Assembly: GCF_024464655.1 (NCBI RefSeq)
Contig: NZ_JANHAV010000004.1
Coordinates: 186,001 to 250,000, forward strand
From: Halobellus inordinatus
Lineage (GTDB): Archaea > Halobacteriota > Halobacteria > Halobacteriales > Haloferacaceae
Length of the DNA: 64,000 nt
Direction of reading: 5' to 3'
The notes below the pieces were generated by a model, which saw only the letters and a list, made by a program, of their open reading frames with translations, made no database searches and had not been told where the DNA came from. The position numbers and the translations under genes are program-made. This document shows, piece by piece, positions 1 to 64,000 of the stretch; the stretch's first letter is position 1; every line of letters begins with the position of its first letter.

Positions 1-1
1 G

Positions 2-457
2 AGCGACGAAGGGCGTGGTCGGTATGCCCGTCACGGTCGAAGCGTCATCGTCTCCGAAGACGACCTCGCCGAACTCAGGTTTGGCGACGTGCAAGAGGCC
101 GAACGACTCCGCTCGTTCGTCACGGAGACGGACTTCGACTCGTCGTCGGTATACCTGCTCTCGATGCCCGTTGAGGCCTGCTATGAGATCCGCCTCCAGT
201 CGGCGACAGTCGAGTGGGACGAGCTGAAACGTGACGACCTCCAGCCGCACGCCGACTTCTGCCGAACGCACCGCCCTGCTGACGTCGAATGCAGCCTCGA
301 GGAAATCCACACTGTCGGATTCGCGATCCGACTGCCCGTCGCCGCCGAGCAGTCCTCGGGAATGGGGCGGGGGATGTCGAGTTCTTGTCGACCCTCTCCC
401 CGCGGAGAGTACTTCAACGCCACGGTGACGCCCGCAAGCGGGGGTGGCGCCGAATGA
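2..457 (+). CDS. Partial secreted protein A of a paralogous Tat-lipoprotein pair (5' end outside window)
   Basis: Function unknown. The reading frame is open from the first bases of the window, so the N-terminus lies outside. The visible 151 residues align with the C-terminal part of the lipoprotein encoded at 61135-61785: both share an ADEAKRFL/AERLRSFV-like helix, an FDS..VY strand, a conserved Cys-Tyr (ACYEI here, ECYRH there), a late Asp/Cys-rich stretch and a closing IRLPVA segment. The stop overlaps the start of the next gene in an ATGA arrangement, as in the right-hand pair, so the two proteins are probably translated together and act together outside the membrane. A Tat lipoprotein signal is expected upstream by analogy but cannot be seen. 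The ATG at 89 is internal, because similarity to the paralogue begins before it. Confidence 0.75.
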   Translation, partial: SDEGRGRYARHGRSVIVSEDDLAELRFGDVQEAERLRSFVTETDFDSSSVYLLSMPVEACYEIRLQSATVEWDELKRDDLQPHADFCRTHRPADVECSLEEIHTVGFAIRLPVAAEQSSGMGRGMSSSCRPSPRGEYFNATVTPASGGGAE

Positions 458-1734
458 GGTCTCGTCGAAACGTGCTCGCCGGACTCGGAACTATCGGCGT
501 CACCGGGCTGGCCGGGTGTGTAGCCCTGCCGTTCGGGAACGACCACTCCGACAACGAGGACGTGTCGCTGTCAACTGCGGATATCGGGTCGCTCGCGTGG
601 CCCGAGTCGCCGTTCCCAGTCGCAGTTCCACCGAGCCTGGTGAACGCACACCGCGATCGAACCCGCGAGTTACTCGCCGCAGTTCCGTCCGACCCGTCTG
701 TACCCAATGGGGCCGTCTCTGAGGAGGTGCAATCGGACCGCGAACGCACCGCGAATCAGCTTGATGATGAACCGGACGAGCCTTGGCCGACCGAGGAACT
801 CTCGACGTGGCGCGAGCGGCGGAACGAGGCCGCGTGCGTTCTGGGAACCTACCGCGCCGCGACAGGCAAAGACGACGCAGAGGCGCTCACAGAACGGCAG
901 CAGGGGGTGCGCGACGATCTCGCGTCCTTCGTTGCCGACCACGAGTACCGCGCGTCGTCACCGTTAGAAGCGGTGCTCGCACACGCACCAATAGAAGAAT
1001 TGGTAGGAGACTGTCGCCGACACGTCCGTCCCGCCCCGGCGTATCCGTCCGATCCGGTCGCCAGTCCGTTCCAGGCGGGGGACGCCGTCGGACGCGTTGA
1101 ACTCGCCCGTGCAACGCTCGCGGACGCCCGTCGGCTGCGGGAAGCGTACCTGGGCGAGCGCTCCGAGACGACCGCGCAGTGGACAGCACTGATCGACGCG
1201 TCGAGGCGCTTCGAATACGCGGCGTCGCGCACACGCTCGTCTGTTACCGACTTTCTCGACCGCGAGGAATCACCGTTCCGCACCGACCTCGACGGAACGG
1301 CAGGTCGGTGGTTGTTCAGACGGGCCAGCGGATACCTCGAGGCGAAGACCGAGGAAGCGCGGGAGCATCGAGACGACGGCCAATTCGCGGCCGCCGTTAT
1401 CGAAGCCGGGCAAATACTGGCGGGCGTCGAGGCGCTTCGAGCGACGATCAACGGAATTCGTGACGGTGCATATCTGGGTGAAGTGACGACTGAGTCGGTC
1501 TCGCGAACGGCCGATCGGGCGCGGGAAGCAATTACCGCGATCGGAGAGAGTGAAAATCCGAGAGTGGCAGCCCAGATCGTTCGACCGACGCTCGGGACCT
1601 TCGAGTACGTCACCGATCTCACCGCGGAGCATTACGCCGACGCCGTGCGTGTTGAAGGCGATTTAGCTTGGGCTGAACTCTACGCGCGCGCTGTTCCCGC
1701 CGCGGCCGAGTTCGTGGTCGAACGGCTCGGATAG
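454..1734 (+). CDS. Tat-exported lipoprotein B of the paralogous pair, helical, unknown function
   Basis: About 426 residues. The start at 454 is chosen because it overlaps the previous stop (ATGA) and opens directly with a Tat lipoprotein signal: MRSRRNVLAG, a hydrophobic stretch, then the lipobox LAGC near residue 22. The rest is acidic and looks almost entirely alpha-helical, with few cysteines and no motif I recognise. It is a diverged paralogue of the protein at 59798-61138: both have a VPNG/IPNG segment about 70-100 residues in, similar helix spacing, and a C-terminal half rich in Arg/Glu/Ala helices. It is probably anchored outside the membrane through the lipid on Cys. A binding or structural role with protein A is an inference from gene pairing only. 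Confidence 0.8.
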   Translation: MRSRRNVLAGLGTIGVTGLAGCVALPFGNDHSDNEDVSLSTADIGSLAWPESPFPVAVPPSLVNAHRDRTRELLAAVPSDPSVPNGAVSEEVQSDRERTANQLDDEPDEPWPTEELSTWRERRNEAACVLGTYRAATGKDDAEALTERQQGVRDDLASFVADHEYRASSPLEAVLAHAPIEELVGDCRRHVRPAPAYPSDPVASPFQAGDAVGRVELARATLADARRLREAYLGERSETTAQWTALIDASRRFEYAASRTRSSVTDFLDREESPFRTDLDGTAGRWLFRRASGYLEAKTEEAREHRDDGQFAAAVIEAGQILAGVEALRATINGIRDGAYLGEVTTESVSRTADRAREAITAIGESENPRVAAQIVRPTLGTFEYVTDLTAEHYADAVRVEGDLAWAELYARAVPAAAEFVVERLG

Positions 1735-2696
1735 CTACTCCATCAGTATCTGATTCGGATTCATCGGGGCGATACGTCGCGATGATTTGACCGTATTGAG
1801 CGAATCCTGCTTCAGGAGGGGATCCTCTACACGCGCTCTGCAATAATAACGACGCTACTGTTGTGGTGATAACGAGTCGGAGCCTTCTGCCTGCAGTTAT
1901 GGGCTGCGGGTCAAGACTCTGCCGTGCTCCCCTCGTGCCCGTACATCGTCCCCGCCAAGATCAAAACGAGTCGCAGGGCATAAAAGATAGCTGCTTTATC
2001 ATATATTCTAAGAAGACATATTTTCTAAGAGAGCCATAGAAAATAGCTTTACAACAGCTTTAGAATGTGTATAGATATAATAGAATTAGTATTATTAATA
2101 CTATAAGACAGTAAAAATATAAATAAGTGGCTGACACTACTAATGCACGTTTGGCCCTCGCAACCGCCGAACCATTCGACCTAAGACTTGCTGGACCGCT
2201 GCTTACCCCCCTCTCTATTCTAAAATAACACTCGTACGTATGTTACCCTTATATCGCCTCTATAAAGTGTTCCCCCGCTGCTCTAACAAGTGTACAGATG
2301 TTTTCCTTCCTCGTACGTATAGTGCGATAAGGGCGAGTGGAAGCCACTAGACACACCTCGAATTGGACACGACGGAGGATAATCGGCCCTGGACGGCGAT
2401 CGATCGGCGACGACTGGAACTGTTCACCAAGGCCAAACGTATATCGCGTCCGGATACGGCAGGAAGAATCCGTTGTACATTCCAAGGATGGCGTACTGTT
2501 GCAAAAAGAGAGCGCTAGAAGGCCTGATTTCCTGCTTTATGCGAATTGCTACTATCCCATCTCGCTTCGAGTCCCGTACGAGGTATTTGGTCCTCGCGAA
2601 CATTCAACTATGATCACGGTTCGTCCTGAATCAAAATAGACCACGAAAACCGGGGAAAGAAGCGGCCTGCTCCGAACATTCGGCAAGTGCGAACGA
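1735..2696. other. Non-coding or decayed region, AT-rich core
   Basis: No convincing gene. Positions about 1980-2130 are strikingly AT-rich against the GC-rich surroundings. Short open frames at 2249-2485 (minus) and 2337-2639 (plus) encode basic, Arg/Ser-rich or compositionally odd peptides without the acidic bias of the other proteins, so I leave them uncalled. The stretch separates the lipoprotein pair from the sugar island and may mark an old insertion or recombination junction. Confidence 0.5.
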
Positions 2697-3476
2697 TCAG
2701 ACTTGCGTCGCGTTAACTTCGATAACGTTCGCTGCCCCCTCTACGATCTCCGGCAGTTCCTCGTGAAACCGATCTCCCTTAAATCGGCTCGTTGGGCCTG
2801 ATATGCTGATCGCGCCACAGACGCTGCCGTTGGGATGTTTGATCGGTGCCGCGATGCATCGCAGACCCTGGAGAATCTCCTCGTCGTCGAACGCGACGCC
2901 TTCCTCACGGATCGTCTCTAACTCGTCGAACAGCTCCTCGCGTGAGGAGATGGTCTTGTTCGTCCGTTGAGGGAGCCCGTGTCGGGCGATGATGGCGTCA
3001 ATTTCGTCGGCCGAGAGCTGCGAGAGAATCGATTTCCCGAGTGCGGTGCAGTGGAGGAGCTTCCGGTTCCCCGTGTAGGAGGCCGTCTGGATCGCGTTCT
3101 CTCCGCGTGCCTTGTGGAGATAGACGCCGCGACCGTGTTCTTCGACCATAAACTGCGCTACCTCCCCCGTCTCCTCGGCCAACCGCTCGACTTCTTCTTT
3201 TGCGACTTCGTAGATGTCGACTTGCCCTTTCGCGTACTCTCCGATGTCGACGAACCGAAGACTCACTTCGTAGACGCCGTCGTTCTTGACGACGAACTCG
3301 TTGGCCGCGAGCGTCGACAGGTGGCTGTGGATAGTGGCCTTCGAGCGGTCTAACGCTTCGGCCAACTCGGAGACACCCGCCCCGTCCATTTCACGCAACG
3401 CTTCGAGGATATCACAGGATATCTGTACCGCCTGTACGTGCCGGCCCGATCCGGCCTCGGTTGGGATCTTGCTCAT
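2697..3476 (-). CDS. IclR-family transcriptional regulator (sugar island)
   Basis: 259 residues, the usual length for IclR regulators. An N-terminal winged helix-turn-helix (residues about 15-75: VSELAEALDRSKATIHSHLSTL, followed by the wing with VVKNDGVYEVS) precedes an effector-binding domain with the family hallmarks: an LHCTALGKSILS segment, a GVAFDDEEILQGLRCIAAPI segment and a SISGPTSRF segment. It sits at the edge of the sugar-degradation island and reads in the same direction as the ABC ATPase and alpha-xylosidase genes behind it, so it is the obvious candidate regulator of uptake and catabolism. The effector is probably a sugar or sugar acid (inference). A second IclR gene serves the island ending at 39.8 kb. 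Confidence 0.9.
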   Translation of the reverse strand: MSKIPTEAGSGRHVQAVQISCDILEALREMDGAGVSELAEALDRSKATIHSHLSTLAANEFVVKNDGVYEVSLRFVDIGEYAKGQVDIYEVAKEEVERLAEETGEVAQFMVEEHGRGVYLHKARGENAIQTASYTGNRKLLHCTALGKSILSQLSADEIDAIIARHGLPQRTNKTISSREELFDELETIREEGVAFDDEEILQGLRCIAAPIKHPNGSVCGAISISGPTSRFKGDRFHEELPEIVEGAANVIEVNATQV

Positions 3477-3552
3477 ATAGTGTGCTATGAAGAGGTTTCA
3501 CTTAATTGTTCGCGAGAAGCAAACGGCTGGTCCAGCGGTGACAAACGGACGC

Positions 3553-4680
3553 TCAGGCCGTAATCGTGTCTGCTTTTTCGTCGAGTTCGCTGTTCTTGAC
3601 GGCGGCTCCGGTCCGGCCGTCGAAGATGTGAATCTTCTCCTCGGGGAAGACGACGTGCACGTCCTCGCCTGAGGAGATTCTTATCTCGCCGTCGATGCTG
3701 GCCGTGTACGTCTGGTCGCTAATCTCGAAGTAGGCGTAGGTGACCTCCCCCATCGGCTCGACGACCTCGATTGTCGTCTGAATGGCGTTCTCCGCGTCGG
3801 CATCGGCGATCTGGATGTGTTCGGGACGAATTCCGAGCGTGAGGTCTTGACTGGCGGTTTCCAGTTCGTCTGACGTCGTCGCTGAGATCTGGTAGCTGAA
3901 CTCGTCGTGTTCGAGCGTCTCACCGTCGTGTTTGACCGAGAGGAAGTTCATCGACGGCGACCCGATGAAGCCAGCGACGAACCGGTTCTTCGGGCGGTGG
4001 TAGCACTCCAGTGGCTCGCCGATCTGCTGAAGCTCGCCGCCGTCAAGGATGGCGATGCGGTCGCCCATCGTCATCGCCTCGGTCTGGTCGTGGGTGACGT
4101 AGATCGTCGTGATCCCCATATCCTGTTGGAGTTGCTGGATCTCGGTGCGCATCGTCGTCCGAAGCTTCGCGTCAAGGTTCGAGAGCGGCTCGTCCATCAG
4201 GAACACTTCCGGCTCCCGGATGATCGCGCGGCCGAGCGCGACTCGCTGCTGCTGACCGCCGGAGAGGTCTCCGGGTTCTTTCTCCAACAGCTCACCAATT
4301 TCGAGCAGTTCCGCGGTCTCTTCGACACGCTCGTTGATTTCGCCTTTCGATAGATCAGTCGTAATCTTCAGCCCGTAGCCGATGTTCTTTCGCACGGACA
4401 TATGCGGGTAGAGTGCGTAGTTCTGGAACACCATCGCCATATCCCGCTCTTTGGGCTTGCGGTGGGTGATGTCGCGATCCTCGAGTAGTATCTGGCCGGA
4501 GGTCGTCTGTTCGAGGCCGGCGATACAGCGCAACGTCGTCGACTTTCCACAGCCGGATGGACCGACCAGTACGAGGAACTCGCCGTCTTGGATATCGAGG
4601 TCGAGATCGTTGACAGCGACGATCTCGTTACCGCCCGATTCGAAGACCTTCGTCAGTTCGTTGAGTTGTAAGCGTCCCAT
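3553..4680 (-). CDS. CUT1-type sugar ABC transporter ATP-binding subunit (MsmK/UgpC/MalK-like)
   Basis: 375 residues from the ATG at 4680, chosen because MGRLQLNELTKVF begins the conserved domain; the open frame upstream (to 4734) is not conserved in character. The nucleotide-binding domain shows Walker A GPSGCGKST, a Q-loop FQNYALYP, signature LSGGQQQR, Walker B VFLMDEPLSNLDAKLR and the switch His in YVTHDQTEA. The last third is the OB-fold regulatory domain (MOI-type) with LGIRPEHI, typical of carbohydrate importers. It lacks adjacent permeases; the matching permeases are at 11819-13673 and the binding protein at 16567-17940, so the importer is dispersed over the island. It drives uptake of oligosaccharides at the cytoplasmic face of the membrane. 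Confidence 0.93.
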   Translation of the reverse strand: MGRLQLNELTKVFESGGNEIVAVNDLDLDIQDGEFLVLVGPSGCGKSTTLRCIAGLEQTTSGQILLEDRDITHRKPKERDMAMVFQNYALYPHMSVRKNIGYGLKITTDLSKGEINERVEETAELLEIGELLEKEPGDLSGGQQQRVALGRAIIREPEVFLMDEPLSNLDAKLRTTMRTEIQQLQQDMGITTIYVTHDQTEAMTMGDRIAILDGGELQQIGEPLECYHRPKNRFVAGFIGSPSMNFLSVKHDGETLEHDEFSYQISATTSDELETASQDLTLGIRPEHIQIADADAENAIQTTIEVVEPMGEVTYAYFEISDQTYTASIDGEIRISSGEDVHVVFPEEKIHIFDGRTGAAVKNSELDEKADTITA

Positions 4681-4749
4681 TGTGTCACCGTGGTTCGTTG
4701 TGGCACAATTTAGGACCTCCCCTAATAAATTCACCCCTCAGCGGCGGCC

Positions 4750-7092
4750 TCACACGACGATCGTGAGCCGCGTCCCGTCACCCGTCCACTCGCCCGGCTC
4801 TGGCTCTGAACCGACTGCAGTGTGCTGAGAACCGTCGACAACGACCTCGTCTGGATCGGCATCCTGCACCGTGATCGTCGTCCGGGCTGCGGTGACTCCG
4901 CCGGTGTCGACCGACAGCATTCCCGCCGCTTCCTCGACTGTGATCTCCAGTAGCTCGTCGGCGTCGACGTCGTAGAACCGCCCGCTCGCTTTCGCCTCCG
5001 CGAGCGTCGCCTCCAGTTCGAGCGCCGCAGGCGTCCCCGGCTGGATAGACTGCGTGGGTTCACGCTGCGGCACGACGCTGCCGGCACGCACGAAGATCGG
5101 CATCTCGTCGAGTGCGACGTCGATCTCGACGGTTCGTTCGCCGGCGTAGCGCTCTCCGCTCCGGTACTCGCGCCACTCTCCGTCCGGTAGGTACACCGAG
5201 CGAGTGCCGGCGTTCGTGAAGACTGGTGCCACGAGTATGTCCTCGCCGAGCAGATACTGTGTGTCCATTCGGTGGACAGCCGGATCGTCCTGGTATTCCA
5301 ACACGATGGGTCGAACGACGGGCAAACCGGTTCGTGCGGCGATCTCGGCGTACGTATAGAGGTAGGGAATCAGCCGGTAGCGCAGTTCCGCGTACTCTCT
5401 GAAGATGTCGAGGGCCTCGTCGCCGAACTCCCACGGCTCCCGTGGGGTCGTTCCGTGGCAGCGGGCGTTCGAGGAGAGCAACCCGAACTGCGCCCAGCGA
5501 GTGTAGACTGCCGTACTCGGCGTTCCGCGGAAGCCGCCGATGTCGTGGCTCCAAAATGCGATTCCCGAGAGCGACGCCGAGAGCCCGCCACGGAGGGCGG
5601 CACCCATCCCGTTCCAACTCGTCTGCGGATCGCCACCCCAGTGCATCGGGAACGCTTGACTTCCGGTCCAGGCGGAACGACCCCAGACGAGGGCTTCCTC
5701 AGGCCCGTTGACCTCGCCGACGACCTCGTATACGGCCTCGTTGTAGAGGTACGGGTATAGGTTGTGCATCGTCGTCCCGGTCTTTCCGTTCTCGAAGACG
5801 GCGTCCTCGGGCACGTACTCGCCGTAGTCGGTCTTGAACACGGACACGCCTTGTTCCAGCAGCCGCCGGTGTTTGTCTTTCCACCACTCCACTGCCTCGG
5901 GATCTGTGAAGTCCACCAGCGCCCCGCGGTAGTCGCCCTGACACGTGTGGTCCATCACGTAGGGTTTCCCGGAGCCGTCGGTGACGAAGTACCCTTCCTG
6001 GGCGCCCGCCTCGAATGCGTCGGTCCCGACAGGTACGTGCGGATGCTCCCACAGCGAGAGGCGAAAGTCGCTCTCGCGGAGTTGCGAGATCATCTCTTCG
6101 GGCTCGGGGAACTGGTCGGTGTCCCACTCGAGGTCCGTCGACTTGTTCTCACGCATCCAGAAGGGATCTAAGTGGAGGACGTCGCTGGGGATCGACTCCG
6201 CACGCAGTCGCTCGGCGACGGATTCGAGCTCCTCCCGAGACTCATACCCTAGCCGTGACATCCAGGTGCCAAAAGACCACTTCGGCGGGCGGGCGGGCCG
6301 TCCCGTGACGGCGGTGTATCGCTGGATGATGTCGCGGAACTCCGGCCCATAGAAGAACACGAACGCGAATTCGTCGTCGGAAACCGACATCGTTCCCGAC
6401 GCCACAGAGGTTTTGCCGAAGTCGTAGTGGACGCGCGCCGTGGTATCGACCAAGAGCCCGTATCCGTTTGTCGAGAGGTGAAACGGGATATTCTTGTACG
6501 CCCGCTCGGTTTCGGTTCCGAGCGGTTCCTCGTGCCACAGATCCAGTTCGCGCCCGCGCCGGTCGAACTCGACGAACTGCTCGCCCGCACCGTAGATTTT
6601 CTCGTCCGGCGAGAGGCGGAACGCAGTACCCGTCTGCGTCACCTTTCGTGGGTTGTGGTTGATCTCCTCTTGGGTGAACCCGAGGGGATCGACGCGTTGC
6701 CGCCCAAACACGTCCGGGTCGAACCGTTGTTCCTCGAAGACGGTCTCGTCGGTGTCCGCGTCCGAGACGACGAACGACCACGTATCGAGTCCGACCGCGA
6801 TTCGCAGTGCTCCCGTGTCGATCGTGAGCGTCTCCTCGACCTCGGTCACCTCGAAGTCGGGCGACTCCGAGAGCGCATCGGAGTTCAGCCGCGGGTAGTC
6901 GCTGTCGGTCGCGACCTCCGGGTTCGCCTGCAACTCGAATCGGAAGGTTCGCGGGCCGTAGATCGTCAATTCAACCGGGACAGTCCGCTGCGTGACGGTT
7001 TCGGGGGCTGCTATCTCACAGTCGAAACGGACGGTTTGGTCGCCGACGGTGTACGCCGCCACCGAGTCGACGGTAATGCGCTCGCTTGTCAT
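4750..7092 (-). CDS. Glycoside hydrolase family 31, probable alpha-xylosidase (YicI-type)
   Basis: 780 residues. It removes alpha-linked xylose (possibly alpha-glucose) from the non-reducing end of oligosaccharides such as isoprimeverose. An N-terminal beta-sandwich precedes the (beta/alpha)8 barrel. The FKTDYGE segment carries the family nucleophile Asp, and GRSAWTGSQAFPMHWGGD plus the FWSHDIGGF loop match alpha-xylosidase YicI closely; HLDPFWM is also retained. C-terminal beta domains follow (ILVAPVFTNAG, YLPDGEW). There is no signal peptide, so the substrate is hydrolysed in the cytoplasm after ABC import. It is divergent from the GH3 gene across a 93-bp shared promoter region. GH31 also includes alpha-glucosidases and sulfoquinovosidases; the YicI-like loops favour alpha-xylosidase. 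Confidence 0.88.
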   Translation of the reverse strand: MTSERITVDSVAAYTVGDQTVRFDCEIAAPETVTQRTVPVELTIYGPRTFRFELQANPEVATDSDYPRLNSDALSESPDFEVTEVEETLTIDTGALRIAVGLDTWSFVVSDADTDETVFEEQRFDPDVFGRQRVDPLGFTQEEINHNPRKVTQTGTAFRLSPDEKIYGAGEQFVEFDRRGRELDLWHEEPLGTETERAYKNIPFHLSTNGYGLLVDTTARVHYDFGKTSVASGTMSVSDDEFAFVFFYGPEFRDIIQRYTAVTGRPARPPKWSFGTWMSRLGYESREELESVAERLRAESIPSDVLHLDPFWMRENKSTDLEWDTDQFPEPEEMISQLRESDFRLSLWEHPHVPVGTDAFEAGAQEGYFVTDGSGKPYVMDHTCQGDYRGALVDFTDPEAVEWWKDKHRRLLEQGVSVFKTDYGEYVPEDAVFENGKTGTTMHNLYPYLYNEAVYEVVGEVNGPEEALVWGRSAWTGSQAFPMHWGGDPQTSWNGMGAALRGGLSASLSGIAFWSHDIGGFRGTPSTAVYTRWAQFGLLSSNARCHGTTPREPWEFGDEALDIFREYAELRYRLIPYLYTYAEIAARTGLPVVRPIVLEYQDDPAVHRMDTQYLLGEDILVAPVFTNAGTRSVYLPDGEWREYRSGERYAGERTVEIDVALDEMPIFVRAGSVVPQREPTQSIQPGTPAALELEATLAEAKASGRFYDVDADELLEITVEEAAGMLSVDTGGVTAARTTITVQDADPDEVVVDGSQHTAVGSEPEPGEWTGDGTRLTIVV

Positions 7093-7116
7093 CCTACCCT
7101 GGAGGGGGTCTCTCTG

Positions 7117-7129
7117 GTTATTAAAACTA
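7117..7129 (-). promoter_or_regulatory. TATA-box candidate for the GH31 gene
   Basis: On the minus strand the sequence reads TAGTTTTAATAAC, centred about 30 nt upstream of the GH31 start at 7092. That spacing gives an essentially leaderless transcript, which is common in haloarchaea. The GH3 gene on the other strand has no equally clear box. Confidence 0.5.
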
Positions 7130-7185
7130 CCCCGTCCGGAGTGGGGGTTTTTGCCGTCTCCGGGCGAACGGTTGGATATTCATCG

Positions 7186-9411
7186 ATGACTGCTCCACCT
7201 GATCTCGACACGCTCGTCGGCGAGATGGCGCTGGAATCGAAAGTCGCACAGCTCGGGACCGTTCGGATCGGATCGCTGCTGGAGGATAGTGCATTCTCCC
7301 CAGCGCTGGCACGCGAGGTGATTCCTCACGGTGTCGGCCGAGTCACTCGAATCGGTCGCGAGAGCGGACTCCCACCGCGTGCACTCGCCGCCGCCATCGC
7401 GGACCTCCAATCGTTCCTGCGCACTGAGACGCCACACGGTATTCCCGCGTTCGTGCGCGAAGAGAGTCTCTGCGGGTACGCCGGCCGCAAGGGTGCGACG
7501 GTTCCGCAGGCGATCGGCATCGCGAGCAGTTGGGACCCCACGCTCGCACGCGAGGTCGCGTCGGCCGTCGGTGACCAACTGCGGGCCGTCGGGTGTCAAC
7601 TCACGCTCTCGCCGGTGGCGGACTTGGGCGTCGAGCCGCGCTGGGGTCGAATCGAGGAGACGTTCGGGGAAGACCCCGCTCTGGCGGCCACGATGACCCA
7701 GCACGTGGTCGACGGTCTGGCAGACGCGAACGTCGATGCGACGCTCAAGCACTTCGTCGGTCACGGCCGACCCGCGGGCGGGCGGAACCGCGCTCGACCG
7801 ACCGCGTCGCTCAACGAGATGCGCGATGCAGACCTCGTCCCGTTTCGTGCGGGCATCGACGCCGGGGCGGCGTCCGTAATGGCCGCGTACAACACCGTCG
7901 ACGGCGTCCCGTGTCACGCTAACGAGCGGTTGCTCACCGATCTGGTGCGCGAGCAGTGGGGGTTCCGAGGTACTGTCGTCTCTGACGGTCGGGGAATCGA
8001 GATGCTCGCCGACGACTACGAAGTCGCTTCGACTCGACGGGAGGCTGGCGTCCGCGCCTTGACGGCGGGCGTCGACGTCGAACTCCCCGAGACGGAGTGC
8101 TTCGGCGACCGACTCGTCGCTGCCGTTCGAGACGGCGACGTCGACGAATCGCTCGTCGACAGAGCGCTTCGGCGGCATCTCCGGCAGAAAGTCGAAGCCG
8201 GACTGTTCACCGACGACTCGCCGGAGCCCGCGAGTGCCACTGATGCGTTCGAGACAGACGCGGTCCGACGACTGACTCGGCGTGCCGCCAGACGCTCGCA
8301 GGTCCTCCTCGATAACGACGGCACGCTCCCGGTGTCGGCCGATGCAACTGTAGCACTCGTCGGGCCGAACGCGGACGCCCCGCGGAACCTCTTGGGGAAT
8401 TATTCGTACGCTGGCGCGGAGAACGCCGACGGAGGCGTCGACATCGTGACGCCACGCGCGGCACTGCGGGACCGCGTCGCGGCCGTCAAATACGCTCCGG
8501 GTTGTGGGGTCCGAGCGACCGCCGAGGACGACATCGACGCGGCCGTCACAGTGGCTCGCGAAGCAGACGTCGTCGTCGCCTGTATCGGTGGGCAGTCTGG
8601 CATCGACGTCGAACGCGACTCGCCTGGGACGGCGGGCGAAGCGCTGGACCGCGCCGAACTCGGTCTCCCCGGCCGGCAGACGGAGTTAGTGCGCCGGGTG
8701 GCAGCGACGGGAACACCCGTCGTCGCTGTCCTCGTCAGCGGCCGGCCACTGGCCGTCCCCGAAGTGGTCGACCGCGCGGCAGCGACGATCGCCGCGTGGC
8801 TTCCGGGTCAGGAGGGAGGCGCCGCCATCGCTGACGTGATCCTCGGGACAGATCCCGGTGGCCGACTCCCGGTGTCTGTGCCTCGCACTGTCGGGCAACT
8901 TCCGGTCGAGTATCGACAGGATTCCGTCTCTCGTGGCGAGTACGTCTTCACGCCCGGCGGTCCGCTGTTCCCGTTCGGACACGGCCAGAGCTACGCCGAC
9001 TTCGAGTACGAATCACTCACCGTTTCCACGTCCGCGCTGGCACCCGAATCTCCGATCACCGCGTCGGTCGGCGTGCAGAACATCGCCGACCGGAAGGGGA
9101 CGGAGGTGGTACAACTGTACGCACGCCATCGAGGCGGACACACCGTTCGGCCGACTCGTGAGCTGGTCGGATTCGCTCGTGTCGACCTCGACGCAGACGA
9201 ACGTGCGACCGTCTCCTTCGAGCTGTCGGCTGCGACGCTCGGCGCACACGACGCTGACGGACGGTTCGTTCTCGAACCGGGGCGCGTCGAACTCGCTGTC
9301 GGGCGATCTGTCACAGATCTGCGAACACGCGAGTCGATCGAAGTGACTGGTGAGACGACTGTGTTGCGCCGTCGGTCGCCACTCGCTGACGCCAGTGTTG
9401 CCTTCCCGTAG
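7186..9411 (+). CDS. Glycoside hydrolase family 3, probable beta-glucosidase/beta-xylosidase
   Basis: 741 residues from ATG 7186; the frame is open far upstream, but that part is the antisense of GH31 and the GH3 domain begins at LVGEMALESKVAQLG. The (beta/alpha)8 domain has the substrate-binding KHFVGHG motif and the nucleophile Asp in VVSDGRGIEML. The second alpha/beta sandwich domain (VALVGPNAD onward) and a C-terminal fibronectin-III-like domain (ITASVGVQNIADRKGTEVVQLY) complete the usual three-domain order. There is no export signal. With the divergent alpha-xylosidase it would complete cytoplasmic breakdown of xyloglucan-type oligosaccharides to xylose and glucose. The exact beta-linked substrate cannot be read from the sequence. 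Confidence 0.9.
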   Translation: MTAPPDLDTLVGEMALESKVAQLGTVRIGSLLEDSAFSPALAREVIPHGVGRVTRIGRESGLPPRALAAAIADLQSFLRTETPHGIPAFVREESLCGYAGRKGATVPQAIGIASSWDPTLAREVASAVGDQLRAVGCQLTLSPVADLGVEPRWGRIEETFGEDPALAATMTQHVVDGLADANVDATLKHFVGHGRPAGGRNRARPTASLNEMRDADLVPFRAGIDAGAASVMAAYNTVDGVPCHANERLLTDLVREQWGFRGTVVSDGRGIEMLADDYEVASTRREAGVRALTAGVDVELPETECFGDRLVAAVRDGDVDESLVDRALRRHLRQKVEAGLFTDDSPEPASATDAFETDAVRRLTRRAARRSQVLLDNDGTLPVSADATVALVGPNADAPRNLLGNYSYAGAENADGGVDIVTPRAALRDRVAAVKYAPGCGVRATAEDDIDAAVTVAREADVVVACIGGQSGIDVERDSPGTAGEALDRAELGLPGRQTELVRRVAATGTPVVAVLVSGRPLAVPEVVDRAAATIAAWLPGQEGGAAIADVILGTDPGGRLPVSVPRTVGQLPVEYRQDSVSRGEYVFTPGGPLFPFGHGQSYADFEYESLTVSTSALAPESPITASVGVQNIADRKGTEVVQLYARHRGGHTVRPTRELVGFARVDLDADERATVSFELSAATLGAHDADGRFVLEPGRVELAVGRSVTDLRTRESIEVTGETTVLRRRSPLADASVAFP

Positions 9412-9423
9412 TTCACCACAATC

Positions 9424-9448
9424 TTTAATCGGGCAATCCACGATTGCC
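9424..9448 (+). promoter_or_regulatory. TATA-like box plus 7-bp inverted repeat in front of the sugar-acid dehydratase
   Basis: A TTTAATC box at 9424-9430 is followed by GGCAATC, a 3-nt spacer and GATTGCC (9432-9448), ending 6 nt before the ATG at 9455. The inverted repeat covers the expected transcription start, a position typical of archaeal repressor operators. The IclR protein of the island is a possible binder (inference). Confidence 0.45.
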
Positions 9449-9454
9449 AAGGCG

Positions 9455-10720
9455 ATGACGCAAGACGACCAACCGGACTACCGCATTCCTCAGGGTGGCG
9501 GTGTACCCTGGCGAGATATGGGGATGGAGGAGACGCACCGACCGCCCGAACGCGACATCGAGATTACAGCGATCGAGACAATGGCCATCGCGGGCAACTT
9601 CACGTGGGGCATCGTCAAGGTCGAGACCGACGCCGACGTCTACGGGCTCGGGGAGACGTTCCGCGCGGAGGCCGCACTCGATATGGCCGGGCGGATGGAG
9701 GTCGACCTGGAAGGGGAGAACCCGCTCGACACCGACCGGATTCGCGAACTCCTCGAACAGCGGTACACAGGCACTGGCCGCATCGGACAAGCCGCCTTCA
9801 CTGCGATCGAGACGGCCTGTTACGACATCAAGGGAAAACTGTTCGACGTCCCGGTGTACGAACTGCTGGGCGGGAAGTACCGCGACGAGATCAAGATCTA
9901 CTGCGATACGCACGGCGGCGAGTCCCTCGGCGAAGCGAGCGAACACGATCCGACCGACGTCTACACGCCGGAATCGTACGCCCGCGCGGCCCGGGAGGTC
10001 GTCGACGAGGGGTTCGAGGCGCTGAAGTTCGACTTGGACGTCCCGACGCACGCCGAATACGACGAAGCCAACCGACGGATGGACAACGCGGCGCTCGAAC
10101 ACAAGGTCAGCCTCGTCGAGGCTGTCCGCGACGAGACCGGCTACGACGTCGACCTCGGAATGGACCTCCATTGGAACTTCACCACTGAGACGGCCATTCG
10201 ACTGGGGAAGAAACTGGAACGGTTCGATCTCGCGTGGATCGAAGACCCTGTCCCACCGGAGAAGACCGAATCTCAAAAGCGCGTCACTCAGGCGCTCAAC
10301 ACGCCGGTTTTGACCGGCGAGAATCTCGTCACGACCAGCCAGTTCAACGATGCTGCGCGCGAAGGGATGATGGACATCGCAGCCCCCGACGTGAACAAGT
10401 GCGGTGGCCTCGGCGAGTACGTCGACATCGCGACGGTGTGTGACCTGTACGGCATTCCGATCGCCTCACACAACATCTCGAGCCCGCTCGGGACGATCGC
10501 CGGCGCGCACGTCTCGGCGGCGATCCCCAACTTCCTGTGTATGGAGTGGCACTCCCGCGACGTTCCGTGGTGGAACGAGATGTGCACGCGAGTCGAGGGC
10601 TCTGGCCCGATCCTCGAAGACGGCTACATTGACGTGCCCGAGGGTCCCGGCCTCGGTGTCGAGTTGAACCGCGACCTCTGTGAGCAGTATCTCGTCGACG
10701 GCTACGATCTCATCGTCTGA
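9455..10720 (+). CDS. Enolase-superfamily sugar-acid dehydratase (mandelate racemase/muconate lactonizing group; xylonate/gluconate dehydratase-like)
   Basis: 421 residues. It is expected to remove water from an aldonic acid such as xylonate or gluconate to give a 2-keto-3-deoxy sugar acid. The N-terminal capping domain (GNFTWGIVKVETDADVYG, TAIETACYDIKGK) precedes the barrel. The barrel carries the KFDLDVP lysine, metal ligands in DLHWNF, EDPVPPE and GENLVT, and the general-base His in SHNISSP, as in archaeal gluconate/xylonate dehydratases. The start at 9455 avoids an upstream extension that only reads the end of the GH3 gene in another frame. The next gene follows after 8 nt, so the two are probably cotranscribed. 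Specificity between pentonate and hexonate is not decidable here. Confidence 0.88.
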   Translation: MTQDDQPDYRIPQGGGVPWRDMGMEETHRPPERDIEITAIETMAIAGNFTWGIVKVETDADVYGLGETFRAEAALDMAGRMEVDLEGENPLDTDRIRELLEQRYTGTGRIGQAAFTAIETACYDIKGKLFDVPVYELLGGKYRDEIKIYCDTHGGESLGEASEHDPTDVYTPESYARAAREVVDEGFEALKFDLDVPTHAEYDEANRRMDNAALEHKVSLVEAVRDETGYDVDLGMDLHWNFTTETAIRLGKKLERFDLAWIEDPVPPEKTESQKRVTQALNTPVLTGENLVTTSQFNDAAREGMMDIAAPDVNKCGGLGEYVDIATVCDLYGIPIASHNISSPLGTIAGAHVSAAIPNFLCMEWHSRDVPWWNEMCTRVEGSGPILEDGYIDVPEGPGLGVELNRDLCEQYLVDGYDLIV

Positions 10721-10728
10721 GTCCACTG

Positions 10729-11694
10729 ATGTCGAAGTACACTGTCGTCGTTACGGATCACGATTTCGCGGATCTCTCGATCGAGCGGGACGGGTTGTCG
10801 GACATCGCCGAGGTGGTCGAATTGACCGATGGAGTCGGCAAGGAAGCCGCAAACGCACACGCGACGCTCGCTGAGGCGGACGCCGTGATCAACCTCCGCT
10901 ACGACCTCGATGCGGCCGCGATCGATGCGCTCGATAGCTGCCAGGTCATCTCGCGCTACGGGATCGGCGTCGATAACATCGACACCGAGGCCGCCGCCGA
11001 GCGTGACATCCCCGTCACGAACGTCCCGGACTACTGTCTGGAGGAAGTCTCGATGCACGCGCTTTCGATGTTCCTCGCCCTCTCGCGGGGACTCACAAAC
11101 TACGACGCCAATGTTGCGGTCGGGGGCTGGGACCGCGACGCCGCGGTTCCGATCCACCGGTTCTCGACGCAGACCGTCGGCGTCGTCGGCTATGGGGCAA
11201 TCGGCCGCGCCGTCGGCGAGCGCGCGGCCGCACTGGGTGCCGATGTCGTCGCTAGCGACCCGTTCCTCACCGAGGACGACGTCGCAGACGATCCCGCGAG
11301 TCTGCTAGCGTTTGAGGAAGTGCTAGCACAGTCGGATTTCGTCACCGTCCACTCTCCGTTGACGCCTGAGACACGAGGTCTCTTCGACGCCGACGCCTTC
11401 GCCCAGATGGCCGATTCGGCGTACTTCGTCAACGTCGCCCGGGGGCCGATCGTAGACGACGATGCCCTCCTCGACGCGCTGTATGACGACGAAATCGCCG
11501 GTGCCGGACTCGATGTGTTCCCCGAGGAACCACCCACACCGGACCACTCGCTCCGCGATCATCCCGACGTGATTACGACGCCCCACGTCGCGTGGTACAG
11601 CGAGGAAGCCAACGAGCAGCGTCGCCACACAGTCACCGACATCGTTCGGACCGTCTTGGAGGGCGGCGAGCCTGAGAACGTCGTCAACGACTAG
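10729..11694 (+). CDS. D-isomer-specific 2-hydroxyacid dehydrogenase (PGDH/glyoxylate reductase-like)
   Basis: 321 residues. An NAD(P)-dependent oxidoreductase interconverting a 2-hydroxyacid and a 2-ketoacid. The Rossmann motif VGVVGYGAIGRAVGE lies mid-protein. The family's catalytic set is visible: Arg in VNVARGPIVDD, a Glu in the following helix and the His in TTPHVAWYSEEA; SRYGIGVDNID is the conserved N-terminal strand-loop. It lies 8 nt behind the sugar-acid dehydratase and ahead of the convergent permease genes. In this setting it may reduce glyoxylate/hydroxypyruvate-type products or act on a sugar-acid intermediate (inference). The substrate cannot be read from the sequence. Confidence 0.88.
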   Translation: MSKYTVVVTDHDFADLSIERDGLSDIAEVVELTDGVGKEAANAHATLAEADAVINLRYDLDAAAIDALDSCQVISRYGIGVDNIDTEAAAERDIPVTNVPDYCLEEVSMHALSMFLALSRGLTNYDANVAVGGWDRDAAVPIHRFSTQTVGVVGYGAIGRAVGERAAALGADVVASDPFLTEDDVADDPASLLAFEEVLAQSDFVTVHSPLTPETRGLFDADAFAQMADSAYFVNVARGPIVDDDALLDALYDDEIAGAGLDVFPEEPPTPDHSLRDHPDVITTPHVAWYSEEANEQRRHTVTDIVRTVLEGGEPENVVND

Positions 11695-11818
11695 CTCGTC
11701 TGTCTCTCTCTTCGACGTCGGCGCTCTTTGTCGGTCCGTCTCTCCTGCCTCCCGATCGCGACGCTCTGACACAGAGTACGCGACTCAGAATGTCGAAAAA
11801 ACGCAGCGCCTGACCGAT

Positions 11819-12679
11819 TCAGGCTTTTCCTGTCGCCGTAAGCCCTTCCACGACCTTCCGCTGGAAGAACAGCATAAACAGGATGAGCGGTATCACGGAC
11901 ATAAACACGGCCGCCGAGATCGTACCCCAGGGGTACTGGAACTCACCTTGATAGAGCGCGATCCCCACGGTGATCGTCCGCATCGAATCCTCCGTCATAA
12001 ACGTCAGCGCGAAGAGGAACTCGTTCCACGCGTAGATGAACACGATAATCGCCGCGGTCGCCATCGCCGGCGCAGACACCGGCAGGATGATTCGGAACAG
12101 CACGCCGATCCGTGACAGACCGTCCATCAGCCCGGCTTCTTCGAGCGAGTCAGGCAACTCCTTGAAGTACGCCTGGAAGATCCAGACGGCGAAGGGCAAC
12201 TGGAATGCGGCGTAGGGAATGATGAGACCGAGATAGTTGTTGAGCAGCCCCCACGAGCGCGCAAGGCTGAACAGCGGAATCAGTCGCGCGATGAAGGGGA
12301 GCATCGCCGTCCCGAGGATGAGCAAGAGAACGGGAAGCTTGAACCGGAAGCGGAGCCGCGAAAGCGCGTATCCGGCGAGCGAGCCGAGCAACACGTCCAA
12401 GACGGCGGTGCCGGTCGCGACGATCGCACTGTTGAGGAGGTACCGGAAGAACGGTGCGCCCTCGATGGCCGCGCGGTAATTCGCGAGCGTCGGATTCCGC
12501 GGAATGTACTCGACGGGGAAGGTGACGACGTTCCCCGGTTGTTTGAGTGACGTAATAAACATCCAGAGGATGGGGAACACAGAGACGAGAGCAATGATGA
12601 AGATACTCCCGTAGAAGCCGACCTTCTTACCGACCCACTGGAACCGTTCGACTTCGAGGGTGTTCGAGTCGTAGCTCAT
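11819..12679 (-). CDS. CUT1 sugar ABC transporter permease (MalG/UgpE-like)
   Basis: 286 residues with about six membrane segments. The EAA loop that docks on the ATPase is clear (EEAGLMDGLSRIGVLFRIILP), and the C-terminal FFQRKVVEGLTATGKA is typical of MalG-type subunits (the final Thr-Gly-x-Lys pattern). It begins 1 nt after the stop of the MalF-like permease gene, so the two are translationally coupled. It forms the channel half that partners the subunit at 12681-13673, with the ATPase at 3553-4680 and the lipoprotein at 16567-17940. Confidence 0.93.
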   Translation of the reverse strand: MSYDSNTLEVERFQWVGKKVGFYGSIFIIALVSVFPILWMFITSLKQPGNVVTFPVEYIPRNPTLANYRAAIEGAPFFRYLLNSAIVATGTAVLDVLLGSLAGYALSRLRFRFKLPVLLLILGTAMLPFIARLIPLFSLARSWGLLNNYLGLIIPYAAFQLPFAVWIFQAYFKELPDSLEEAGLMDGLSRIGVLFRIILPVSAPAMATAAIIVFIYAWNEFLFALTFMTEDSMRTITVGIALYQGEFQYPWGTISAAVFMSVIPLILFMLFFQRKVVEGLTATGKA

Positions 12680-12680
12680 C

Positions 12681-13673
12681 TCAGCGCACCTCCGGTTCGT
12701 AGAGAGTCCCGACGTACACCATCGCGATCGCGAGGGCGATGAGAGTGATGATGGTCGCCGTCGCCGCGCCCTCGCCGAAGTTGAGTCGGTTGAACGTCAA
12801 CTGGTGGTCGAACAGCACGAGCGTGGTCGTCGCTGAGGCCGGCCCGCCGCCGGTCAGTCCGAAGGGCAGACCGAACGCCTGGAACGCCGGCAGCGTCCGG
12901 AAGATGAGCGCCACGAGTAGCGTCGGCTTCAGGAGCGGCAGCGTGATGTCCCAAAACTGCCGGATCCGGGAAGCGCCGTCCATCCGTGCGGCCTCGTAGA
13001 GGTGGTCCGGGATCGACTGGAGGCCGGCGAGTAAGATCAGCGCCATGAACGAACTCGTCTTCCAGATCGTGATAAAGAGCATCGCATACAGCGCGGTGTC
13101 CGGCTTCGCCAGGAAGGGGAACGGCTGCTGAAGGATCCCGACACGAATCAGCAGGTCGTTGATGACGCCGTACTGCCCGTTGAACATCCACGCCCAGATG
13201 CGTGCGTTGATCACGGTCGGAATCGCCCACGGAAACAGGATCGCCGCCTGTGCGAAGTATTTGCCCTTGAACTCGCGGTTGAGCAAGAGTGCGAGCCCCA
13301 ACCCGAGCACCAGTTCGATGGGGACGCTGACGAACGTGTAGATGAGTGACACCCGGAGCGCGTTCCAGAAGCCGTCCCCGTTGAGGAACTGATCCAGCAG
13401 CGGACCGCTGCCGTACAGGTCACGGTAATTCTCGAGACCGACGAACTCCTGCGGATTGATTTCCAGTACGTATCCCGTATGCAGGCTCCCTACCACGGTA
13501 TCGAAAATCGGGTAAAACGACACCGCGAGCAGAAAAGAGACCACTGGCGTCAGCAGGATCACTGCCAGTTCCTCTTCGGAGAACCTGAGGTCACGATACC
13601 GCTGCAGTCTGTTTTGCCGTTCCGGGCTCTCTCCGTAAGTAGCGCCGGACGAGCTTTCAACTGTATCTGCCAT
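12681..13673 (-). CDS. CUT1 sugar ABC transporter permease (MalF/UgpA-like)
   Basis: 330 residues with about six membrane segments after a cytoplasmic N-terminus. The EAA motif YEAARMDGASRIRQFWDITLP is intact, and FPWAIPTVINARIW is typical of MalF/UgpA proteins. It is the first gene of a two-gene permease operon on the minus strand. A TATA-like sequence about 30 nt upstream (13700-13708) suggests a leaderless message. Its position between the hydroxyacid dehydrogenase and the UxaA-type genes ties the importer to this catabolic island. Confidence 0.92.
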   Translation of the reverse strand: MADTVESSSGATYGESPERQNRLQRYRDLRFSEEELAVILLTPVVSFLLAVSFYPIFDTVVGSLHTGYVLEINPQEFVGLENYRDLYGSGPLLDQFLNGDGFWNALRVSLIYTFVSVPIELVLGLGLALLLNREFKGKYFAQAAILFPWAIPTVINARIWAWMFNGQYGVINDLLIRVGILQQPFPFLAKPDTALYAMLFITIWKTSSFMALILLAGLQSIPDHLYEAARMDGASRIRQFWDITLPLLKPTLLVALIFRTLPAFQAFGLPFGLTGGGPASATTTLVLFDHQLTFNRLNFGEGAATATIITLIALAIAMVYVGTLYEPEVR

Positions 13674-13699
13674 TCGTATGCTCTAACGAGAGTCTTTCA

Positions 13700-13708
13700 C
13701 TATAAAAC
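13700..13708 (-). promoter_or_regulatory. TATA-box candidate for the permease operon
   Basis: The minus strand reads TTTTATAGT here, about 27-35 nt upstream of the first permease start at 13673, the normal archaeal TATA distance for a leaderless transcript. Confidence 0.5.
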
Positions 13709-13919
13709 TACAGGGACACCTGCACCGACGAATCTCCGTCGCCTCCGTCAGACGAGTCTCCACTCAGTCGATCACGTTGACTGTGGGGGAGCTCTGGCAG
13801 TGATACTGTCGGACAGAACGATGTGAATATTCTTGGCCCACAGGGTACCGCACTGCTTCACGGACTGATGTCCGACAGTATGAGTTTTCGATCCCCGAAC
13901 GGCGTTTGACTAGGAGAAA

Positions 13920-13929
13920 ACATTATAAA
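13920..13929 (+). promoter_or_regulatory. TATA-box candidate for the UxaA-type operon
   Basis: ACATTATAAA lies about 26-35 nt upstream of the ATG at 13955. It would start transcription at or next to that ATG and drive the downstream genes to 16454. Confidence 0.5.
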
Positions 13930-13954
13930 CTGTGACATCCGTTGACCGAAACGC

Positions 13955-14278
13955 ATGGCAGACAGATACCTAGAGGTAGTCGAACCTGACGACAACGTCG
14001 CGACGGCCCTCCGTGAACTCGAAGCCGGTGAGACGGTCGCGGTCGCCGTCGGCGACGAGGAGCGCACCGTCGAGGTGTCCGAAGACGTTGTGTTCGGGCA
14101 CAAAATCGCCATCGAGGACATCGCCGATGGCGAGACGATCACGAAGTACGGCAAGAGTATCGGCAACGCGACGGAGGACATCCCCGCAGGAACGTGGGTC
14201 CACGTCCACAACGTCGAGAGCAACTACGGTCGCGGCGACCTCGCGGACGGTGAACAAACTGCAGCAGTGAGTGAGTGA
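13955..14278 (+). CDS. UxaA-type hydro-lyase small subunit (SAF domain)
   Basis: 107 residues, essentially one SAF domain. The core FGHKIAIEDIADGETITKYGKSIG and the end GTWVHVHNVES match the N-terminal domain of altronate/galactarate dehydratases and the small subunit of sulfolactate sulfo-lyase. The catalytic domain is encoded separately by the next gene, as in split archaeal and bacterial versions. The gene ends in the GTGA overlap with an alternative start of its partner. The partner genes suggest dehydration of a sugar acid in the cytoplasm. Altronate, galactarate, sulfolactate and related acids cannot be told apart by sequence reading. Confidence 0.88.
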   Translation: MADRYLEVVEPDDNVATALRELEAGETVAVAVGDEERTVEVSEDVVFGHKIAIEDIADGETITKYGKSIGNATEDIPAGTWVHVHNVESNYGRGDLADGEQTAAVSE

Positions 14279-14283
14279 TTGAA

Positions 14284-15450
14284 ATGAGTGAATTCCTCGG
14301 TTACGAACGAGACGACGGGAGCGTCGGCATTCGAAATCACGTTGCGATCATCTCGACGGCACCCTACGCCAACGACACGGTCAAGCGCGCAGCGGAGATC
14401 GTCGAGAACACGGTTCCGATAACCCATCCGCTTGGCCGCTGTCAGACCAAGCCCGACGTCTTCCAGACCTATCGGACGCTGCTCGGATACGGCACCCATC
14501 CGAACGTCTACGGGACAGTCGTCGTCGCCCACGCCGGCGAGATCGTCGACGGCGACGAACTCGCTTCTGACGTCGCCGAAACCGGCCGTCCGAGCGATTC
14601 CGTCAACATCCACGGCGAGAAAGGCGTGATGAACGCCCTCCAGCGGACGGTGAACTCCGCTCGTGAGATGGTGCAGGAAGCCAGCGACCAGCGTCGCGTG
14701 CCCGCCGATATGTCGAATCTGACGTTCGGGATCAACTGCGCGACGTCGGACACGACGAGTGGCCTCTGTCAGCACAAAGCGACAGCACGGGCTGCGTGGC
14801 GACTCATCGACGATCACGACGGGCGGGCGTGCTTCGCCGAAACGCCCGAGTTCTTCGGCGGCGAGCACGAGCTCGCCGAGCGTGCGGTCAACGACGAAGT
14901 CAAACAGGAGATCCTCGATCGCGTCGAGAACTGGGACCAGCGCCTGCAGGCGACCGGCTACGACGTCCGAGGCGCCCAGCCGACGCCGGACAATATGGAC
15001 GGCGGCCTGACCACGATCGAGGAGAAGTCCCTCGGTGCACTCGTGAAGTCCGGTGACGGGCCCATCCAGGACATCGTGGACTACGGTGCGCAGATCCCCG
15101 ACGACTCCGGGATGTACATTATGGACACGCCGGGGCACGGTGCCGAGTCGGTTACGGGTATCGGCGCGGGCGGCGCGCACTTTATGGTGATCTCGACCGG
15201 GCAGGGCCACACGCTCTCGAACGCGATTATGCCGACGATCAAGATCACCGGAAACCCCGGGAGCGCCGAGCGCGTTCCCGAGCAAACCGACGTCGACGTC
15301 AGTGAGGCGCTCGTCGGCGACCAGAGCTTCGACTGGGCCAGCGACCAACTCTGGGACGAAATCGAAGACGTCGTCAACGGGAAACTGACGATGAGCGAGG
15401 CGATGGGCGAAAGCCAGTTCGCCATTCACCGGATCGGCCCCTCCACATAA
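14284..15450 (+). CDS. UxaA-type hydro-lyase large (catalytic) subunit
   Basis: 388 residues from ATG 14284; a GTG at 14275 that overlaps the previous stop would add MIE. The N-terminus MSEFLGYERDDGSVGIRNHVAI is the classic UxaA/GarD/SuyB opening. Conserved cysteine- and glycine-containing stretches (FGINCATSDTTSG, MDTPGHGAESVTGIGAGGAHF, STGQGHTLSNAIMPTIKITGNP) are consistent with the iron-dependent catalytic domain. It works with the SAF subunit encoded just upstream. The following Ldh-family gene begins on the last base of its stop codon, so an ordered pathway operon is likely. The substrate is unresolved: the family covers altronate, galactarate and sulfolactate. Confidence 0.88.
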   Translation: MSEFLGYERDDGSVGIRNHVAIISTAPYANDTVKRAAEIVENTVPITHPLGRCQTKPDVFQTYRTLLGYGTHPNVYGTVVVAHAGEIVDGDELASDVAETGRPSDSVNIHGEKGVMNALQRTVNSAREMVQEASDQRRVPADMSNLTFGINCATSDTTSGLCQHKATARAAWRLIDDHDGRACFAETPEFFGGEHELAERAVNDEVKQEILDRVENWDQRLQATGYDVRGAQPTPDNMDGGLTTIEEKSLGALVKSGDGPIQDIVDYGAQIPDDSGMYIMDTPGHGAESVTGIGAGGAHFMVISTGQGHTLSNAIMPTIKITGNPGSAERVPEQTDVDVSEALVGDQSFDWASDQLWDEIEDVVNGKLTMSEAMGESQFAIHRIGPST

Positions 15451-16454
15451 TGGAGGTCGACAGGCAACGCGCGGTCGCGGTTGCCGCCGACGCCTTCCGC
15501 GCGCACGGAATCACTGACGCGGACGCAGCGCAGACGGCCGAAGTCCTCGTGAGTGCCGATGCACGTGGAAAGCACTCTCATGGGCTGTTACGGCTCCCGC
15601 GGTTCGTTCGAGGCATCGAGTCGGGGAACGTCGACCCGACGGGCTCGATCGACGTCGTCTCCGAGACGGGCGGCGCAGCTACGATCAGTGGTGGGTCCCG
15701 ACCCGGCCCCGTCGTCGCAAGCGCAGCGGCTGCCGAAGCGATGGACCGTGCCGACGAGTTCGGGGTTGGCGTCGTCGGCGTCCACGACTCGAACCACCTG
15801 GGGATGCTCGGGTATTACACCGATCAGCTCCAGCGAGAGGGATACGTCGGCATCGCGATCACGAACACGGAACCGGCGATGCCGCCACACGGCGGTTCAG
15901 AGCCCGTATTAGGAACCAACCCCATCGCTATCGGCCTCCCAACGGAGCCGGTCTTCAATCTGGATATGTCGACGTCGGCGATCGCTCGCGGCACCGTCCT
16001 CCACAAGAAAGAGACTAGCGAGGAACTTCCCAGCGGAGTCGCTCTCGACGCCGACGGCCAGCCGACCACCGATCCCACCGCAGCTCTCGAAGGAACCATC
16101 CTCCCGTTCGGGGGCGCGAAGGGTTCGGGACTAGCCATCGCCGTCGAGGTCTTGGCCGGTGGGCTCGTCGGTGCGGCGATGGGCTCCGACGTCACGGGAA
16201 CGTATCACACGACAGATCCCTGTACGAAGGGCGATCTGTTCCTCGCGATCGATCCCGACGCGATGGGCGCGTCGGATTTCAGTGAGCGGGCAAGCGACTT
16301 CCTAGCAGATCTGACTGAGAGAGAGCCAGCCGCTCACGTAGACGAGATCCGACTGCCCGGCCAACGCTCCGTCGAGCGCGACCGCTCGGCGACGGCGATC
16401 GAAGTCGACGAGGAACTCTGGACTGAAGTACGGGAACTCGTAGTCGACGAGTAA
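15450..16454 (+). CDS. Ldh-family (malate/L-lactate/ureidoglycolate-type) oxidoreductase
   Basis: 334 residues of the Ldh2/malate dehydrogenase type II family, which has a non-Rossmann NAD(P) fold. Visible family marks are DARGKHSHGLLRLPRFV near residue 35, VHDSNHLGMLGYYT with the catalytic His, EPVLGTNPIAIG, and PFGGAKGSGLAIAVEVLAG. It would oxidise or reduce a 2-hydroxyacid/2-ketoacid made or used by the UxaA-type enzyme directly upstream, with which it overlaps by 1 nt. The last 13 codons are repeated immediately after the stop as a perfect 39-bp tandem duplication, so the present stop codon lies at the junction. Confidence 0.88.
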   Translation: MEVDRQRAVAVAADAFRAHGITDADAAQTAEVLVSADARGKHSHGLLRLPRFVRGIESGNVDPTGSIDVVSETGGAATISGGSRPGPVVASAAAAEAMDRADEFGVGVVGVHDSNHLGMLGYYTDQLQREGYVGIAITNTEPAMPPHGGSEPVLGTNPIAIGLPTEPVFNLDMSTSAIARGTVLHKKETSEELPSGVALDADGQPTTDPTAALEGTILPFGGAKGSGLAIAVEVLAGGLVGAAMGSDVTGTYHTTDPCTKGDLFLAIDPDAMGASDFSERASDFLADLTEREPAAHVDEIRLPGQRSVERDRSATAIEVDEELWTEVRELVVDE

Positions 16455-16491
16455 CTCTGGACTGAAGTACGGGAACTCGTAGTCGACGAGT
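16414..16491 (+). repeat. Perfect 39-bp tandem duplication at the 3' end of the Ldh-family gene
   Basis: Positions 16414-16452 and 16453-16491 are identical. The first copy encodes the protein's C-terminus (ELWTEVRELVVDE); the TAA straddles the copy border and the second copy is untranslated. The unit is 13 codons, so the frame is kept. A further 6 nt of the unit follow, as expected after replication slippage. Confidence 0.95.
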
Positions 16492-16518
16492 AACTCTCCC
16501 TACTCCCACAACACCTCT

Positions 16519-16553
16519 ACTATATAACAATAATTATTAATAGGGGATGTCCC
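16519..16553 (+). promoter_or_regulatory. Promoter and small palindrome before the sugar-binding protein
   Basis: ACTATATAAC at 16519-16528 is a strong TATA candidate. GGGATGTCCC at 16544-16553 is an interrupted 4-bp palindrome near the expected transcription start, 13 nt before the ATG at 16567. It could be an operator, but nothing else in the window confirms that. Confidence 0.5.
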
Positions 16554-16566
16554 AATCGTTGGGTGT

Positions 16567-17940
16567 ATGACACGGAAGGTCACGAACCAGCGTAGGCGAA
16601 CGGTTCTCAAGACGATGGCTGGTGGCAGCATCGCGCTGCTTGCTGGCTGTAGCGGTACCAGCGACTCTGGTGGCGACGGCACTGACAGCAACACCGACTC
16701 GGATGCGACCGACCAAACCGATGGAAGTACCGAGAGCGGCGGGAGTACCGAGAGTGGCGAGTCACTGGAGATGACCTACGTCTACCCCGGCTACTTCAGC
16801 AACGACGCCCAGAGCCTCGTTCCGATGTTCGAAGAGCAGGCCTCGGGCATCACCGTCGAGTCTCAGCAGACGCCGTCTGACGCGTCCTCGACGCGTGAGT
16901 ACTACGTCAATCAGTTCGTCTCCGGTTCGTCGTCGTTCGACGTCGGCAATATGGACGTCATCTGGCCCGCGGAGTTCGCCCAGAACGGCTGGGCAGCCGA
17001 AGTCAGCGATCCCGAAGGTCACACCGAGAATATGCTCCAGACGCCGATTGACTCGGTGACCGTCGACGGGACGATGTACGGAATGCCGATCCACACGGAC
17101 GCGAACGCGCTGTACTACCGGACGGACCTCCTCGAGGAGCACGGCTACGACAGTCCGCCCACGACGTATATGGAACTGGTCAATATGGCGCAGGACATTA
17201 TGGACCAGTCCGATAAAGACCTCAATGGCTACATCTGGCAAGGCGGTTCCAACGAGGGACTGACGATTATGTGGCTCAACTGGTTCTGGGGGATGGGCGG
17301 TGAACTCCGTCAGGACGGGAACCTCGTGGTCAACTCCCAGGAGGGTATCGATGCCCTCGCGCACGCCGTCGATCTCATCCACGAATACGGCGTCACCCCC
17401 GAGTCTATTCCGGCGTCCTCGACGGACCAGAACCGCCAGACGTTCCAACAGGGCAATACCATCTTTATGCGTAACTGGCCTTACGCGGTTGCACTGATGA
17501 ACGAGGACGGGTCACCTGTCAAAGGGAAGTTCGACGTCGCACCGATGCCCAAAGCCGAGGGCAACCCTGACGCGAAGAACTCCTGTCTCGGCGGGTGGAA
17601 TCTGTTCATCAACGCCAACTCGGAGAACAAAGAGGCCGCACAGCGGTTCGCGAGCTATATGTCGTCGATGGAAGCCCAAGAGAAAATGGCGCTGGAACAC
17701 AGCCGTCTCCCCGTCCGCCAGGAACTGTACTCTGACGAGTACTACGAGCAGGCCTCCCAACTGGAGACGTTCGCCAAGATCGTCGATCAGACCAGCGCTC
17801 GACCGGCGACGCCACAGTATTCGACGTTCTCGGAGATCGTCTACACCAACTGCAATGCCGCTCTCGTCCAAGAGAAGACGCCCGAAGAAGCACTCAACGA
17901 CGCTCAAGAAGAAATCGACAGCGAAGTCAACAACGCCTGA
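16567..17940 (+). CDS. Extracellular sugar-binding lipoprotein of the CUT1 ABC transporter
   Basis: 457 residues. An RRRTVLKTM twin-arginine signal leads to the lipobox LLAGC, then a Ser/Gly/Asp/Thr-rich linker to about residue 60, as usual for haloarchaeal membrane-anchored binding proteins. The mature part is a family 1 (MalE-like) solute-binding protein: GTMYGMPIHTDANALYYRTDLL, a central WLNWFWGMGGE aromatic patch suited to stacking on sugar rings, and the GGWNLFINANSENKEAAQRFASYM segment. It delivers oligosaccharides to the permeases at 11819-13673. It has its own promoter directly behind the UxaA/Ldh operon, allowing the high expression typical of binding proteins. Confidence 0.93.
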   Translation: MTRKVTNQRRRTVLKTMAGGSIALLAGCSGTSDSGGDGTDSNTDSDATDQTDGSTESGGSTESGESLEMTYVYPGYFSNDAQSLVPMFEEQASGITVESQQTPSDASSTREYYVNQFVSGSSSFDVGNMDVIWPAEFAQNGWAAEVSDPEGHTENMLQTPIDSVTVDGTMYGMPIHTDANALYYRTDLLEEHGYDSPPTTYMELVNMAQDIMDQSDKDLNGYIWQGGSNEGLTIMWLNWFWGMGGELRQDGNLVVNSQEGIDALAHAVDLIHEYGVTPESIPASSTDQNRQTFQQGNTIFMRNWPYAVALMNEDGSPVKGKFDVAPMPKAEGNPDAKNSCLGGWNLFINANSENKEAAQRFASYMSSMEAQEKMALEHSRLPVRQELYSDEYYEQASQLETFAKIVDQTSARPATPQYSTFSEIVYTNCNAALVQEKTPEEALNDAQEEIDSEVNNA

Positions 17941-18014
17941 CTGCGACGCATTCCAGCCACCACGACGAGTCCCGAGCCATCTGTATCCGGATTTTTGTCG
18001 ATACTGGCGCTCCG

Positions 18015-18094
18015 ATAGTAGCATTTGCAGTTCTTCACGTGCCCGGTTTCCCGACAGCATATGGTCTGGTGCGCAACCAGCTGCAAACACTACC
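18015..18094. repeat. Palindromic element family 1, copy 1 (diverged)
   Basis: Left arm ATAGTAGCATTTGCAG at 18015-18030 pairs imperfectly with CTGCAAACACTAC at 18081-18093. The spacing and arm sequence match the better-preserved copies at 19289, 52949 and 58141. It lies in the gap between the convergent binding-protein and aldolase genes. Confidence 0.7.
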
Positions 18095-18177
18095 ACAGCC
18101 GCCGCTCGGCTCGGCGTCTAGCTGAGGGGCCATCGCCGTAGCGGTTCGTACGAGTGCGAAGAAAAGAGAGCCGCAGC

Positions 18178-19080
18178 CTATAGCGTCTGTTTATCGAACT
18201 GGTCCGTAATCCGCCGATATGCCGCCGTCAGCGCCGTCTGCTCCTCGTCAGTGAGTTGGGGAAGCGGCGGCAGCGGCGAGCCGATGTCGAGTCCGTCGAG
18301 TTTCACGAGGTACTTCAACGCCGCTGCTGTGGGGACATCGCTCGTAGCCCCCACGAACGGTGTGACCACGGTCTGCATCAGTCGTTGGGCTTCCACGAGA
18401 TCACCGCGGTCGTAGGCCTCGTAGAGATCAGTCATCACTCGCGGAAAGACGTTCGCCGGACCGGCGATGAGGCCGTCCGTTCCGACGCCCAAGGAAGCCG
18501 TCGCCAACTGGGTCGCTCCCTGGAACACGAGGAAGTCCTCCGGCGTTTCGCTGACGGCGCGGTAGTGGTAGTTCAGGTCACCAGACGTGTCCTTGAGACC
18601 GACGATATTGTCGTGTTCGGCGAGATCTCCTACCAGATCGATTCCGATCTCGTTGCCTGTCAGCGGCGGAATGTTATACAGGAGCAGCGGAAGTGCGGAC
18701 TGATCGGCGATCGTCGTGAAAAACCGTTCGAGGCCGGGTTGGGTCGTCGTCAGATAGTACGGTGAGACCACGACTGCGGCATCCGCACCCGCGTCCTCTG
18801 CAGACGAGATTTTGTCGAGTACCGCACCCACACTCGTGTCACAACAGCCGGCGAGAACGTTCGTTCTTCCGTCGGCCACTTCGGCTACCGTCTCGATGAC
18901 TTGTCGGTTCTGCGCCGCCGTCAGACTCGGAAACTCACCGATCGAACTTCCCGGGAAGAGCCCGTGCACGCCCGCCTCCACGAGGCCCCGGGTAAACTTC
19001 CTGAGGGCTGTATCGTCGACCGCCCGCCGTGACCGGCGGGTAGGCGTCGCCATAGGAACCACTGTTCCTGCAAGATTCAT
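18178..19080 (-). CDS. DHDPS/N-acetylneuraminate-lyase family aldolase or dehydratase (2-keto-3-deoxy sugar acid)
   Basis: 300 residues from the ATG at 19080 (MNLAGTVVPMATP); a longer frame to 19101 would pass through the TATA region at 19104. The TIM-barrel family marks are present: the substrate-carboxylate loop GSSIGEFPSL, PYYLTTTQPGLERFF, the YNIPPLTG tyrosine and the Schiff-base lysine in VGLKDTSGD. Family members cleave 2-keto-3-deoxygluconate-type acids to pyruvate and an aldehyde, or dehydrate 2-keto-3-deoxypentonates. With the dehydratase upstream and the aldehyde dehydrogenase downstream, either role would fit. The aldolase-plus-aldehyde-oxidation and the dehydratase-plus-semialdehyde routes remain equally open. 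Confidence 0.88.
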   Translation of the reverse strand: MNLAGTVVPMATPTRRSRRAVDDTALRKFTRGLVEAGVHGLFPGSSIGEFPSLTAAQNRQVIETVAEVADGRTNVLAGCCDTSVGAVLDKISSAEDAGADAAVVVSPYYLTTTQPGLERFFTTIADQSALPLLLYNIPPLTGNEIGIDLVGDLAEHDNIVGLKDTSGDLNYHYRAVSETPEDFLVFQGATQLATASLGVGTDGLIAGPANVFPRVMTDLYEAYDRGDLVEAQRLMQTVVTPFVGATSDVPTAAALKYLVKLDGLDIGSPLPPLPQLTDEEQTALTAAYRRITDQFDKQTL

Positions 19081-19288
19081 AATTACCGTACCGAGCACCA
19101 CTCAGTTATAACTTGGGATGAGGTCACACACAGCCGTACCGACTTCGATGGATTAGTTCATATTTTTCACCGGGGTCATTCGGTCGTCTTCGCAACGCGA
19201 GCAGCGCTATGTCTCCAAGACTGACCGAGAAGAACGCGTACAACCGGCTGGTTGCGAGAATCCGAACGACGGCACCCAGAACGCTTGC

Positions 19289-19373
19289 TATAGTAGCATT
19301 TGCAACTTATCGCCCATCCGATCGCACGACAGCGTACGGTCCGATGAGTGAAGGCTTGCAAATGCTACTGTAG
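19289..19373. repeat. Palindromic element family 1, copy 2
   Basis: CTATAGTAGCATTTGCAA (19289-19306) and TTGCAAATGCTACTGTAG (19356-19373) form an almost perfect 18-bp terminal inverted repeat around a roughly 50-nt centre that itself contains a CGCACGAC motif shared with other copies. It is in the divergent gap between the aldolase and aldehyde dehydrogenase genes, upstream of the latter's promoter. Confidence 0.85.
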
Positions 19374-19412
19374 TGCCGCCATCGCGGAGTTGCCTCCGAA
19401 GCCTGCGTAACA

Positions 19413-19420
19413 CTTATAAT
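19413..19420 (+). promoter_or_regulatory. TATA-box candidate for the aldehyde dehydrogenase
   Basis: CTTATAAT lies about 23-30 nt upstream of the ATG at 19443. That is the usual distance for a leaderless haloarchaeal message. Confidence 0.5.
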
Positions 19421-19442
19421 TCTAATCTGCAACGAATCCGAT

Positions 19443-20924
19443 ATGAGCCAGCAAGTAGATACAAGTCTGGATAGACAGATGCTCGTCGGCGGCAACTGGA
19501 TCGGTGCTCAGGAGCGAACCGACGTCATACACCCATACGACGGCCAACTCGTCGGGTCAGTTCCGATGGCGAGCGAGGAGACAGTCGTCGAAGCGATCGA
19601 TGCAGCAGCGGAGGCCTTCCACGCCGCAGACCTCTCTGCGTACCAACGATACGAGTTGCTCTCTGAAACAGCCAGACTCGTCGAAGAGCGCGCCGACGAA
19701 ATCGCTCACATCCTCACCAGCGAGCAAGGGAAACCGCTGACGGAGGCCCGTGGTGAGGTCGACCGCGCCGTCCAGACGCTCGATCTCTCGGCCGAGCAGG
19801 CCAAGCGTCTCTTCGGTGAGTTCGTCCCGATGGACGCCCAGAAAGGCTTCGCACGGGATCATTGTTTCACGCAGCGTGAACCGATGGGCGTCGTCGCAGC
19901 CATCACGCCGTTCAATTTCCCGCTGAACCTGATGGTACACAAGATCGGCCCCGCACTCGCGGCCGGCAACAGCGTCGTCGGGAAACCCGCGACGAACACG
20001 CCGTTGTCCGCCATCGCACTGTTCGAGTGCCTCGACGACGCCGCCGACGCCATCGACGCGACGGTCCCCGATGGACTGTTCAACATCGTAACCGGGTCGG
20101 GTTCAACCATCGGTGACGTGATCCTCGACCACGAGGCGATCGAAGCCATCTCGTTCACCGGCTCGACACCGGTCGGAAAGTACCTCGCGAACAACAGCGG
20201 AATGAAGGAAGTGACGCTGGAACTCGGCGGCAACGATCCCACGATCATCTGGAGCGATACGGACATCGAAGCGGCGGCCGCGCAAGTCGTCGGTGGGGCG
20301 TGCTCGAACGCCGGCCAGGTCTGCAACAGCGTCGAGCGCGTCATCGTCCCCGAGGAGATCGAAGCAGAGGCCATCGAGGCCATCGTCGAAGCGGCAGAGG
20401 CACTCTCGGTCGGCGACCCTCTCGAGCCTGGAACCGATGTTGCATCGATGGTCGACGACGAACAGTTCGAGAATCTCGTCGACCTGTTCGAAGAGAGCGT
20501 CGAGGCCGGTGCGACCGTCGAGTGCGGCGGGAACTACGGCGGCGACCTTGGCCCGCGGACCTTCGAACCCACTGTGCTCTCAGACGTGACTCCCGATATG
20601 CCCGCGGTAAAGGAGGAGACGTTCGGTCCGCTCGTCCCCGTCGTCGTCGTCGAGGACTTCGATGCCGCTATCGAGGAGGCCAACAATACGAATTACGGAC
20701 TCGAAGCCGGCCTCTTCACCCAGGACATCGACCGGGCCAAGCGAGCGGCTGACGAGATCGATGCGGGCGGCGTCAACATCAACACTGTCAGTGGCTTCCG
20801 CACCGATCATATGCCGTACGGTGGATTCAAAGACTCCGGTGTCGGAAAAGAGGGAATCAAATACGCCGTCGAGCACTTCTCTCGGGAGAAACTCGTCGGA
20901 TTCCATCAGGGGTTTAACGGGTAG
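19443..20924 (+). CDS. NAD(P)-dependent aldehyde dehydrogenase (lactaldehyde/glyceraldehyde or ketoglutarate-semialdehyde type)
   Basis: 493 residues, full length for the ALDH superfamily. Key segments are TPFNFPLNLMVHKIGPALAAGN, GKPATNTPLSA (cofactor Lys), the catalytic Glu in LELGGNDP near residue 260, the catalytic Cys in GQVCNSVERV near 290, EETFGPL and PYGGFKDSGVGKEG. The sequence style is that of archaeal lactaldehyde/glyceraldehyde dehydrogenases. It would oxidise the aldehyde released by the neighbouring DHDPS-family enzyme, or 2-oxoglutarate semialdehyde if the island runs a Weimberg-type pentose pathway. It has its own promoter behind a palindromic element and converges on the xylose-dehydrogenase-like gene. 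Confidence 0.9.
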   Translation: MSQQVDTSLDRQMLVGGNWIGAQERTDVIHPYDGQLVGSVPMASEETVVEAIDAAAEAFHAADLSAYQRYELLSETARLVEERADEIAHILTSEQGKPLTEARGEVDRAVQTLDLSAEQAKRLFGEFVPMDAQKGFARDHCFTQREPMGVVAAITPFNFPLNLMVHKIGPALAAGNSVVGKPATNTPLSAIALFECLDDAADAIDATVPDGLFNIVTGSGSTIGDVILDHEAIEAISFTGSTPVGKYLANNSGMKEVTLELGGNDPTIIWSDTDIEAAAAQVVGGACSNAGQVCNSVERVIVPEEIEAEAIEAIVEAAEALSVGDPLEPGTDVASMVDDEQFENLVDLFEESVEAGATVECGGNYGGDLGPRTFEPTVLSDVTPDMPAVKEETFGPLVPVVVVEDFDAAIEEANNTNYGLEAGLFTQDIDRAKRAADEIDAGGVNINTVSGFRTDHMPYGGFKDSGVGKEGIKYAVEHFSREKLVGFHQGFNG

Positions 20925-20939
20925 TTTTCGCGGTCGCTG

Positions 20940-22025
20940 TCACTCCAAGGAGACCCAGCTACCTGACTCGGCGGCCTCGTACACGGCCTCCATCGCGCGC
21001 ATATCGACGAGGCCGTGATTGCCGTCTGGGTAGATCGATTTCGACCCCCGGATACGGTCGGCAAAGTAGTCGAATTCCTCCAGCATCTGATCCACTTTTT
21101 CCACTCCAATCGTCGCTCGGCCGTCACCGCGTGACACGTGCAGCTGCCGCGTCTGATCCTGGAAGAATGCCGGTTCCACGCGCACCTGTCCTTCAGTGCC
21201 AGTGACAGTGATTCCCGACGACTGACGCGCGTTGTGACTGGCATAACACTGCGCGTACACCTCGTGTGGGAACTCGACTGTAAAAGCAACCGTCTCGTCG
21301 ACCTCGTCGAAGGCGTCGTGCGTGCTCGAGGTGTTGCCCGTGACGGAAACGGGCTCTGCATCGAGCAGGAATCGGGCCGTGTTCAGCGGATAGATCCCGA
21401 TGTCGAACAGCGCGCCGCCGCCAGCCAGCGCTTCGTTGAGACGCCACTGATCGGGGTTGGGATCGATCCGGTCGAGCAGCCGTTGGGACATATTTCCAGT
21501 CACCGACATCGGCTCGCCGATATAACCGTTCGCGATGAGTTCGCGAGCGCGCCGAACCGTGGGCTCAGTATGCATCCGGTACCCGATCATCAACTCGATG
21601 TTGGCTTCGGCAGCGGTCTCTCTGAGTTCGACAGCCCGTTCGCTGTCCCGTTCCATCGGCTTCTCACACAAGACGTCCTTGCCGAACTCGGCCGCCGTTT
21701 CGACGTACTCTAGGTGTAGGGCATTCGGGGTGACGATATAGACGGCGTCGTATGCATCGCGTGCTGCCCCGCCGTGGAACTCGTCGTAGGTGATTCCGAG
21801 CGCCGCGCCGTCGGTTTCGGCCGCGATACGTTCGGCCTTTGCAGACGAACTACTGACCAGTACGGAGGGCTCACACAGGTTGGATTGTTCGAGCGCAGGG
21901 AGAGCCCGACCCTTAGTGAACCACCCGAGACCGACGACGGCGAATCGAACTGGTTCGATATCTGTCGGATCGACCGTCTGCCAGTCACGCTTGCAGCTGT
22001 TCGCGAGAAGGCTGTCGAGGTCCAT
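20940..22025 (-). CDS. xacA: Gfo/Idh/MocA oxidoreductase, probable D-xylose 1-dehydrogenase (NADP+)
   Basis: 361 residues. The Rossmann domain (FAVVGLGWFTKGRALPAL) and the catalytic CEKPMERDSE and YRMHTEP segments are those of the Gfo/Idh/MocA family. From memory, the stretches ITYDEFHGGAARDAYDAVYI, VTPNALHLEYVETAAE, DPNPDQWRLNEAL and DIGIYPLNTARFLLDAEPV closely resemble the characterised D-xylose dehydrogenase of Haloferax volcanii, which oxidises xylose (also ribose/glucose) to the lactone. That fits the alpha-xylosidase and sugar-acid dehydratase of the same island. A TATA-like TTTATCA lies about 25 nt upstream of the start. A related sugar dehydrogenase of different specificity is the main alternative. 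Confidence 0.78.
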   Translation of the reverse strand: MDLDSLLANSCKRDWQTVDPTDIEPVRFAVVGLGWFTKGRALPALEQSNLCEPSVLVSSSSAKAERIAAETDGAALGITYDEFHGGAARDAYDAVYIVTPNALHLEYVETAAEFGKDVLCEKPMERDSERAVELRETAAEANIELMIGYRMHTEPTVRRARELIANGYIGEPMSVTGNMSQRLLDRIDPNPDQWRLNEALAGGGALFDIGIYPLNTARFLLDAEPVSVTGNTSSTHDAFDEVDETVAFTVEFPHEVYAQCYASHNARQSSGITVTGTEGQVRVEPAFFQDQTRQLHVSRGDGRATIGVEKVDQMLEEFDYFADRIRGSKSIYPDGNHGLVDMRAMEAVYEAAESGSWVSLE

Positions 22026-22189
22026 AGTGGCCCAACTCTTTCTGGTGTGATAAATGATTGTCCCTCGAACCTTCGAGCGCTGGAGGGGTGAAAGCCGCGC
22101 TGGGGCAGCGCTGTCGCTGCGGAGCGACCATCAAACGCTGTCGCACAGTAGTCTGCAGATTTATAGTAGTCGGCTCAGAGAGTATTTGT

Positions 22190-22639
22190 ATGTCGTTGAA
22201 CAACGTCTTACTCGCAGTCGGCCCCGGAGACAAAGACCGTATCGAGCAGATGGCACAGACGCTCGTCGATATCGCCGGGCCTTCTGATGCAACTGTCCTT
22301 CTCGCACACGTCTTTACGCAAGACGAATTCGACTCGACGCTTGAGCGAATGAATATCGAGGACAGCGCGGACGTCCCAGCCGATACTGTCGCACGTCAAC
22401 ACGCGACGATAAAAACGATCGCAGAGAGACTCGACGACGAGGATCTCACGTACGAGATCAAAGGTGCTATCGGATCACACGGTGACGAGATCATCCGCCT
22501 TGCGACTGAGGCCAATTCGGACCTCGTCATCGTAGGGGGACGGAAACGATCGCCCACAGGGAAGGCTGTCTTCGGATCAACGGCGCAAGAAGTGATGCTT
22601 TCGGCACCATGTCCTGTCACTTTCGTCCGCGGAGATTGA
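22190..22639 (+). CDS. Universal stress protein (UspA family)
   Basis: 149 residues from the ATG at 22190; the longer frame back to 22058 runs through the promoter (TTTATAGTA at 22159-22167). A single Usp domain with the ATP-binding pattern VGGRKRSPTGKAVFGSTAQ near the C-terminus and VLLAVGPGD at the N-terminus. Such proteins bind ATP and modulate stress or metabolic state in the cytoplasm; no target is visible. It sits at the end of the sugar island, divergent from the xylose-dehydrogenase-like gene. A second UspA with nearly the same C-terminal motif sits at 38518-38946 beside the other island's IclR gene. Confidence 0.88.
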   Translation: MSLNNVLLAVGPGDKDRIEQMAQTLVDIAGPSDATVLLAHVFTQDEFDSTLERMNIEDSADVPADTVARQHATIKTIAERLDDEDLTYEIKGAIGSHGDEIIRLATEANSDLVIVGGRKRSPTGKAVFGSTAQEVMLSAPCPVTFVRGD

Positions 22640-22969
22640 TATAAACAATAAATAGTAAATTGTAGCAAACATCTAATTCCCTCTTTATGAAGCTTTTCAG
22701 ATCTGTTTCAGGTATTTAAGCAACTAACATAATATTTTTGTATAATTTACTAAGATGTCATTACAAGTCCGGAGGCCCTGTCCACTTAGGCCAATTTGAG
22801 GAATGAACAGGTCGTAGTGTCAGGGACAAGGCTTGCAGAACTGTGCAGCGAGCACTTCACGGCGTATATCAGAAACGGGCCAACGCCGCATTCTATGGAA
22901 TGCGGGGCATCGCTGTGCATCCTATAGCGGCGTAGTGATGTTTTTGATGCAGGCGGACGATTCATAGCT
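22640..22969. other. Intergenic region, AT-rich then GC-rich, with a hairpin
   Basis: No gene seen. The first 120 nt are AT-rich. The rest contains an 8-bp stem hairpin, CCGCATTC-TATG-GAATGCGG (22886-22905), in front of the DUF6544-type gene. The stretch has stop codons in all frames and resembles the remnant of a mobile element, but I could not identify which. Confidence 0.4.
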
Positions 22970-23785
22970 ATGCGCCCCGTTCGTGCACCCAAACTCCTTG
23001 GGGGTGTGACAGTCCTCGTCCTCGCGATCGTCCTCGCCGGACGCGTTCGACGCCGGCAGGTGTCTGCCCTTCGAATCGAGGACCTGCGGCGGGCGGCAGC
23101 AGTCGGACGCGAGCAGCCAGTCCCGACGAGCGAGATCAACGACCTGCCGGATCCCGTTCGCCGCTACCTGTCCAGTGCGCTCCCGACCGACCATCCGTGC
23201 ATCGACTCAGTTCGGCTCGAACAGGCTGGAGAGTTGCGTCTCGGCGACGCGTCCTCACCCTGGAAGTCGTTCACTGCGACACAGCACATTACGGTCGATC
23301 CGCCGGGATTCTTCTGGAACGCGTCGATCCGTCTCGCGCCGCTCGTTTCGGTGGCCGTCCACGATCTGTATCGGGACGAAGACGGGTCTGCGAGCGTCTC
23401 CCTGTTCGGTGTCGTTCCGGTCGACGGCGCCGAGCCGAGTCCGGAGTTGAACGAGGCGGAACTGCTTCGGTATCTCGCCGAGGCGGTCTGGTATCCGACG
23501 GCGTTACTTCCGAGTGAGGGCGTCACTTGGGAACCGATCGACGACAGTACGGCGACGGCGACCATCGAACACGGGGACGTCTCTGCATCACTCGAGTTCT
23601 CGTTCAACGAGGCCGACGAAGTGACCCGAGTGTACGCCGAGGAGCGGCATCGACGAGTGGACGACGGATTCGAACCGACACCCTGGTCGGGGTACTGGTA
23701 CGATTACCAGACACGGAACGGGATGCGGATCCCGATGGCGGGCGAAGTCGTCTGGCATCTTCCCGAGGGAGATCTGAACGCCTGA
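22970..23785 (+). CDS. DUF6544/DUF6920-type protein, apparently shortened by a late stop
   Basis: 271 residues. A single N-terminal membrane segment (LLGGVTVLVLAIVLAG) is followed by a soluble domain with LPDPVRRYL near residue 60, WKSFTATQHITVDPPGFFW, LLRYLAEAVWYPTALLP and GVTWEPIDD, all hallmarks of this uncharacterised family. The protein ends GDLNA at a TGA (23783-23785). Reading on in the same frame gives RGRVTDVSYNEW and a second TGA at 23822-23824, and the family normally has a Trp-Arg-Gly-Arg motif at exactly this point. The simplest reading is a TGG-to-TGA change that removes 13 residues. Function unknown; whether the shorter protein still folds is open. Confidence 0.72.
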   Translation: MRPVRAPKLLGGVTVLVLAIVLAGRVRRRQVSALRIEDLRRAAAVGREQPVPTSEINDLPDPVRRYLSSALPTDHPCIDSVRLEQAGELRLGDASSPWKSFTATQHITVDPPGFFWNASIRLAPLVSVAVHDLYRDEDGSASVSLFGVVPVDGAEPSPELNEAELLRYLAEAVWYPTALLPSEGVTWEPIDDSTATATIEHGDVSASLEFSFNEADEVTRVYAEERHRRVDDGFEPTPWSGYWYDYQTRNGMRIPMAGEVVWHLPEGDLNA

Positions 23786-23873
23786 CGAGGGCGTGTCACG
23801 GATGTCAGTTACAACGAGTGGTGACCGGGAGCGATCGGTATTCTCGACTGACGGGAATTTCATCCAAAATACA

Positions 23874-25282
23874 AGGCGGATACCCCGAGGCTTGACCTCG
23901 GGGAGGAAACCGACACTACCCTTCACAAACCACGCCCGATGGCAAGACTGACTCCCCAATTTCAATATGTATCTTTAAGTATCTCTACCATTTCTAATGA
24001 AGTATGGCGGTTGTTCGGAACATCCAAGTAAAACTCGACGTTCCCCAAGAGGACTCTAAAGTTCTCGATGAGACGTTCGATCAGTTCCGACAGGCGGCGC
24101 AACACGTCGCTGACCACGGATGGGACGACAACCCCCACAACATCACGGACACCAAGAACACGCTCCACAAAGAGACGTACTCTGACGTTCGTGACGAACT
24201 CTCCCTACAATCCAGCCTCGTTCAATCAGCCCGTAATCTTGCGGCCACCGCACTCGGGAACTGCAAAGACCGCAAGTTCGATGGCGAGAAAGCCAGTAAG
24301 CCCGAGTTCCGAGGGAGCGTCGTCGTGTACAACGGCCGAACCATTACGTACAACGACGACCACGTTTCCCTCGCTACGACCGACAAGCGCGTGACCGCTG
24401 AATACGTCACACCGGTCAACGAGGAAGGAACGCCGTTTGAGCACTACTGGACTGACGAATGGGAGAAAGCCGAAGCAACGCTCCACAAGCGTGATGGCAC
24501 GTACTACCTTCACGTCGCTGTGAAGAAAGACGTTGAACCTGATTCTGATTCTTGCGACGAACAATCCGAGAACGGAGTGGTTCTCGGTGTGGATTTGAAC
24601 GTGGATGGGTACGTCGCCGTCACCAGCACGGGAGCGTTCTTCGGTAACGCAGACTCCCTCAATCACCGACGCAACGAGTACGAGCGTCGGCGTGGCAACC
24701 TACAACAGACAGGCACTCGGTCAGCGCACCTCACCATCAAAAGCATCGGGTCACGCTTCGCCCGGTGGAGCGCCGACTACCTCCACCGTATCTCCAAAGC
24801 AATCGTTCAAGAGGCTGTGAAGAACGACTGTACGGCGATTGCGTTCGAGAACTTGAAGCATATCAGGAAGCGCATCTCGAATGCCAGTAAGTTTCAGCAG
24901 TGGGCATTCAAAGAACTCCAACGTCACGTTGAATACAAGGCTGAAGAATACGGTATCGCCGTGGATGACGTGAATCCCGCGTACACGAGTCAACGGTGCA
25001 GTCACAGCGAGTGCGGGTTCACGCACGAAGATAACCGCGACGGTGACGATTTCGAGTGTCTGAAGTGCGGGAAGCAGTTGCACAGCGATTACAACGCCGC
25101 TCGAAATATCGGGTGGCGTCTTATCCAGCACTGGCTCAAGTCTGGTGCTGGACGAGCCACGAGTCAACTGGCTCTGAAGTCAGGGACGTTGAACGCGAAC
25201 GGTCGATTCCGACCTACCGAGTTACTCGGTTAGAGCGGGAGTCCACTGACAAGCCTCGGGGCTTGACCCCGAGGCAGTTGAC
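23874..25282 (+). mobile_element. TnpB-only IS200/IS605-group (IS1341-type) element
   Basis: The element contains tnpB and no tnpA transposase. Subterminal hairpins lie on both sides: CCCCGAGG-CTTGA-CCTCGGGG at 23883-23903 and CCTCGGGG-CTTGA-CCCCGAGG at 25254-25274, sharing the loop but with the arms exchanged. The right boundary is placed at 25282 because the flavodoxin-type gene on the other strand keeps its family sequence up to that point and then reads into the element. The left boundary is approximate. It would depend on a TnpA supplied elsewhere for movement. Confidence 0.75.
24004..25233 (+). CDS. tnpB: TnpB, RNA-guided DNA endonuclease of an IS1341-type element
   Basis: 409 residues, full length. 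The RuvC-like nuclease residues are all present: Asp in LGVDLNVDGYVAV, Glu in AIAFENLKHIRKR and Asp in HSDYNAARNIGWR. The zinc finger is complete (CSHSECGFTHEDN then FECLKCG), so the enzyme looks intact. TnpB proteins cut DNA next to a short motif under guidance of an RNA from the element's right end, which helps the element persist. Translation begins at the ATG at 24004, behind the left-end hairpin. The C-terminus overlaps the region expected to encode the guide RNA scaffold. Confidence 0.93.
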   Translation: MAVVRNIQVKLDVPQEDSKVLDETFDQFRQAAQHVADHGWDDNPHNITDTKNTLHKETYSDVRDELSLQSSLVQSARNLAATALGNCKDRKFDGEKASKPEFRGSVVVYNGRTITYNDDHVSLATTDKRVTAEYVTPVNEEGTPFEHYWTDEWEKAEATLHKRDGTYYLHVAVKKDVEPDSDSCDEQSENGVVLGVDLNVDGYVAVTSTGAFFGNADSLNHRRNEYERRRGNLQQTGTRSAHLTIKSIGSRFARWSADYLHRISKAIVQEAVKNDCTAIAFENLKHIRKRISNASKFQQWAFKELQRHVEYKAEEYGIAVDDVNPAYTSQRCSHSECGFTHEDNRDGDDFECLKCGKQLHSDYNAARNIGWRLIQHWLKSGAGRATSQLALKSGTLNANGRFRPTELLG

Positions 25283-25300
25283 CCACGTACTGTGCGGCTT
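25150..25300 (+). ncRNA. Predicted omega (re)RNA of the TnpB element
   Basis: By the known arrangement of IS605-group elements, the guide RNA scaffold spans the end of tnpB and the right-end hairpin (25254-25274), finishing at the element border near 25282. The following 16-20 nt, which belong to the interrupted flavodoxin gene, would act as the guide. Only the hairpin and the position support this; the 5' end is not visible. Confidence 0.4.
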
Positions 25301-25607
25301 CGGCTTGCTGTTCTGGTTCGTCGACTGCAGAAGATAACGATAGTTGAAAGAATCCTGTGGGTCGCACGTTCAGAATCTCGTTGTTCGAATCGACGAACTC
25401 GCGGACAGCTTCGTGATGTTTCCCGATGTGGATCGAGGACCCGACGAGGATTGCATCGAACGTCTCAATGTCCAAGTCGGCCGGAAGTGATTCGACGTCG
25501 ACCGTCGTCACATCGTGTCCACGCCCCAGCAGCGTGTCTTCGATCCGGGCGGCGACCTTCGCGGTCTGTCCCTCACCCGTCCCAAACAGTACGAGAATTG
25601 ATGCCAT
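25283..25607 (-). pseudogene. Flavodoxin-family gene truncated by the TnpB element
   Basis: From the ATG at 25607 the frame reads MASILVLFGTGEGQTAKVA, the FMN-phosphate loop of flavodoxins (menaquinone-dependent protoporphyrinogen-oxidase/HemG-like group), then ILVGSSIHIGKHHEAVREFV and GFFQLSLSSAVDEPEQQAEAAQYV. At 25283 native sequence stops; the frame continues GQLPRGQAPRLV through the element's right end and stops at 25230. About one third of a usual 170-180-residue protein is missing. No clear 3' remainder is found beyond the element's left end, although joining the flanks would read QYV-DEIPVSREY before a stop. A functional FMN protein is unlikely. Confidence 0.78.
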
Positions 25608-25818
25608 ACCCTCGGATTCGTCTCCTATCGAGTAAAAAGTATGACTCGATTCAGACGAGATAGCCGCTATCAACGCTCCGTTACCTCACTCCATTTTGTT
25701 ACACGGCAGCCAATAGATTGGTGTTACTTTACTTCAGTCAATCATACCGTGCGATGGAGAGCACATAACAATCCCCGAGTGAGCCAACGATGAGAGCGTT
25801 GGGCGATCCAACGAACTA

Positions 25819-26715
25819 ATGACAGGACCAACAGACCCAGATACGCGTGCAGAAGAGATCGTATCCTCACTTACCGATCGCGCTGAGGAACGTGAACGTT
25901 CCCGTCGGAGCTTCCTGAGTCGATCCGTGCTCGCCGGTGGGACGCTGCTGGCGCTTGGTGGTGGCGTCGGGACCGTCCTTGCACAGGACAGCGATGACGA
26001 AAGCGAAATGAATAGCGGAGGAATGGCGGCCTACGACGACGTCGAGGGCACCGACATAGACGTCCTCAATTACGCCCTGTCGCTGGAACATCTCGAGAAC
26101 GCCTTCTACCGGACTGCTCTCGAAATGTTCGACGAAAGCGCCTTCGCCGAAGCAGAGATGCTGCAGGATCACAGCGAAGTGTACAGTAGAATCGAAACGA
26201 TCAGTCAACAGGAGGCGTCCCACGTAGAACTCCTCACTCAGGCGGTCGAACTCCTGGGCGGAACTCCCACTGAAGAGGCTAGTTACGACTTCGGGTTCGA
26301 GACTGTCTCCGAATTCCTCGAGCTCGCGCAAGTAATCGAGAATACTGGTGTCGCAGCCTACGCCGGGGCAGCCCCCTTTGTCGAGAGTCCGGATCTGCTG
26401 TCGGCCGCACTTTCGATCCATAGCGTGGAGGCACGCCACGCCGCACTGTTGAATCAATACAACGGAGCGTCGCCGTTCCCAGATACCTACGATCCAGCAC
26501 AGTCACAGGAGGACGTCCTGAACGCCGTCAGTGGATTCATCGATTCTGGTGACGACGAGACGCCGACGCCGGGCGATGGCGACGGCACGACGACGCCTGA
26601 TGATGGAACGACGACACCAGACGGCAACGAGACGATGACTCCCGATGGTAACGAAACAATAACACCCGACGGAAACGGGACGATGACGCCGAATGGAGGA
26701 AACGAAACACCCTAA
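25819..26715 (+). CDS. Tat-exported ferritin-like domain protein with a repetitive acidic tail
   Basis: 298 residues. After an acidic leader, RSRRSFLSRSVLAGGTLLALGGG is a Tat signal, ending near AQDSDDE. The core (about residues 75-230) is a four-helix ferritin-like domain (PF13668 type): DVLNYALSLEHLENAFYR, EQEASHVELL-like QQEASHVELLTQAVELLG and SVEARHAALLNQY carry the Glu/His pairs expected for a di-metal site. The last 60 residues repeat variants of TPDGNET(M/I), a low-complexity Thr/Pro/Asp/Gly tail like the O-glycosylated spacers of haloarchaeal surface proteins. Probably extracellular; the activity is unknown. It has no operon partner, being flanked by the interrupted flavodoxin gene and a transposase fragment. 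Confidence 0.85.
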   Translation: MTGPTDPDTRAEEIVSSLTDRAEERERSRRSFLSRSVLAGGTLLALGGGVGTVLAQDSDDESEMNSGGMAAYDDVEGTDIDVLNYALSLEHLENAFYRTALEMFDESAFAEAEMLQDHSEVYSRIETISQQEASHVELLTQAVELLGGTPTEEASYDFGFETVSEFLELAQVIENTGVAAYAGAAPFVESPDLLSAALSIHSVEARHAALLNQYNGASPFPDTYDPAQSQEDVLNAVSGFIDSGDDETPTPGDGDGTTTPDDGTTTPDGNETMTPDGNETITPDGNGTMTPNGGNETP

Positions 26716-26900
26716 CAGGCAGGAGGTCCCACTCACGTACTTTCCTCTTTGTCGGAGGTACCAGCACAGTTCGAGACCACCTTTCAATTTTTTGAGGATC
26801 GTATTTGGAAAATAGACAACGCTACTGGTCATATTTTTGTCTTTTTGGACGAGTCAGTCAATTCTACTTGAACTACGGTCTGAGCCAAGTGGTCTAGGTG

Positions 26901-27323
26901 TCACTCCTCGCTTTCTTCGACTTCTTCGCCCTGCGCTCTCGTTCGTAGATGCTTGGAGATAGCGCCTACGACATTCTCGATTGCCACGACCACCTGCTGG
27001 CCGCAGGGGTCGTGCCAATCGCTCCGTACAATCCGCGAAACACTGACGACCCGAAAGATAACGAATACAGGGTCGAAGACCGGATCGAGGAACACAGCGA
27101 AGACGTTCAGCTGAAACAATCCATCTTGGAGGAGACGTACAACCACCGAACAGGTGTTGAACAGACCAACGACGCGGTCAAGGACTACGGCCTCGGGCAC
27201 GTTCGCGGCCGACGCGTCGACGCACGAACAGAAGTATTCGTTGCGCTCTGCCTACGACTTGTCGTCGCAATCACCAACTACGAACGAGGATACGATCCCG
27301 GTCGAGAGAAACTCACTCTATGA
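26901..27323 (+). pseudogene. C-terminal remnant of a haloarchaeal DDE transposase
   Basis: In one frame the sequence reads SLLAFFDFFALRSRS, a TAG (26946-26948), then MLGDSAYDILDCHDHLLAAG, VVPIAPYNPRNTDDP, YRVEDRIEEHSEDV, QTNDAVKDYGLG and ALCLRLVVAITNYERG. This is the C-terminal half of an IS4/IS5-superclass transposase common in haloarchaea, with the final Glu region of the DDE triad. The N-terminal catalytic part is missing and there is an in-frame stop, so it is inactive. I see no terminal repeats around it. Confidence 0.78.
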
Positions 27324-28016
27324 GACCGACTCTTTGACACGCTCTATCCTGTATCTACCTATTCGCTCTCTACCTGGCTCTGTTCGCAGAGTTCTCAGAA
27401 TCGACGGAAGCAGTATTATGTTGATTACCGACTGACAATAATTTCACCTGCTTGAATTGTATGATAATTAATACAAAAAGAAGCAGTCTAGGATTCGTCG
27501 AGTTACTTTGGGATGGCGCTGACAGACAGGTCAGCGATTCCTTCGCGACAGACCTAAAAGACTGTTGTGATCGGGAACGGACAGCGAATGCCCCGAGTTC
27601 TGGTGACAGCGCAGCTGACAAGACGGCTGTTCGGACCAAGGGCAGTAGCCTTGTCTATATTGCGCAATGTATCTCGGTTGAAAATCACTGCACAGTATCG
27701 ACATCACTGAGCAAAAGATTTCGACTCAGCGGCTATATTTACCAATTAGCATAGTAATAGAAGCACGGAATACCAGGTGGCGGAATTTGGGTATAGGGAC
27801 ACTTATACGACTTTCTTCTCGATAAGGGTCAACTTGTTACCTGAACTGCTACGGCAGAAACGTCATCAAAAGTAATACTACACACTCCAGAATGAGACTT
27901 GACTTGATCTATCTCTCGTGAGCGAGTGGACGAACTGCCGTCGCCTGGTAAATTGCACTGTTCGTGTACTATTACCGACCCAAATCAAATTATATCCATA
28001 TATAATTCTTTGTCCC
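27324..28016. other. AT-rich gap without a supported gene
   Basis: Between the transposase remnant and the IS6-element target duplication. A 100-codon frame at 27452-27754 has no recognisable motif and its composition is not haloarchaeal, so it is not called. The part from 27960 to 28016 looks like the AT-rich upstream region of the gene at 28846, now separated from it by the IS element. Confidence 0.45.
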
Positions 28017-28024
28017 GATACGCT

Positions 28025-28723
28025 GGTCGTGTTAACTTTGGCATCGATTCCACCAGACAGCGAGGGCTTGGAGCCACGATTCTGCTGTCGTCGGCTCCAC
28101 GTGACTGAACGTATTTGAAAACGAAGAGGTTCGTCGTTTTATCTCATGAAATAGACGTTCGACAGCATTCCGATTGCCATAGCGTTCATATCTGCAATCG
28201 AGGCCGTGTCGATCGAGGGCAGTTTGGAGCCACTGAGCATCGTCGACGAGAAACACGGCGGTTTCGACATCGTGTTTCTCGCGTAATTCGCTCAGAAAGA
28301 TCTCAGTGAGGCCGGTTGTATACGTGCTAAAGAGCCGAATATGAAGGAATCTGTTTGTTTCAGGATCGATGGCGGCATACAGCCAGTATTGCTGATCATT
28401 GATTCGAATCACGGTTTCGTCAAGTGCAACGTGATTCGGGCTCGCACCGCCGTCGGGCTGTAGATCGGCCTTCTGCACCCAGTTGTGGACGGCCGTTCGA
28501 GAGCGTTCGACACCCAACCTTTCAAGAATCGAGATGGTATTCGAAAGTGATAGTCTTGCCACGTGCATCTGAATACCGAGCCGCATCGCGAACTCGGGTG
28601 TCCGCTGACGCTCCACAAAATCTAATTCGATCCAGTCGCTACCATCGCTGAGGCGTGTGATTTCTGGCATAGAGCACTACGAAATCACCACGCCTCACTC
28701 TTCACCCTTAACTTGACACGACC
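28025..28723 (-). mobile_element. Complete IS6-family insertion sequence with 8-bp target duplication
   Basis: 699 bp. The ends begin GGTCGTGTTAACTT (28025) and, on the other strand, GGTCGTGTCAAGTT (28723), matching at 12 of 14 positions. The element is flanked on both sides by the same 8 bp, GATACGCT (28017-28024 and 28724-28731), the target duplication size of IS6-family elements. The intact duplication implies a fairly recent, simple insertion. Confidence 0.92.
28032..28670 (-). CDS. IS6-family transposase (haloarchaeal ISH15-like)
   Basis: 212 residues and apparently intact. The DDE domain shows Asp in HVALDETVIRINDQQYWLYA, a second Asp in AVFLVDDAQWLQTAL and Glu in NRNAVERLFHEIKRRT, with the tight D-E spacing of the IS6 family. 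A helix-turn-helix (LSLSNTISILERLGVERSRTAVHNW) precedes it. It fills almost the whole element, with stop and start near the terminal repeats. It catalyses replicative (cointegrate) transposition of this element and could join separate replicons, a possible route for acquiring the island that follows. Confidence 0.93.
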   Translation of the reverse strand: MPEITRLSDGSDWIELDFVERQRTPEFAMRLGIQMHVARLSLSNTISILERLGVERSRTAVHNWVQKADLQPDGGASPNHVALDETVIRINDQQYWLYAAIDPETNRFLHIRLFSTYTTGLTEIFLSELREKHDVETAVFLVDDAQWLQTALDRHGLDCRYERYGNRNAVERLFHEIKRRTSSFSNTFSHVEPTTAESWLQALAVWWNRCQS

Positions 28724-28845
28724 GATACGCTGAAGCAGAGCCGTTGCAATATAGAATTGAGCCTTTGTGGTGCAGCTACTGGAAACGGATTGGATTGTGT
28801 ATACCCCAATATATAAATTTGAGTTATACGTTGGTCCTCCCATCT

Positions 28846-29832
28846 ATGACAGTTGAAAACATTTCGTTGGCGTGTAATCTAACTGATAGAACACGGGCAA
28901 TATATGAAGGACAGGTGCGTCCAACAGGAGTCGATTTGAACTTCCTCCCATATAGCGTTGAAGAGGTGTTCTTCCGGATGCTGCGGTATGAGGAATTCGA
29001 CGCCGCAGAAATGTCGATGTCGTCTTATATGATGACTGTTGACCGTGAGAACCCAGACTTGATCGCGATCCCTGTTTTTCCTTCTCGGTTCTTCCGACAC
29101 TCTTGTATTTTTGTGAATACTAATGCAGGGATTGAGGGACCTGCTGATCTCCGTGGCAAGAAGGTCGGTGTGCCTGAATACCAGATGACTTCCCCACTCT
29201 GGATTCGGGGGATGCTCCAACACGAGTATGGGGTCAGCCCAGAAGAGATGCATTGGTACCATGGAGGAGAAGAAGAAGGAGGGCGTGAAGAAAAACTCTC
29301 TGTTGATCTACCTCCTGACGTCGACCTTTCGTCTATTGAACCAGACGAGACACTGAGTGCGATGCTTGGACGGGGAGATCTTGATGCCCTGCTTACTGCC
29401 CGGACACCTTCTTCTTACTCAACCTCTTCTGTTGAACGACTCTGGCAGGACTACCGTTCAGTAGAACGTGACTACTACAAGCGGACGGGCTTCTTCCCAA
29501 TTATGCATACTATCGTTCTCCGTGGTGACGTCTACCGGGAAAATCCTTGGCTTGCACAGGAACTCACCAAGGTATTCACTGAGGCCAAAAAAGTAGGGCT
29601 CGATCGTCTGCGTGACACAAGCGCTCTTCAGACGTCTCTTCCCTGGCAGACTTACGAACTTGAGTCAACTGTTGATCTTATGGGTGATGATTATTGGCCC
29701 TACGGTGTTGATGCTAACCGCAGTACACTGGAGGCAATGACGCAGTACTCCTACGAACAAGGACTCACAAATCGAAAGCTCTCAGTCGAAGAGTTATTCG
29801 CACCAGAAACTGTAAGCGAATTCAAGGTTTAA
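28846..29832 (+). CDS. 4,5-dihydroxyphthalate decarboxylase (Pht5)-family protein
   Basis: 328 residues from the ATG at 28846; the longer frame to 28744 includes promoter-like AT-rich DNA. The protein matches the Pht5 family along its length: LACNLTDRTRAIYEGQV, GVDLNFLPYSVEEVFFRMLR, FDAAEMSMSSYMM, IAIPVFPSRFFRHS, LRGKKVGVPEYQMTSPLWIRG, LLTARTPSSY and FPIMHTIVLRGDVY. Bacterial Pht5 decarboxylates dihydroxyphthalate to protocatechuate, though the fold is that of periplasmic binding proteins and many family members are untested. There is no signal peptide. It is the first gene of a less GC-rich island also containing another decarboxylase-type fold and an organic-acid transporter. An aromatic carboxylate is the best guess for the substrate. 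Confidence 0.85.
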   Translation: MTVENISLACNLTDRTRAIYEGQVRPTGVDLNFLPYSVEEVFFRMLRYEEFDAAEMSMSSYMMTVDRENPDLIAIPVFPSRFFRHSCIFVNTNAGIEGPADLRGKKVGVPEYQMTSPLWIRGMLQHEYGVSPEEMHWYHGGEEEGGREEKLSVDLPPDVDLSSIEPDETLSAMLGRGDLDALLTARTPSSYSTSSVERLWQDYRSVERDYYKRTGFFPIMHTIVLRGDVYRENPWLAQELTKVFTEAKKVGLDRLRDTSALQTSLPWQTYELESTVDLMGDDYWPYGVDANRSTLEAMTQYSYEQGLTNRKLSVEELFAPETVSEFKV

Positions 29833-30013
29833 GTACGGTATATATTCGACGCTCGGCACACTCCCGCTATCTGTAGTCGATATCTTCTATACGCTTTGTC
29901 AGTATCTTGTACACGGCTGGCGTCACCTTATACAGCACAATTATTTTGTTGAGGTACACTTTGCGTGGATGTTCACCCGAATATTGATAACACATTCTGT
30001 ATATCTTTTTGTT

Positions 30014-30718
30014 GTGCAGGACCTTGAGAAGTCAAGACAGCAACTCGTAACAGCAAATCGAATACTTGCAAATGAAGGTATCATTCAAGGCTTTGGTCAC
30101 GTTAGTGTTCGTCATCCAGACGGCGACAAGATGCTGATCTCTCGTTCACTCAGTCCCGGCCTCGTAACAGAAGACGATCTTATGACGATGACATTCGACG
30201 GGGAGATCGTTGAAAACGTAGATGCTAGCCCGTACCTGGAGACGGTGATTCATCGTGCAATCTACCGAAACCGTGACGATGTCGGAGCCGTTGTGCATCA
30301 CCACGCCCCTCAGCTTATGCCGTTTGTCGCGTCGGATACAGAGATCAAGCCAGCCTTCCATATGGCAGCCTTATTCCACGAGGGTGTCCCAACCTTTTCA
30401 GACTATGACTTAGATTACGGTCGACTCATCGCTACGGAAGAAGAAGGGGAACGGATGGCCGAGGTGCTCGGAGAAAAGCGAGGGCAACTACTCGCCAACC
30501 ACGGGGCGAACGTCACTGGCTCCAATATAAAGGAGGCTATTCTCGCGACAAAATATCTAGTGATGAATGCTCAGTACCAATTCCAGGCAGAACAACTAGG
30601 TGGCACAACGTACTTTGATGGCCCAGAAGAGGCACTTGAGAACACAATCGATGATGCCATCTTGGCACAGATATCGGTCGACCGTATGTGGTCATTCCTG
30701 AGTGACCGACTGCCGTAG
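30014..30718 (+). CDS. Class II aldolase/adducin-family protein (aldolase or aromatic-acid decarboxylase)
   Basis: About 234 residues from GTG 30014 (VQDLEKSRQQLVTANRILANEG), where family similarity begins; an ATG at 29969 would add 15 residues without family character. The zinc-binding histidines of the fold are visible in AVVHHHAPQ and in LLANHGANVTG, and GFGHVSVRHPDGDKMLISRS forms the phosphate/carboxylate-binding loop. Members include fuculose-phosphate aldolase and metal-dependent decarboxylases such as 3,4-dihydroxyphthalate decarboxylase. Next to a Pht5 homologue the decarboxylase role is attractive (inference). The gap of about 180 nt from the preceding gene is AT-rich and may hold its own promoter. 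Confidence 0.85.
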   Translation: MQDLEKSRQQLVTANRILANEGIIQGFGHVSVRHPDGDKMLISRSLSPGLVTEDDLMTMTFDGEIVENVDASPYLETVIHRAIYRNRDDVGAVVHHHAPQLMPFVASDTEIKPAFHMAALFHEGVPTFSDYDLDYGRLIATEEEGERMAEVLGEKRGQLLANHGANVTGSNIKEAILATKYLVMNAQYQFQAEQLGGTTYFDGPEEALENTIDDAILAQISVDRMWSFLSDRLP

Positions 30719-30807
30719 TTCGTCCCTCTTCTGCGGTCGTATTTTTCAAGAATAGGAAAAATTGTACTCCGAAATACATTCGATGATCGCTGGTACAACT
30801 GAAAAAT

Positions 30808-30893
30808 TTCGTAGCGTGTTCAACCGGCCACTTGGCCAGCCACACGTCGTCGTGCGCTCGGGTGCGTGAAGACGTGAACGCGCTACTATATGG
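30808..30893. repeat. Palindromic element family 1, copy 5 (diverged, arm-compensated)
   Basis: CGTAGCGTGTTCA near 30810 pairs with TGAACGCGCTACTATA near 30875-30890. Both arms differ from the family consensus in the TTTGCA part but still pair with each other. GGTGCGTGAAGAC next to the right arm is shared with the copies at 58141 and 62929. It lies between convergent genes. Confidence 0.65.
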
Positions 30894-30997
30894 TTAAAGA
30901 TTGACCACACGCATCGTTTGCTAGGCGACAGGCTTCCGATCATTCAGGCAGAGACGATGGAATAGGAGAGCTCTCTCGCCTCGCTGGCCGCTCAGTC

Positions 30998-32110
30998 TTA
31001 GAATACGCCCTGAATGATACCCTTCATTGGCGAACTGCCGAAGGTCTCGAACTGTTCGCCCATAACCTCGCTCACTTGATCTGCAGAGCCTGGATTCACG
31101 ATTGGTCGTCCTTTTTCGCTGGTCTCTTGGAGGAATTCTTCGTCTTGAATAATTTTCGAGAAAGCATTACGCTGGATCTCGAGGATCTCTTCGGGAACAC
31201 CCGGAGGACCAGTGAAGAACCGTCGGAACCTAGTTAGGCGAGCGTATTGTTCCATATTTTCAATGTCAAGATCACCCGAGTACTGCTTTGGGACGCCGTG
31301 GTAGATAGAGTCCTCGCCAACGGGATCCGAGAACATAATTGTCATTTCTGAATTAAGCGCTTTGACGACCTTCAATCCGGATGTTGCAGGACCGACGAGG
31401 AATACGTCAGCCTCTCCACGTTCGAGTCCGGACAGAGCCTCTCCGGTCCCTCCGTAATGAACGAAGTTGACGTCCTCTTCCGCCCAGGCACCGGTGAGTT
31501 CACCGAGAAGCACCACACCGGTATGTGAGATGGCTCCAACACCTTGGGTCGCGAAATTAAGCTCGTCGATACGGTTGACAAAGTCATCCCACCCTGAGAT
31601 ACCTGCGGACTCCATCGAGATCAAACTGTTTGGTGACTGAGTGACCGCACCAATATGACTCATCTCTTGAAGCTGATATCCAACGTTACGGCCAATTTGT
31701 TGGGTGACCCCTTGGTAGGCATCCCAAATCATCAGGGTGTGCCCGTCTGGGTCAGCATTGTATGTCTCCGTTGTCCCTTTCACACCACCGCCTCCAACAA
31801 CGTTCTTCACCGTAACCGTAACGTCATTCGGAAGATGCTTCTCTAAGTATGGAGCGGTGAGGCGAGCGTAGGCGTCGAATCCACCACCAGTAGCATACGG
31901 AACAATAATCTCAACCTCCTCAGTTGGGTAGTCAACCGAGGACTCCGTTTCGTCGCCCTCGCCATTCCCAGTATCACCAGTAGTCTCACTTGCTGCAGTA
32001 TCGTTACTTCCTCCATTGGAGCTAGAACAGCCTGCCAACCCGAGCGTAGCCGCTGTTCCAATGGATGCGATAATCTCTCGCCGATTAATTACGGTTTTTC
32101 TGCGCACCAT
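30998..32110 (-). CDS. tctC: TctC-type substrate-binding lipoprotein of a tripartite tricarboxylate transporter
   Basis: 370 residues from the ATG at 32110, which places the Tat signal NRREIIASIGTAATLGLAGC at the N-terminus with the lipobox Cys near residue 31. A Ser/Asn/Gly/Glu-rich linker follows. The mature protein is a TTT/Bug-type binding protein: VEIIVPYATGGGFDAYARL, VVGGGGVKGT, and PGVPEEILEIQRNAFSKII. These receptors bind carboxylates such as citrate, terephthalate or phthalate outside the cell and pass them to TctA/TctB. It is the first of the three minus-strand transporter parts by position, but it lies downstream of TctA and TctB in the reading direction. Confidence 0.9.
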   Translation of the reverse strand: MVRRKTVINRREIIASIGTAATLGLAGCSSSNGGSNDTAASETTGDTGNGEGDETESSVDYPTEEVEIIVPYATGGGFDAYARLTAPYLEKHLPNDVTVTVKNVVGGGGVKGTTETYNADPDGHTLMIWDAYQGVTQQIGRNVGYQLQEMSHIGAVTQSPNSLISMESAGISGWDDFVNRIDELNFATQGVGAISHTGVVLLGELTGAWAEEDVNFVHYGGTGEALSGLERGEADVFLVGPATSGLKVVKALNSEMTIMFSDPVGEDSIYHGVPKQYSGDLDIENMEQYARLTRFRRFFTGPPGVPEEILEIQRNAFSKIIQDEEFLQETSEKGRPIVNPGSADQVSEVMGEQFETFGSSPMKGIIQGVF

Positions 32111-32222
32111 AGTTAGCCAACTCAGATTCAACATACATAAAGTTAATGCTCTATTATCAAAGATACGACCTAATATTCAATGGTTCAACAGATTCTCACG
32201 GCAGACGACGGTGTTTCCTCCC

Positions 32223-33752
32223 TCAGGTCTTTTGTCGCATTGATCCGAGTGCCTGACGGAGGGGAATAAGAAGTGCGACGACAATGACCAAGATCAAGAC
32301 GAGCGATAGCGGTGTGAAGAGCACGCCGAAATCGCCTTGAGAGATCTGGAGTGACCGGTGGAAATTCTGCTCTGCCATTGGTCCTAGGACGAGTGCAATA
32401 ACGAGAGCAATGCGCGAAATGTTGAATTTGAGCATCGCGAAGCCGAAAACTCCAAAGAAGCCTGCAAGCAGGACGTCAGCAAAATTACCGCGGATCACGA
32501 ATGACCCGAGAAGTCCAATCACGATCACGATCGGTGCCAGCGTCGAGATGGAAATCTTGGTCAGTTTCGCGAGAGGATTGATACTAACGAGTCCAATGAG
32601 TGATGTGAGAAGATTTGAGATGACTAACGCGAACACAATAATGAAGACTAACTGGAGGTTTTCCTGGAAGAGGAGTGGACCGGGTGTAACGCCGTGAAGG
32701 ATAAACGCGCCGAGAAGAACCGCCGTTGATGCAGAACCCGGCACACCCAGCCCGAGTGTTGGGAGCATAGATCCCCCATCCTTCGCGTCATTCGCGGCCT
32801 CACTAGCGATAACTCCTTTCACGTTTCCTTCGCCAAACGACTCCTGATCGCTCGAGGTCTGTTTCGCTTGCAGATACGCCACAAAATTAGCAACGGTACC
32901 ACCCACTCCGGGGATGACGCCAATGCCCCATCCCAGGACTGCACTCCGGAGGAAGAGGAACCAATTTTCGAGAACCGATTTAACCCCATCAAGCCGGCCA
33001 CCGCTGACAACTTCAGCCTCTGCAATCGAACTCCCCTGACTGGCGAGCCGGATCATCTCTGCGAGTGCAAACAAACCGATGATTGCTGGGATAAGCTGAA
33101 TGCCAGAGAGCAGATACGAAGAGCCCCAAGTGAATCTAGCGGTTCCAGTGACCGGATTGAGGCCGTGAAAAGCGAGCATCAGTCCAAATCCACCAGCAAT
33201 GAGATCGGTAAGGACTGACCCCGTCGTTGCTACAGCAATCACTGTCAAGCCGAGGAGCGCAAGCCAAAACAGTTCTGGAGAGCCGAACGCTAGCGTAACT
33301 GGGCGGATAAATGGGACGGCAGCAACAAGCAGCACAAGTCCTAGAAGAGCTCCGCTAGCAGAGGATACCGCACTTGCGGCAATGGCCTCCCCTGCTCTTC
33401 CTTGACGAGCCATTGGGTAACCATCCAAGAGTGTCGCGGCGTTTGGCGCAGAGCCGGGCGTGTTTAGCAAGATTGCTGTTACAGAGCCGCCGAAGTTTGT
33501 ACCACCAAGTGCCGCTGCGAGAATCATAATCGCGACGTTCGGCTCCATATCGAACGTGATTGGAATCAGCAGCGCAAGAGTAATTGCACCACCGAGTCCT
33601 GGGATTACGCCCATCACGACACCGAGGAGCGTCGCTAGGACAATGAACCCAATATGTAGCGGGTCAGCAATCACCCCCATAGCTATTTGGATCGCTTCGT
33701 TGAACGTGCCGGCGCTTGACTGGAGCAGTGTCATAATCGGGATCTCGAACAT
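32223..33752 (-). CDS. tctA: TctA large membrane subunit of the tripartite tricarboxylate transporter
   Basis: 509 residues, about twelve membrane segments. TctA signatures are VMGVIPGLGGAITLALLIPITF, GGTNFGGSVTAILLNTPGSA, PNAATLLDGYPMARQG and LPTLGLGVPGSASTAVLLGAF. It forms the ion-coupled channel for carboxylate import together with TctB (upstream at 33804-34403) and the TctC lipoprotein. All three genes are on the minus strand with gaps of about 50-115 nt, consistent with one operon. The DNA is less GC-rich than in the flanking regions. Confidence 0.92.
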   Translation of the reverse strand: MFEIPIMTLLQSSAGTFNEAIQIAMGVIADPLHIGFIVLATLLGVVMGVIPGLGGAITLALLIPITFDMEPNVAIMILAAALGGTNFGGSVTAILLNTPGSAPNAATLLDGYPMARQGRAGEAIAASAVSSASGALLGLVLLVAAVPFIRPVTLAFGSPELFWLALLGLTVIAVATTGSVLTDLIAGGFGLMLAFHGLNPVTGTARFTWGSSYLLSGIQLIPAIIGLFALAEMIRLASQGSSIAEAEVVSGGRLDGVKSVLENWFLFLRSAVLGWGIGVIPGVGGTVANFVAYLQAKQTSSDQESFGEGNVKGVIASEAANDAKDGGSMLPTLGLGVPGSASTAVLLGAFILHGVTPGPLLFQENLQLVFIIVFALVISNLLTSLIGLVSINPLAKLTKISISTLAPIVIVIGLLGSFVIRGNFADVLLAGFFGVFGFAMLKFNISRIALVIALVLGPMAEQNFHRSLQISQGDFGVLFTPLSLVLILVIVVALLIPLRQALGSMRQKT

Positions 33753-33803
33753 TAATGTCGTGTCCTTAGCTGAGCGGTTGTAGTTTTAGTAGTTAGCATC
33801 GGT

Positions 33804-34403
33804 TCAAGGGAGCGTATTCATAATCGAGTCCGGAAGAAGAGCCGGCTCGTACAGATTCACCGAAAGCAGTTGGACGAACAGGAGGTACACTATGCCGTAA
33901 GCGATGACTGTACTCCCCAATGCACGGATTAGGTCGCGCTCGTGAGAGTACACGAAGAGAAAGACGAAGACTACGAGAGCGATCTGAAATCCAATCGCCC
34001 ATACGAGAACCAGTGCAGTTACTAGCCACAGGATGATCTCCGCTTCTCTTCGGTATTGAGTCATTGGGTCGATCGGATTGGGATCATCATCCATCAACCC
34101 GTCAGTCATATCCTGAAATACCCCACTGGACCCAAGCTGGATATGGTTAGTGAGAAGAAGGTCAAGACGGAGTATTATGAGGCCTAGTAACGGCCCTCCG
34201 ACCAACAGGGGGAATAAACGTGGCTGAGACCCATAACCAAGGGCAGTGTATATAAGTAGCAGTGTGTATGTGAATAATAGGCCTATAAAAAGGGCCTCAA
34301 AATGATTGCTGTCCAAACGCCTAGCCTGTCGTAAGACCAGCGATTTCACCTCCGTGGCCGAGGACCCATTTTGACGCGTGTTCTCCATAACTGCATGAGA
34401 CAT
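33804..34403 (-). CDS. tctB: TctB small membrane subunit of the tripartite tricarboxylate transporter
   Basis: About 199 residues. Four membrane segments are predicted by eye (FEALFIGLLFTYTLLLIYTA, LFPLLVGGPLLGLIILRL, IILWLVTALVLVWAIGFQIA and AYGIVYLLFVQLLSVNLY) with the SQPRLFPLLVGGPLL stretch typical of TctB. A hydrophilic loop of about 40 residues separates the second and third segments. Starts at 34415, 34403 and 34388 are possible; none has a clear advantage. Assignment rests on size, topology and position just upstream of TctA, since TctB sequences are poorly conserved. Confidence 0.82.
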   Translation of the reverse strand: MSHAVMENTRQNGSSATEVKSLVLRQARRLDSNHFEALFIGLLFTYTLLLIYTALGYGSQPRLFPLLVGGPLLGLIILRLDLLLTNHIQLGSSGVFQDMTDGLMDDDPNPIDPMTQYRREAEIILWLVTALVLVWAIGFQIALVVFVFLFVYSHERDLIRALGSTVIAYGIVYLLFVQLLSVNLYEPALLPDSIMNTLP

Positions 34404-34507
34404 ACACGCATACATAAATCTATCGTGTAGAATAGACGCGGTCAGGTTAGAACATTACCAGCTAAATTTGCTTTTATCAGTATACTCTAATTTGTACAAA
34501 ATTAGTC

Positions 34508-34524
34508 AGATATAATATATAACA
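34508..34524 (+). promoter_or_regulatory. TATA-rich promoter region of the amidohydrolase/Rieske genes
   Basis: AGATATAATATATAACA at 34508-34524 holds overlapping TATA-like boxes about 48-65 nt upstream of the ATG at 34572. The whole gap between the divergent tctB and amidohydrolase genes is AT-rich and probably contains promoters for both. Confidence 0.4.
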
Positions 34525-34571
34525 GATATTCCGAAACACATATGTAGAGGCAGAGAAACCAGATAGACGCA

Positions 34572-35717
34572 ATGTCGGTACGCAAGTTTGAGCCAAGTGA
34601 AAACACAGGCATTCCTGAAGAAGTCTATGATGAGTTTATCATAGACACAGACGTTCATCTGGATCTCCAGATGCTGGATGACCTCTACCCGTATATGGAT
34701 GATCGAATCGTCGACAAACTGGATCGTCCACTCGGCGATTACCAGTTTAGCGCCATTGACTGGCTTCCGACCTGGGGTAATGAAGGCGGCGGAGTTGGCG
34801 TCGACTCGAATGGAGCCGCCAAAACCGGTGAAGACATCCTCGAGATGATGGAGCAGATCGGGATCGACGTTCCGCTCGTTACCCCTGGTATGAACAGTTT
34901 GCCGCAGGTGAACTACCCGCGGATGAAAGAGGAAGTGTGTCGTGCGTACAACGACTACCTCCTCGAGAAGGTTACCAGCGTCCACGAAAATATCCGCGGG
35001 CAGGCGATGATTCCGCTGTGGGACCCCGAGGCAACGGTCGAAGAACTTGAGCGGATCGGTGATGAGGATGACATCGCCGGTGCCTACGCCTGGTTTGGGA
35101 AATACTGGCGGCTAGGCAACCCTGAATACGACAAGGTTTACGAGAAGCTGCTGGAGCTCGATCTTCCCCTCACGTTGCACCTTGACGTGGCATCGTATCC
35201 AGATCCGTCAACGCCGAACGGAGGAGCAATTCGAACGTGGATCGAAGCCATCGGCTTTGCCCCGGCGATGCACGCGATGATGAACGCAGTCAATATGATC
35301 GTGACGGGCGTCTTCGATAAGTACCCGGAACTCAACGTCGTCTATCAGGAGGGAGGTTACCACTGGCTCCCATTCGTGGCATACCGAATTGACGAATTCT
35401 ATCAGCACACACCTGAAGATATTCAGTTGGCGGAGCGGATGTACGACCAAGGCAAAAAGTACCTTGACCGGATGCCGAGCGAATATCTGTTCGACAACTT
35501 CTATTTCTCGACCCAGCCTGTCTGTCTTCCAGACAGCAACCGTCACTACGAATGGTTGCTCGAGATCGAACAGGCAGAGAATACTATGATCTTTGCGACT
35601 GACTGGCCCCACAGCACGAACGATCCGCCGACGTGGATTATCGACAACCCTGCGATCGACGAAGAACTGAAAGATAGCCTCTTCCGTGGAAACGCCCAGG
35701 AAGTCTTCCGTATCTGA
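34572..35717 (+). CDS. Amidohydrolase-2/ACMSD-family metal-dependent hydrolase or decarboxylase
   Basis: 381 residues of the amidohydrolase superfamily. Metal-binding and catalytic marks are the opening FIIDTDVHLDL (Asp-x-His), a strand with LPLTLHLDVASYPDP (His), the YQEGGYHWLPFVAYRID segment and the catalytic Asp in IFATDWPHS. The family includes ACMS decarboxylase, gamma-resorcylate and 5-carboxyvanillate decarboxylases and ring-cleavage product hydrolases. It is followed after 42 nt by a Rieske ferredoxin and is divergent from the carboxylate transporter. A role in aromatic acid breakdown is a reasonable inference; the substrate is unknown. Confidence 0.85.
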   Translation: MSVRKFEPSENTGIPEEVYDEFIIDTDVHLDLQMLDDLYPYMDDRIVDKLDRPLGDYQFSAIDWLPTWGNEGGGVGVDSNGAAKTGEDILEMMEQIGIDVPLVTPGMNSLPQVNYPRMKEEVCRAYNDYLLEKVTSVHENIRGQAMIPLWDPEATVEELERIGDEDDIAGAYAWFGKYWRLGNPEYDKVYEKLLELDLPLTLHLDVASYPDPSTPNGGAIRTWIEAIGFAPAMHAMMNAVNMIVTGVFDKYPELNVVYQEGGYHWLPFVAYRIDEFYQHTPEDIQLAERMYDQGKKYLDRMPSEYLFDNFYFSTQPVCLPDSNRHYEWLLEIEQAENTMIFATDWPHSTNDPPTWIIDNPAIDEELKDSLFRGNAQEVFRI

Positions 35718-35759
35718 CCTGGATCTACCAGTTAGCACACAGCAATTCAATATACCACT

Positions 35760-36113
35760 ATGACAAAGCACACCGTTGCATCTGTTGATGAGATTCCAGA
35801 GGGCGAAGTGATGGGCGTTGAGGTCGACGGCATAGAGATCGCTATCGTCAACATCGGCGGCGAGTTCTACGGCATTCAGAACGTCTGTTTACATAGGCGA
35901 CAGCGCCTCCACACTGCGACACAAGAGCGGATCAATGAGGAGGACTGCATCACTGAAGGCCCCGGTGTCATTAACCAAGAAGAGTGCTGGATGACTTGTC
36001 CAGGTCACGACTGGAAGTTTGACCTCAAGACAGGAGAGAATCCTGCGACAGGCAAACGAATGCGGACCTTCGAGGTTTCTACCGAGGACAACGAGATCCA
36101 AGTAGAAATATAG
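35760..36113 (+). CDS. Rieske [2Fe-2S] ferredoxin-like protein with a widened cluster motif
   Basis: 117 residues, a single Rieske domain. The cluster ligands are visible as CLH (residues about 43-45) and CPGHDWKFDLKTGE (about 80-93). The spacing between the two ligand pairs is 34 residues instead of the usual 15-17, because of an insert rich in Glu/Asn/Cys containing EEDCITE and EECW. Such ferredoxins pass electrons to ring-hydroxylating oxygenases, but no oxygenase large subunit is in the window. It is the second gene behind the amidohydrolase. A T-run follows its stop. Alternatively it is a Rieske component of another redox enzyme encoded elsewhere. Confidence 0.85.
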   Translation: MTKHTVASVDEIPEGEVMGVEVDGIEIAIVNIGGEFYGIQNVCLHRRQRLHTATQERINEEDCITEGPGVINQEECWMTCPGHDWKFDLKTGENPATGKRMRTFEVSTEDNEIQVEI

Positions 36114-36129
36114 TCCGGCTTCTCAGCTC

Positions 36130-36135
36130 TTTTTT
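36130..36135 (+). terminator. Oligo-T terminator candidate after the Rieske gene
   Basis: Six T residues 17 nt after the stop codon, the form of a simple archaeal terminator. There is no strong hairpin. Confidence 0.4.
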
Positions 36136-36268
36136 CGCGTCGTCGTATGCCAGTTCTGATCTTCCAGACAGTGAGCCGTTCAGCCGCCATTAGAAAACCA
36201 CATCACTAAGACGTTGAGGAGAGCCAAGTTCGCACTTGGGATAGGAGTGCGAAGTGAACAGCAGCCAA

Positions 36269-37711
36269 CTATTCTACTGGCTGGTCCGTCTGCTGGCGAT
36301 ATGAATAGCCGGCAGTTTGCCACACACCGAGGCGGAATCGATACGATGTGATTGCGGCAGGGACGAATGTCTCTAACAGAAGCGCGAGATACAGCATAGA
36401 TACGCCCAGCGGTGTGATTACTCCAATATATGCAACCGGCACAGAAACGAGGTACAGTCCGACGATGGTAGCGTAAAACAGCCAGTGGGTGTCGCCGGCC
36501 CCCCGCAATACTCCTGTGGCTGCTTTGTCGATCCCAAGGCCAATTGAGGCAATCGCTGCGATACGTATGAACAACGCCGTCACCTCAATCGAATTTGGAT
36601 CATCGACGAACACGTTTGCGATTTGGCTCGACAACGAGATTACAACAACCGCGATCAAGACGAATGTGACGATGGTAAGGCGAAAGATACCAATTCCATA
36701 CTGGGTTGCATCTCTGATTTCATTTGCCCCTAGGTGACGCCCGACGAGACTGCTCGCCGCCATCGAGAATCCCCAAGCAGGCGAATTAACCAATCCCCGG
36801 ACCCGACGAGCAACCTCAAATGCAGCGACCACCGTGGATCCGTAGACCGCAGCGATAGCCAATAGAGGGAACACCACGATGGCTCTGGCTACTTCTTGGA
36901 ACATAAGTGGTCCACTGACCCTGATGAGCGATCGAAGGAGGGAGAGATCGATACGGCCACCAGCGAACGATATTCTGATCGGGACTGGCTGGCGTATCGG
37001 GTATCTAAGCCCGAGAAGACCCCATAAGAAGACTATCGTTACTGTGACAGTGGCTACGAGAGTTCCGATCGCTGCACCAATAACGCCGAGCTCAAATCCA
37101 AAGATCAGGAACACATTCACGACGATATTGATAACTGCCCCTCCTGCTCTGATCACCATCGGGGTGAGCGTATCGCCAATAGCAGCAAATACTCGGCTTG
37201 CGACCTTGTTACAGTACTCAAAGAAAAGCGCAGGAGCCAAAATCGAAAGATAGGTCGATCCATACCCAATTGCTTCCGGTGACCCTCCCAGCAGTCCCAC
37301 TAGCGTTGATGAATAGTATAGATATACCCCGGTCAACGGAAGAGAGATCACCGCAGCCAGTACGTAGCTCTGGCCGATCGTTCGGTTGGCTAACTCGATA
37401 TTGTCAGCGCCAAAGTATTGGGAAACGAGACTTATTGCCCCTCCTGAAAGACCCAGAGACACCCGGTTCCCGATCTGCCAGTAGGCGTACGCGAATGCGA
37501 GGCCTGCAATTGCAGGCGGACCAAGCACCGTACCGACCATCGCCAAGTCAGCCGTCTGCTGAGACATACGCGCGATTCCAGTGACGATTCGTGGCCACGA
37601 CAGATTGAGGGTTGACTGAAGTCGAGACCGCTCAACAATATTGGCGTGCTCAAGAGCTTTTGCAAATTGTGTACCGATCGTCTGAAGGACGGTCCATAAA
37701 CGGGACCTCAT
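36269..37711 (-). CDS. MATE-family multidrug/metabolite exporter
   Basis: 480 residues with about twelve membrane segments in two similar halves. Family marks are SWPRIVTGIARMSQQTADLAMVG, ISLVSQYFGADN, FEYCNKVASRVFAAIGDTLTPM and GAGDTHWLFYATI. MATE proteins export cationic or aromatic compounds using a sodium or proton gradient. Its location behind the Rieske/amidohydrolase pair, on the opposite strand and in the same less GC-rich island, suggests a protective or product-export role for the catabolic genes (inference). There is no obvious partner in an operon. Confidence 0.88.
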   Translation of the reverse strand: MRSRLWTVLQTIGTQFAKALEHANIVERSRLQSTLNLSWPRIVTGIARMSQQTADLAMVGTVLGPPAIAGLAFAYAYWQIGNRVSLGLSGGAISLVSQYFGADNIELANRTIGQSYVLAAVISLPLTGVYLYYSSTLVGLLGGSPEAIGYGSTYLSILAPALFFEYCNKVASRVFAAIGDTLTPMVIRAGGAVINIVVNVFLIFGFELGVIGAAIGTLVATVTVTIVFLWGLLGLRYPIRQPVPIRISFAGGRIDLSLLRSLIRVSGPLMFQEVARAIVVFPLLAIAAVYGSTVVAAFEVARRVRGLVNSPAWGFSMAASSLVGRHLGANEIRDATQYGIGIFRLTIVTFVLIAVVVISLSSQIANVFVDDPNSIEVTALFIRIAAIASIGLGIDKAATGVLRGAGDTHWLFYATIVGLYLVSVPVAYIGVITPLGVSMLYLALLLETFVPAAITSYRFRLGVWQTAGYSYRQQTDQPVE

Positions 37712-38517
37712 TTCTCCACACCTATTGAGGAGAAACGTCGCATCATTGGAAATTCATACGTCCGGGCTATCGGCCCCCGTAAACGATCAGGAGAAGATAG
37801 AGTTCTGCTAGTGGAACGGATCCCCCAGTTAATTACGCTGAAGAGATCGCGTTCAATTCTTTTGCGATTGGAGAGCGGTACTCGTGAACAGATCATAGAA
37901 TACAGTTTAGAGGAAGGGAATTAAGTTTTGACATCGCAGCAACCAGAATCGCTAACCGTGAAAATAGACGCTCAGATCTGAGTGACCTCGAATAGTGCAG
38001 TCCACTTCCTATCGTAAGTACGTGACCGGACTGAGATTGGGCTCTAAAACGAAAGTTAGGCGGAAGGTGTTTGATATTGGCAAAAGTTATTGGTCGTTGA
38101 TTTTGCTTTCGCCGGGCAACATCCGGCATCCACATTTATTCTATTACAATTGTAGTTTTGTAATGTCTTATGTCATTGCTTGAGACAGTACCTAGTGTTT
38201 GTTATTGGCAAACCAGTTGCTGGCCTACTGGGCGACCTGAGCGATTAATTTCGACATTACTCCTGATACACTTCGGGTAGTTCCGCCGAGCGTGCGCAAG
38301 AAAGTCCGCATTTTGCCGGAAACAACCGGTTAGTCACTAGATATACTGACTGACACTTCTCAAGAACACCCCTTCAATCACAGCGTCCGGTTAACTATCT
38401 GGGTACCAAACTGATCGTGGTCGCCCCGGAGCCTGTCGGCCCTTCGTTTTATTCGATTTATTTGCGGTCTATGACGCAACGAGAATACTTATGATGATTA
38501 GTTCTGATTATTGGGGT
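37712..38517. other. Gap without a supported gene; possible decayed coding tail
   Basis: About 800 nt. The short frames here lack motifs and acidic bias. Around 38256-38330 a plus-strand frame reads TPDTLRVVPPSVRKKVRILP and stops, which looks like the tail of a lost gene, but nothing upstream supports it. The last 60 nt are AT-rich and form the likely promoter of the UspA gene. Confidence 0.4.
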
Positions 38518-38946
38518 ATGGTTATTCTTGTGGCAGTAGATCGGTCTGACCGAGCAAAGCACGTTGTCGAAGAGGCCGCTGAGTTGGCACAGGCGTTTGA
38601 GGAGCCACTCCAGATAATACATATTATGACCCGTCGCGAGTTTCTCGATATCGAAACAACAAGTGTAAAGAAGGACAATTCACCAGTTAGTCTGGACAAG
38701 ATTCGAGCCGAGGCAGCAAGGCACGCCGAGAATGCCGCGTCAGACATTACTTGTTCATATGAAACAATTGGACGCGTTGGTGATGTCTCTGCAGAGGTAA
38801 CCCGCTATGCGGAGGAACAAGGAGTTCGGTATATCGTAGTCGGGGGCCGAAAACGTTCGCCTGCCGGAAAGGCTGTGTTTGGCAGCAAAACACAGTCGAT
38901 TCTACTGGAAGCTGACCGCCCCGTGGTCGCAATTATGGGTGAGTAA
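38518..38946 (+). CDS. Universal stress protein (UspA family), second copy
   Basis: 142 residues from the ATG at 38518 (MVILVAVDRSDRAKHVVEEA); the upstream frame to 38491 is not conserved. A single Usp domain with the ATP-binding motif VGGRKRSPAGKAVFGSKTQS near the C-terminus. It shares this motif almost exactly with the protein at 22190-22639 but is otherwise diverged. It lies next to, and converges on, the IclR gene of this island. Its role is unknown; family members bind ATP and respond to stress or carbon state. Confidence 0.88.
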   Translation: MVILVAVDRSDRAKHVVEEAAELAQAFEEPLQIIHIMTRREFLDIETTSVKKDNSPVSLDKIRAEAARHAENAASDITCSYETIGRVGDVSAEVTRYAEEQGVRYIVVGGRKRSPAGKAVFGSKTQSILLEADRPVVAIMGE

Positions 38947-39064
38947 CAAGGGAGTGCTAGCTGAGTCAGGAGATCAAAGAGTAATATTTCAATAAGTGAT
39001 GACGAATATCTTCATCATATCTATGTTACCCGTTGATTGAGAGGGCGTTACAAGAGCGTTCAGA

Positions 39065-39820
39065 TTACCGATATGCGAGGTTGAATTCGATGTCATCGGC
39101 TACTGATCTGACTAACGGAGCAAGTTCGTTTTTGCAGTATTCCTTCGTTAGCCGGGTCGCTGACCCGGCGACTGAGATACCGGCAGCGACCTCGGAGTTC
39201 TGATCGAAAATCGGAGTTCCCACAGCGTGTATTCCGCTCAGATCTTCGCCGAAATTTGTTGAAAAGCCTCTCTCTTGGATCTCTTTGAGCTCTTGACGCA
39301 GTTTGTTGCGCTCTGTGATGGTGTTCTCTGTCAACGGTTCCAACTCAGACCTGTCAATAATAGTATTACGTCGGTCTGCAGGTAAATTTGCTAAAATTGC
39401 CTTTCCTGCCGAGTTTGCGTGAAGGGGTTTCCATGTGCCGATGATAGATTCTCGGTCTATAGATCGACCAGCAATGTAACCATCGATGAACATTCCCATT
39501 CCATTTTGCTCAACCATACACCAGGCTGTTTCCCCAGTCTCATCTGCGAGACGGGCCAAATCCTCTTTTGCTACGCGGTAGACAGGCGACTGTTCTCGAG
39601 TATCAACTGCGACTGCAAAGAATTCAAGTCCCAACTCGTACTTATCATTTTTCTTGACTACATAGTCATAGTCTCTGAGAGTTGATACATAATGGTGAGC
39701 ATTTGCTTTCGAGATATTGAGAATGTCACTCAGTTCGGTAACGCCTAACCGTCCATATTCACGAAATGCCTCAATAATAGAAAATAGCCTTTCTGCCGAC
39801 TTGATACGGCGATTTCCCAT
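39065..39820 (-). CDS. IclR-family transcriptional regulator (aromatic/carboxylate island)
   Basis: 251 residues from the ATG at 39820 (MGNRRIKSAERLFSIIEAF), the usual IclR opening; an upstream ATG at 39886 would add 22 residues but abuts the (AT)18 tract. The winged HTH (LGVTELSDILNISKANAHHYVSTL) is followed by the effector domain with KPLHANSAGKAILANLP, FSTNFGEDLSGIHAVGTPIFD and AGISVAGSATRL. IclR proteins commonly control aromatic-acid catabolism, for example PcaR/PobR-type regulators, which fits the neighbouring decarboxylase, transporter and Rieske genes. The dinucleotide tract 65 nt upstream may affect its expression. Confidence 0.88.
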   Translation of the reverse strand: MGNRRIKSAERLFSIIEAFREYGRLGVTELSDILNISKANAHHYVSTLRDYDYVVKKNDKYELGLEFFAVAVDTREQSPVYRVAKEDLARLADETGETAWCMVEQNGMGMFIDGYIAGRSIDRESIIGTWKPLHANSAGKAILANLPADRRNTIIDRSELEPLTENTITERNKLRQELKEIQERGFSTNFGEDLSGIHAVGTPIFDQNSEVAAGISVAGSATRLTKEYCKNELAPLVRSVADDIEFNLAYR

Positions 39821-39882
39821 ACAAACAAGATGGAGCCCTGGGTATTCAATATTCTGAAAAGAAACAGACATATTTCTTGAAT

Positions 39883-39922
<40 letters not shown>

Positions 39923-40129
39923 CGATTTATGCGGCTATATAAAAATTGTTATAAAATAATAATTATTGGGTTTGGTCGGGGGGAGATTTCTTACTAACCC
40001 TCGGTAGTGCACGGTTGACTGTGCAGAAATCCCTCACATCTGTCTTGTTACGGGTGTCGGCACTAAGCGGAGGCATATGACGGCCTACTTACACGGACTT
40101 TATTTCTACGCAGTCTCGTATTTCACACA

Positions 40130-40681
40130 ATGGCCACCTACGAGGCATTTGATGAGAATGTCGAAGTCAACGGGAAGACGGTACTGACTGTTATTGAAGA
40201 AGCGATGGGGAAGTTCTCAGCGCACTATCGGCAACACGCAATCAACGCGCTTGCCGAAGAAGGAATCACTGACCCGACTCCTGATGAATGGTATCCGCAG
40301 CAGGCGTGGCTGAACGCCTTCGAGACCATCGCGACAGACCTGGAACCGCACATATTGGATCGACTTGGAGCACAAATCCCGGAGGTGGCCGATTGGCCCA
40401 CTGCTATCGAGACGATTTCGGAAGGCCTTCGCTCGATCGACGACGCATATCAGCAGAATCACCGTGGCGGCGACATTGGATACTACCAGTTCGCCCGAAC
40501 CGACGATCAATCAGGTGAGGTCGTCTGTTATAATCCGTACCCGTGCCCGTTCGACCGCGGACTCATCCGCGGTGTCGCCCAACAGTATGCGACTGTCGAT
40601 GAGTTCGTCTTTATCGAAGAGACGGGTGACGCTTGCCGCCGAGAAGGAGCCGATGCGTGCACCTACACCGTCCACTGGTGA
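40130..40681 (+). CDS. Uncharacterised haloarchaeal protein, possible V4R/heme-NO-binding-like domain
   Basis: 183 residues, acidic, without signal or membrane segments. The N-terminal half is helical (VLTVIEEAMGKFSAHYRQHAINALAEEG, AWLNAFETIATDLEPHILDRLG). The C-terminal half is more strand-like, with VVCYNPYPCPFDRGLIRGVAQQY and the ending DACRREGADACTYTVHW. The closing Cys-Arg-x-x-Gly-x-x-x-Cys-x-Tyr pattern resembles V4R/H-NOX-like small-molecule sensor domains, but this is only a pattern impression. It converges on a MarR/GbsR-type regulator 16 nt away. Function unknown. Confidence 0.65.
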   Translation: MATYEAFDENVEVNGKTVLTVIEEAMGKFSAHYRQHAINALAEEGITDPTPDEWYPQQAWLNAFETIATDLEPHILDRLGAQIPEVADWPTAIETISEGLRSIDDAYQQNHRGGDIGYYQFARTDDQSGEVVCYNPYPCPFDRGLIRGVAQQYATVDEFVFIEETGDACRREGADACTYTVHW

Positions 40682-40697
40682 GAGCTGCGTGATCTCT

Positions 40698-41204
40698 TTA
40701 CTCGTAGGCTTCGAGTGCTTCACGGAGTTCTGACACCGATAACCCAGATGTGAGCGCGACGATTTCTTGCAGATCTTCGTAAGTGTCACGGAGGTCTTGA
40801 ATGCGTTCTGCCTCGTGGCTTCTCCCCTCGGCTGGAAGTTGCCCTTCAGCCCGTTGCAGCGTGCGGAGTGACGCCTGGATCTCCCGATCGATGTACTGCT
40901 GGAAGACATCCTGAATGATAAACCAGACCTCGCGCTCGGCCTCGAAGCGAACACGCCGACCGCCTCCATCTGACGACCGGCGATGAATGAGGCCGAGCCG
41001 GCTCAACTTGCGAGTCACGTTACTGACCGTGGATTTGGCATAGCCGGTCGCTTCAACGAGAGTCGGGATCGAGAGCGGCTCTTCAGCGAAATATAAAACG
41101 CCGTAGATGCGGCCGGCGCTTCGGCTCAGCCCGTATACTTCCGCAGATTGTTCCATCGACTCGATAACGCGTTCACGCGCTTGGGCGACGTCCTCGCTAC
41201 TCAT
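40698..41204 (-). CDS. GbsR/MarR-type winged-helix transcriptional regulator
   Basis: 168 residues. The HTH region YGLSRSAGRIYGVLYFAEEP, LSIPTLVEATGYAKSTVSNVTRKLSRLG and the wing RRSSDGGGRRVRFEAERE are characteristic of the GbsR branch of MarR regulators. A long helical C-terminus (residues 90-168) probably dimerises. In other haloarchaea and bacteria such proteins regulate osmolyte (glycine betaine/choline) genes; no such genes are nearby, so the target is unknown. It is convergent with the protein at 40130-40681. Confidence 0.82.
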   Translation of the reverse strand: MSSEDVAQARERVIESMEQSAEVYGLSRSAGRIYGVLYFAEEPLSIPTLVEATGYAKSTVSNVTRKLSRLGLIHRRSSDGGGRRVRFEAEREVWFIIQDVFQQYIDREIQASLRTLQRAEGQLPAEGRSHEAERIQDLRDTYEDLQEIVALTSGLSVSELREALEAYE

Positions 41205-41349
41205 AGATCAATAGTGGCTCCGGTACGCTGCTGGATACGCCGGGAAGACATATCTCGCTATTGTAGTTCGTTAGTGTTAAGTTGTTTGATTCGTTTGTTC
41301 GAGATGAACCGAACAAAGTGAACGAGTAAGCCGATACACACCATCCACT

Positions 41350-41703
41350 ATGTCAAGCGCCTTTCCACGGCAATCGTCAGTTGATCACGTCCCCGACAAG
41401 CGGACTGATGTCGTGGTTCCAGACGGGGAGTCAGTAGAGATACTCCAAGCCATATCCTCAGAAACTGCTCAAACAATCATCTGCCGCCTCGAAACGGAGC
41501 CACTAACCGCATCAGATGTCGCTGAAGCGGTGGATACATCCATCCAAAATGTTAGGTATCACCTCTCCCGGCTTTCGGAGGCTGGATTGGTCGAAGGAGT
41601 TGATACGTGGTACTCTGAAAAGGGCAGAGAGATGACTGTCTACGCCCTCACGACTGAGGAACTCGTCGTGCAGTTCGGGAGCCGTGACGTAAGGAGTCGT
41701 TGA
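41350..41703 (+). CDS. ArsR-like winged-helix regulator (haloarchaeal HTH domain)
   Basis: 117 residues. The HTH ILQAISSETAQTIICRLETEP, ASDVAEAVDTSIQNVRYHLSRLSEAGLVE and the wing DTWYSEKGREMTVYAL form a compact DNA-binding domain. The same pattern, with CYSEKGREMSVYVV, is in the longer protein at 54859-55311. This copy lacks the extra C-terminal segment of that protein. The next gene, 74 nt downstream, encodes a small membrane protein, repeating the regulator-plus-membrane-protein pairing seen at 53.9-55.3 kb. Likely a local transcription regulator. Confidence 0.85.
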   Translation: MSSAFPRQSSVDHVPDKRTDVVVPDGESVEILQAISSETAQTIICRLETEPLTASDVAEAVDTSIQNVRYHLSRLSEAGLVEGVDTWYSEKGREMTVYALTTEELVVQFGSRDVRSR

Positions 41704-41777
41704 CCTGGCCGATCTGTGGCGCGTAGTTTTCCACCCGGGCATACCAACTTTTCATCGAACGAGAGATACGACTAGCC

Positions 41778-42245
41778 ATGGATAGTGAGCCCCTTGTATC
41801 AAGCGGACGCCCCGCAAGAAGATGGGCGCTCTGCGCAGGCGGCTATATGTTCATCTGTGCTACAGTGGTGGGTATCGTCCTTTCCGACATACTTTCGCTA
41901 TTCGCAGAAGTGATTAGCCTCTCGACAGCGTACTGGCCGATCATCGTAGCAAGCCCAGCGTTCGTGATCGGAGCAGTCATCTGGTGGGTGATCGTCGAAC
42001 GGCGAGCGCTGTACACGTATTTCCCCGGGGCCCTCTTCGGCCTCACCACGGCGTTGGTCACGGGGATTCTGTGGACGACTCAATTTATTCGGGTCTGGGG
42101 CTTCGAGATGGTACTGGTGCCTGAAGTCGCATTACTCATCGCGATTGTCCTCGGGGCTGCTGCCATCACTGGAGTATTCACGTCGGTTCCGCTGATGTAC
42201 GCGCGGCGTCGATTCACACAAAACAGACGGTCGGAGACGCAGTGA
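41778..42245 (+). CDS. Four-helix membrane protein of unknown function
   Basis: 155 residues. Four hydrophobic segments are clear: ALCAGGYMFICATVVGIVLS, YWPIIVASPAFVIGAVIWWV, YFPGALFGLTTALVTGILW and VPEVALLIAIVLGAAAITGVF. A basic, hydrophilic C-terminus (ARRRFTQNRRSETQ) is probably cytoplasmic. It follows the winged-helix gene on the same strand, so the two may form a unit in which the membrane protein senses a signal or is regulated by its neighbour. No family recognised. Confidence 0.75.
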   Translation: MDSEPLVSSGRPARRWALCAGGYMFICATVVGIVLSDILSLFAEVISLSTAYWPIIVASPAFVIGAVIWWVIVERRALYTYFPGALFGLTTALVTGILWTTQFIRVWGFEMVLVPEVALLIAIVLGAAAITGVFTSVPLMYARRRFTQNRRSETQ

Positions 42246-42292
42246 CTGTTGCTCGCAGTCTGCGGCTCTGAACTGAGAGCCAGTTGACCATA

Positions 42293-42721
42293 TCACCGAC
42301 TGCGTTCAAGTTCACGATCGATAGCGTCCAGCTCTTGGTCTTCGATGGCCGCAAGCGGGTCAGCGCACACTTCACAGAGGACAGTCTGTGTCGTCGACAG
42401 GCGAACAAGTGGGACACCAAGGAATACGAGTTCCTTATGGGTGGTGCGGCGTTCTCCCGGACCCTTCCGATCGGTGCAGGACTCACAGGGGCCCCGTTCG
42501 GAGAGCTGCACCGCTGTGGACTCGGTTCGTTCGAACACGCCCGATGCGATCCGCGGATAGGGTGATGGCGACCCAGTCAAAATCTGAACTGCTACGTAAC
42601 CGAGTCCGAGAAGCAACGCGAGTGCCAGTGGCAGCAAGAGGAAGCCCGATACGCGAGCCATTGCTACGAGCAGCACGAATGCGACGCCAACAACCGTTGC
42701 GAATTTGATGTACCGTCGCAT
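42293..42721 (-). CDS. Membrane protein with a cytoplasmic four-cysteine (zinc-type) domain, next to the SPFH gene
   Basis: 142 residues. Two hydrophobic segments near the N-terminus (FATVVGVAFVLLVAMARVSG and LLPLALALLLGLGYVAVQIL) are followed by a soluble part with CESC (residue about 79) and CEVC (about 117), a likely zinc-binding knuckle, and a charged C-terminal helix. It begins 12 nt after the band-7 gene ends, on the same strand, so they are probably cotranscribed. NfeD-type membrane proteins often accompany SPFH proteins; this one is different but may play a comparable partner role (inference). Confidence 0.75.
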   Translation of the reverse strand: MRRYIKFATVVGVAFVLLVAMARVSGFLLLPLALALLLGLGYVAVQILTGSPSPYPRIASGVFERTESTAVQLSERGPCESCTDRKGPGERRTTHKELVFLGVPLVRLSTTQTVLCEVCADPLAAIEDQELDAIDRELERSR

Positions 42722-42733
42722 CTGGAGATCCAG

Positions 42734-43642
42734 TTAGCGTGTGCTCTCGTTTGTGGACGTGGCGTCATCGGTCACATCACGCGTGAGGGCAACGCCACCC
42801 TCCGCTGGGACATAGATGGTGTTGTCGTTCTCTCGCAGCGCCTCAATGTAACGCAGATCGAGGACCTCGGGGTTCTGCCGGAGGGCCTTACCCTTGATTC
42901 GAATCTGTTCGGCCTCGGCCTCAGCTTCGATCACCTGGCGTTGTTTGTTCTTCTCGGCGACTTGGATCTCGTACTCCGCCTCCTCAATCTTCTGTTGTTT
43001 GACCTTCTTCTGTTCGATAGACTTGGCGTACTCACTCGGAAGCCGGACGTTTCGGATCTGGACGCTCTCGATTACGATACCGCTTCCATCAGTTTCCGTC
43101 TTGAGCGCCTTTTCAACGGCGAGCTTCAGGCGAGTCTGTCCCTCGCCAGTATAGATGTCCGTGACGTCGATATTGCCACCTTCCGTCCGCAGGACCGAGC
43201 GAACGGTGGGGCGGATGAGGCGTGTCTCTGCGGTCGGGAGATCGCGGTACTCCTCGTGGAACCGGGGGGCGTCACGGGGGGTGACGCGGTAGCGGACAGT
43301 CACGTCGACATCGACGTGCAGGCCGTCTTGTGTGAGAACGCGCACCGAGTCGTCCTGATTCGCATTGTCTCCCTCGCCGCTCTGGGAACTCATCGTGTAC
43401 GTCTGCGGTCGTGTTGGAATACTAACTGTCCCTTCGATAATGGGAGTGATGAAGTGCCAGCCAGGTTCGAGGATGTTGCCCGTAACCGAACCCTGGTTCT
43501 TGACGACCTTTACGTTCCCTTCGTTGACGCCTTCGAACGCCATCACTCCGCCGACGGCCGAGACGAGAAGAATCACAACGAGACCGATCACCGTGGCGGA
43601 GGTAGCGAATCCGCCGGTGTCGATTGGAGGGTCACCGCTCAT
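42734..43642 (-). CDS. SPFH/band-7 (prohibitin-like) membrane protein
   Basis: 302 residues. One N-terminal membrane segment (ATVIGLVVILLVSAVGGVMAF) is followed by the SPFH domain: NEGNVKVVKNQGSV, LEPGWHFITPIIEGTVSIPTR, DGLHVDVDVTVRYRV and IVIESVQIRNVRLPSEYAKS. A coiled coil rich in Glu/Ala/Lys (KKVKQQKIEEAEYEIQVAEK onward) precedes a short tail. Prohibitin-like proteins form ring- or cage-like oligomers at the membrane and organise proteases or lipids. The gene is cotranscribed with the cysteine-domain membrane protein. Confidence 0.92.
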   Translation of the reverse strand: MSGDPPIDTGGFATSATVIGLVVILLVSAVGGVMAFEGVNEGNVKVVKNQGSVTGNILEPGWHFITPIIEGTVSIPTRPQTYTMSSQSGEGDNANQDDSVRVLTQDGLHVDVDVTVRYRVTPRDAPRFHEEYRDLPTAETRLIRPTVRSVLRTEGGNIDVTDIYTGEGQTRLKLAVEKALKTETDGSGIVIESVQIRNVRLPSEYAKSIEQKKVKQQKIEEAEYEIQVAEKNKQRQVIEAEAEAEQIRIKGKALRQNPEVLDLRYIEALRENDNTIYVPAEGGVALTRDVTDDATSTNESTR

Positions 43643-43784
43643 ATGTCACTTGTAGATGAGTATCTATTGTATATAATGCTGGCCACTTACAGATAACATT
43701 TGAGAGCGGATCAAACCAAGACCACACCCGCTGTATGGCCCCCGAGGACAGCGTATATATTTCTCGCTCCTCAATCACGGGAAG

Positions 43785-45137
43785 ATGCCCTCCAGACGCG
43801 ACTTCCTCCTCGGTGTTGGCGGCGTGGCCGGTTCGGTCCCCCTCGCCAACACGACCACTGCTTCAGCCGCCGCGACCACCGCTCCAACACGTACCTGGAC
43901 GCGCACCTACGCCCCAGCAACGGCCGTCACGAATGAGGGGCGTGCGCTCGTTCGTGACATCGTCCCGATGACAAACGGCGTCGCACTCGTCGGCCTCGCT
44001 GGTGGTTCTGACCACTATCACGGCTGGATTGGACGCGTGGACGCAGCGGGCCGTTCACGCTGGCATCACCTCGATGAGACGGGACAGAGTAGACTCCTCG
44101 CGGGGACTCCATCGAGAGACGACGCCGATGGAATCGTTGCCGCCGGCGGTACCAACCTCACAGCGAGTCACCTAGCACCCAGACACGCTGATCCGTACGC
44201 TCTTCGCGTCGGAGCAGACGGCGACGTCACGTGGACACACACCTATCAGCCAAGTGCAGCAGATGGACGAGCGACCGCAATAGCAAACGTGACTGATGGA
44301 TACGTCGTCGCCGGCAACGAGACTGTCGGGAACGGCGAGCGACTGTGGGCAGCCCACCTGGACTCTCACGGCACTCGTAGCTGGACGTGGCACAGCGAGC
44401 GCGCGGGCAGCGTCAACGCGATAACTAGCGTCCCGGGGGGTATCATCATTGCTGGCTCGACCGGGCCAGTAGGCGCCGATTCGCCTGCCCCCAGTGGTCG
44501 ACAGGAGGTTGCCTGGATCGGCAAACTCACCAACAGCGGGAGCCTCACTTGGCAGTGGCACGTCGACCACAACGCGGGAGACCGCATCGAAGACCTAGCG
44601 CCCGCCCCGAACGGAGGCGTGGTCGCCGTCGGGCGCCGTGGCTTCAGTGCTGACGATCGGGGTGTCGGTTGGCTGGTCGCGCTCGATAGCGACGGACAGA
44701 AACGCTGGGAGCAGACCTACCCACAGGACGGATGGAACTGGCACCACGGCATTGCGTCGGTCGAAACCGGGTACGTTCTCGTGGGGACGCGGGCGGCGGA
44801 GCCAGACACGGATGCCGACGCTCGCGGTGCGTGGCTACTTCGCGTGGATGCCGAGGGACAGGTCGTCTGGGAGTACCAGGCCGAGCCCGGGACCGGGGGG
44901 TTCGCTGTTCAGCCCCTCGGAGACGGTGGCCTGCTCGTCGGTGGCGCAGCGTCTACCGATGGACACGCGGGTGAAGTAGCCTGGTTGGCGAAGGTCGGCG
45001 GTGATCCTACATCAGGAACGACAGCAGAGGACGTCCTTTCTCTACCCACACTCCCAGACTGGACGACGCCGTTGGTCGCCGGCACTGTTATCGGTGCGCT
45101 CGGGGCACGTGCTGTGGCGTCCTGGCGGCAGTCGTAG
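43785..45137 (+). CDS. Tat-exported beta-propeller protein with a C-terminal membrane anchor
   Basis: 450 residues. The signal SRRDFLLGVGGVAGSVPLAN is of the Tat type. The mature protein repeats a motif of the form VAGG/VVGR...WLVALDSDGQKRWEQTYP about six times, as in PQQ/Kelch-like propellers: HYHGWIGRVDAAGRSRWHHL, YALRVGADGDVTWTHTY, RLWAAHLDSHGTRSWTWHS and others. A hydrophobic segment at the end (PLVAGTVIGALGARAVAS) followed by WRQS would anchor it. Extracellular, ligand unknown. An oligo-T run follows the stop (45141-45145). The gene is divergent from the SPFH operon. Confidence 0.85.
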   Translation: MPSRRDFLLGVGGVAGSVPLANTTTASAAATTAPTRTWTRTYAPATAVTNEGRALVRDIVPMTNGVALVGLAGGSDHYHGWIGRVDAAGRSRWHHLDETGQSRLLAGTPSRDDADGIVAAGGTNLTASHLAPRHADPYALRVGADGDVTWTHTYQPSAADGRATAIANVTDGYVVAGNETVGNGERLWAAHLDSHGTRSWTWHSERAGSVNAITSVPGGIIIAGSTGPVGADSPAPSGRQEVAWIGKLTNSGSLTWQWHVDHNAGDRIEDLAPAPNGGVVAVGRRGFSADDRGVGWLVALDSDGQKRWEQTYPQDGWNWHHGIASVETGYVLVGTRAAEPDTDADARGAWLLRVDAEGQVVWEYQAEPGTGGFAVQPLGDGGLLVGGAASTDGHAGEVAWLAKVGGDPTSGTTAEDVLSLPTLPDWTTPLVAGTVIGALGARAVASWRQS

Positions 45138-45196
45138 GGGTTTTTCAGCCACTTCTGGGCAGAAAGCCTATACTAGACGCATCAAGAACACGAGAT

Positions 45197-45352
45197 ATGC
45201 CAACCTGCAACAACTGTGATGGGTTCGTCACACAGCGCTACGTGAACGTGTTCGCCCCCGGAGACGCGGAGACGGTTCGTGTCTGCCCAAACTGTGAAGA
45301 TCTCGTCCGAGATGGCAACGGTGTACGGGAAGCACGAAGCAAGCGGAAGTGA
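45197..45352 (+). CDS. Small haloarchaeal zinc-finger protein (DUF7563-like, 51 aa)
   Basis: 51 residues, shorter than usual gene-calling limits. It has two CxxC knuckles, CNNC at residues 4-7 and CPNC at 30-33, spaced for one zinc ion, with FVTQRYVNVFAP between them and a basic tail (REARSKRK). This architecture matches the abundant CPxCG-related micro-proteins of haloarchaea, several of which affect swarming and biofilm formation in Haloferax. The ATG at 45197 is the only sensible start. The acidic-then-basic composition and intact zinc ligands make a chance frame unlikely. Confidence 0.85.
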   Translation: MPTCNNCDGFVTQRYVNVFAPGDAETVRVCPNCEDLVRDGNGVREARSKRK

Positions 45353-45680
45353 ATGGTTCGAGAAATATTCAGGTATGCCATCGAACGGTAGGTGAAAGAG
45401 GACATTGTCGAATTCACCCCGTCTATAGAGTGGCCTGGGCAAGTTCCGAGCTCGGAAGGAGTAGGATTATCAAAAGCAGTGGTGTCGGGATGCAAGCCCG
45501 GCAATATACCGAGCAACCAGGTAGTGGGGCTCGGATCTGTCCCTTTCGGGACATTCTCCAGGCTGGTTTCCATACGGGTATCATTTTCTGTTTCACTCGA
45601 CGTGATGTCAACTCCTCGAATTAAGCAGATGTGCCTACCGCCTTCCGAAGTCTCTTTGATGCAACGAGTCAATCAGAGGT
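45353..45680. other. Gap without a supported gene
   Basis: Open frames cross this stretch on both strands, but none has a recognisable motif or haloarchaeal composition. A short GTCCC-TTTC-GGGAC hairpin lies at 45538-45551. An AGAGGT sequence just before 45681 is a likely ribosome binding site for the following GTG-started gene. Confidence 0.4.
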
Positions 45681-46691
45681 GTGGCAAATTCAAACCGCAG
45701 TTGGTACTTCGCAGAGCGACCAGCAGGTGAACCAGACGCGGACTGCTTCGAGCTCAGAGAGGAAAACGTCCCAGAGCCGGGCGACGGTGAACTGCTCGTC
45801 CGTGTCGAGTATCTCTCTGTCGACCCGTATATGCGCGGCCGAATGCGCGACAGCGAATCGTACGCGGAGCCGTGGGACGTCGGAGACGTCCTCAAAGGCG
45901 GTGTCGTCGGCGAAGTCGTCGAAAGCAACAGTGCACAGTTCGACGAAGGCGACTTCGTGACCGGTGAGGGCACGTGGGCAGACTACAGCGTGCTCGATAC
46001 GGGTGACGTCGCCCCCGTCGACCCCGAGGTCGCTGACCTGCCGGCCTATCTCGGCGTCCTCGGAATGCCGGGTCGGACGGCGTACTTCGGGTTGCTCGAC
46101 GTCGGCGAGCCCAAGCCCGGCGATACCGTCGTCGTCTCGGGGGCAGCCGGCGCAGTTGGATCGGTTGTCGGACAAATCGCGAAGCTGAACGGCTGCCGCG
46201 TCGTCGGATTCGCCGGGTCCGACGAGAAGACGCGCTGGCTCACAGACGATCTCGGGTTCGACGCCGCGATCAACTACAAAGAGACCGACGATTACGGAGC
46301 CGCGCTGGAGGACGCCGCACCAGAAGGCGTCGACGTCTACTTCGACAACGTCGGTGGCCCGATCACGGACGCCGTGTTCACGAAACTGAACCTCGACGCT
46401 CGCGTGGCCGTCTGCGGACAGATCGCGCACTACAACGACGAGAGTGTCCCGACAGGACCGCGAAAGCTGCCCCTGCTCATCGCACCGCGCGCGAAAGTCC
46501 AGGGCCTGCTCGTCGGCGATTACGCGACTCGATTCGGGGAAGCGACCGAACAGCTCGCAGCGTGGGTGGCGAGCGGGGAAATCGACCATCGTGAATCAGT
46601 CGTTGAGGGCTTAGAGAACGCACCGGATGCGTTCCTCGGGCTGTTCTCTGGCGACAACATCGGGAAGCAGGTCGTCCGAGTGGCTGAGTGA
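45681..46691 (+). CDS. NADP-dependent oxidoreductase, zinc-independent MDR (alkenal/curcumin reductase-like)
   Basis: 336 residues starting with GTG at 45681, directly behind an AGAGGT ribosome site. Medium-chain dehydrogenase/reductase without zinc ligands: SVDPYMRGRMRDSESYAEPWDVGD, ADLPAYLGVLGMPGRTAYFGLLDVG, the cofactor loop VVSGAAGAVGSVVGQIAKL, and GVDVYFDNVGGPITDAV. The order and wording match bacterial curcumin/2-alkenal reductases that use NADPH to reduce double bonds of alpha,beta-unsaturated carbonyl compounds. Probably a cytoplasmic detoxification enzyme. No operon partner. Confidence 0.9.
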   Translation: MANSNRSWYFAERPAGEPDADCFELREENVPEPGDGELLVRVEYLSVDPYMRGRMRDSESYAEPWDVGDVLKGGVVGEVVESNSAQFDEGDFVTGEGTWADYSVLDTGDVAPVDPEVADLPAYLGVLGMPGRTAYFGLLDVGEPKPGDTVVVSGAAGAVGSVVGQIAKLNGCRVVGFAGSDEKTRWLTDDLGFDAAINYKETDDYGAALEDAAPEGVDVYFDNVGGPITDAVFTKLNLDARVAVCGQIAHYNDESVPTGPRKLPLLIAPRAKVQGLLVGDYATRFGEATEQLAAWVASGEIDHRESVVEGLENAPDAFLGLFSGDNIGKQVVRVAE

Positions 46692-46742
46692 GCTCCCCAC
46701 GGCGAAAAATTGGACGTCCTGGTGTGAGTCGAAGTCGTGGCC

Positions 46743-47024
46743 TCAGATCGACTTCCGCGACTCAATAGGCTCGTCGGTGTCAGTCGAGCGTTCGGGTCGA
46801 TAGGTGTTGAGCCCGAGCACGCGGTTGAGGACGCACTGTTGGGTGGCTCCGGTGATGATGAACACGAGGCTGAGTACACCGAACAGCGCGGCGACAACTC
46901 CCGTTGAGAGCGGACCGAACCCTAAGCTGAGATACCCAGCAAGGGCAGCCAGCGAGATGATACCAAGGACTGGCCCGAGGACGAGGCGAGCGGTGCGATC
47001 GTAACCGCCGACATTCTTTTCCAT
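46743..47024 (-). CDS. DUF2892-family small membrane protein (YgaP-like membrane domain)
   Basis: 93 residues from the ATG at 47024 (MEKNVGGYDRTARLVLGPVLG), which is the standard opening of the family. Two membrane segments follow (LGIISLAALAGYLSLGF and TGVVAALFGVLSLVFIITG), ending with QQCVLNRVLGLNTYRP, the conserved Cys-Pro/Val...Leu-Gly-x-Asn-Thr motif. The family often accompanies rhodanese or sulfur-handling proteins, though none is nearby. Function not established. Confidence 0.88.
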   Translation of the reverse strand: MEKNVGGYDRTARLVLGPVLGIISLAALAGYLSLGFGPLSTGVVAALFGVLSLVFIITGATQQCVLNRVLGLNTYRPERSTDTDEPIESRKSI

Positions 47025-47113
47025 ATTGATCACCTCATATTGGCGCTCTGAGGAGATAAGCGTATCTGGCCGTCCCGAACCCTGCAGGGAGTCCGTAGCA
47101 AGCGCAACCGAAA

Positions 47114-48058
47114 TCAGTAGGTCATCAAATCGAAGAGCAGCGCCTTCGCGCGCGATTCCAGACTTCGGTCGACAGGCCCAATCGGTCGGCGAGCGGTTGC
47201 ATCTCCGTACTGGTCGAACTCGGTCTCGATGCGATACGTCAGCGACTTCTCGACCGCACCCTCCCAGAGGTCGACGACGAGGGCTCGGTTGTCGACGATA
47301 CGCTGGAGCCGCCCCGTCTCCCTGTTCAGCGTCACTTCGATCCAGCAGTCACCGAATTCTGAAATGGGCGCGAACGGGAGCGGAACGACCTGTGCGTACG
47401 CGTCCGGTCCGGAAACGCGGTACGTGACCGTTCCATCTCTCTCCGCAGTTTTCGTCCAGTCAGTCCGGTGCGGGCGGACGAAATCGCCGCGGATCGCTCT
47501 GGCAGCGTTATCGTCGTCGGCGACGACGTCGGTTCCGCTGTCGCCTTTCGAGATGCGCACCCGCCCGTCTTCCGGCGTCGGCGCATCGAAGTCATACAGC
47601 ATCGTCCCGTCGGTCACGTACAGCACGTTAGTCAACGGGAGGTCGTAGCTGTCGCTGTAGACCCGGTTGTAGTGAAACAGCGCCCACAGTAGCTGGTGCG
47701 GCGTGACGAACTCCCTGTCCGCCTCGTCCGCGATGCTGTCATTCCGGGTCAACGGGGCTGCAAACGTCGTCAAGGTGTGGAGGTGCCGTCGTCGGGAGTG
47801 TTCGTGCCACTGTCTGCGCACGTCGAGATCGTACGGTGCCTCGCTGGTCCAGTCCTCCAGCACTCGCACCCTCGTGGTGGCCCGGTGATCGACGGCGTGG
47901 CGGTGTCGAGCCGCCGCAACGATGCGCTCGCGCGGCGCATCACCTGTTGGGAGCGCCGGGTCGTAGGGACGAACGTCAGCGACTCGAAGACTGCCGTAGC
48001 CCGTAGCTGCGCCGAGGATCGCCGTACCTGCACCGGCGAGCAACGTACGGCGGTTCAT
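47114..48058 (-). CDS. Exported haloarchaeal protein of unknown function (Tat-like signal)
   Basis: 314 residues. The N-terminus MNRRTLLAGAGTAILGAATG is Tat-like but has no lipobox. The mature protein is mixed alpha/beta, with NVLYVTDGTMLYDFDAP, VSGPDAYAQVVPLPFAPISEFG and EVTLNRETGRLQRIVDNRALV. The last stretches resemble beta-rich lipoprotein-carrier folds in outline, but I recognise no family. Its start overlaps the stop of the small lipoprotein gene upstream (48055-48058), so the two are probably made together and act outside the cytoplasm. Confidence 0.75.
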   Translation of the reverse strand: MNRRTLLAGAGTAILGAATGYGSLRVADVRPYDPALPTGDAPRERIVAAARHRHAVDHRATTRVRVLEDWTSEAPYDLDVRRQWHEHSRRRHLHTLTTFAAPLTRNDSIADEADREFVTPHQLLWALFHYNRVYSDSYDLPLTNVLYVTDGTMLYDFDAPTPEDGRVRISKGDSGTDVVADDDNAARAIRGDFVRPHRTDWTKTAERDGTVTYRVSGPDAYAQVVPLPFAPISEFGDCWIEVTLNRETGRLQRIVDNRALVVDLWEGAVEKSLTYRIETEFDQYGDATARRPIGPVDRSLESRAKALLFDLMTY

Positions 48059-48477
48059 TCGCTCGCCTCCGGTGTGGTTGTCCCCGGTCGCCAGACGGCG
48101 ACCGCTCTCGAGGTATTCCGTTCGGGCGCGACCCAGACCATGCGGGTCATCGCTGGTTCAGGAATCTCGTGAGTCAGTGTCGCTCCCGGCGCAAGCGGGA
48201 ACGCCGCAGCCGAGTCCGTGCTATCGCGATCGACCCACACGGTCTCGGTGTCGTCAGCGTCGGGGGTGACGACAGACAAGCGACTCGTGTTCTCGGCCGT
48301 GACACGGTTGCCGCGGTCAAACGTCACGGTCAGTGCTGACTGATCGGGATTCCAGTCGAACGAAACGAAGACATTCGGTCCACTAGTCGGGTAAGGATCC
48401 GTCGAGGGACTGCTCGGTGCGAGTGAGCACCCAGCAAGGGCAGGGACGAGTGTCGTGAGGAGGGCACGTCGATGCAC
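48055..48477 (-). CDS. Small Tat lipoprotein of unknown function
   Basis: 140 residues. MHRRALLTTLVPALAGCSLAP is a short Tat/lipobox signal with the lipid Cys near residue 17. A Ser/Pro-rich linker leads to a single beta-sandwich-like domain (VFVSFDWNPDQSALTVTFD, FPLAPGATLTHEIPEP, RNTSRAVAVWRPG). The stop overlaps the start of the 314-residue exported protein by 4 nt (ATGA), implying coupled translation. Function unknown. Confidence 0.75.
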   Translation of the reverse strand: MHRRALLTTLVPALAGCSLAPSSPSTDPYPTSGPNVFVSFDWNPDQSALTVTFDRGNRVTAENTSRLSVVTPDADDTETVWVDRDSTDSAAAFPLAPGATLTHEIPEPAMTRMVWVAPERNTSRAVAVWRPGTTTPEASE

Positions 48478-48690
48478 GAAGTGGCTTTCGCCAACGAGAC
48501 CTAAAGATAGCTTGGGAATCGGATTCGTCCATCGGAGTTCTCGGGCAGTGCGACCACGTGTTCCTACTCCGCACCGCTTCAGTCAGATACAGCCACCGAG
48601 ATAGGAGTATATGTGCAGTAGTCGATTTTCCGAAACACCGAAGACCTCGAAGCGACCCCGAAACCGGAGCCGTAAGCGGCGAGGTGAACG

Positions 48691-50133
48691 TCACCTGTGG
48701 GTGTCCTTGTACTCCGTGACGAGCGCCTGCATCGCCTCTCGCGCATCCCCGAACAGCATATACGTGTTGTCGTACGTGAACAGTGGGTTCGGGATCCCAG
48801 CGTAGCCGGGGCTGAGGCTGCGCTTGTTCACGATTACCGTCTGAGCGTCCCAGACGTGGAGAACAGGCATACCCGCGATGGGACTCGACGTCTCCGAGAG
48901 GGCACTCGGATTCACCACGTCGTTTGCGCCTGTAACGATGACGACGTCGGTCTGGGAGAACATCGGGTTGACCGCTTCCAGTTCCGCCATCTGTTCGTAC
49001 GGGACGTTCGCCTCAGCGAGGAGGACGTTCATATGACCGGGCATCCGACCGGCCACCGGGTGGACGCCGAAGATCACTTCGACATCGTTCGCCTCCAGAA
49101 GCGCCGCGAGTTCGGCGACGGCGTGCTGGGCCTTTCCAACAGCCATCCCGTAGCCGGGGACGATGACCACGCGTCGGGCGACGTCGAGCAACATCGCCAC
49201 CTCCTCGGGTGAGGTCGACATCACGTTCCCCGTGTAGATATCCGCGACGTCGCCACTTGGCTCATCGGCGCTGTACCCGCCGAAAAGGACGTTCGTGAGC
49301 GTCCGGTTCATCGATTCGCACATAATGAATGTGAGAATCAGACCGGAGGCGCCGACGAGTGTCCCGGCGACGATGAGGACGCTGTTGTCGAGCGCAAACC
49401 CGGTCGCAGCGGCTGCCAGCCCGGAGCAGGCGTTCAACAGCGCGATAACGACCGGCATATCCGCACCGCCGATGGGGACGACCAGCAGGATGCCCAGTAT
49501 CGACGCGGCTGCGACCAACACCCAGTACGATGGTACCCACGTTGCTGCCGAAAGCACGCTTATCTCAATCTGCGTGACGAGCGCCACGCCCGCAAGGACG
49601 GCGAGGCCGAAGAAGGCGGCCTTGAGTGTATTCTCACCCGGGTAGTGGATGGGGTCCTCGACGTATCCCTGGAGCTTCCCGGCAGCCACGAGACTGCCCC
49701 AGAACGTGACACCGCCGATGAGCCCGGTGGCGGCCGCTGCCGTCGTCGTCTCGACTGGGGCTACTGTCGGCCCCGACGGCCCAAAGAGGTCGACGAGTTC
49801 CGCACCGGCCACGAGTGCGGAGGCGCCCCCGCCGAAGCCGTTGAACAGGCCGACGAGCTGGGGCATATCCGTCGTGTCGACAGTGACCGCGAGCCAGCTG
49901 CCGATCGCCGCGCCGACTAGAAGGCCGGCGAACAGAACTATCGGTGAGATGATCTCGAACCAGAGGACGGTGACACCGACTGCGACGACCATCCCGGCCG
50001 CCGAGAATATATTCCCCCGGCGTGCTGTCCGGGGGTGTGTCAGCTGTCGGAGCCCGTGGATGAACAGGACCGCAGCGGCGAGGTATGCGAGCGAGAGGGC
50101 CGCCGGCGGGAGCCCGGCCGCGATTCCCGGCAC
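48691..50133 (-). CDS. pntB: NAD(P) transhydrogenase subunit beta
   Basis: 480 residues starting with GTG at 50133. About nine membrane segments precede the NADP(H)-binding domain III: YVEDPIHYPGENTLK, the GLFNGFGGGASALVAGAEL segment, then VVIVPGYGMAVGKAQHAV, FGVHPVAGRMPGHMNVLLAE, VVIVTGANDVVNPSA and KRSLSPGYAGIPNPLF. With PntA1 and PntA2 it forms the proton-translocating transhydrogenase that moves hydride between NAD(H) and NADP(H). It begins 3 nt behind pntA2. It could balance cofactors for the NADP-dependent sugar dehydrogenases, but this is a general role. Confidence 0.95.
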   Translation of the reverse strand: MPGIAAGLPPAALSLAYLAAAVLFIHGLRQLTHPRTARRGNIFSAAGMVVAVGVTVLWFEIISPIVLFAGLLVGAAIGSWLAVTVDTTDMPQLVGLFNGFGGGASALVAGAELVDLFGPSGPTVAPVETTTAAAATGLIGGVTFWGSLVAAGKLQGYVEDPIHYPGENTLKAAFFGLAVLAGVALVTQIEISVLSAATWVPSYWVLVAAASILGILLVVPIGGADMPVVIALLNACSGLAAAATGFALDNSVLIVAGTLVGASGLILTFIMCESMNRTLTNVLFGGYSADEPSGDVADIYTGNVMSTSPEEVAMLLDVARRVVIVPGYGMAVGKAQHAVAELAALLEANDVEVIFGVHPVAGRMPGHMNVLLAEANVPYEQMAELEAVNPMFSQTDVVIVTGANDVVNPSALSETSSPIAGMPVLHVWDAQTVIVNKRSLSPGYAGIPNPLFTYDNTYMLFGDAREAMQALVTEYKDTHR

Positions 50134-50136
50134 AGG

Positions 50137-50418
50137 TCAGTCCTCCCGGCCTCGGAAGCGTCGGAGCATCCGGTGGCTCACTAGGTAGCCGCCGACGACG
50201 TTCGTCGTCGCCATCACGACGGCGAGAAAGCCCAACACCGTCGCGAGCGTCGACTGGCCCGCTCCCGCGACGACGACCGAGCCAATGAGCGTGATGCCGG
50301 AGATGGCGTTCGTCCCCGAGATGAGCGGCGTATGCAGCGTGGCCGGGATCTTCGTGATCACCTCGTAGCCGACGAACGCGGCGAGGACGAACAGCGTCAG
50401 ATTCTCGACGACCCCCAT
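50137..50418 (-). CDS. NAD(P) transhydrogenase subunit alpha, membrane part (PntA2)
   Basis: 93 residues. Three membrane segments with the family segments LTLFVLAAFVGYEVITKIPATLHTPLISGTNAISG broken by the conserved PATLHTPLMSGTN-type motif, and ATTNVVGGYLVSHRML near the C-terminus. In this organism the alpha subunit is split into a soluble NAD-binding part (next gene upstream) and this membrane part, a common archaeal and bacterial arrangement. It is tightly packed with pntB (3 nt) and pntA1 (19 nt). Confidence 0.93.
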   Translation of the reverse strand: MGVVENLTLFVLAAFVGYEVITKIPATLHTPLISGTNAISGITLIGSVVVAGAGQSTLATVLGFLAVVMATTNVVGGYLVSHRMLRRFRGRED

Positions 50419-50437
50419 TCACCACCACTCCCGTGTT

Positions 50438-51664
50438 TCAGGCATCGGTTTCTCCGTCAATTGGCTCTTGGTCGGTGCCGTCACTGGCATCGGTACTGTC
50501 TGTGTCGGCAGGACTCGACGGCGAGTTCGGCTCACTGCGACGGTGTGGGGAACGGACCGCGCCCTCGTGGGTGAGGAGCGTGGCGTCGATTATTTCGTCT
50601 GTCGTGTCGGTGGCGATAGTTCCCTCCCGGAGAACGTGATCCAAGAAGTTGGTGACGTTGTTCGCGAAGAGTCGACTGGCTGTCTGAGGGACGGCACTCG
50701 GGAGGTTCGTCGGCCCGAAGATAGTGACGTCACCGTATTCGACCGTCTCGTCGGAACGTGTCGGCTCGCAATTCCCCCCGCCTTCGGCCGCGAGGTCGAC
50801 GACGACGGAGCCAGGCGCCATCCCATCGAGCATCGGCTCGGTCACGAGCGTCGGGGCGGGCCGACCCGGGACCGCCGCCGAGGTGATGACGACGTCCGCC
50901 GCGCCGACCGCGCTAGTCATCGCTTCGCGTTGCTTCCGGTAGAACTCAGGGTCCTGTTCTCGGGCGTATCCGCCCGCAGTGGCGGAATCAGACGTTTCGA
51001 GATCAAGCGCTACGAACTCCGCCCCGAGACTCTCGACCTCCTCTTTGACGGCGGGTCTGATGTCGTAGGCTCGGACCCGAGCGCCGAGACGTTTTGCGGT
51101 CGCGATCGCCTGTAACCCCGCGACACCCGCACCGACGACGAAAACCGAGGCGGGCGAGATAGTCCCCGCTGCAGTCATCTGCATCGGAAAGAGCTTTGGC
51201 ACTTCGTTCGCCGCCATAACAGCTGCCTTGTACCCACCGAGACTCGCCATCGACGTGAGCACGTCCATCGCCTGGGCCCGACCCGTCCGAGGGAGGAGTT
51301 CGAGCGAAAACAGCGTGATTTGTCTTTCGGCGAGCACCTCGAGTATCGCGTCGTCGACGGCGTACGGCCCGAGCATCCCGATAACTGTCTGTCCTTCGCG
51401 GTACGGGTCCAGCTCGCCGTCGCGACGGCTACCGAGGCCACGGACCTGAAGGATGACCTCAGCACGCTCGAACACTGCTGTCCGGTCGGCGAGCACTTCA
51501 CAGCCGACCGCCGCGTACTCGTCGTCGCTCCAGTTGCTCCCCGCTCCGGCACCTTCGGCAACGAGGACCTCGATGCCACGATCGACAAGCTTGCGCGCAA
51601 CCGGTGGAACGAGCGCGACGCGGGTCTCGCCCGTGACCGTCTCTCCCGGGACACCGACCTTCAT
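50438..51664 (-). CDS. pntA: NAD(P) transhydrogenase subunit alpha, NAD(H)-binding part (PntA1)
   Basis: 408 residues from the ATG at 51664 (MKVGVPGETVTGETRVALVP); the frame upstream to 51697 is not conserved. Domain I shows AVMAANEVPKLFPMQMTAAGTI, the NAD-binding VFVVGAGVAGLQAIATAKRLGA, VRAYDIRPAVKEEVESLGAEF and VVVDLAAEGGGNCE. A long acidic, Ser/Asp/Glu-rich tail (about the last 45 residues) extends beyond the conserved domain and is a haloarchaeal feature. It works with PntA2 and PntB in the membrane. An SDR gene lies 55 nt upstream on the same strand. Confidence 0.94.
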   Translation of the reverse strand: MKVGVPGETVTGETRVALVPPVARKLVDRGIEVLVAEGAGAGSNWSDDEYAAVGCEVLADRTAVFERAEVILQVRGLGSRRDGELDPYREGQTVIGMLGPYAVDDAILEVLAERQITLFSLELLPRTGRAQAMDVLTSMASLGGYKAAVMAANEVPKLFPMQMTAAGTISPASVFVVGAGVAGLQAIATAKRLGARVRAYDIRPAVKEEVESLGAEFVALDLETSDSATAGGYAREQDPEFYRKQREAMTSAVGAADVVITSAAVPGRPAPTLVTEPMLDGMAPGSVVVDLAAEGGGNCEPTRSDETVEYGDVTIFGPTNLPSAVPQTASRLFANNVTNFLDHVLREGTIATDTTDEIIDATLLTHEGAVRSPHRRSEPNSPSSPADTDSTDASDGTDQEPIDGETDA

Positions 51665-51719
51665 CGGCCGCAACCCGTGCGAGCGGCGGCTGCCCATCCG
51701 CGGCTCTGAGCTGAGTCAC

Positions 51720-52493
51720 TCATCGCCAGCTCGTCCACCCGCCATCGACGACGAGGGATTCACCGGTCACGTACCCTGCCAGATCGCTCGCGAGGAAGAC
51801 CGCCGCACCGGCGACATCTTCGGGCTGGCCGTACCGGCCGAGAGGTACCATCTGGGTGAACTGCTCGGCCCCCGCCGCCGCTTCCGGATCTGTCTGTTCC
51901 CCACCGATCATCGTCTGGATAGCGCCGGGATGGATGGCGTTGACACGGATTCCGTGCTCGCCGAGTTCGTGCGCGAGTGAATACGTCAGCAACGTCAACC
52001 CGCCCTTGGACGTGGCGTACGTGGGCCAGTTTCCGTTCCCGAACAGCCCCGCAATACTCGAGATGTTGATGATGGAGCCACTTCCACGGTCGCGGAGTCG
52101 TGCTGCAGCGACCTGGGACCCAAAGTACGCCCCCTTCGTGTTGATATCCATCAGCTGCTGGTACTCCGCCTCAGTCACGTCAAGAAAATCCTCGGCGTGC
52201 CAAATACCGGCGTTGTTCACCCATATGTCGAGACCGCCGAACTCCGCGGCTGCATCGGCAGCGGCCTCGAGGTCGTCGGTGTTCGTGACGTCGCACTCCA
52301 CGAACGTCGCGGCCGCGTCGGTCTCGTCTGCCAGCAGTTCGTGCGTCGGCGGCCCACTCTCTTTCGGGTCCTCACGAACGTCGGCGACCACGACCGCACC
52401 CGCGCCGTGTTCGGCGAACCCACGTGCGATTCCACGCCCGATCCCAGAGCTACCACCGGTGACCACCGCGGTCTTTCCATCGAGGAGTGTCAT
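51720..52493 (-). CDS. Short-chain dehydrogenase/reductase (FabG/glucose dehydrogenase-like)
   Basis: 257 residues, a classical SDR. TGGSSGIGRGIA is the cofactor loop, NNAGI and the catalytic Ser (IINISSIAG), Tyr-x-x-x-Lys (YATSKGG) and the closing YVTGESLVVDGG are all in place. Asp residues after the second strand (VVADVRED) suggest NAD preference. Substrate unknown. It is the first gene of a minus-strand run with pntA1-pntA2-pntB, which suggests a link to cofactor balance; it may use a cofactor supplied by the transhydrogenase (inference). Confidence 0.9.
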   Translation of the reverse strand: MTLLDGKTAVVTGGSSGIGRGIARGFAEHGAGAVVVADVREDPKESGPPTHELLADETDAAATFVECDVTNTDDLEAAADAAAEFGGLDIWVNNAGIWHAEDFLDVTEAEYQQLMDINTKGAYFGSQVAAARLRDRGSGSIINISSIAGLFGNGNWPTYATSKGGLTLLTYSLAHELGEHGIRVNAIHPGAIQTMIGGEQTDPEAAAGAEQFTQMVPLGRYGQPEDVAGAAVFLASDLAGYVTGESLVVDGGWTSWR

Positions 52494-53217
52494 ATCCGGT
52501 CTGACCTCCGAGAATACTCGTGTCGGAATCGTATAATTATAGACGCCGTAACCCTCCCTCAGAACCAGTTGTGAACTCGGAGGGACGGCACCACGGCAAG
52601 TGAGTGGCTCACGGGGACAAAAAGGAGAGTCTACCGATAAGCCAACGGTGTTCAGACGTGGAGTACTGCTGGAAGGGAAAGTGGGGTGGTGTAAATAACC
52701 GGTTGTGCCTCTGACCCACCCGCAATTGAACCAATAGCGGGGATGGTTGTAAATCTATTGAACACTATTTCACAAATGGGTATATTCCCTGACTCTGGTC
52801 CACCCGTAGGATTATCGATCGGTTTTCGTACTCATCTCCGAGATGAGTAGCCACTATTCGGCGCGCGTGGGACGATATCGCCGTCAGCGATCGAATAACT
52901 GAACTCCACGAGTAGCGACCGGCCGAACTATGCTCGTATAGGGGCATCCTATTGTAGCGTTTGCAACCGATTATACAACCGATCGTGCGACTACGTGCGG
53001 TTGGGTGAGCAAACGCTACTATAGAATGTCACCGCTACACGGATGAACGACTATCTGACCGCGCGGACGGTGGCGACGACTCCCAGCGTCGGTACGACGA
53101 ACACCGCCCTGAGCTACGCAGGCGGACGTACGAAGCCGAAGGCGGGTGAATCGTCAGACTACGATGATCATTATAGTTATCCCTTCTTTGATGAAGATAC
53201 CACCTTCATTATGCACT
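52494..53217. other. Gap without a supported gene, containing a family 1 palindromic element
   Basis: About 720 nt between divergent genes. It contains the palindromic element at 52949-53024. A 69-codon frame at 53043-53252 has no motif and overlaps the start region of the next gene, so it is not called. ATTATAGTTATCC near 53170 is a plausible promoter for the membrane protein starting at 53218. Confidence 0.45.
52949..53024. repeat. Palindromic element family 1, copy 3
   Basis: CTATTGTAGCGTTTGCAA (52949-52966) pairs with GAGCAAACGCTACTATAG (53007-53024). An inner inverted repeat AACCG...CGGTT surrounds a central TCGTGCGAC motif also seen in copy 4. Seventy-six nt, slightly shorter than the others. 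Confidence 0.85.
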
Positions 53218-53922
53218 ATGCAGATAGAATTCGACGGAACCACTGCTCGTAATAGCTTGCGAGCAATCTTGCGCTACCTGTTCGCCCTGTTTGCCTGGAT
53301 ATACAGCGGTTGCTCGTGGGTAGTGGGACAGACCAGAGACACAATTCGAGAGGGGGGACGCTGGGCTGGCTCAGTAACGGGCGCTCTGTGGGGCTACTTC
53401 AGCGCCGCTCTCGGAGCCGAGAGAACGAGACACGTGCTGGAACGCGCAACAAAAGGTCTCTTCGGGGTTCGACAGGATATCTCGGTTGCGGCCCTCCTGA
53501 GTGCGCCCTTCCTTGCCTTTGGAACCGAGTGGTGGGTCGTGACCACCACCAGTTACCGGCAAATCGAGTCGATGGCCGTCGGCACCTGGACGGGGGCGAA
53601 TCCGGAACCGCTCGTCTTCGTCAGCGTCGCCGCAATCGTCGCTGTTGCTACTCTGTTCACGGGCTTCAATTCGGGATTGATTCCAGCCACTGCCCTCGCG
53701 ATGGCACCGACATTCGGTATCGGGTTCGCGCGTTACGGGCTCACGGCGGAGTACTATGGCACAGTCGGAATCCCCGACGCGACAGCCATCGGTCTGATGA
53801 TCGCTGTGGTGATCGGTCTCCCACTGGGAGTGACGGGGTTCTTGATCGGTACCGGACTTCGCCATATGTGGGGGTACTTCGAGATGCGATCGGGAACTGA
53901 CGAGGCATCGAGGCAGGCGTAA
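53218..53922 (+). CDS. Polytopic membrane protein of unknown function
   Basis: 234 residues from the ATG at 53218 (MQIEFDGTTARN); the 24 residues upstream of it in the open frame are not convincing. Hydrophobic segments are ILRYLFALFAWIYSGCSWVV, ISVAALLSAPFLAFGTEWWV, LVFVSVAAIVAVATLFTGF, LIPATALAMAPTFGIGFA and AIGLMIAVVIGLPLGVTGFL, giving about four or five spans. A soluble stretch of about 60 residues lies between the first two. No family recognised. It converges on the membrane protein at 53957. Confidence 0.72.
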   Translation: MQIEFDGTTARNSLRAILRYLFALFAWIYSGCSWVVGQTRDTIREGGRWAGSVTGALWGYFSAALGAERTRHVLERATKGLFGVRQDISVAALLSAPFLAFGTEWWVVTTTSYRQIESMAVGTWTGANPEPLVFVSVAAIVAVATLFTGFNSGLIPATALAMAPTFGIGFARYGLTAEYYGTVGIPDATAIGLMIAVVIGLPLGVTGFLIGTGLRHMWGYFEMRSGTDEASRQA

Positions 53923-53956
53923 CGCTGAGCAGAACCCCACTACAACACACGCGGAA

Positions 53957-54862
53957 TTATGACACGATCCCTTGGACGTAGATGTGTGCGTACGCGCTTG
54001 CCCACACGACTGAAAGCAGTTCACTGACGCTTGATGAGATTATATCCAAAACGGGCGATACGAGTGCTAGTCTCGTACCGGTCTCGGGGAAAGCTGCTGG
54101 CAAATACAGGCTGAGTGCACTGCCAATAGCGATTACGGCGATAAGCAAGATTTTTCGACGGTAGTTCGTTGTGATGCGCCAACTCACCCAAAGTGATTCG
54201 ATAGGCCCGTACTGGCCGATAACGCACGCCTCGGGCGCGAACCAAAATTTGAAGAGGAGAAAGAGAAACGGCACGGCAAAAATAACCCCACCGACTGCTG
54301 CAGCGACAGGGAAACTAACCATCTCCACCGGCGTGGCCGGGGTCACGCCGACCAGAAGGAAGAGTGGAAATGACACGAAGAACGGAACCGTCATCACGAC
54401 GAATACGATGACAATGATGACGCCGACTAACGCCGGGGTTCGAACGATGCTTCGCCGTAGTCCCTCACGTATCGTGACGGGCTCGCCGGTCAATTCTCCA
54501 GCAACGATCGTTCCCACGTAGGCGCGAATCGAAATGATAAACGCGAACGCCGTCACAGCCTCGATGACGCCGATTGCTGGCGTCGGTAGCACAGTGATAC
54601 TGTCGATCTCGAGAAGTCGATTGGTGAAAATAATCACGCCAGCGAAGGCGAGGATCGACGGGTAGGACCGAAACAGGCGAACCGACCAAACGAGCGCGTC
54701 GAGGACGGTCCGATTGGTGGTGGTTGTCTCAATGTTGCGGCATTCGAGACAACCACAGCCATCGACATCTTCTCGGGCTTTGATTGTCGGTGCCACGCCA
54801 CACGTGGTTGTGTCGCCACTGGTAGAAGCGCTTCTGCCCGCTGAGTCGGTGTGTTCGCTCAT
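53957..54862 (-). CDS. Six-span membrane protein with an N-terminal cysteine motif, paired with a winged-helix regulator
   Basis: 301 residues. The cytoplasmic N-terminus has a CGVAPTIKAREDVDGCGCLEC stretch, a possible metal knuckle. About six membrane segments follow (LAFAGVIIFTNRLL, IGVIEAVTAFAFIIS, ALVGVIIVIVFVVMTVPFF, AAVGGVIFAVPFLFLLFKF and others), with FKFWFAPEACVIGQYGPIESLWVSW as an amphipathic part. The outline resembles DUF7847-like haloarchaeal membrane proteins also seen at 55414 and 61924. The start codon overlaps the stop of the HTH gene upstream (54859-54862), suggesting a functional pair: a regulator and a membrane sensor or target. Confidence 0.75.
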   Translation of the reverse strand: MSEHTDSAGRSASTSGDTTTCGVAPTIKAREDVDGCGCLECRNIETTTTNRTVLDALVWSVRLFRSYPSILAFAGVIIFTNRLLEIDSITVLPTPAIGVIEAVTAFAFIISIRAYVGTIVAGELTGEPVTIREGLRRSIVRTPALVGVIIVIVFVVMTVPFFVSFPLFLLVGVTPATPVEMVSFPVAAAVGGVIFAVPFLFLLFKFWFAPEACVIGQYGPIESLWVSWRITTNYRRKILLIAVIAIGSALSLYLPAAFPETGTRLALVSPVLDIISSSVSELLSVVWASAYAHIYVQGIVS

Positions 54863-55311
54863 TCCGCAGTGACGAATTGGGAGATGGATTCACCGACTGC
54901 GAGCAGGACCGATGGAGGGCCAAGTAGCGACGCGAAGGCCTTGAACGCGCGTTTGAGGCTCGGCCGGTCGTCCTCAGTGCCAAGGAAGAGGAGCGTCGGA
55001 TCCTCCGAAACGACGTACACACTCATCTCACGGCCTTTCTCCGAATAGCAGGTGTCGGTGACTTCGATTACTCCAGCTGCTTCGAGATTCTCCAAGTGAT
55101 AGTGGACGTTCTGCACGCTCTGGCCGAGTTGGTCAGCGATCCGCGACGGAGTCGCCGGTGTCTCGTTGAGCAACCGGAATATTTCGTAGGCGGTTTCGGA
55201 GGACAACGCTTCGATCACGTCTCGTGTCGCGTCGTCGTCGAGGCTCAAGACTGAGGGGTTGTCACTTCGTTTGACGGCGGCGTTCGTTTGTGTCGGAAGG
55301 AGTCGTGACAT
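54859..55311 (-). CDS. ArsR-like winged-helix regulator with a C-terminal extension
   Basis: 150 residues. HTH: VIEALSSETAYEIFRLLNET, PSRIADQLGQSVQNVHYHLENLEAAGVIE, wing CYSEKGREMSVYVVSEDP. The C-terminal 40 residues (SLKRAFKAFASLLGPPSVLLAVGESISQF) form an amphipathic to hydrophobic segment that could contact the membrane. It overlaps the following membrane-protein gene by 4 nt. A shorter relative at 41350-41703 is likewise followed by a membrane protein. Probably regulates this locus. Confidence 0.85.
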   Translation of the reverse strand: MSRLLPTQTNAAVKRSDNPSVLSLDDDATRDVIEALSSETAYEIFRLLNETPATPSRIADQLGQSVQNVHYHLENLEAAGVIEVTDTCYSEKGREMSVYVVSEDPTLLFLGTEDDRPSLKRAFKAFASLLGPPSVLLAVGESISQFVTAE

Positions 55312-55413
55312 AGTTGCTGTTGACTGCTGTGGATCGAGATCTGTTCTGATCAGCGGCCGCTTGATACCATCGTACGTAGTTGTTGTCGGATAGTCATATT
55401 TGTCGGTCGGCAG

Positions 55414-56223
55414 TCATACTGACTCTATGGAGACAGGTGATGCAGCGATCAGTCGCAGGTAGTACGCCGTGTACACCGTATAGAAGTACGCGAAGCCAAC
55501 CGCCGACAGGACGATTCCGATCAGAAGGAGGACAGCTCCCGGAATACCGGGGTCGATCGGTAATACGTCAGCAGGCCCGGCATCCGTCAACGTCAACTGG
55601 AGCAGGTACTCGGGGATAAAAAAGGCGTTCAACAGGATGACCCACACCAGCGAGAACCCGGCGACGCTTTTGAGGTTCGAGCGGACGAGCGAAACGCTCC
55701 TCCGGAACGCATCCGTGACGCCCTGGTCTTCGATAACGATCGCAACATCGTAGAATTGCACGAACATAATGACGAGGAGGATAGACAACAGCCAGACGAG
55801 CAGCGAACCGACGCCTGCGGCGAAGGCGGCCATCTCGTGAATCGCGGCGAGTGCCAGAGTCCCGATACCGAGTATGAATCCTACGAAGCCGAGTCCGATA
55901 GCGGTTCCGAGGACGAGAAGCACGAACACCACCGTTCCGAGTAGCAGCCGGAGGTAATGTGTCTGTGCTGCCGTCACAAACTGAGTGACCGATGTGTCTG
56001 TTCCTTCGATCGCAGCTCGGGCGGTGTCGATGAAGCCACCGAGAACGAATGGAAAGACGATCAACCACGCGAGCGATGAACCCGCGGAAACCAACGGTGA
56101 GTCGATCAGGTGCTCAACGTTCTGGAGTTGGCTCCCACCCCCGACGAGGAGGCCGGCGACGAGCAGGATCGGATTTGCTTGGAGGGCGGCGAATCCATCT
56201 TTGAATGCGGAGACCAGTACCAT
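55414..56223 (-). CDS. Polytopic membrane protein (DUF7847-like, haloarchaeal)
   Basis: 269 residues with about six membrane segments: ILLVAGLLVGGG, SSLAWLIVFPFVLGGFIDTA, LLLGTVVFVLLVLGTAIGLGFVGFIL, LLVWLLSILLVIMFVQFYDVAIVIE, VAGFSLVWVILLNAFFI and AVLLLIGIVLSAVGFAYFYTVY. FYDVAIVIEDQGVTDAFRRSVSLVRSNLKS is the shared cytosolic motif, echoed by FAVGVEDRGVVGSLKRSWGL in the protein at 61924-62697. The role is unknown; members resemble the membrane domains of glycerophosphodiester-phosphodiesterase-type proteins without the enzyme. Confidence 0.78.
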   Translation of the reverse strand: MVLVSAFKDGFAALQANPILLVAGLLVGGGSQLQNVEHLIDSPLVSAGSSLAWLIVFPFVLGGFIDTARAAIEGTDTSVTQFVTAAQTHYLRLLLGTVVFVLLVLGTAIGLGFVGFILGIGTLALAAIHEMAAFAAGVGSLLVWLLSILLVIMFVQFYDVAIVIEDQGVTDAFRRSVSLVRSNLKSVAGFSLVWVILLNAFFIPEYLLQLTLTDAGPADVLPIDPGIPGAVLLLIGIVLSAVGFAYFYTVYTAYYLRLIAASPVSIESV

Positions 56224-56327
56224 CGTCTAAGACATACTGTTGTAACCTATTAGACCGAATGGAGTATCAAAACCAGATTTAAGCAACAATAGGGCCTGTA
56301 TCCGATATTTCCCGGGGTAGGAGGTTA

Positions 56328-57035
56328 TCAGTCCACTAGTGCCGCTGTGAGCGCTCGGAGTTGTCCCCATCCGTTCGAACGGAGTGCCGCCGGCATCCGT
56401 CGGCGTGCCCCATCGAGTGCCGTCCTCAGAGCGATCGAGGCGTTTTCGAAGATGCCAGTCCCGTGTCCGACGAGAATCCGGCGCGGAGTGAGGTCATCGA
56501 ACACGGCTCGGGGAGGAACGAATCGACACAGGAGGTACATCCCGAGTTGCTCCGCACCGACTGTGAACAACGGTGCAGTCCCGAGTACGTCGGGGACGTA
56601 GAGTGTCTCGTCGGATTCACGATATGCAACTGCTTCGGACCACCCCGGAAACGGGCAGCAACAACGCAACTCGAACCCAGAGGTACCGACCGCACCCGTC
56701 TCTGGATCGATTGGAGCATCGAGTTTGGATACTGCGCGGGAAAGCCAGGAGGGACAGTACACCGGGACATTATGACGTGTCGCGAAACGGTCCGCATCAC
56801 GGACGTGGTAGTTCGAACAGACGAGAACGCCGCGTATGTCGCCAAGCGCTGCGAGCTCCTCGTCGATCCCTGGGGCATCGAGTGGGTCGATGACCCACAC
56901 GCCACCGTCTGTGCCGACGACGGCGTGACTCGTCCGGTGACCGGTCTCGTTCGGGTGTGCGAACCAGCTGATCCCGCCGTCCCACCGATCGATTATCTCG
57001 TACTTCGAAGGGGGTTGTCGGTCGTAAATTGGCAT
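56328..57035 (-). CDS. Degenerate metallo-beta-lactamase-fold protein
   Basis: 235 residues. The fold is suggested by VVGTDGGVWVIDPLD, GVLVCSNYHVRDADRFATRH (where active enzymes have THxHxDH), LYVPDVLGTAPLFTVG and RILVGHGTGIFENAS near the C-terminus. Only one of the expected His ligands of the first motif remains (the Y-H-V-R-D-A-D stretch), so a normal di-zinc centre is doubtful. It starts 2 nt after the stop of the DUF6159-type membrane gene upstream on the same strand, so they are probably cotranscribed. Likely a binding or weakly catalytic relative of haloarchaeal hydrolases. Confidence 0.78.
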   Translation of the reverse strand: MPIYDRQPPSKYEIIDRWDGGISWFAHPNETGHRTSHAVVGTDGGVWVIDPLDAPGIDEELAALGDIRGVLVCSNYHVRDADRFATRHNVPVYCPSWLSRAVSKLDAPIDPETGAVGTSGFELRCCCPFPGWSEAVAYRESDETLYVPDVLGTAPLFTVGAEQLGMYLLCRFVPPRAVFDDLTPRRILVGHGTGIFENASIALRTALDGARRRMPAALRSNGWGQLRALTAALVD

Positions 57036-57037
57036 CG

Positions 57038-57865
57038 TCAGCTCTCGGGGAAGACCGTGTCCGGATCCCGAGCATCGAACGGACCGACGTGTTCACCCGT
57101 GGTTGCGTAGCGGTACAGCGCCGTCCGGACAACCGCAGCGGCCGTCTGCGAGCCCACGATTGCCGCGACGACGATTCCGCCACCACCGACGAGCGCACCC
57201 ACACCGACCACGCCATCGAGAACGAAGTATCCGACCGCACCCAGGGCGACACCTGGCAGCGCAACGATCAGGAAGACGAAACTCACGCCGAGCGTGGCGG
57301 AGACGCTTTCGCCCCACGTGTCTCTGAAGAGCGACCCGCTCCGACGAAGTTGGCGACGCAGACTCCGTCGCTCGTCGAGGACGATGACCGGCACGATGAA
57401 GAACGTCAGCAGCGCCCACGCGACATCGAAGACCATCCGCGTCAGGCTCCCGACCACGCCGAACTTCTCGTCGAGAATGTACAAGACCGTGCCGAGCGTC
57501 GCGGCGACGACTGCCCACAGGGCGATCTGCCGGCGAGCGCGCCACGCCGCAGCGAGGCCTTCCCGCACAGATGTGGGGTTCCCATCGAACAGTTGCGCTG
57601 CGCAGTGCACCACTGCGGCGTTGAAAAACGTCGCCACGCTCGAGGAGATCGCAATCGCACAGAACAACACGCCGTACTTGTAGAGGTCGTTGGTGAGCAG
57701 CGACCCGACGAGTCCCTGCTGGAAGACGATTGCTCCGAGGACGGCGAAGGCACTCCCGACCGCGAGAAGACTCAAGGCCGGAAGGACCAGGAGCGTCGGC
57801 CGCTGGGTGAAGATGCGGAGACTGTCACGAGTGATGTCGAAGCCGCGTTGGTATTTCGAGGTCAT
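57038..57865 (-). CDS. DUF6159-type membrane protein
   Basis: 275 residues. Family marks are RGFDITRDSLRIFTQRPTLLVLPALSLL, FFNAAVVHCAAQLFDGNPTSVREGLAAAWRAR, FDVAWALLTFFIVPVIVLDERRSL and GSLFRDTWGESVSATLGVSF, with about six membrane spans. The family is widespread in archaea and actinobacteria and has no known biochemical role. It immediately precedes (2 nt) the degenerate metallo-beta-lactamase-like gene, forming a two-gene unit. The C-terminus is acidic. Confidence 0.85.
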   Translation of the reverse strand: MTSKYQRGFDITRDSLRIFTQRPTLLVLPALSLLAVGSAFAVLGAIVFQQGLVGSLLTNDLYKYGVLFCAIAISSSVATFFNAAVVHCAAQLFDGNPTSVREGLAAAWRARRQIALWAVVAATLGTVLYILDEKFGVVGSLTRMVFDVAWALLTFFIVPVIVLDERRSLRRQLRRSGSLFRDTWGESVSATLGVSFVFLIVALPGVALGAVGYFVLDGVVGVGALVGGGGIVVAAIVGSQTAAAVVRTALYRYATTGEHVGPFDARDPDTVFPES

Positions 57866-58301
57866 CCTGAACAGTCTCCGTTTGACTGGCCACGCGCAGA
57901 TCGAGCACCGTTGCGTGTCGAACGTGCTGTGACACCGCCAATCGCTCCGAGTGCAACACTCTCTGTGAGCGGTGCCAGGGTTTTTCGTCGTATGATGGAG
58001 GGCATACTACGTTGATTCGGTCAATGTGCGTATAAAAATCCGGGAGGATGAAAACTGCATCTGAGCGATCGGCTCGTTCCTCGTTCGGGGGGATTTTCGC
58101 CCTCCTACGCTATGATGCGTGCTGCATACAGCGTGCATAGCTATAGTAGCGTTTGCACGTCTTCACGCACCGAATCGCACGCAGTCGTGCGATTGGCTGT
58201 GTAATCAGTTGCAAACGCTACTATATCACGCTTGGTGAAGATACCCGAACAAAAGGGTAGACAATCAACAATTCTTTGCCCCATCACTTTGGACTTCTTC
58301 T
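57866..58301. other. Divergent gap holding palindromic element copy 4
   Basis: No gene. Contains the best-preserved family 1 palindromic element (58141-58226). The 76 nt after it lead to the ATG at 58302 without a clear TATA box. Confidence 0.45.
58141..58226. repeat. Palindromic element family 1, copy 4 (best preserved)
   Basis: CTATAGTAGCGTTTGCA at the left and TGCAAACGCTACTATA at the right form a perfect 16-bp terminal inverted repeat. In the centre a second perfect hairpin, AATCGCAC-GCAGTC-GTGCGATT, can form. GTCTTCACGCACC next to the left arm is shared with copies 5 and 6. Confidence 0.92.
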
Positions 58302-58772
58302 ATGACGAGCAGTCGTGCCTTTGCCGTCACGACCGTTGCATTGGGCATCATCGCGCTCGCCCACGCGGCGATCACGTGGCCAGTCTCCGCAACGCTCGTA
58401 CTGTTCGGAGGAGGAGCAGTAGTCGCGTTCGTCGCCGAGGCCCTCGTCATTACTCTCGGGTGGCTCGAACATCACATCGAACCGAAGGTTAGTGACGTCC
58501 CACTCTATGTCCTGTTCGGCTGGATGGCAGTCATATATCTTGCACTCCGAATCGCACTCCTCGTAACCGATGGTTGGGCGGCAGTCGTCGCAACCGGTGT
58601 CATCGCCACCACCTACGACATACTAACCGACCACCGTGGTGTCGAAGACGGCCACTGGACGTATACAGACGACCTCGCTGGGCCGCGCTACCGTGGAGTC
58701 CCGTGGTGGAATTATCTCGGCTGGCTCCTCATCAGCTGTTTCACGGCGGCATTCACTATTCCCTTCCTGTAG
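58302..58772 (+). CDS. Short CruF-like (DUF422, carotenoid biosynthesis-type) membrane protein
   Basis: 156 residues with about four membrane spans. WLEHHIEPKVSDVPLYVLFGW, TTYDILTDHRGVEDGHWTYTD, and AGPRYRGVPWWNYLGWLLIS match the conserved core of the DUF422 family, which includes the bisanhydrobacterioruberin hydratase CruF. The protein is shorter than usual members (about 250-280 residues), lacking several spans, so its activity is uncertain. No other carotenoid genes are nearby. It may be a stand-alone relative or a reduced copy. Confidence 0.72.
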   Translation: MTSSRAFAVTTVALGIIALAHAAITWPVSATLVLFGGGAVVAFVAEALVITLGWLEHHIEPKVSDVPLYVLFGWMAVIYLALRIALLVTDGWAAVVATGVIATTYDILTDHRGVEDGHWTYTDDLAGPRYRGVPWWNYLGWLLISCFTAAFTIPFL

Positions 58773-59074
58773 TCTCCGGCCCGTAATATATCACTCTGAC
58801 GACACGTTACATACGCAGACGTAGCGGCAGAGTCAGAGCGAGAGGAGAAAAGGGTCGCTCCGTGCGTGCTGTAACCGTTCTCCACCCTGACCGCAATCTG
58901 AGCAGATATATCAATTTATAAGGGGTTCAACAGGGCTATCGAACACAAAGCGCTCGCCGTCGAGGCGTTGGTTTGGAGTTCGGGGCCACATCTGCGCTGG
59001 CCAGACGGGCACTCGCCCGGTTGCAACCGACGGCGAACGACCCTATTCGTGGCGAAGTACGCGGTGGGAGTCGC
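58773..59074. other. Gap without a gene
   Basis: About 300 nt between convergent genes. I see no gene, repeat or strong hairpin here. Confidence 0.4.
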
Positions 59075-59485
59075 TTACGCTCCGGATTCCGAATACAGGT
59101 AGAGCGCGCCCACAGCCACGACTAGTTCTGCCACCTTGGCGGCGACGGCCATCGGATTGAGCTCACCGCGCATATAGAAGGCCTCGACGCTGAAGCCTTG
59201 GAATCCGAACAGGGCGATGATGGTGAGCAGTGCGTAGCCCGCGGCGACCAGATAGAGCGTTTGATTCCAGTACCGGCTCAAATAGAGGGCAATACCCCCA
59301 AGGAATCCAAGTCCGTTCAGTATAAACAGTATTCCCATCGTCTGACTGAACCCCATCACCTGGGGCCCTAACAGTAGGTGGACCACTCCGGTGACCAGTG
59401 CCGCGAGGATGGTCACGTATCCAATCGGGTGGGATGGAAGGCTGACGATCGAGCCGCCACTCGTCGATGATGATTTCGTCGCCAT
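59075..59485 (-). CDS. Small four-span membrane protein (DUF7475-like)
   Basis: 136 residues from the ATG at 59485 (MATKSSSTSGGSIVSLP); the frame extends to 59704, but the upstream part has no haloarchaeal character. Four membrane segments are clear: YVTILAALVTGVVHLLLG, MGILFILNGLGFLGGIALYL, LYLVAAGYALLTIIALFGF and VAAKVAELVVAVGALYLY. Glycine and proline placement matches a conserved haloarchaeal family of small membrane proteins of unknown role. Single gene, no partner. Confidence 0.75.
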   Translation of the reverse strand: MATKSSSTSGGSIVSLPSHPIGYVTILAALVTGVVHLLLGPQVMGFSQTMGILFILNGLGFLGGIALYLSRYWNQTLYLVAAGYALLTIIALFGFQGFSVEAFYMRGELNPMAVAAKVAELVVAVGALYLYSESGA

Positions 59486-59797
59486 CACCCGGTATTGAAT
59501 TCCGGTGATCTTACAATATAGCGACCTCTCCCAGCCAGGGATAACCACCGGTAGATAAACATACTCGGATAAATAATCCGCGGGGGTGGGCTGATTGTCC
59601 ACGTCGATTGTACTTGTGAGAAGACAGTATCCACAAGCACCCCAACAACATAGTCGCTTGAATCCGACGGAGATTGGCACTATCGGATCTTTGGAGATTG
59701 CCACCCAACCGAGAAGTCACCAGATCAACAGTGCGAGCGGGATAGTCACGGGCGGTCTGGGTTCTTGCGGAGAGGCATTGGGGCGGACAACCCCGGA
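59486..59797. other. Gap without a gene
   Basis: About 310 nt. Open frames here are extensions of the neighbouring genes without conserved character. No repeat seen. Confidence 0.4.
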
Positions 59798-61138
59798 TCA
59801 GGGGTCCCGAAGCGTGGCCGCCACGTCAGCACTCACTGGCGCGACCGCCCGGCAGGTCGCGGCCGCGACGACGTAGTCGATGGCATCAAACGATACCGAA
59901 TCGAGGCTGACTGATCCCGACTCCCGCTCGAACTGATCGTCTGTCCACCTGATCTCGTTGGCGTACCACGGCAGCATCGCGCGGATGAGTAGTTCACCGC
60001 GGTCGGCGGTGCGTGCTTGCTCGACGGCATCGATTGCATCAGCCCGGAGGTGGGCGACGTCAGTAACACTCTCGACGGCGACGTCGTCGCCGCCGTCGAT
60101 CCGCTCGCGCAGCGTGTTGAACGCTCGCGTGTACACCAGTGCATCAGCTGCGCCGAGGATACTGCTCGCGAGGGTTGAGCCGTCGTCGGCTTCGAGCGCG
60201 TCATCTGCGCGGTATCTGGCTTCGGAGCCCAAGCTGGCGAGCGCCCGTACCCCCGTCGTCTCGCCGACGTCCCGATCGACGAGTGCCGTCGGGTTGTCGA
60301 CGTCTTCGGCCGGAAGCGACCCCATCCGCGCCCGGACCCGCTCTCGGAGTTCCGCACGGGCGGCCTCGAAACGCGAGCGCTGCTCCGCAGTCGCATCGAG
60401 ACTCGTCCGAAAGCGATCGAAGACATAGGAAGCGACTGCGACACTCGTCCGGGCTCGCTCGTGGTCCTCGGCGAGGTCCGCCACGTCGAGCGCTGTGTCC
60501 CCATCCCGAGGGGGCCGTCGAGGTTCCGCGGAGATCCAGTTCCGCGCGGACTGGATCTCTGTCTCGATCTCCTCGTGGACAACGGCTGCGCGGACAGGAT
60601 CGTCGCCGACGTACGACCACTGTGCGAGGACTTCGTCGATCGCGCCCTCGACGGCTGCGGCCTCCGCTGCTAGATCCGACAGCGTCAGGTCTGCTGCGAT
60701 GGCTCGCCACGCCGCCCGGACCTGGTGTGCGTCGACACGCGCACTGTTCGCTCGCCCGAGACGGCCATATAGCGTCTCCGCCTCGCCGACCCGGTCGATC
60801 GAGTCGGTGGCGGACTCGTAGGTGTCGTTCAGTCGCGCTCGAATCACGCCGTTCGGGATCTCTTCGCGGTCGAACGGAGCCGGGACCGCCGCCAGGTCGG
60901 ACTCTGCCATCGATCGCTGCTCGTCGACGAACGACGCCTCGATTTCGATCGGGAGCGTCTCCGGAACCGTCGGCGGGTCATCGGCGACGGCATCGGCGAG
61001 CGCGTCGGCAGCGACGGTCCGCTCGCTCTCTCCGTGGAGGAGTCCCGAACAGCCGGCCAGCGACGCCAGCGTCCCGACGCCCGAGAGCGCGAGCAGTCGC
61101 CGTCGAGTGACGTCCGACTCGCAGTGTTCGTGAGTCAC
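59798..61138 (-). CDS. Tat-exported lipoprotein B of the second paralogous pair
   Basis: 446 residues. DVTRRRLLALSGVGTLASLAGCSGLL is a Tat signal with the lipobox Cys near residue 29. The mature protein is acidic and nearly all helical (RARLNDTYESATDSIDRVGE, RFEAARAELRERVRARMGSL, FNTLRERIDGGDDVAVESVT and so on), without a recognised motif. It has the same helix order as the protein at 454-1734, including an IPNG segment early on and a late Arg/Ala helix set, but is strongly diverged. Its start overlaps the stop of gene A (61135-61138), the same coupling as in the left pair. The anchored location is outside the membrane; the function is unknown. Confidence 0.82.
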   Translation of the reverse strand: MTHEHCESDVTRRRLLALSGVGTLASLAGCSGLLHGESERTVAADALADAVADDPPTVPETLPIEIEASFVDEQRSMAESDLAAVPAPFDREEIPNGVIRARLNDTYESATDSIDRVGEAETLYGRLGRANSARVDAHQVRAAWRAIAADLTLSDLAAEAAAVEGAIDEVLAQWSYVGDDPVRAAVVHEEIETEIQSARNWISAEPRRPPRDGDTALDVADLAEDHERARTSVAVASYVFDRFRTSLDATAEQRSRFEAARAELRERVRARMGSLPAEDVDNPTALVDRDVGETTGVRALASLGSEARYRADDALEADDGSTLASSILGAADALVYTRAFNTLRERIDGGDDVAVESVTDVAHLRADAIDAVEQARTADRGELLIRAMLPWYANEIRWTDDQFERESGSVSLDSVSFDAIDYVVAAATCRAVAPVSADVAATLRDP

Positions 61139-61785
61139 GATCCGCTCTCCTCCCGGCGCTCACCCTCGGGGCGGCGGCAGGCCCCGCCACCGCTACCCGA
61201 GCTGTAACCCGAGATCTGGTCGGGATCGAGCGCGACCGGCAGCCGGATCAGGTTCGTCACGGCGACGCGAGTGTCGGCCTCGCAGGCAGCGTCGGCGTTG
61301 CGGAGGGTCCGCGCATAGTCAGTCTCAATCTCCTCGTCGGTCCAGCGGACCCAGCAGAGTTGGTGGCGGTAGCACTCGCCGACGAGGTGGCGCTCGACGT
61401 AGACGGTTTCGGAGTCGAAGTTCGTCGCTTCAAGGAACCGCTTGGCCTCGTCGGCCCCGTCAACGTCAGCGAACGTGACTGCGTCGGCGTCAGCCCCGTT
61501 GGCGAGGACGTAGTGGGCCCAGTCGTCGATTTCCGTGCCGGGCGACGGTGTTTCGTTCTCGGCCGCCGTCTCGCGCACGACGTTCGGCTCTGTAGCCGGG
61601 CCGCGGAGTGTGACGTGTGGTGGGCTGACGAGCGCGTCTTCGGGCGGTTCGGAGTCGGGTCCCGCACGCGAGGACGCGGAACCAGAGCCGCTGCCGCTGC
61701 ACCCGGCGAGGGCGGTCAAGCCCAGCGCGGCAACCGTCGAGGCGAGGACGCGCCGCCTGGTGGACCGCGGTGTGTCGGAGGGCAT
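61135..61785 (-). CDS. Tat-exported lipoprotein A of the second paralogous pair
   Basis: 216 residues. STRRRVLASTVAALGLTALAGCSGSG is the Tat/lipobox signal. A Ser/Gly/Pro/Asp linker follows, then a compact domain with WAHYVLANGADADAVTFADV, FDSETVYVERHLVGECYRHQ, DEEIETDYARTLRNADAACE and IRLPVALDPDQISG. Conserved cysteines (ECYRH, AACEAD) appear at equivalent places in the partial protein at 2-457. The C-terminus is Gly/Ser/Arg-rich (YSSGSGGGACRRPEGERRE). It is translationally coupled to gene B. It may bind or present something with B (inference from conserved pairing). Confidence 0.82.
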   Translation of the reverse strand: MPSDTPRSTRRRVLASTVAALGLTALAGCSGSGSGSASSRAGPDSEPPEDALVSPPHVTLRGPATEPNVVRETAAENETPSPGTEIDDWAHYVLANGADADAVTFADVDGADEAKRFLEATNFDSETVYVERHLVGECYRHQLCWVRWTDEEIETDYARTLRNADAACEADTRVAVTNLIRLPVALDPDQISGYSSGSGGGACRRPEGERREESGS

Positions 61786-61842
61786 CGTTTCTGGGTCCCA
61801 CCCGGGTAGTAAATAGACGGCGAAGGGTCAGAGGACTGTTTC

Positions 61843-61924
61843 ATAATGATTACTCTCGTCTCTTACCGCCGACCATCGCCACCGGGAGTGGCGCTCGGCG
61901 GTACACAGTGAGAGTAATCACTAT
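61843..61924. repeat. Palindromic element family 2, copy A
   Basis: 82 nt with ends TAATGATTACTCTC and GAGAGTAATCACTA pairing as a 14-bp inverted repeat with one mismatch, and an inner ACCGCCGA/TCGGCGGT hairpin. TCA trinucleotides flank it on both sides. It differs from copy B at 63038-63119 at only three positions. It ends exactly at the stop codon of the membrane-protein gene at 61924-62697. Confidence 0.93.
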
Positions 61925-62697
61925 CAGAGTTCTGCGCTGCTTCGTCCACTCGGGGTGGTGGACGAAGTAGTGCTCTCAGGACCGCGATCGCCGGTGTCGT
62001 CGGCGAGTTGCACGTACGCTGCGGCGATGATGCCGTAGACGAACGTATACAGGATGCCGTTGATCAAGACGGAGGCGATGTCGCCGAGTGCGGGCGCGCC
62101 AGCGAGTTGGAAGACCGTCGGCACGACTCCAATGAGCATCCCGCTGACCGCGACGAGGAGGACGATCACGAACAGCCGAAGCCGGTTCCCCTTTGCGAGC
62201 CCCCAGGAACGTTTCAGCGACCCGACGACACCGCGGTCTTCGACGCCGACCGCGAAGATGAGAAACACGAAATGGGGAGCGAGGAACAGCCCCGGAAGGA
62301 TCAGCAAGAAGAAGCCGATCATCGTTGCCACAGCGGAGACGACTCCGGCGACGAGCATCGTGAGACTCGCCCAGCCGATACGGCGAGTGTACAGTTCACT
62401 CGGGAACGAGGCGAGTTGCGCTTTCGGCCGTGTCAGTGCCCGCGAGAGCATCACGAAGTAGACAGCGCTGAACAGGAATGCGCCGATCAAGACCACACCG
62501 GCGACAGCGGTCGGGACCGGAAGGGACAGGCCGAGGGCGTCAGCCGCTGCCGGCGGGACCTGAGCGCCGAGCACCGTGTTGAGCGACGCCAAGAGCAGAA
62601 ACTGCTGTAGGAGCAACAGTGCGAACAGGATGCCGCCGGTTCGCGTCGTAACGCGATCGATACCGTCTGTGAACGCTCTCGATAGCTGGAGGGCCAT
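61924..62697 (-). CDS. Polytopic membrane protein (DUF7847-like)
   Basis: 257 residues from the ATG at 62697 (a GTG at 62700 is possible). About six membrane segments: ILFALLLLQQFLLLASL, AVAGVVLIGAFLFSAVYFVM, LTMLVAGVVSAVATMIGFFLLILPG, FVIVLLVAVSGMLIGVVPTV and others. FAVGVEDRGVVGSLKRSWGLAKGN is the cytosolic motif shared with the protein at 55414-56223. The tail is acidic and Ser/Thr-rich. Its stop codon abuts palindromic element copy A, which may act on transcript ending or stability. Function unknown. Confidence 0.78.
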   Translation of the reverse strand: MALQLSRAFTDGIDRVTTRTGGILFALLLLQQFLLLASLNTVLGAQVPPAAADALGLSLPVPTAVAGVVLIGAFLFSAVYFVMLSRALTRPKAQLASFPSELYTRRIGWASLTMLVAGVVSAVATMIGFFLLILPGLFLAPHFVFLIFAVGVEDRGVVGSLKRSWGLAKGNRLRLFVIVLLVAVSGMLIGVVPTVFQLAGAPALGDIASVLINGILYTFVYGIIAAAYVQLADDTGDRGPESTTSSTTPSGRSSAEL

Positions 62698-62928
62698 CAC
62701 TGGCGACTACAGCGAGAGTATTCAAAAGTCCTCGAATGACTCAAATCTCAATATTACCGTCGGTCACTCGTGCCTCAAGCACTCTCGGGATACGGTCCAA
62801 GAACGTGCTCCGAGTGTGCCCGCAAGAAATCCGAGGAGGCCTCCAGTCGCGTTTTCGTGGATCTCACTGTCACCGCGGTCGAGCGAGAACGCCGGGAAAA
62901 CTACGCGGCTGACGTGGTATACGACGAA

Positions 62929-62991
62929 CTGACGCCCAATCACACGCTGTCGGGCGGTCAGGTGCGTGAAGACTTGCAAATGCTACTATAG
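62929..62991. repeat. Palindromic element family 1, copy 6 (truncated)
   Basis: On the minus strand from 62991 the sequence reads CTATAGTAGCATTTGCAA, then GTCTTCACGCACC and a GTGTGATTGG motif as in copy 4, but the second arm is missing. Open frames crossing it share a spurious peptide likeness with those in copies 1, 2 and 4. Confidence 0.75.
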
Positions 62992-63037
62992 GATCTATGA
63001 TTCTCGATCTCGACAGAACCGCCAGAAGCAGTGTCTC

Positions 63038-63119
63038 ATAGTGATTACTCTCGTCTTTTACCGCCGACCATCGCCACCGGGAGTGGCGCTCGGCGGTAAA
63101 CAGTGAGAGTAATCACTAT
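63038..63119. repeat. Palindromic element family 2, copy B
   Basis: 82 nt with perfect 16-bp outer arms ATAGTGATTACTCTCG... and ...GAGAGTAATCACTAT (15 of these pair exactly) and the inner ACCGCCGA/TCGGCGGT hairpin. It is nearly identical to copy A about 1.2 kb away and also has TCA on both flanks. Lies in the gene-poor stretch 62698-63311. Confidence 0.93.
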
Positions 63120-63311
63120 CAATCGACCTCCACGCTGCGAAGATGCTTCAACGGGCGCAGTGCGAGACGATCGTCCTCGAAGAAGGAGACCCCGAGAGCG
63201 TTCTTACTGCTGTCAGGACTGGTAAGTCTGAGGGGACGAGAATCGTCTCGGATCAAACGAACGATTCTCACCGTGATGGGAAGTTATCTCGATGGAGATC
63301 CAACCACGACT

Positions 63312-63551
63312 ATGTCCCAATACAAGGCTTCCTTCGAGATAGACTCGAAGACTGATTCGTACGCCACGCGACGTATGCTGGAGCAGGTATACGATACAAT
63401 TCGAGAAGAATCACGGGTCGTTCGAGAAGGAATGGACGACGCCGATGAACTCTTGGAAGAATTCCGGACGCTTCGAGACGCAGCGAAGCAGCCTACACCG
63501 GGGCGACTGATCATTACCTACGAACAATACGACGGTGAATTCGAGGACTGA
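63312..63551 (+). CDS. Small acidic helical protein of unknown function
   Basis: 79 residues from the ATG at 63312 (MSQYKASFEIDSKTDSYATRR). Predominantly helical, with MLEQVYDTIREESRVVREGMDDADELLEEFRTLRDA as a long amphipathic helix and a short C-terminal strand (GRLIITYEQYD). The acidic composition and regular heptad-like pattern favour a real gene, possibly a dimerising or regulatory protein. The upstream 39 nt of open frame are not needed. It is convergent with the partial gene at 63665-64000 across a perfect palindrome. Confidence 0.65.
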   Translation: MSQYKASFEIDSKTDSYATRRMLEQVYDTIREESRVVREGMDDADELLEEFRTLRDAAKQPTPGRLIITYEQYDGEFED

Positions 63552-63594
63552 TGTCGTGGATTCTTCGTCGGGGCCGACCTGGCTCCTTCTGAGG

Positions 63595-63614
63595 ACCTAC
63601 GTGTACACGTAGGT
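63595..63614. promoter_or_regulatory. 20-bp perfect palindrome between convergent genes
   Basis: ACCTACGTGTACACGTAGGT at 63595-63614 has no loop bases. Between two converging genes it may be a bidirectional transcription terminator or a protein-binding site. Odd for its perfection and lack of a spacer. Confidence 0.6.
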
Positions 63615-63664
63615 GTCGGGGCGAGCCCCACACGTGGAGTCCAGTGAACAGACCGGGGTTGAGG

Positions 63665-64000
63665 TTACTCCCTCCGTTGAATGATGGTGATAAGTCGGGA
63701 CTTCGGAAGCCACTCGTCAGAGAGATACGGGACGTCGTCCCGCTCCTCGAACCTCCGGCACTCTTCCTGTAGCCGTTCATTCAACCGCTTTCGACGGTCG
63801 CTATCGACTGCATTCTCTATTCCGTGTTCGATCGAGTGTATCTGGTGAGCGATTTGCATCAGACGACGACCCGGCGACGAGTCCTTGAAGAGAATTGCGT
63901 CCTCGGTTTCCCGGGAGATGAACCCGACAAATGTGGTAGCCAGGCTTCCCCGCGCGTCGTCTGTTTTCTCGTTGACGAGCCACTCCGGAAGTTGGATGAA
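63665..64000 (-). CDS. Partial acidic protein running off the right edge
   Basis: The frame is open from the window end: FIQLPEWLVNEKTDDARGSL, ATTFVGFISRETEDAILFKD, RRLMQIAHQIHSIEHGIENA and a stop at 63665-63667. 111 residues of the C-terminal part are visible. The ATG at 63859 is internal, since the preceding codons continue with the same character. There is no motif I can name; the N-terminus is outside. The helical end (EECRRFEERDDVPYLSDEWLP) suggests a soluble cytoplasmic protein. Confidence 0.6.
   Translation of the reverse strand, partial: FIQLPEWLVNEKTDDARGSLATTFVGFISRETEDAILFKDSSPGRRLMQIAHQIHSIEHGIENAVDSDRRKRLNERLQEECRRFEERDDVPYLSDEWLPKSRLITIIQRRE

What the first reader, a model, noticed from the sequence alone, without database searches (positions are those of the whole stretch)
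23874..25607. Intact TnpB element whose predicted guide matches the gene it broke
The right end of the element abuts the flavodoxin gene at 25283. In IS605-type systems the bases just beyond the right end are the guide, so this TnpB would target the unbroken flavodoxin allele. The nuclease residues are all present. The left flank does not obviously hold the missing 3' part of the gene, though joining the flanks gives a plausible QYV-DEI continuation.
Basis: partly seen in the sequence, partly recalled or inferred. Interest (0 to 1): 0.6.

Follow-up and report, generated by a model that had tools for sequence, protein, structure and literature searches.

The report
TnpB transposon in haloarchaeal flavodoxin gene
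An intact but ordinary RNA-guided transposon (TnpB, IS200/IS605 group) sits inside a flavodoxin-like gene of a salt-loving archaeon, and its guide RNA would, as such elements are known to do, match the unbroken copy of that gene; the odd part is that the other half of the gene is gone.

Summary
The element is real and intact. It encodes one 409-aa TnpB with all RuvC and zinc residues and no tnpA. The 3' end has covariation support for a guide-RNA scaffold, so the predicted guide starts at 25283 and reads flavodoxin sequence. That a TnpB guide matches the insertion site is the known rule for this family, not a new finding. No intact allele with TTCAT plus the guide was found in the genome or in 167 family genomes, so the target is inferred. 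The flavodoxin gene is broken: about 70-80 C-terminal residues are missing, and the left flank is the end of an unrelated DUF6544 gene. The "QYV-DEI" continuation is explained by the motif: in this frame TTCAT+C always reads D-E. So the two ends seem joined to two different TTCATs, with the DNA between lost. One clean parallel (48 bp lost between two TTCATs) and two weaker ones were found, all in one draft genome. Repeat-mediated deletion, recombination between copies or misassembly are not excluded.

The parts
23859..23863 (+). TTCAT, target/transposon-associated motif (TAM) at the left flank, not part of the element
   Evidence: TTCAT at this place in 12 of 13 aligned copies, TTAT in one; kept in empty sites
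23864..25282 (+). Whole TnpB element (1419 bp), IS200/IS605 group, IS1341 type
   Evidence: borders from copy alignment and empty sites; 97.7% identical copy at another site in Halobellus ramosii plasmid NZ_CP101826
23883..23903 (+). left-end subterminal hairpin CCCCGAGG-CTTGA-CCTCGGGG
   Evidence: sequence; conserved in copies
24004..25233 (+). tnpB, 409 aa, RuvC D197/E282/D362, zinc Cys 332/337/352/355
   Evidence: dN/dS 0.07-0.16 against full-length copies
25113..25282 (+). predicted omega/re-RNA scaffold overlapping the 3' end of tnpB
   Evidence: RNA fold z = -4.3; 42 pairs, 96% of cells paired, 18 pairs with changes on both sides
25253..25275 (+). right-end hairpin GCCTCGGGG-CTTGA-CCCCGAGGC, followed by AGTTGAC
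   Evidence: (helix 5)
25283..25302 (+). predicted guide CCACGTACTGTGCGGCTTCG (length 16-20 nt inferred from ISDra2)
   Evidence: position after the right end in all copies; PMC8612924
25283..25607 (-). 5' part (codons 1-108 and one base) of a broken flavodoxin-domain gene; its frame runs 17 codons into the element and stops at 25232-25230
   Evidence: Flavodoxin_5 E=5.9e-22, profile positions 1-96 of 145; most homologues about 190-200 aa
22970..23785 (+). left-flank gene (DUF6544), shortened by a TGG to TGA change; homology continues to about 23820

Best explanation
This is a recently mobile, TnpB-only IS200/IS605 (IS1341-type) element. A Y1 transposase, probably supplied in trans, put it 3' of a TTCAT in the codons for V-D-E near residue 109 of a flavodoxin-domain gene (inferred). 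The 3' end of tnpB and the right end are transcribed and processed to a guide RNA (omega/reRNA) whose last 16-20 nt are flavodoxin sequence (inferred from family biology, supported by the covarying scaffold). TnpB with this RNA would cut any TTCAT-CCACGTACTGTG... site, that is the element-free allele or the donor joint, and repair from an occupied copy would restore the element (inferred, known for ISDra2-like systems). The left and right flanks belonged to two different TTCAT sites: the DNA between them, including the flavodoxin 3' end, was lost so that a TTCAT still abuts the left end. Such a loss leaves the guide's match to the original flavodoxin site unchanged.
For: Borders and TTCAT in 13 copies with unrelated flanks; uninterrupted empty sites for sibling copies, with TTCAT kept directly before the guide bases; 97.7% identical copy at another locus; intact catalytic residues and dN/dS 0.07-0.16; covarying 3' RNA structure; Y1 transposases elsewhere in the genome; homologous flavodoxins mostly have D or E, often D-E, right after Y-V, where TTCAT+C would read D-E; missing 3' part absent from the assembly and from the left flank; sibling copy L020 lies between two TTCATs that are 48 bp apart in relatives, with that DNA lost.
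Against: No empty site of this very locus was found, and the nearest flavodoxins are only about 60-65% identical. None of the homologues has a literal TTCAT at the site. No expression data. The three two-motif cases besides this one (L020, L182, L214) are all in one draft genome (G007), and only L020 shows both motifs and the lost DNA in one relative.
Confidence: 0.6

Rival explanations
1. Homologous recombination between two copies of the element at two loci deleted or rearranged the DNA between them and left one copy with the left flank of one site and the right flank of the other.
For: Ordinary for any IS; both flanks still abut intact ends, as this predicts; L182 and L214 also have flanks from unrelated contexts.
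Against: No second copy of this subfamily is left in the genome (next TnpB 48% identical); does not suit the 48-bp case L020; difference pattern against the H. ramosii copy gives no clear mosaic.
Confidence: 0.2
2. Repeat-mediated deletion of the kind described for haloarchaea removed the DNA between two TTCAT direct repeats, before or after the insertion, without the transposase.
For: Dyall-Smith et al. 2011 report deletions between direct repeats as short as 4-6 bp (PMC3119063, section 15); in L020 the shared repeat is just TTCAT.
Against: Endpoints exactly at the element's own motif in several copies would be a coincidence unless the element is involved.
Confidence: 0.2
3. The draft assembly joined two loci at a repeated element, so the chimera is an artefact.
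For: 23-contig draft; a 1.4-kb repeat can mislead an assembler; the other two-motif cases are also in a draft genome.
Against: The flavodoxin 3' end that a second locus would carry is not in the assembly, and completeness is given as 99.99%.
Confidence: 0.1
4. The flavodoxin gene was already a truncated 127-aa gene ending ...YVDEIPVSREYRSLPVTTRCN before a simple insertion.
For: The joined flanks give that open frame.
Against: The tail has no similarity to flavodoxin C-termini (p = 0.65); the core fold needs the missing part (profile 145 positions, 96 matched).
Confidence: 0.1

Closest known systems
ISDra2 TnpB (Deinococcus radiodurans; Karvelis et al. 2021, PMC8612924)
   Same: motif 5' of the left end, guide from the base after the right end, RuvC TnpB, 3' RNA overlapping tnpB
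   Different: TTCAT instead of TTGAT; no tnpA in this element; nuclease activity not tested here
Halobacterium salinarum IS200/IS605 omegaRNAs (sotRNAs; PMC12558985)
   Same: haloarchaeal TnpB with a structured sense RNA at the 3' end and right-end hairpin
   Different: transcription of this copy is unknown
Haloquadratum IS605-type transposons and PATEs (Dyall-Smith et al. 2011, PMC3119063)
   Same: near-terminal palindromes, 4-6 bp targeting sequence kept outside the element, no target duplication
   Different: this copy keeps its core with an intact tnpB
TnpB gene drive on plasmids (Mears et al. 2025 preprint, PMC11870625)
   Different: shown in bacteria, not in archaea or for this element

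Membership tests
IS200/IS605 group, IS1341 type (TnpB only) | TnpB with RuvC-like and zinc-ribbon domains | tested here: met
   OrfB_IS605 itself scored 26.0, below its cut-off 30.5
IS200/IS605 group, IS1341 type (TnpB only) | subterminal hairpins near both ends | tested here: met
IS200/IS605 group, IS1341 type (TnpB only) | insertion 3' of a fixed short motif without target duplication | tested here: met
   sibling copies and their empty sites
IS200/IS605 group, IS1341 type (TnpB only) | no tnpA in the element, mobilised in trans | tested here: inconclusive
   no tnpA between the ends and Y1 genes elsewhere in the genome; mobilisation itself not testable
TnpB/OMEGA RNA-guided nuclease system | structured RNA overlapping tnpB 3' end and right end | tested here: met
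   covariation against shuffles and slid controls, fold z -4.3; no Rfam family hit
TnpB/OMEGA RNA-guided nuclease system | guide-dependent cleavage next to the motif | not testable with these tools
   needs biochemistry
TldR-like domesticated TnpB (nuclease-dead) | loss of RuvC catalytic residues | tested here: not met
   D197, E282, D362 present

The most novel reading that the evidence does not exclude
IS200/IS605 insertions in haloarchaea sometimes use two TAMs at once: the left end is joined to one TTCAT and the right end to the sequence behind another TTCAT on the same strand, deleting what lies between in one TnpA reaction while keeping the guide valid for the original site.
Probability: 0.2. 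Interest if true: 0.55.

Novelty: new member of a known kind. Interest (0 to 1): 0.28.

Why it matters
As a TnpB element it gives, with empty sites of sibling copies, the TTCAT motif and guide boundary for a widespread haloarchaeal subfamily with intact nucleases, which could be useful for archaeal genetics. If the mismatched left flank reflects two-motif insertion, single-strand transposition can delete genes in one step, which I did not find described in the papers I could search.

Tried and rejected
(1) Missing flavodoxin 3' end elsewhere in the genome: only the intact paralogue. (2) Guide target in own genome, 167 family genomes, viral contigs: no full TAM+guide site; two 16-nt viral matches lack the motif and are chance. 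(3) Left flank as flavodoxin remnant: rejected. (4) L231 looked like a 600-bp two-motif deletion but is a wrong pairing of a left end with a separate short element, with host DNA between. (5) L075: left homology stops at the junction because the motif overlaps a start codon. (6) L099, L257 unresolved intergenic gaps. (7) PATE survey: two precise sites (L237, L223), others uninformative. (8) Mosaic test against the H. ramosii copy: inconclusive. (10) Literature searches for IS200/IS605-linked adjacent deletions found nothing on point.

Full report
What is there. The window is G000:C18:186001-250000 of a 3.41-Mb haloarchaeal genome in the genus that also holds Halobellus rufus (G002:C81 and the contig of L080 have the same length, 129,344 bases, and the same element). 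At 24004-25233 lies a 409-aa TnpB. Relatives with 84-92% identical protein occur in Haloferax, Halalkalirubrum, Natronorubrum, Haloarchaeobius, Halobellus and others, and a 97.7% identical DNA copy sits in a Halobellus ramosii plasmid at another place, so the element has moved recently.

Borders. Aligning 13 copies with unrelated flanks gives sharp ends: each is preceded by TTCAT (TTAT once) and ends in TTGAC. In the window this is TTCAT 23859-23863, element 23864-25282, first flank base 25283. Joined flanks of sibling copies were searched in 170 family genomes. Uninterrupted empty sites exist for L076 (98% identity), L021 (many), L133 and L084, with TTCAT (TTTAT in one relative) kept directly before the bases that follow the right end. 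A second survey of related families gave precise sites for L003, L017, L024, L195, L226 and L220 (judged from match coordinates).

Nuclease and RNA. RuvC D197, E282, D362 and four zinc cysteines are present, and the gene shows dN/dS 0.07-0.16 against full-length sibling copies. The last 170 nt fold far better than shuffles (z -4.3, measured with 20 nt of flank) and show covariation on 19 sequences: 96% of cells paired, 18 pairs with two-sided changes, 0 of 500 shuffles as high on four of five measures and 25 of 500 on the fifth; slid controls 35-43% paired. Part of this RNA overlaps coding sequence, so codon constraint may add to the signal. Haloarchaeal RNAs of this kind are expressed in Halobacterium (PMC12558985). 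The guide would be 25283-25302.

The broken gene. The minus-strand flavodoxin gene keeps 108 codons; most homologues have about 190-200 residues and continue Y-V-[DE]-x-[FLI] and then about 75 more. The left flank is the 3' end of a DUF6544 gene, and its continuation of the flavodoxin frame is unrelated to flavodoxin C-termini. The missing part is nowhere else in the assembly except in an intact paralogue on C4. It does agree with flavodoxin being the original right-hand site: D-E follows Y-V in 4 of 17 aligned homologues (acidic first residue in 16 of 17), against 0.8% background for the dipeptide.

Two motifs. The simplest reading is that the ends are joined to two different TTCATs. The best parallel is L020 (G007:C16): relatives G145 and G166 carry two TTCATs 48 bp apart, and the occupied allele has the upstream motif on the left and the bases behind the downstream motif on the right. 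L214 and L182 also join an intact left end to one motif and a right flank from another context. For L182 the motif at the right-hand site is only inferred, since relatives read TTCCC there. All three are in one draft genome, and L182 and L214 could be recombination or assembly effects. Haloarchaea are known to suffer deletions between direct repeats of 4-19 bp (PMC3119063), which is a real rival.

Function. By the mechanism shown for ISDra2 (PMC8612924) and plasmids (PMC11870625), TnpB would cut element-free alleles and donor joints and so keep or spread the element. No such allele is visible, so this step is inferred. The finding is therefore a well-supported ordinary member with one unexplained feature.

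Noticed in passing
L020 (G007:C16:137615, with empty sites L159, L163): TnpB copy whose insertion goes with loss of 48 bp between two TTCATs.
   Followed up: yes
L182 (G007:C28) and L214 (G007:C16): Copies whose left and right flanks come from unrelated contexts, the left one ending in the motif.
   Followed up: partly
window 23785-23820: DUF6544 gene has TGG to TGA near its end compared with G112; about the last dozen codons are lost.
   Followed up: partly
L201, L207, L217, L236, L237 and others: Minimal elements of about 47-50 bp (left end fused to right-end hairpin), most behind TCTAC, like PATEs.
   Followed up: partly
window 28032-28670 and 26949-27323: Transposase fragments: a DDE_Tnp_IS240-like ORF, and an ORF that reads like the end of an ISH-type transposase (not searched).
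   Followed up: no
L080 joined flanks: The TnpB copy of Halobellus rufus lies between inverted repeats of what may be another small element (GGTCCGATTCTCGAACA / TGGTTCGAGAATCGGACC).
   Followed up: no
G000:C4:33907-34455: Intact flavodoxin paralogue (195 aa open frame) in the same genome.
   Followed up: yes
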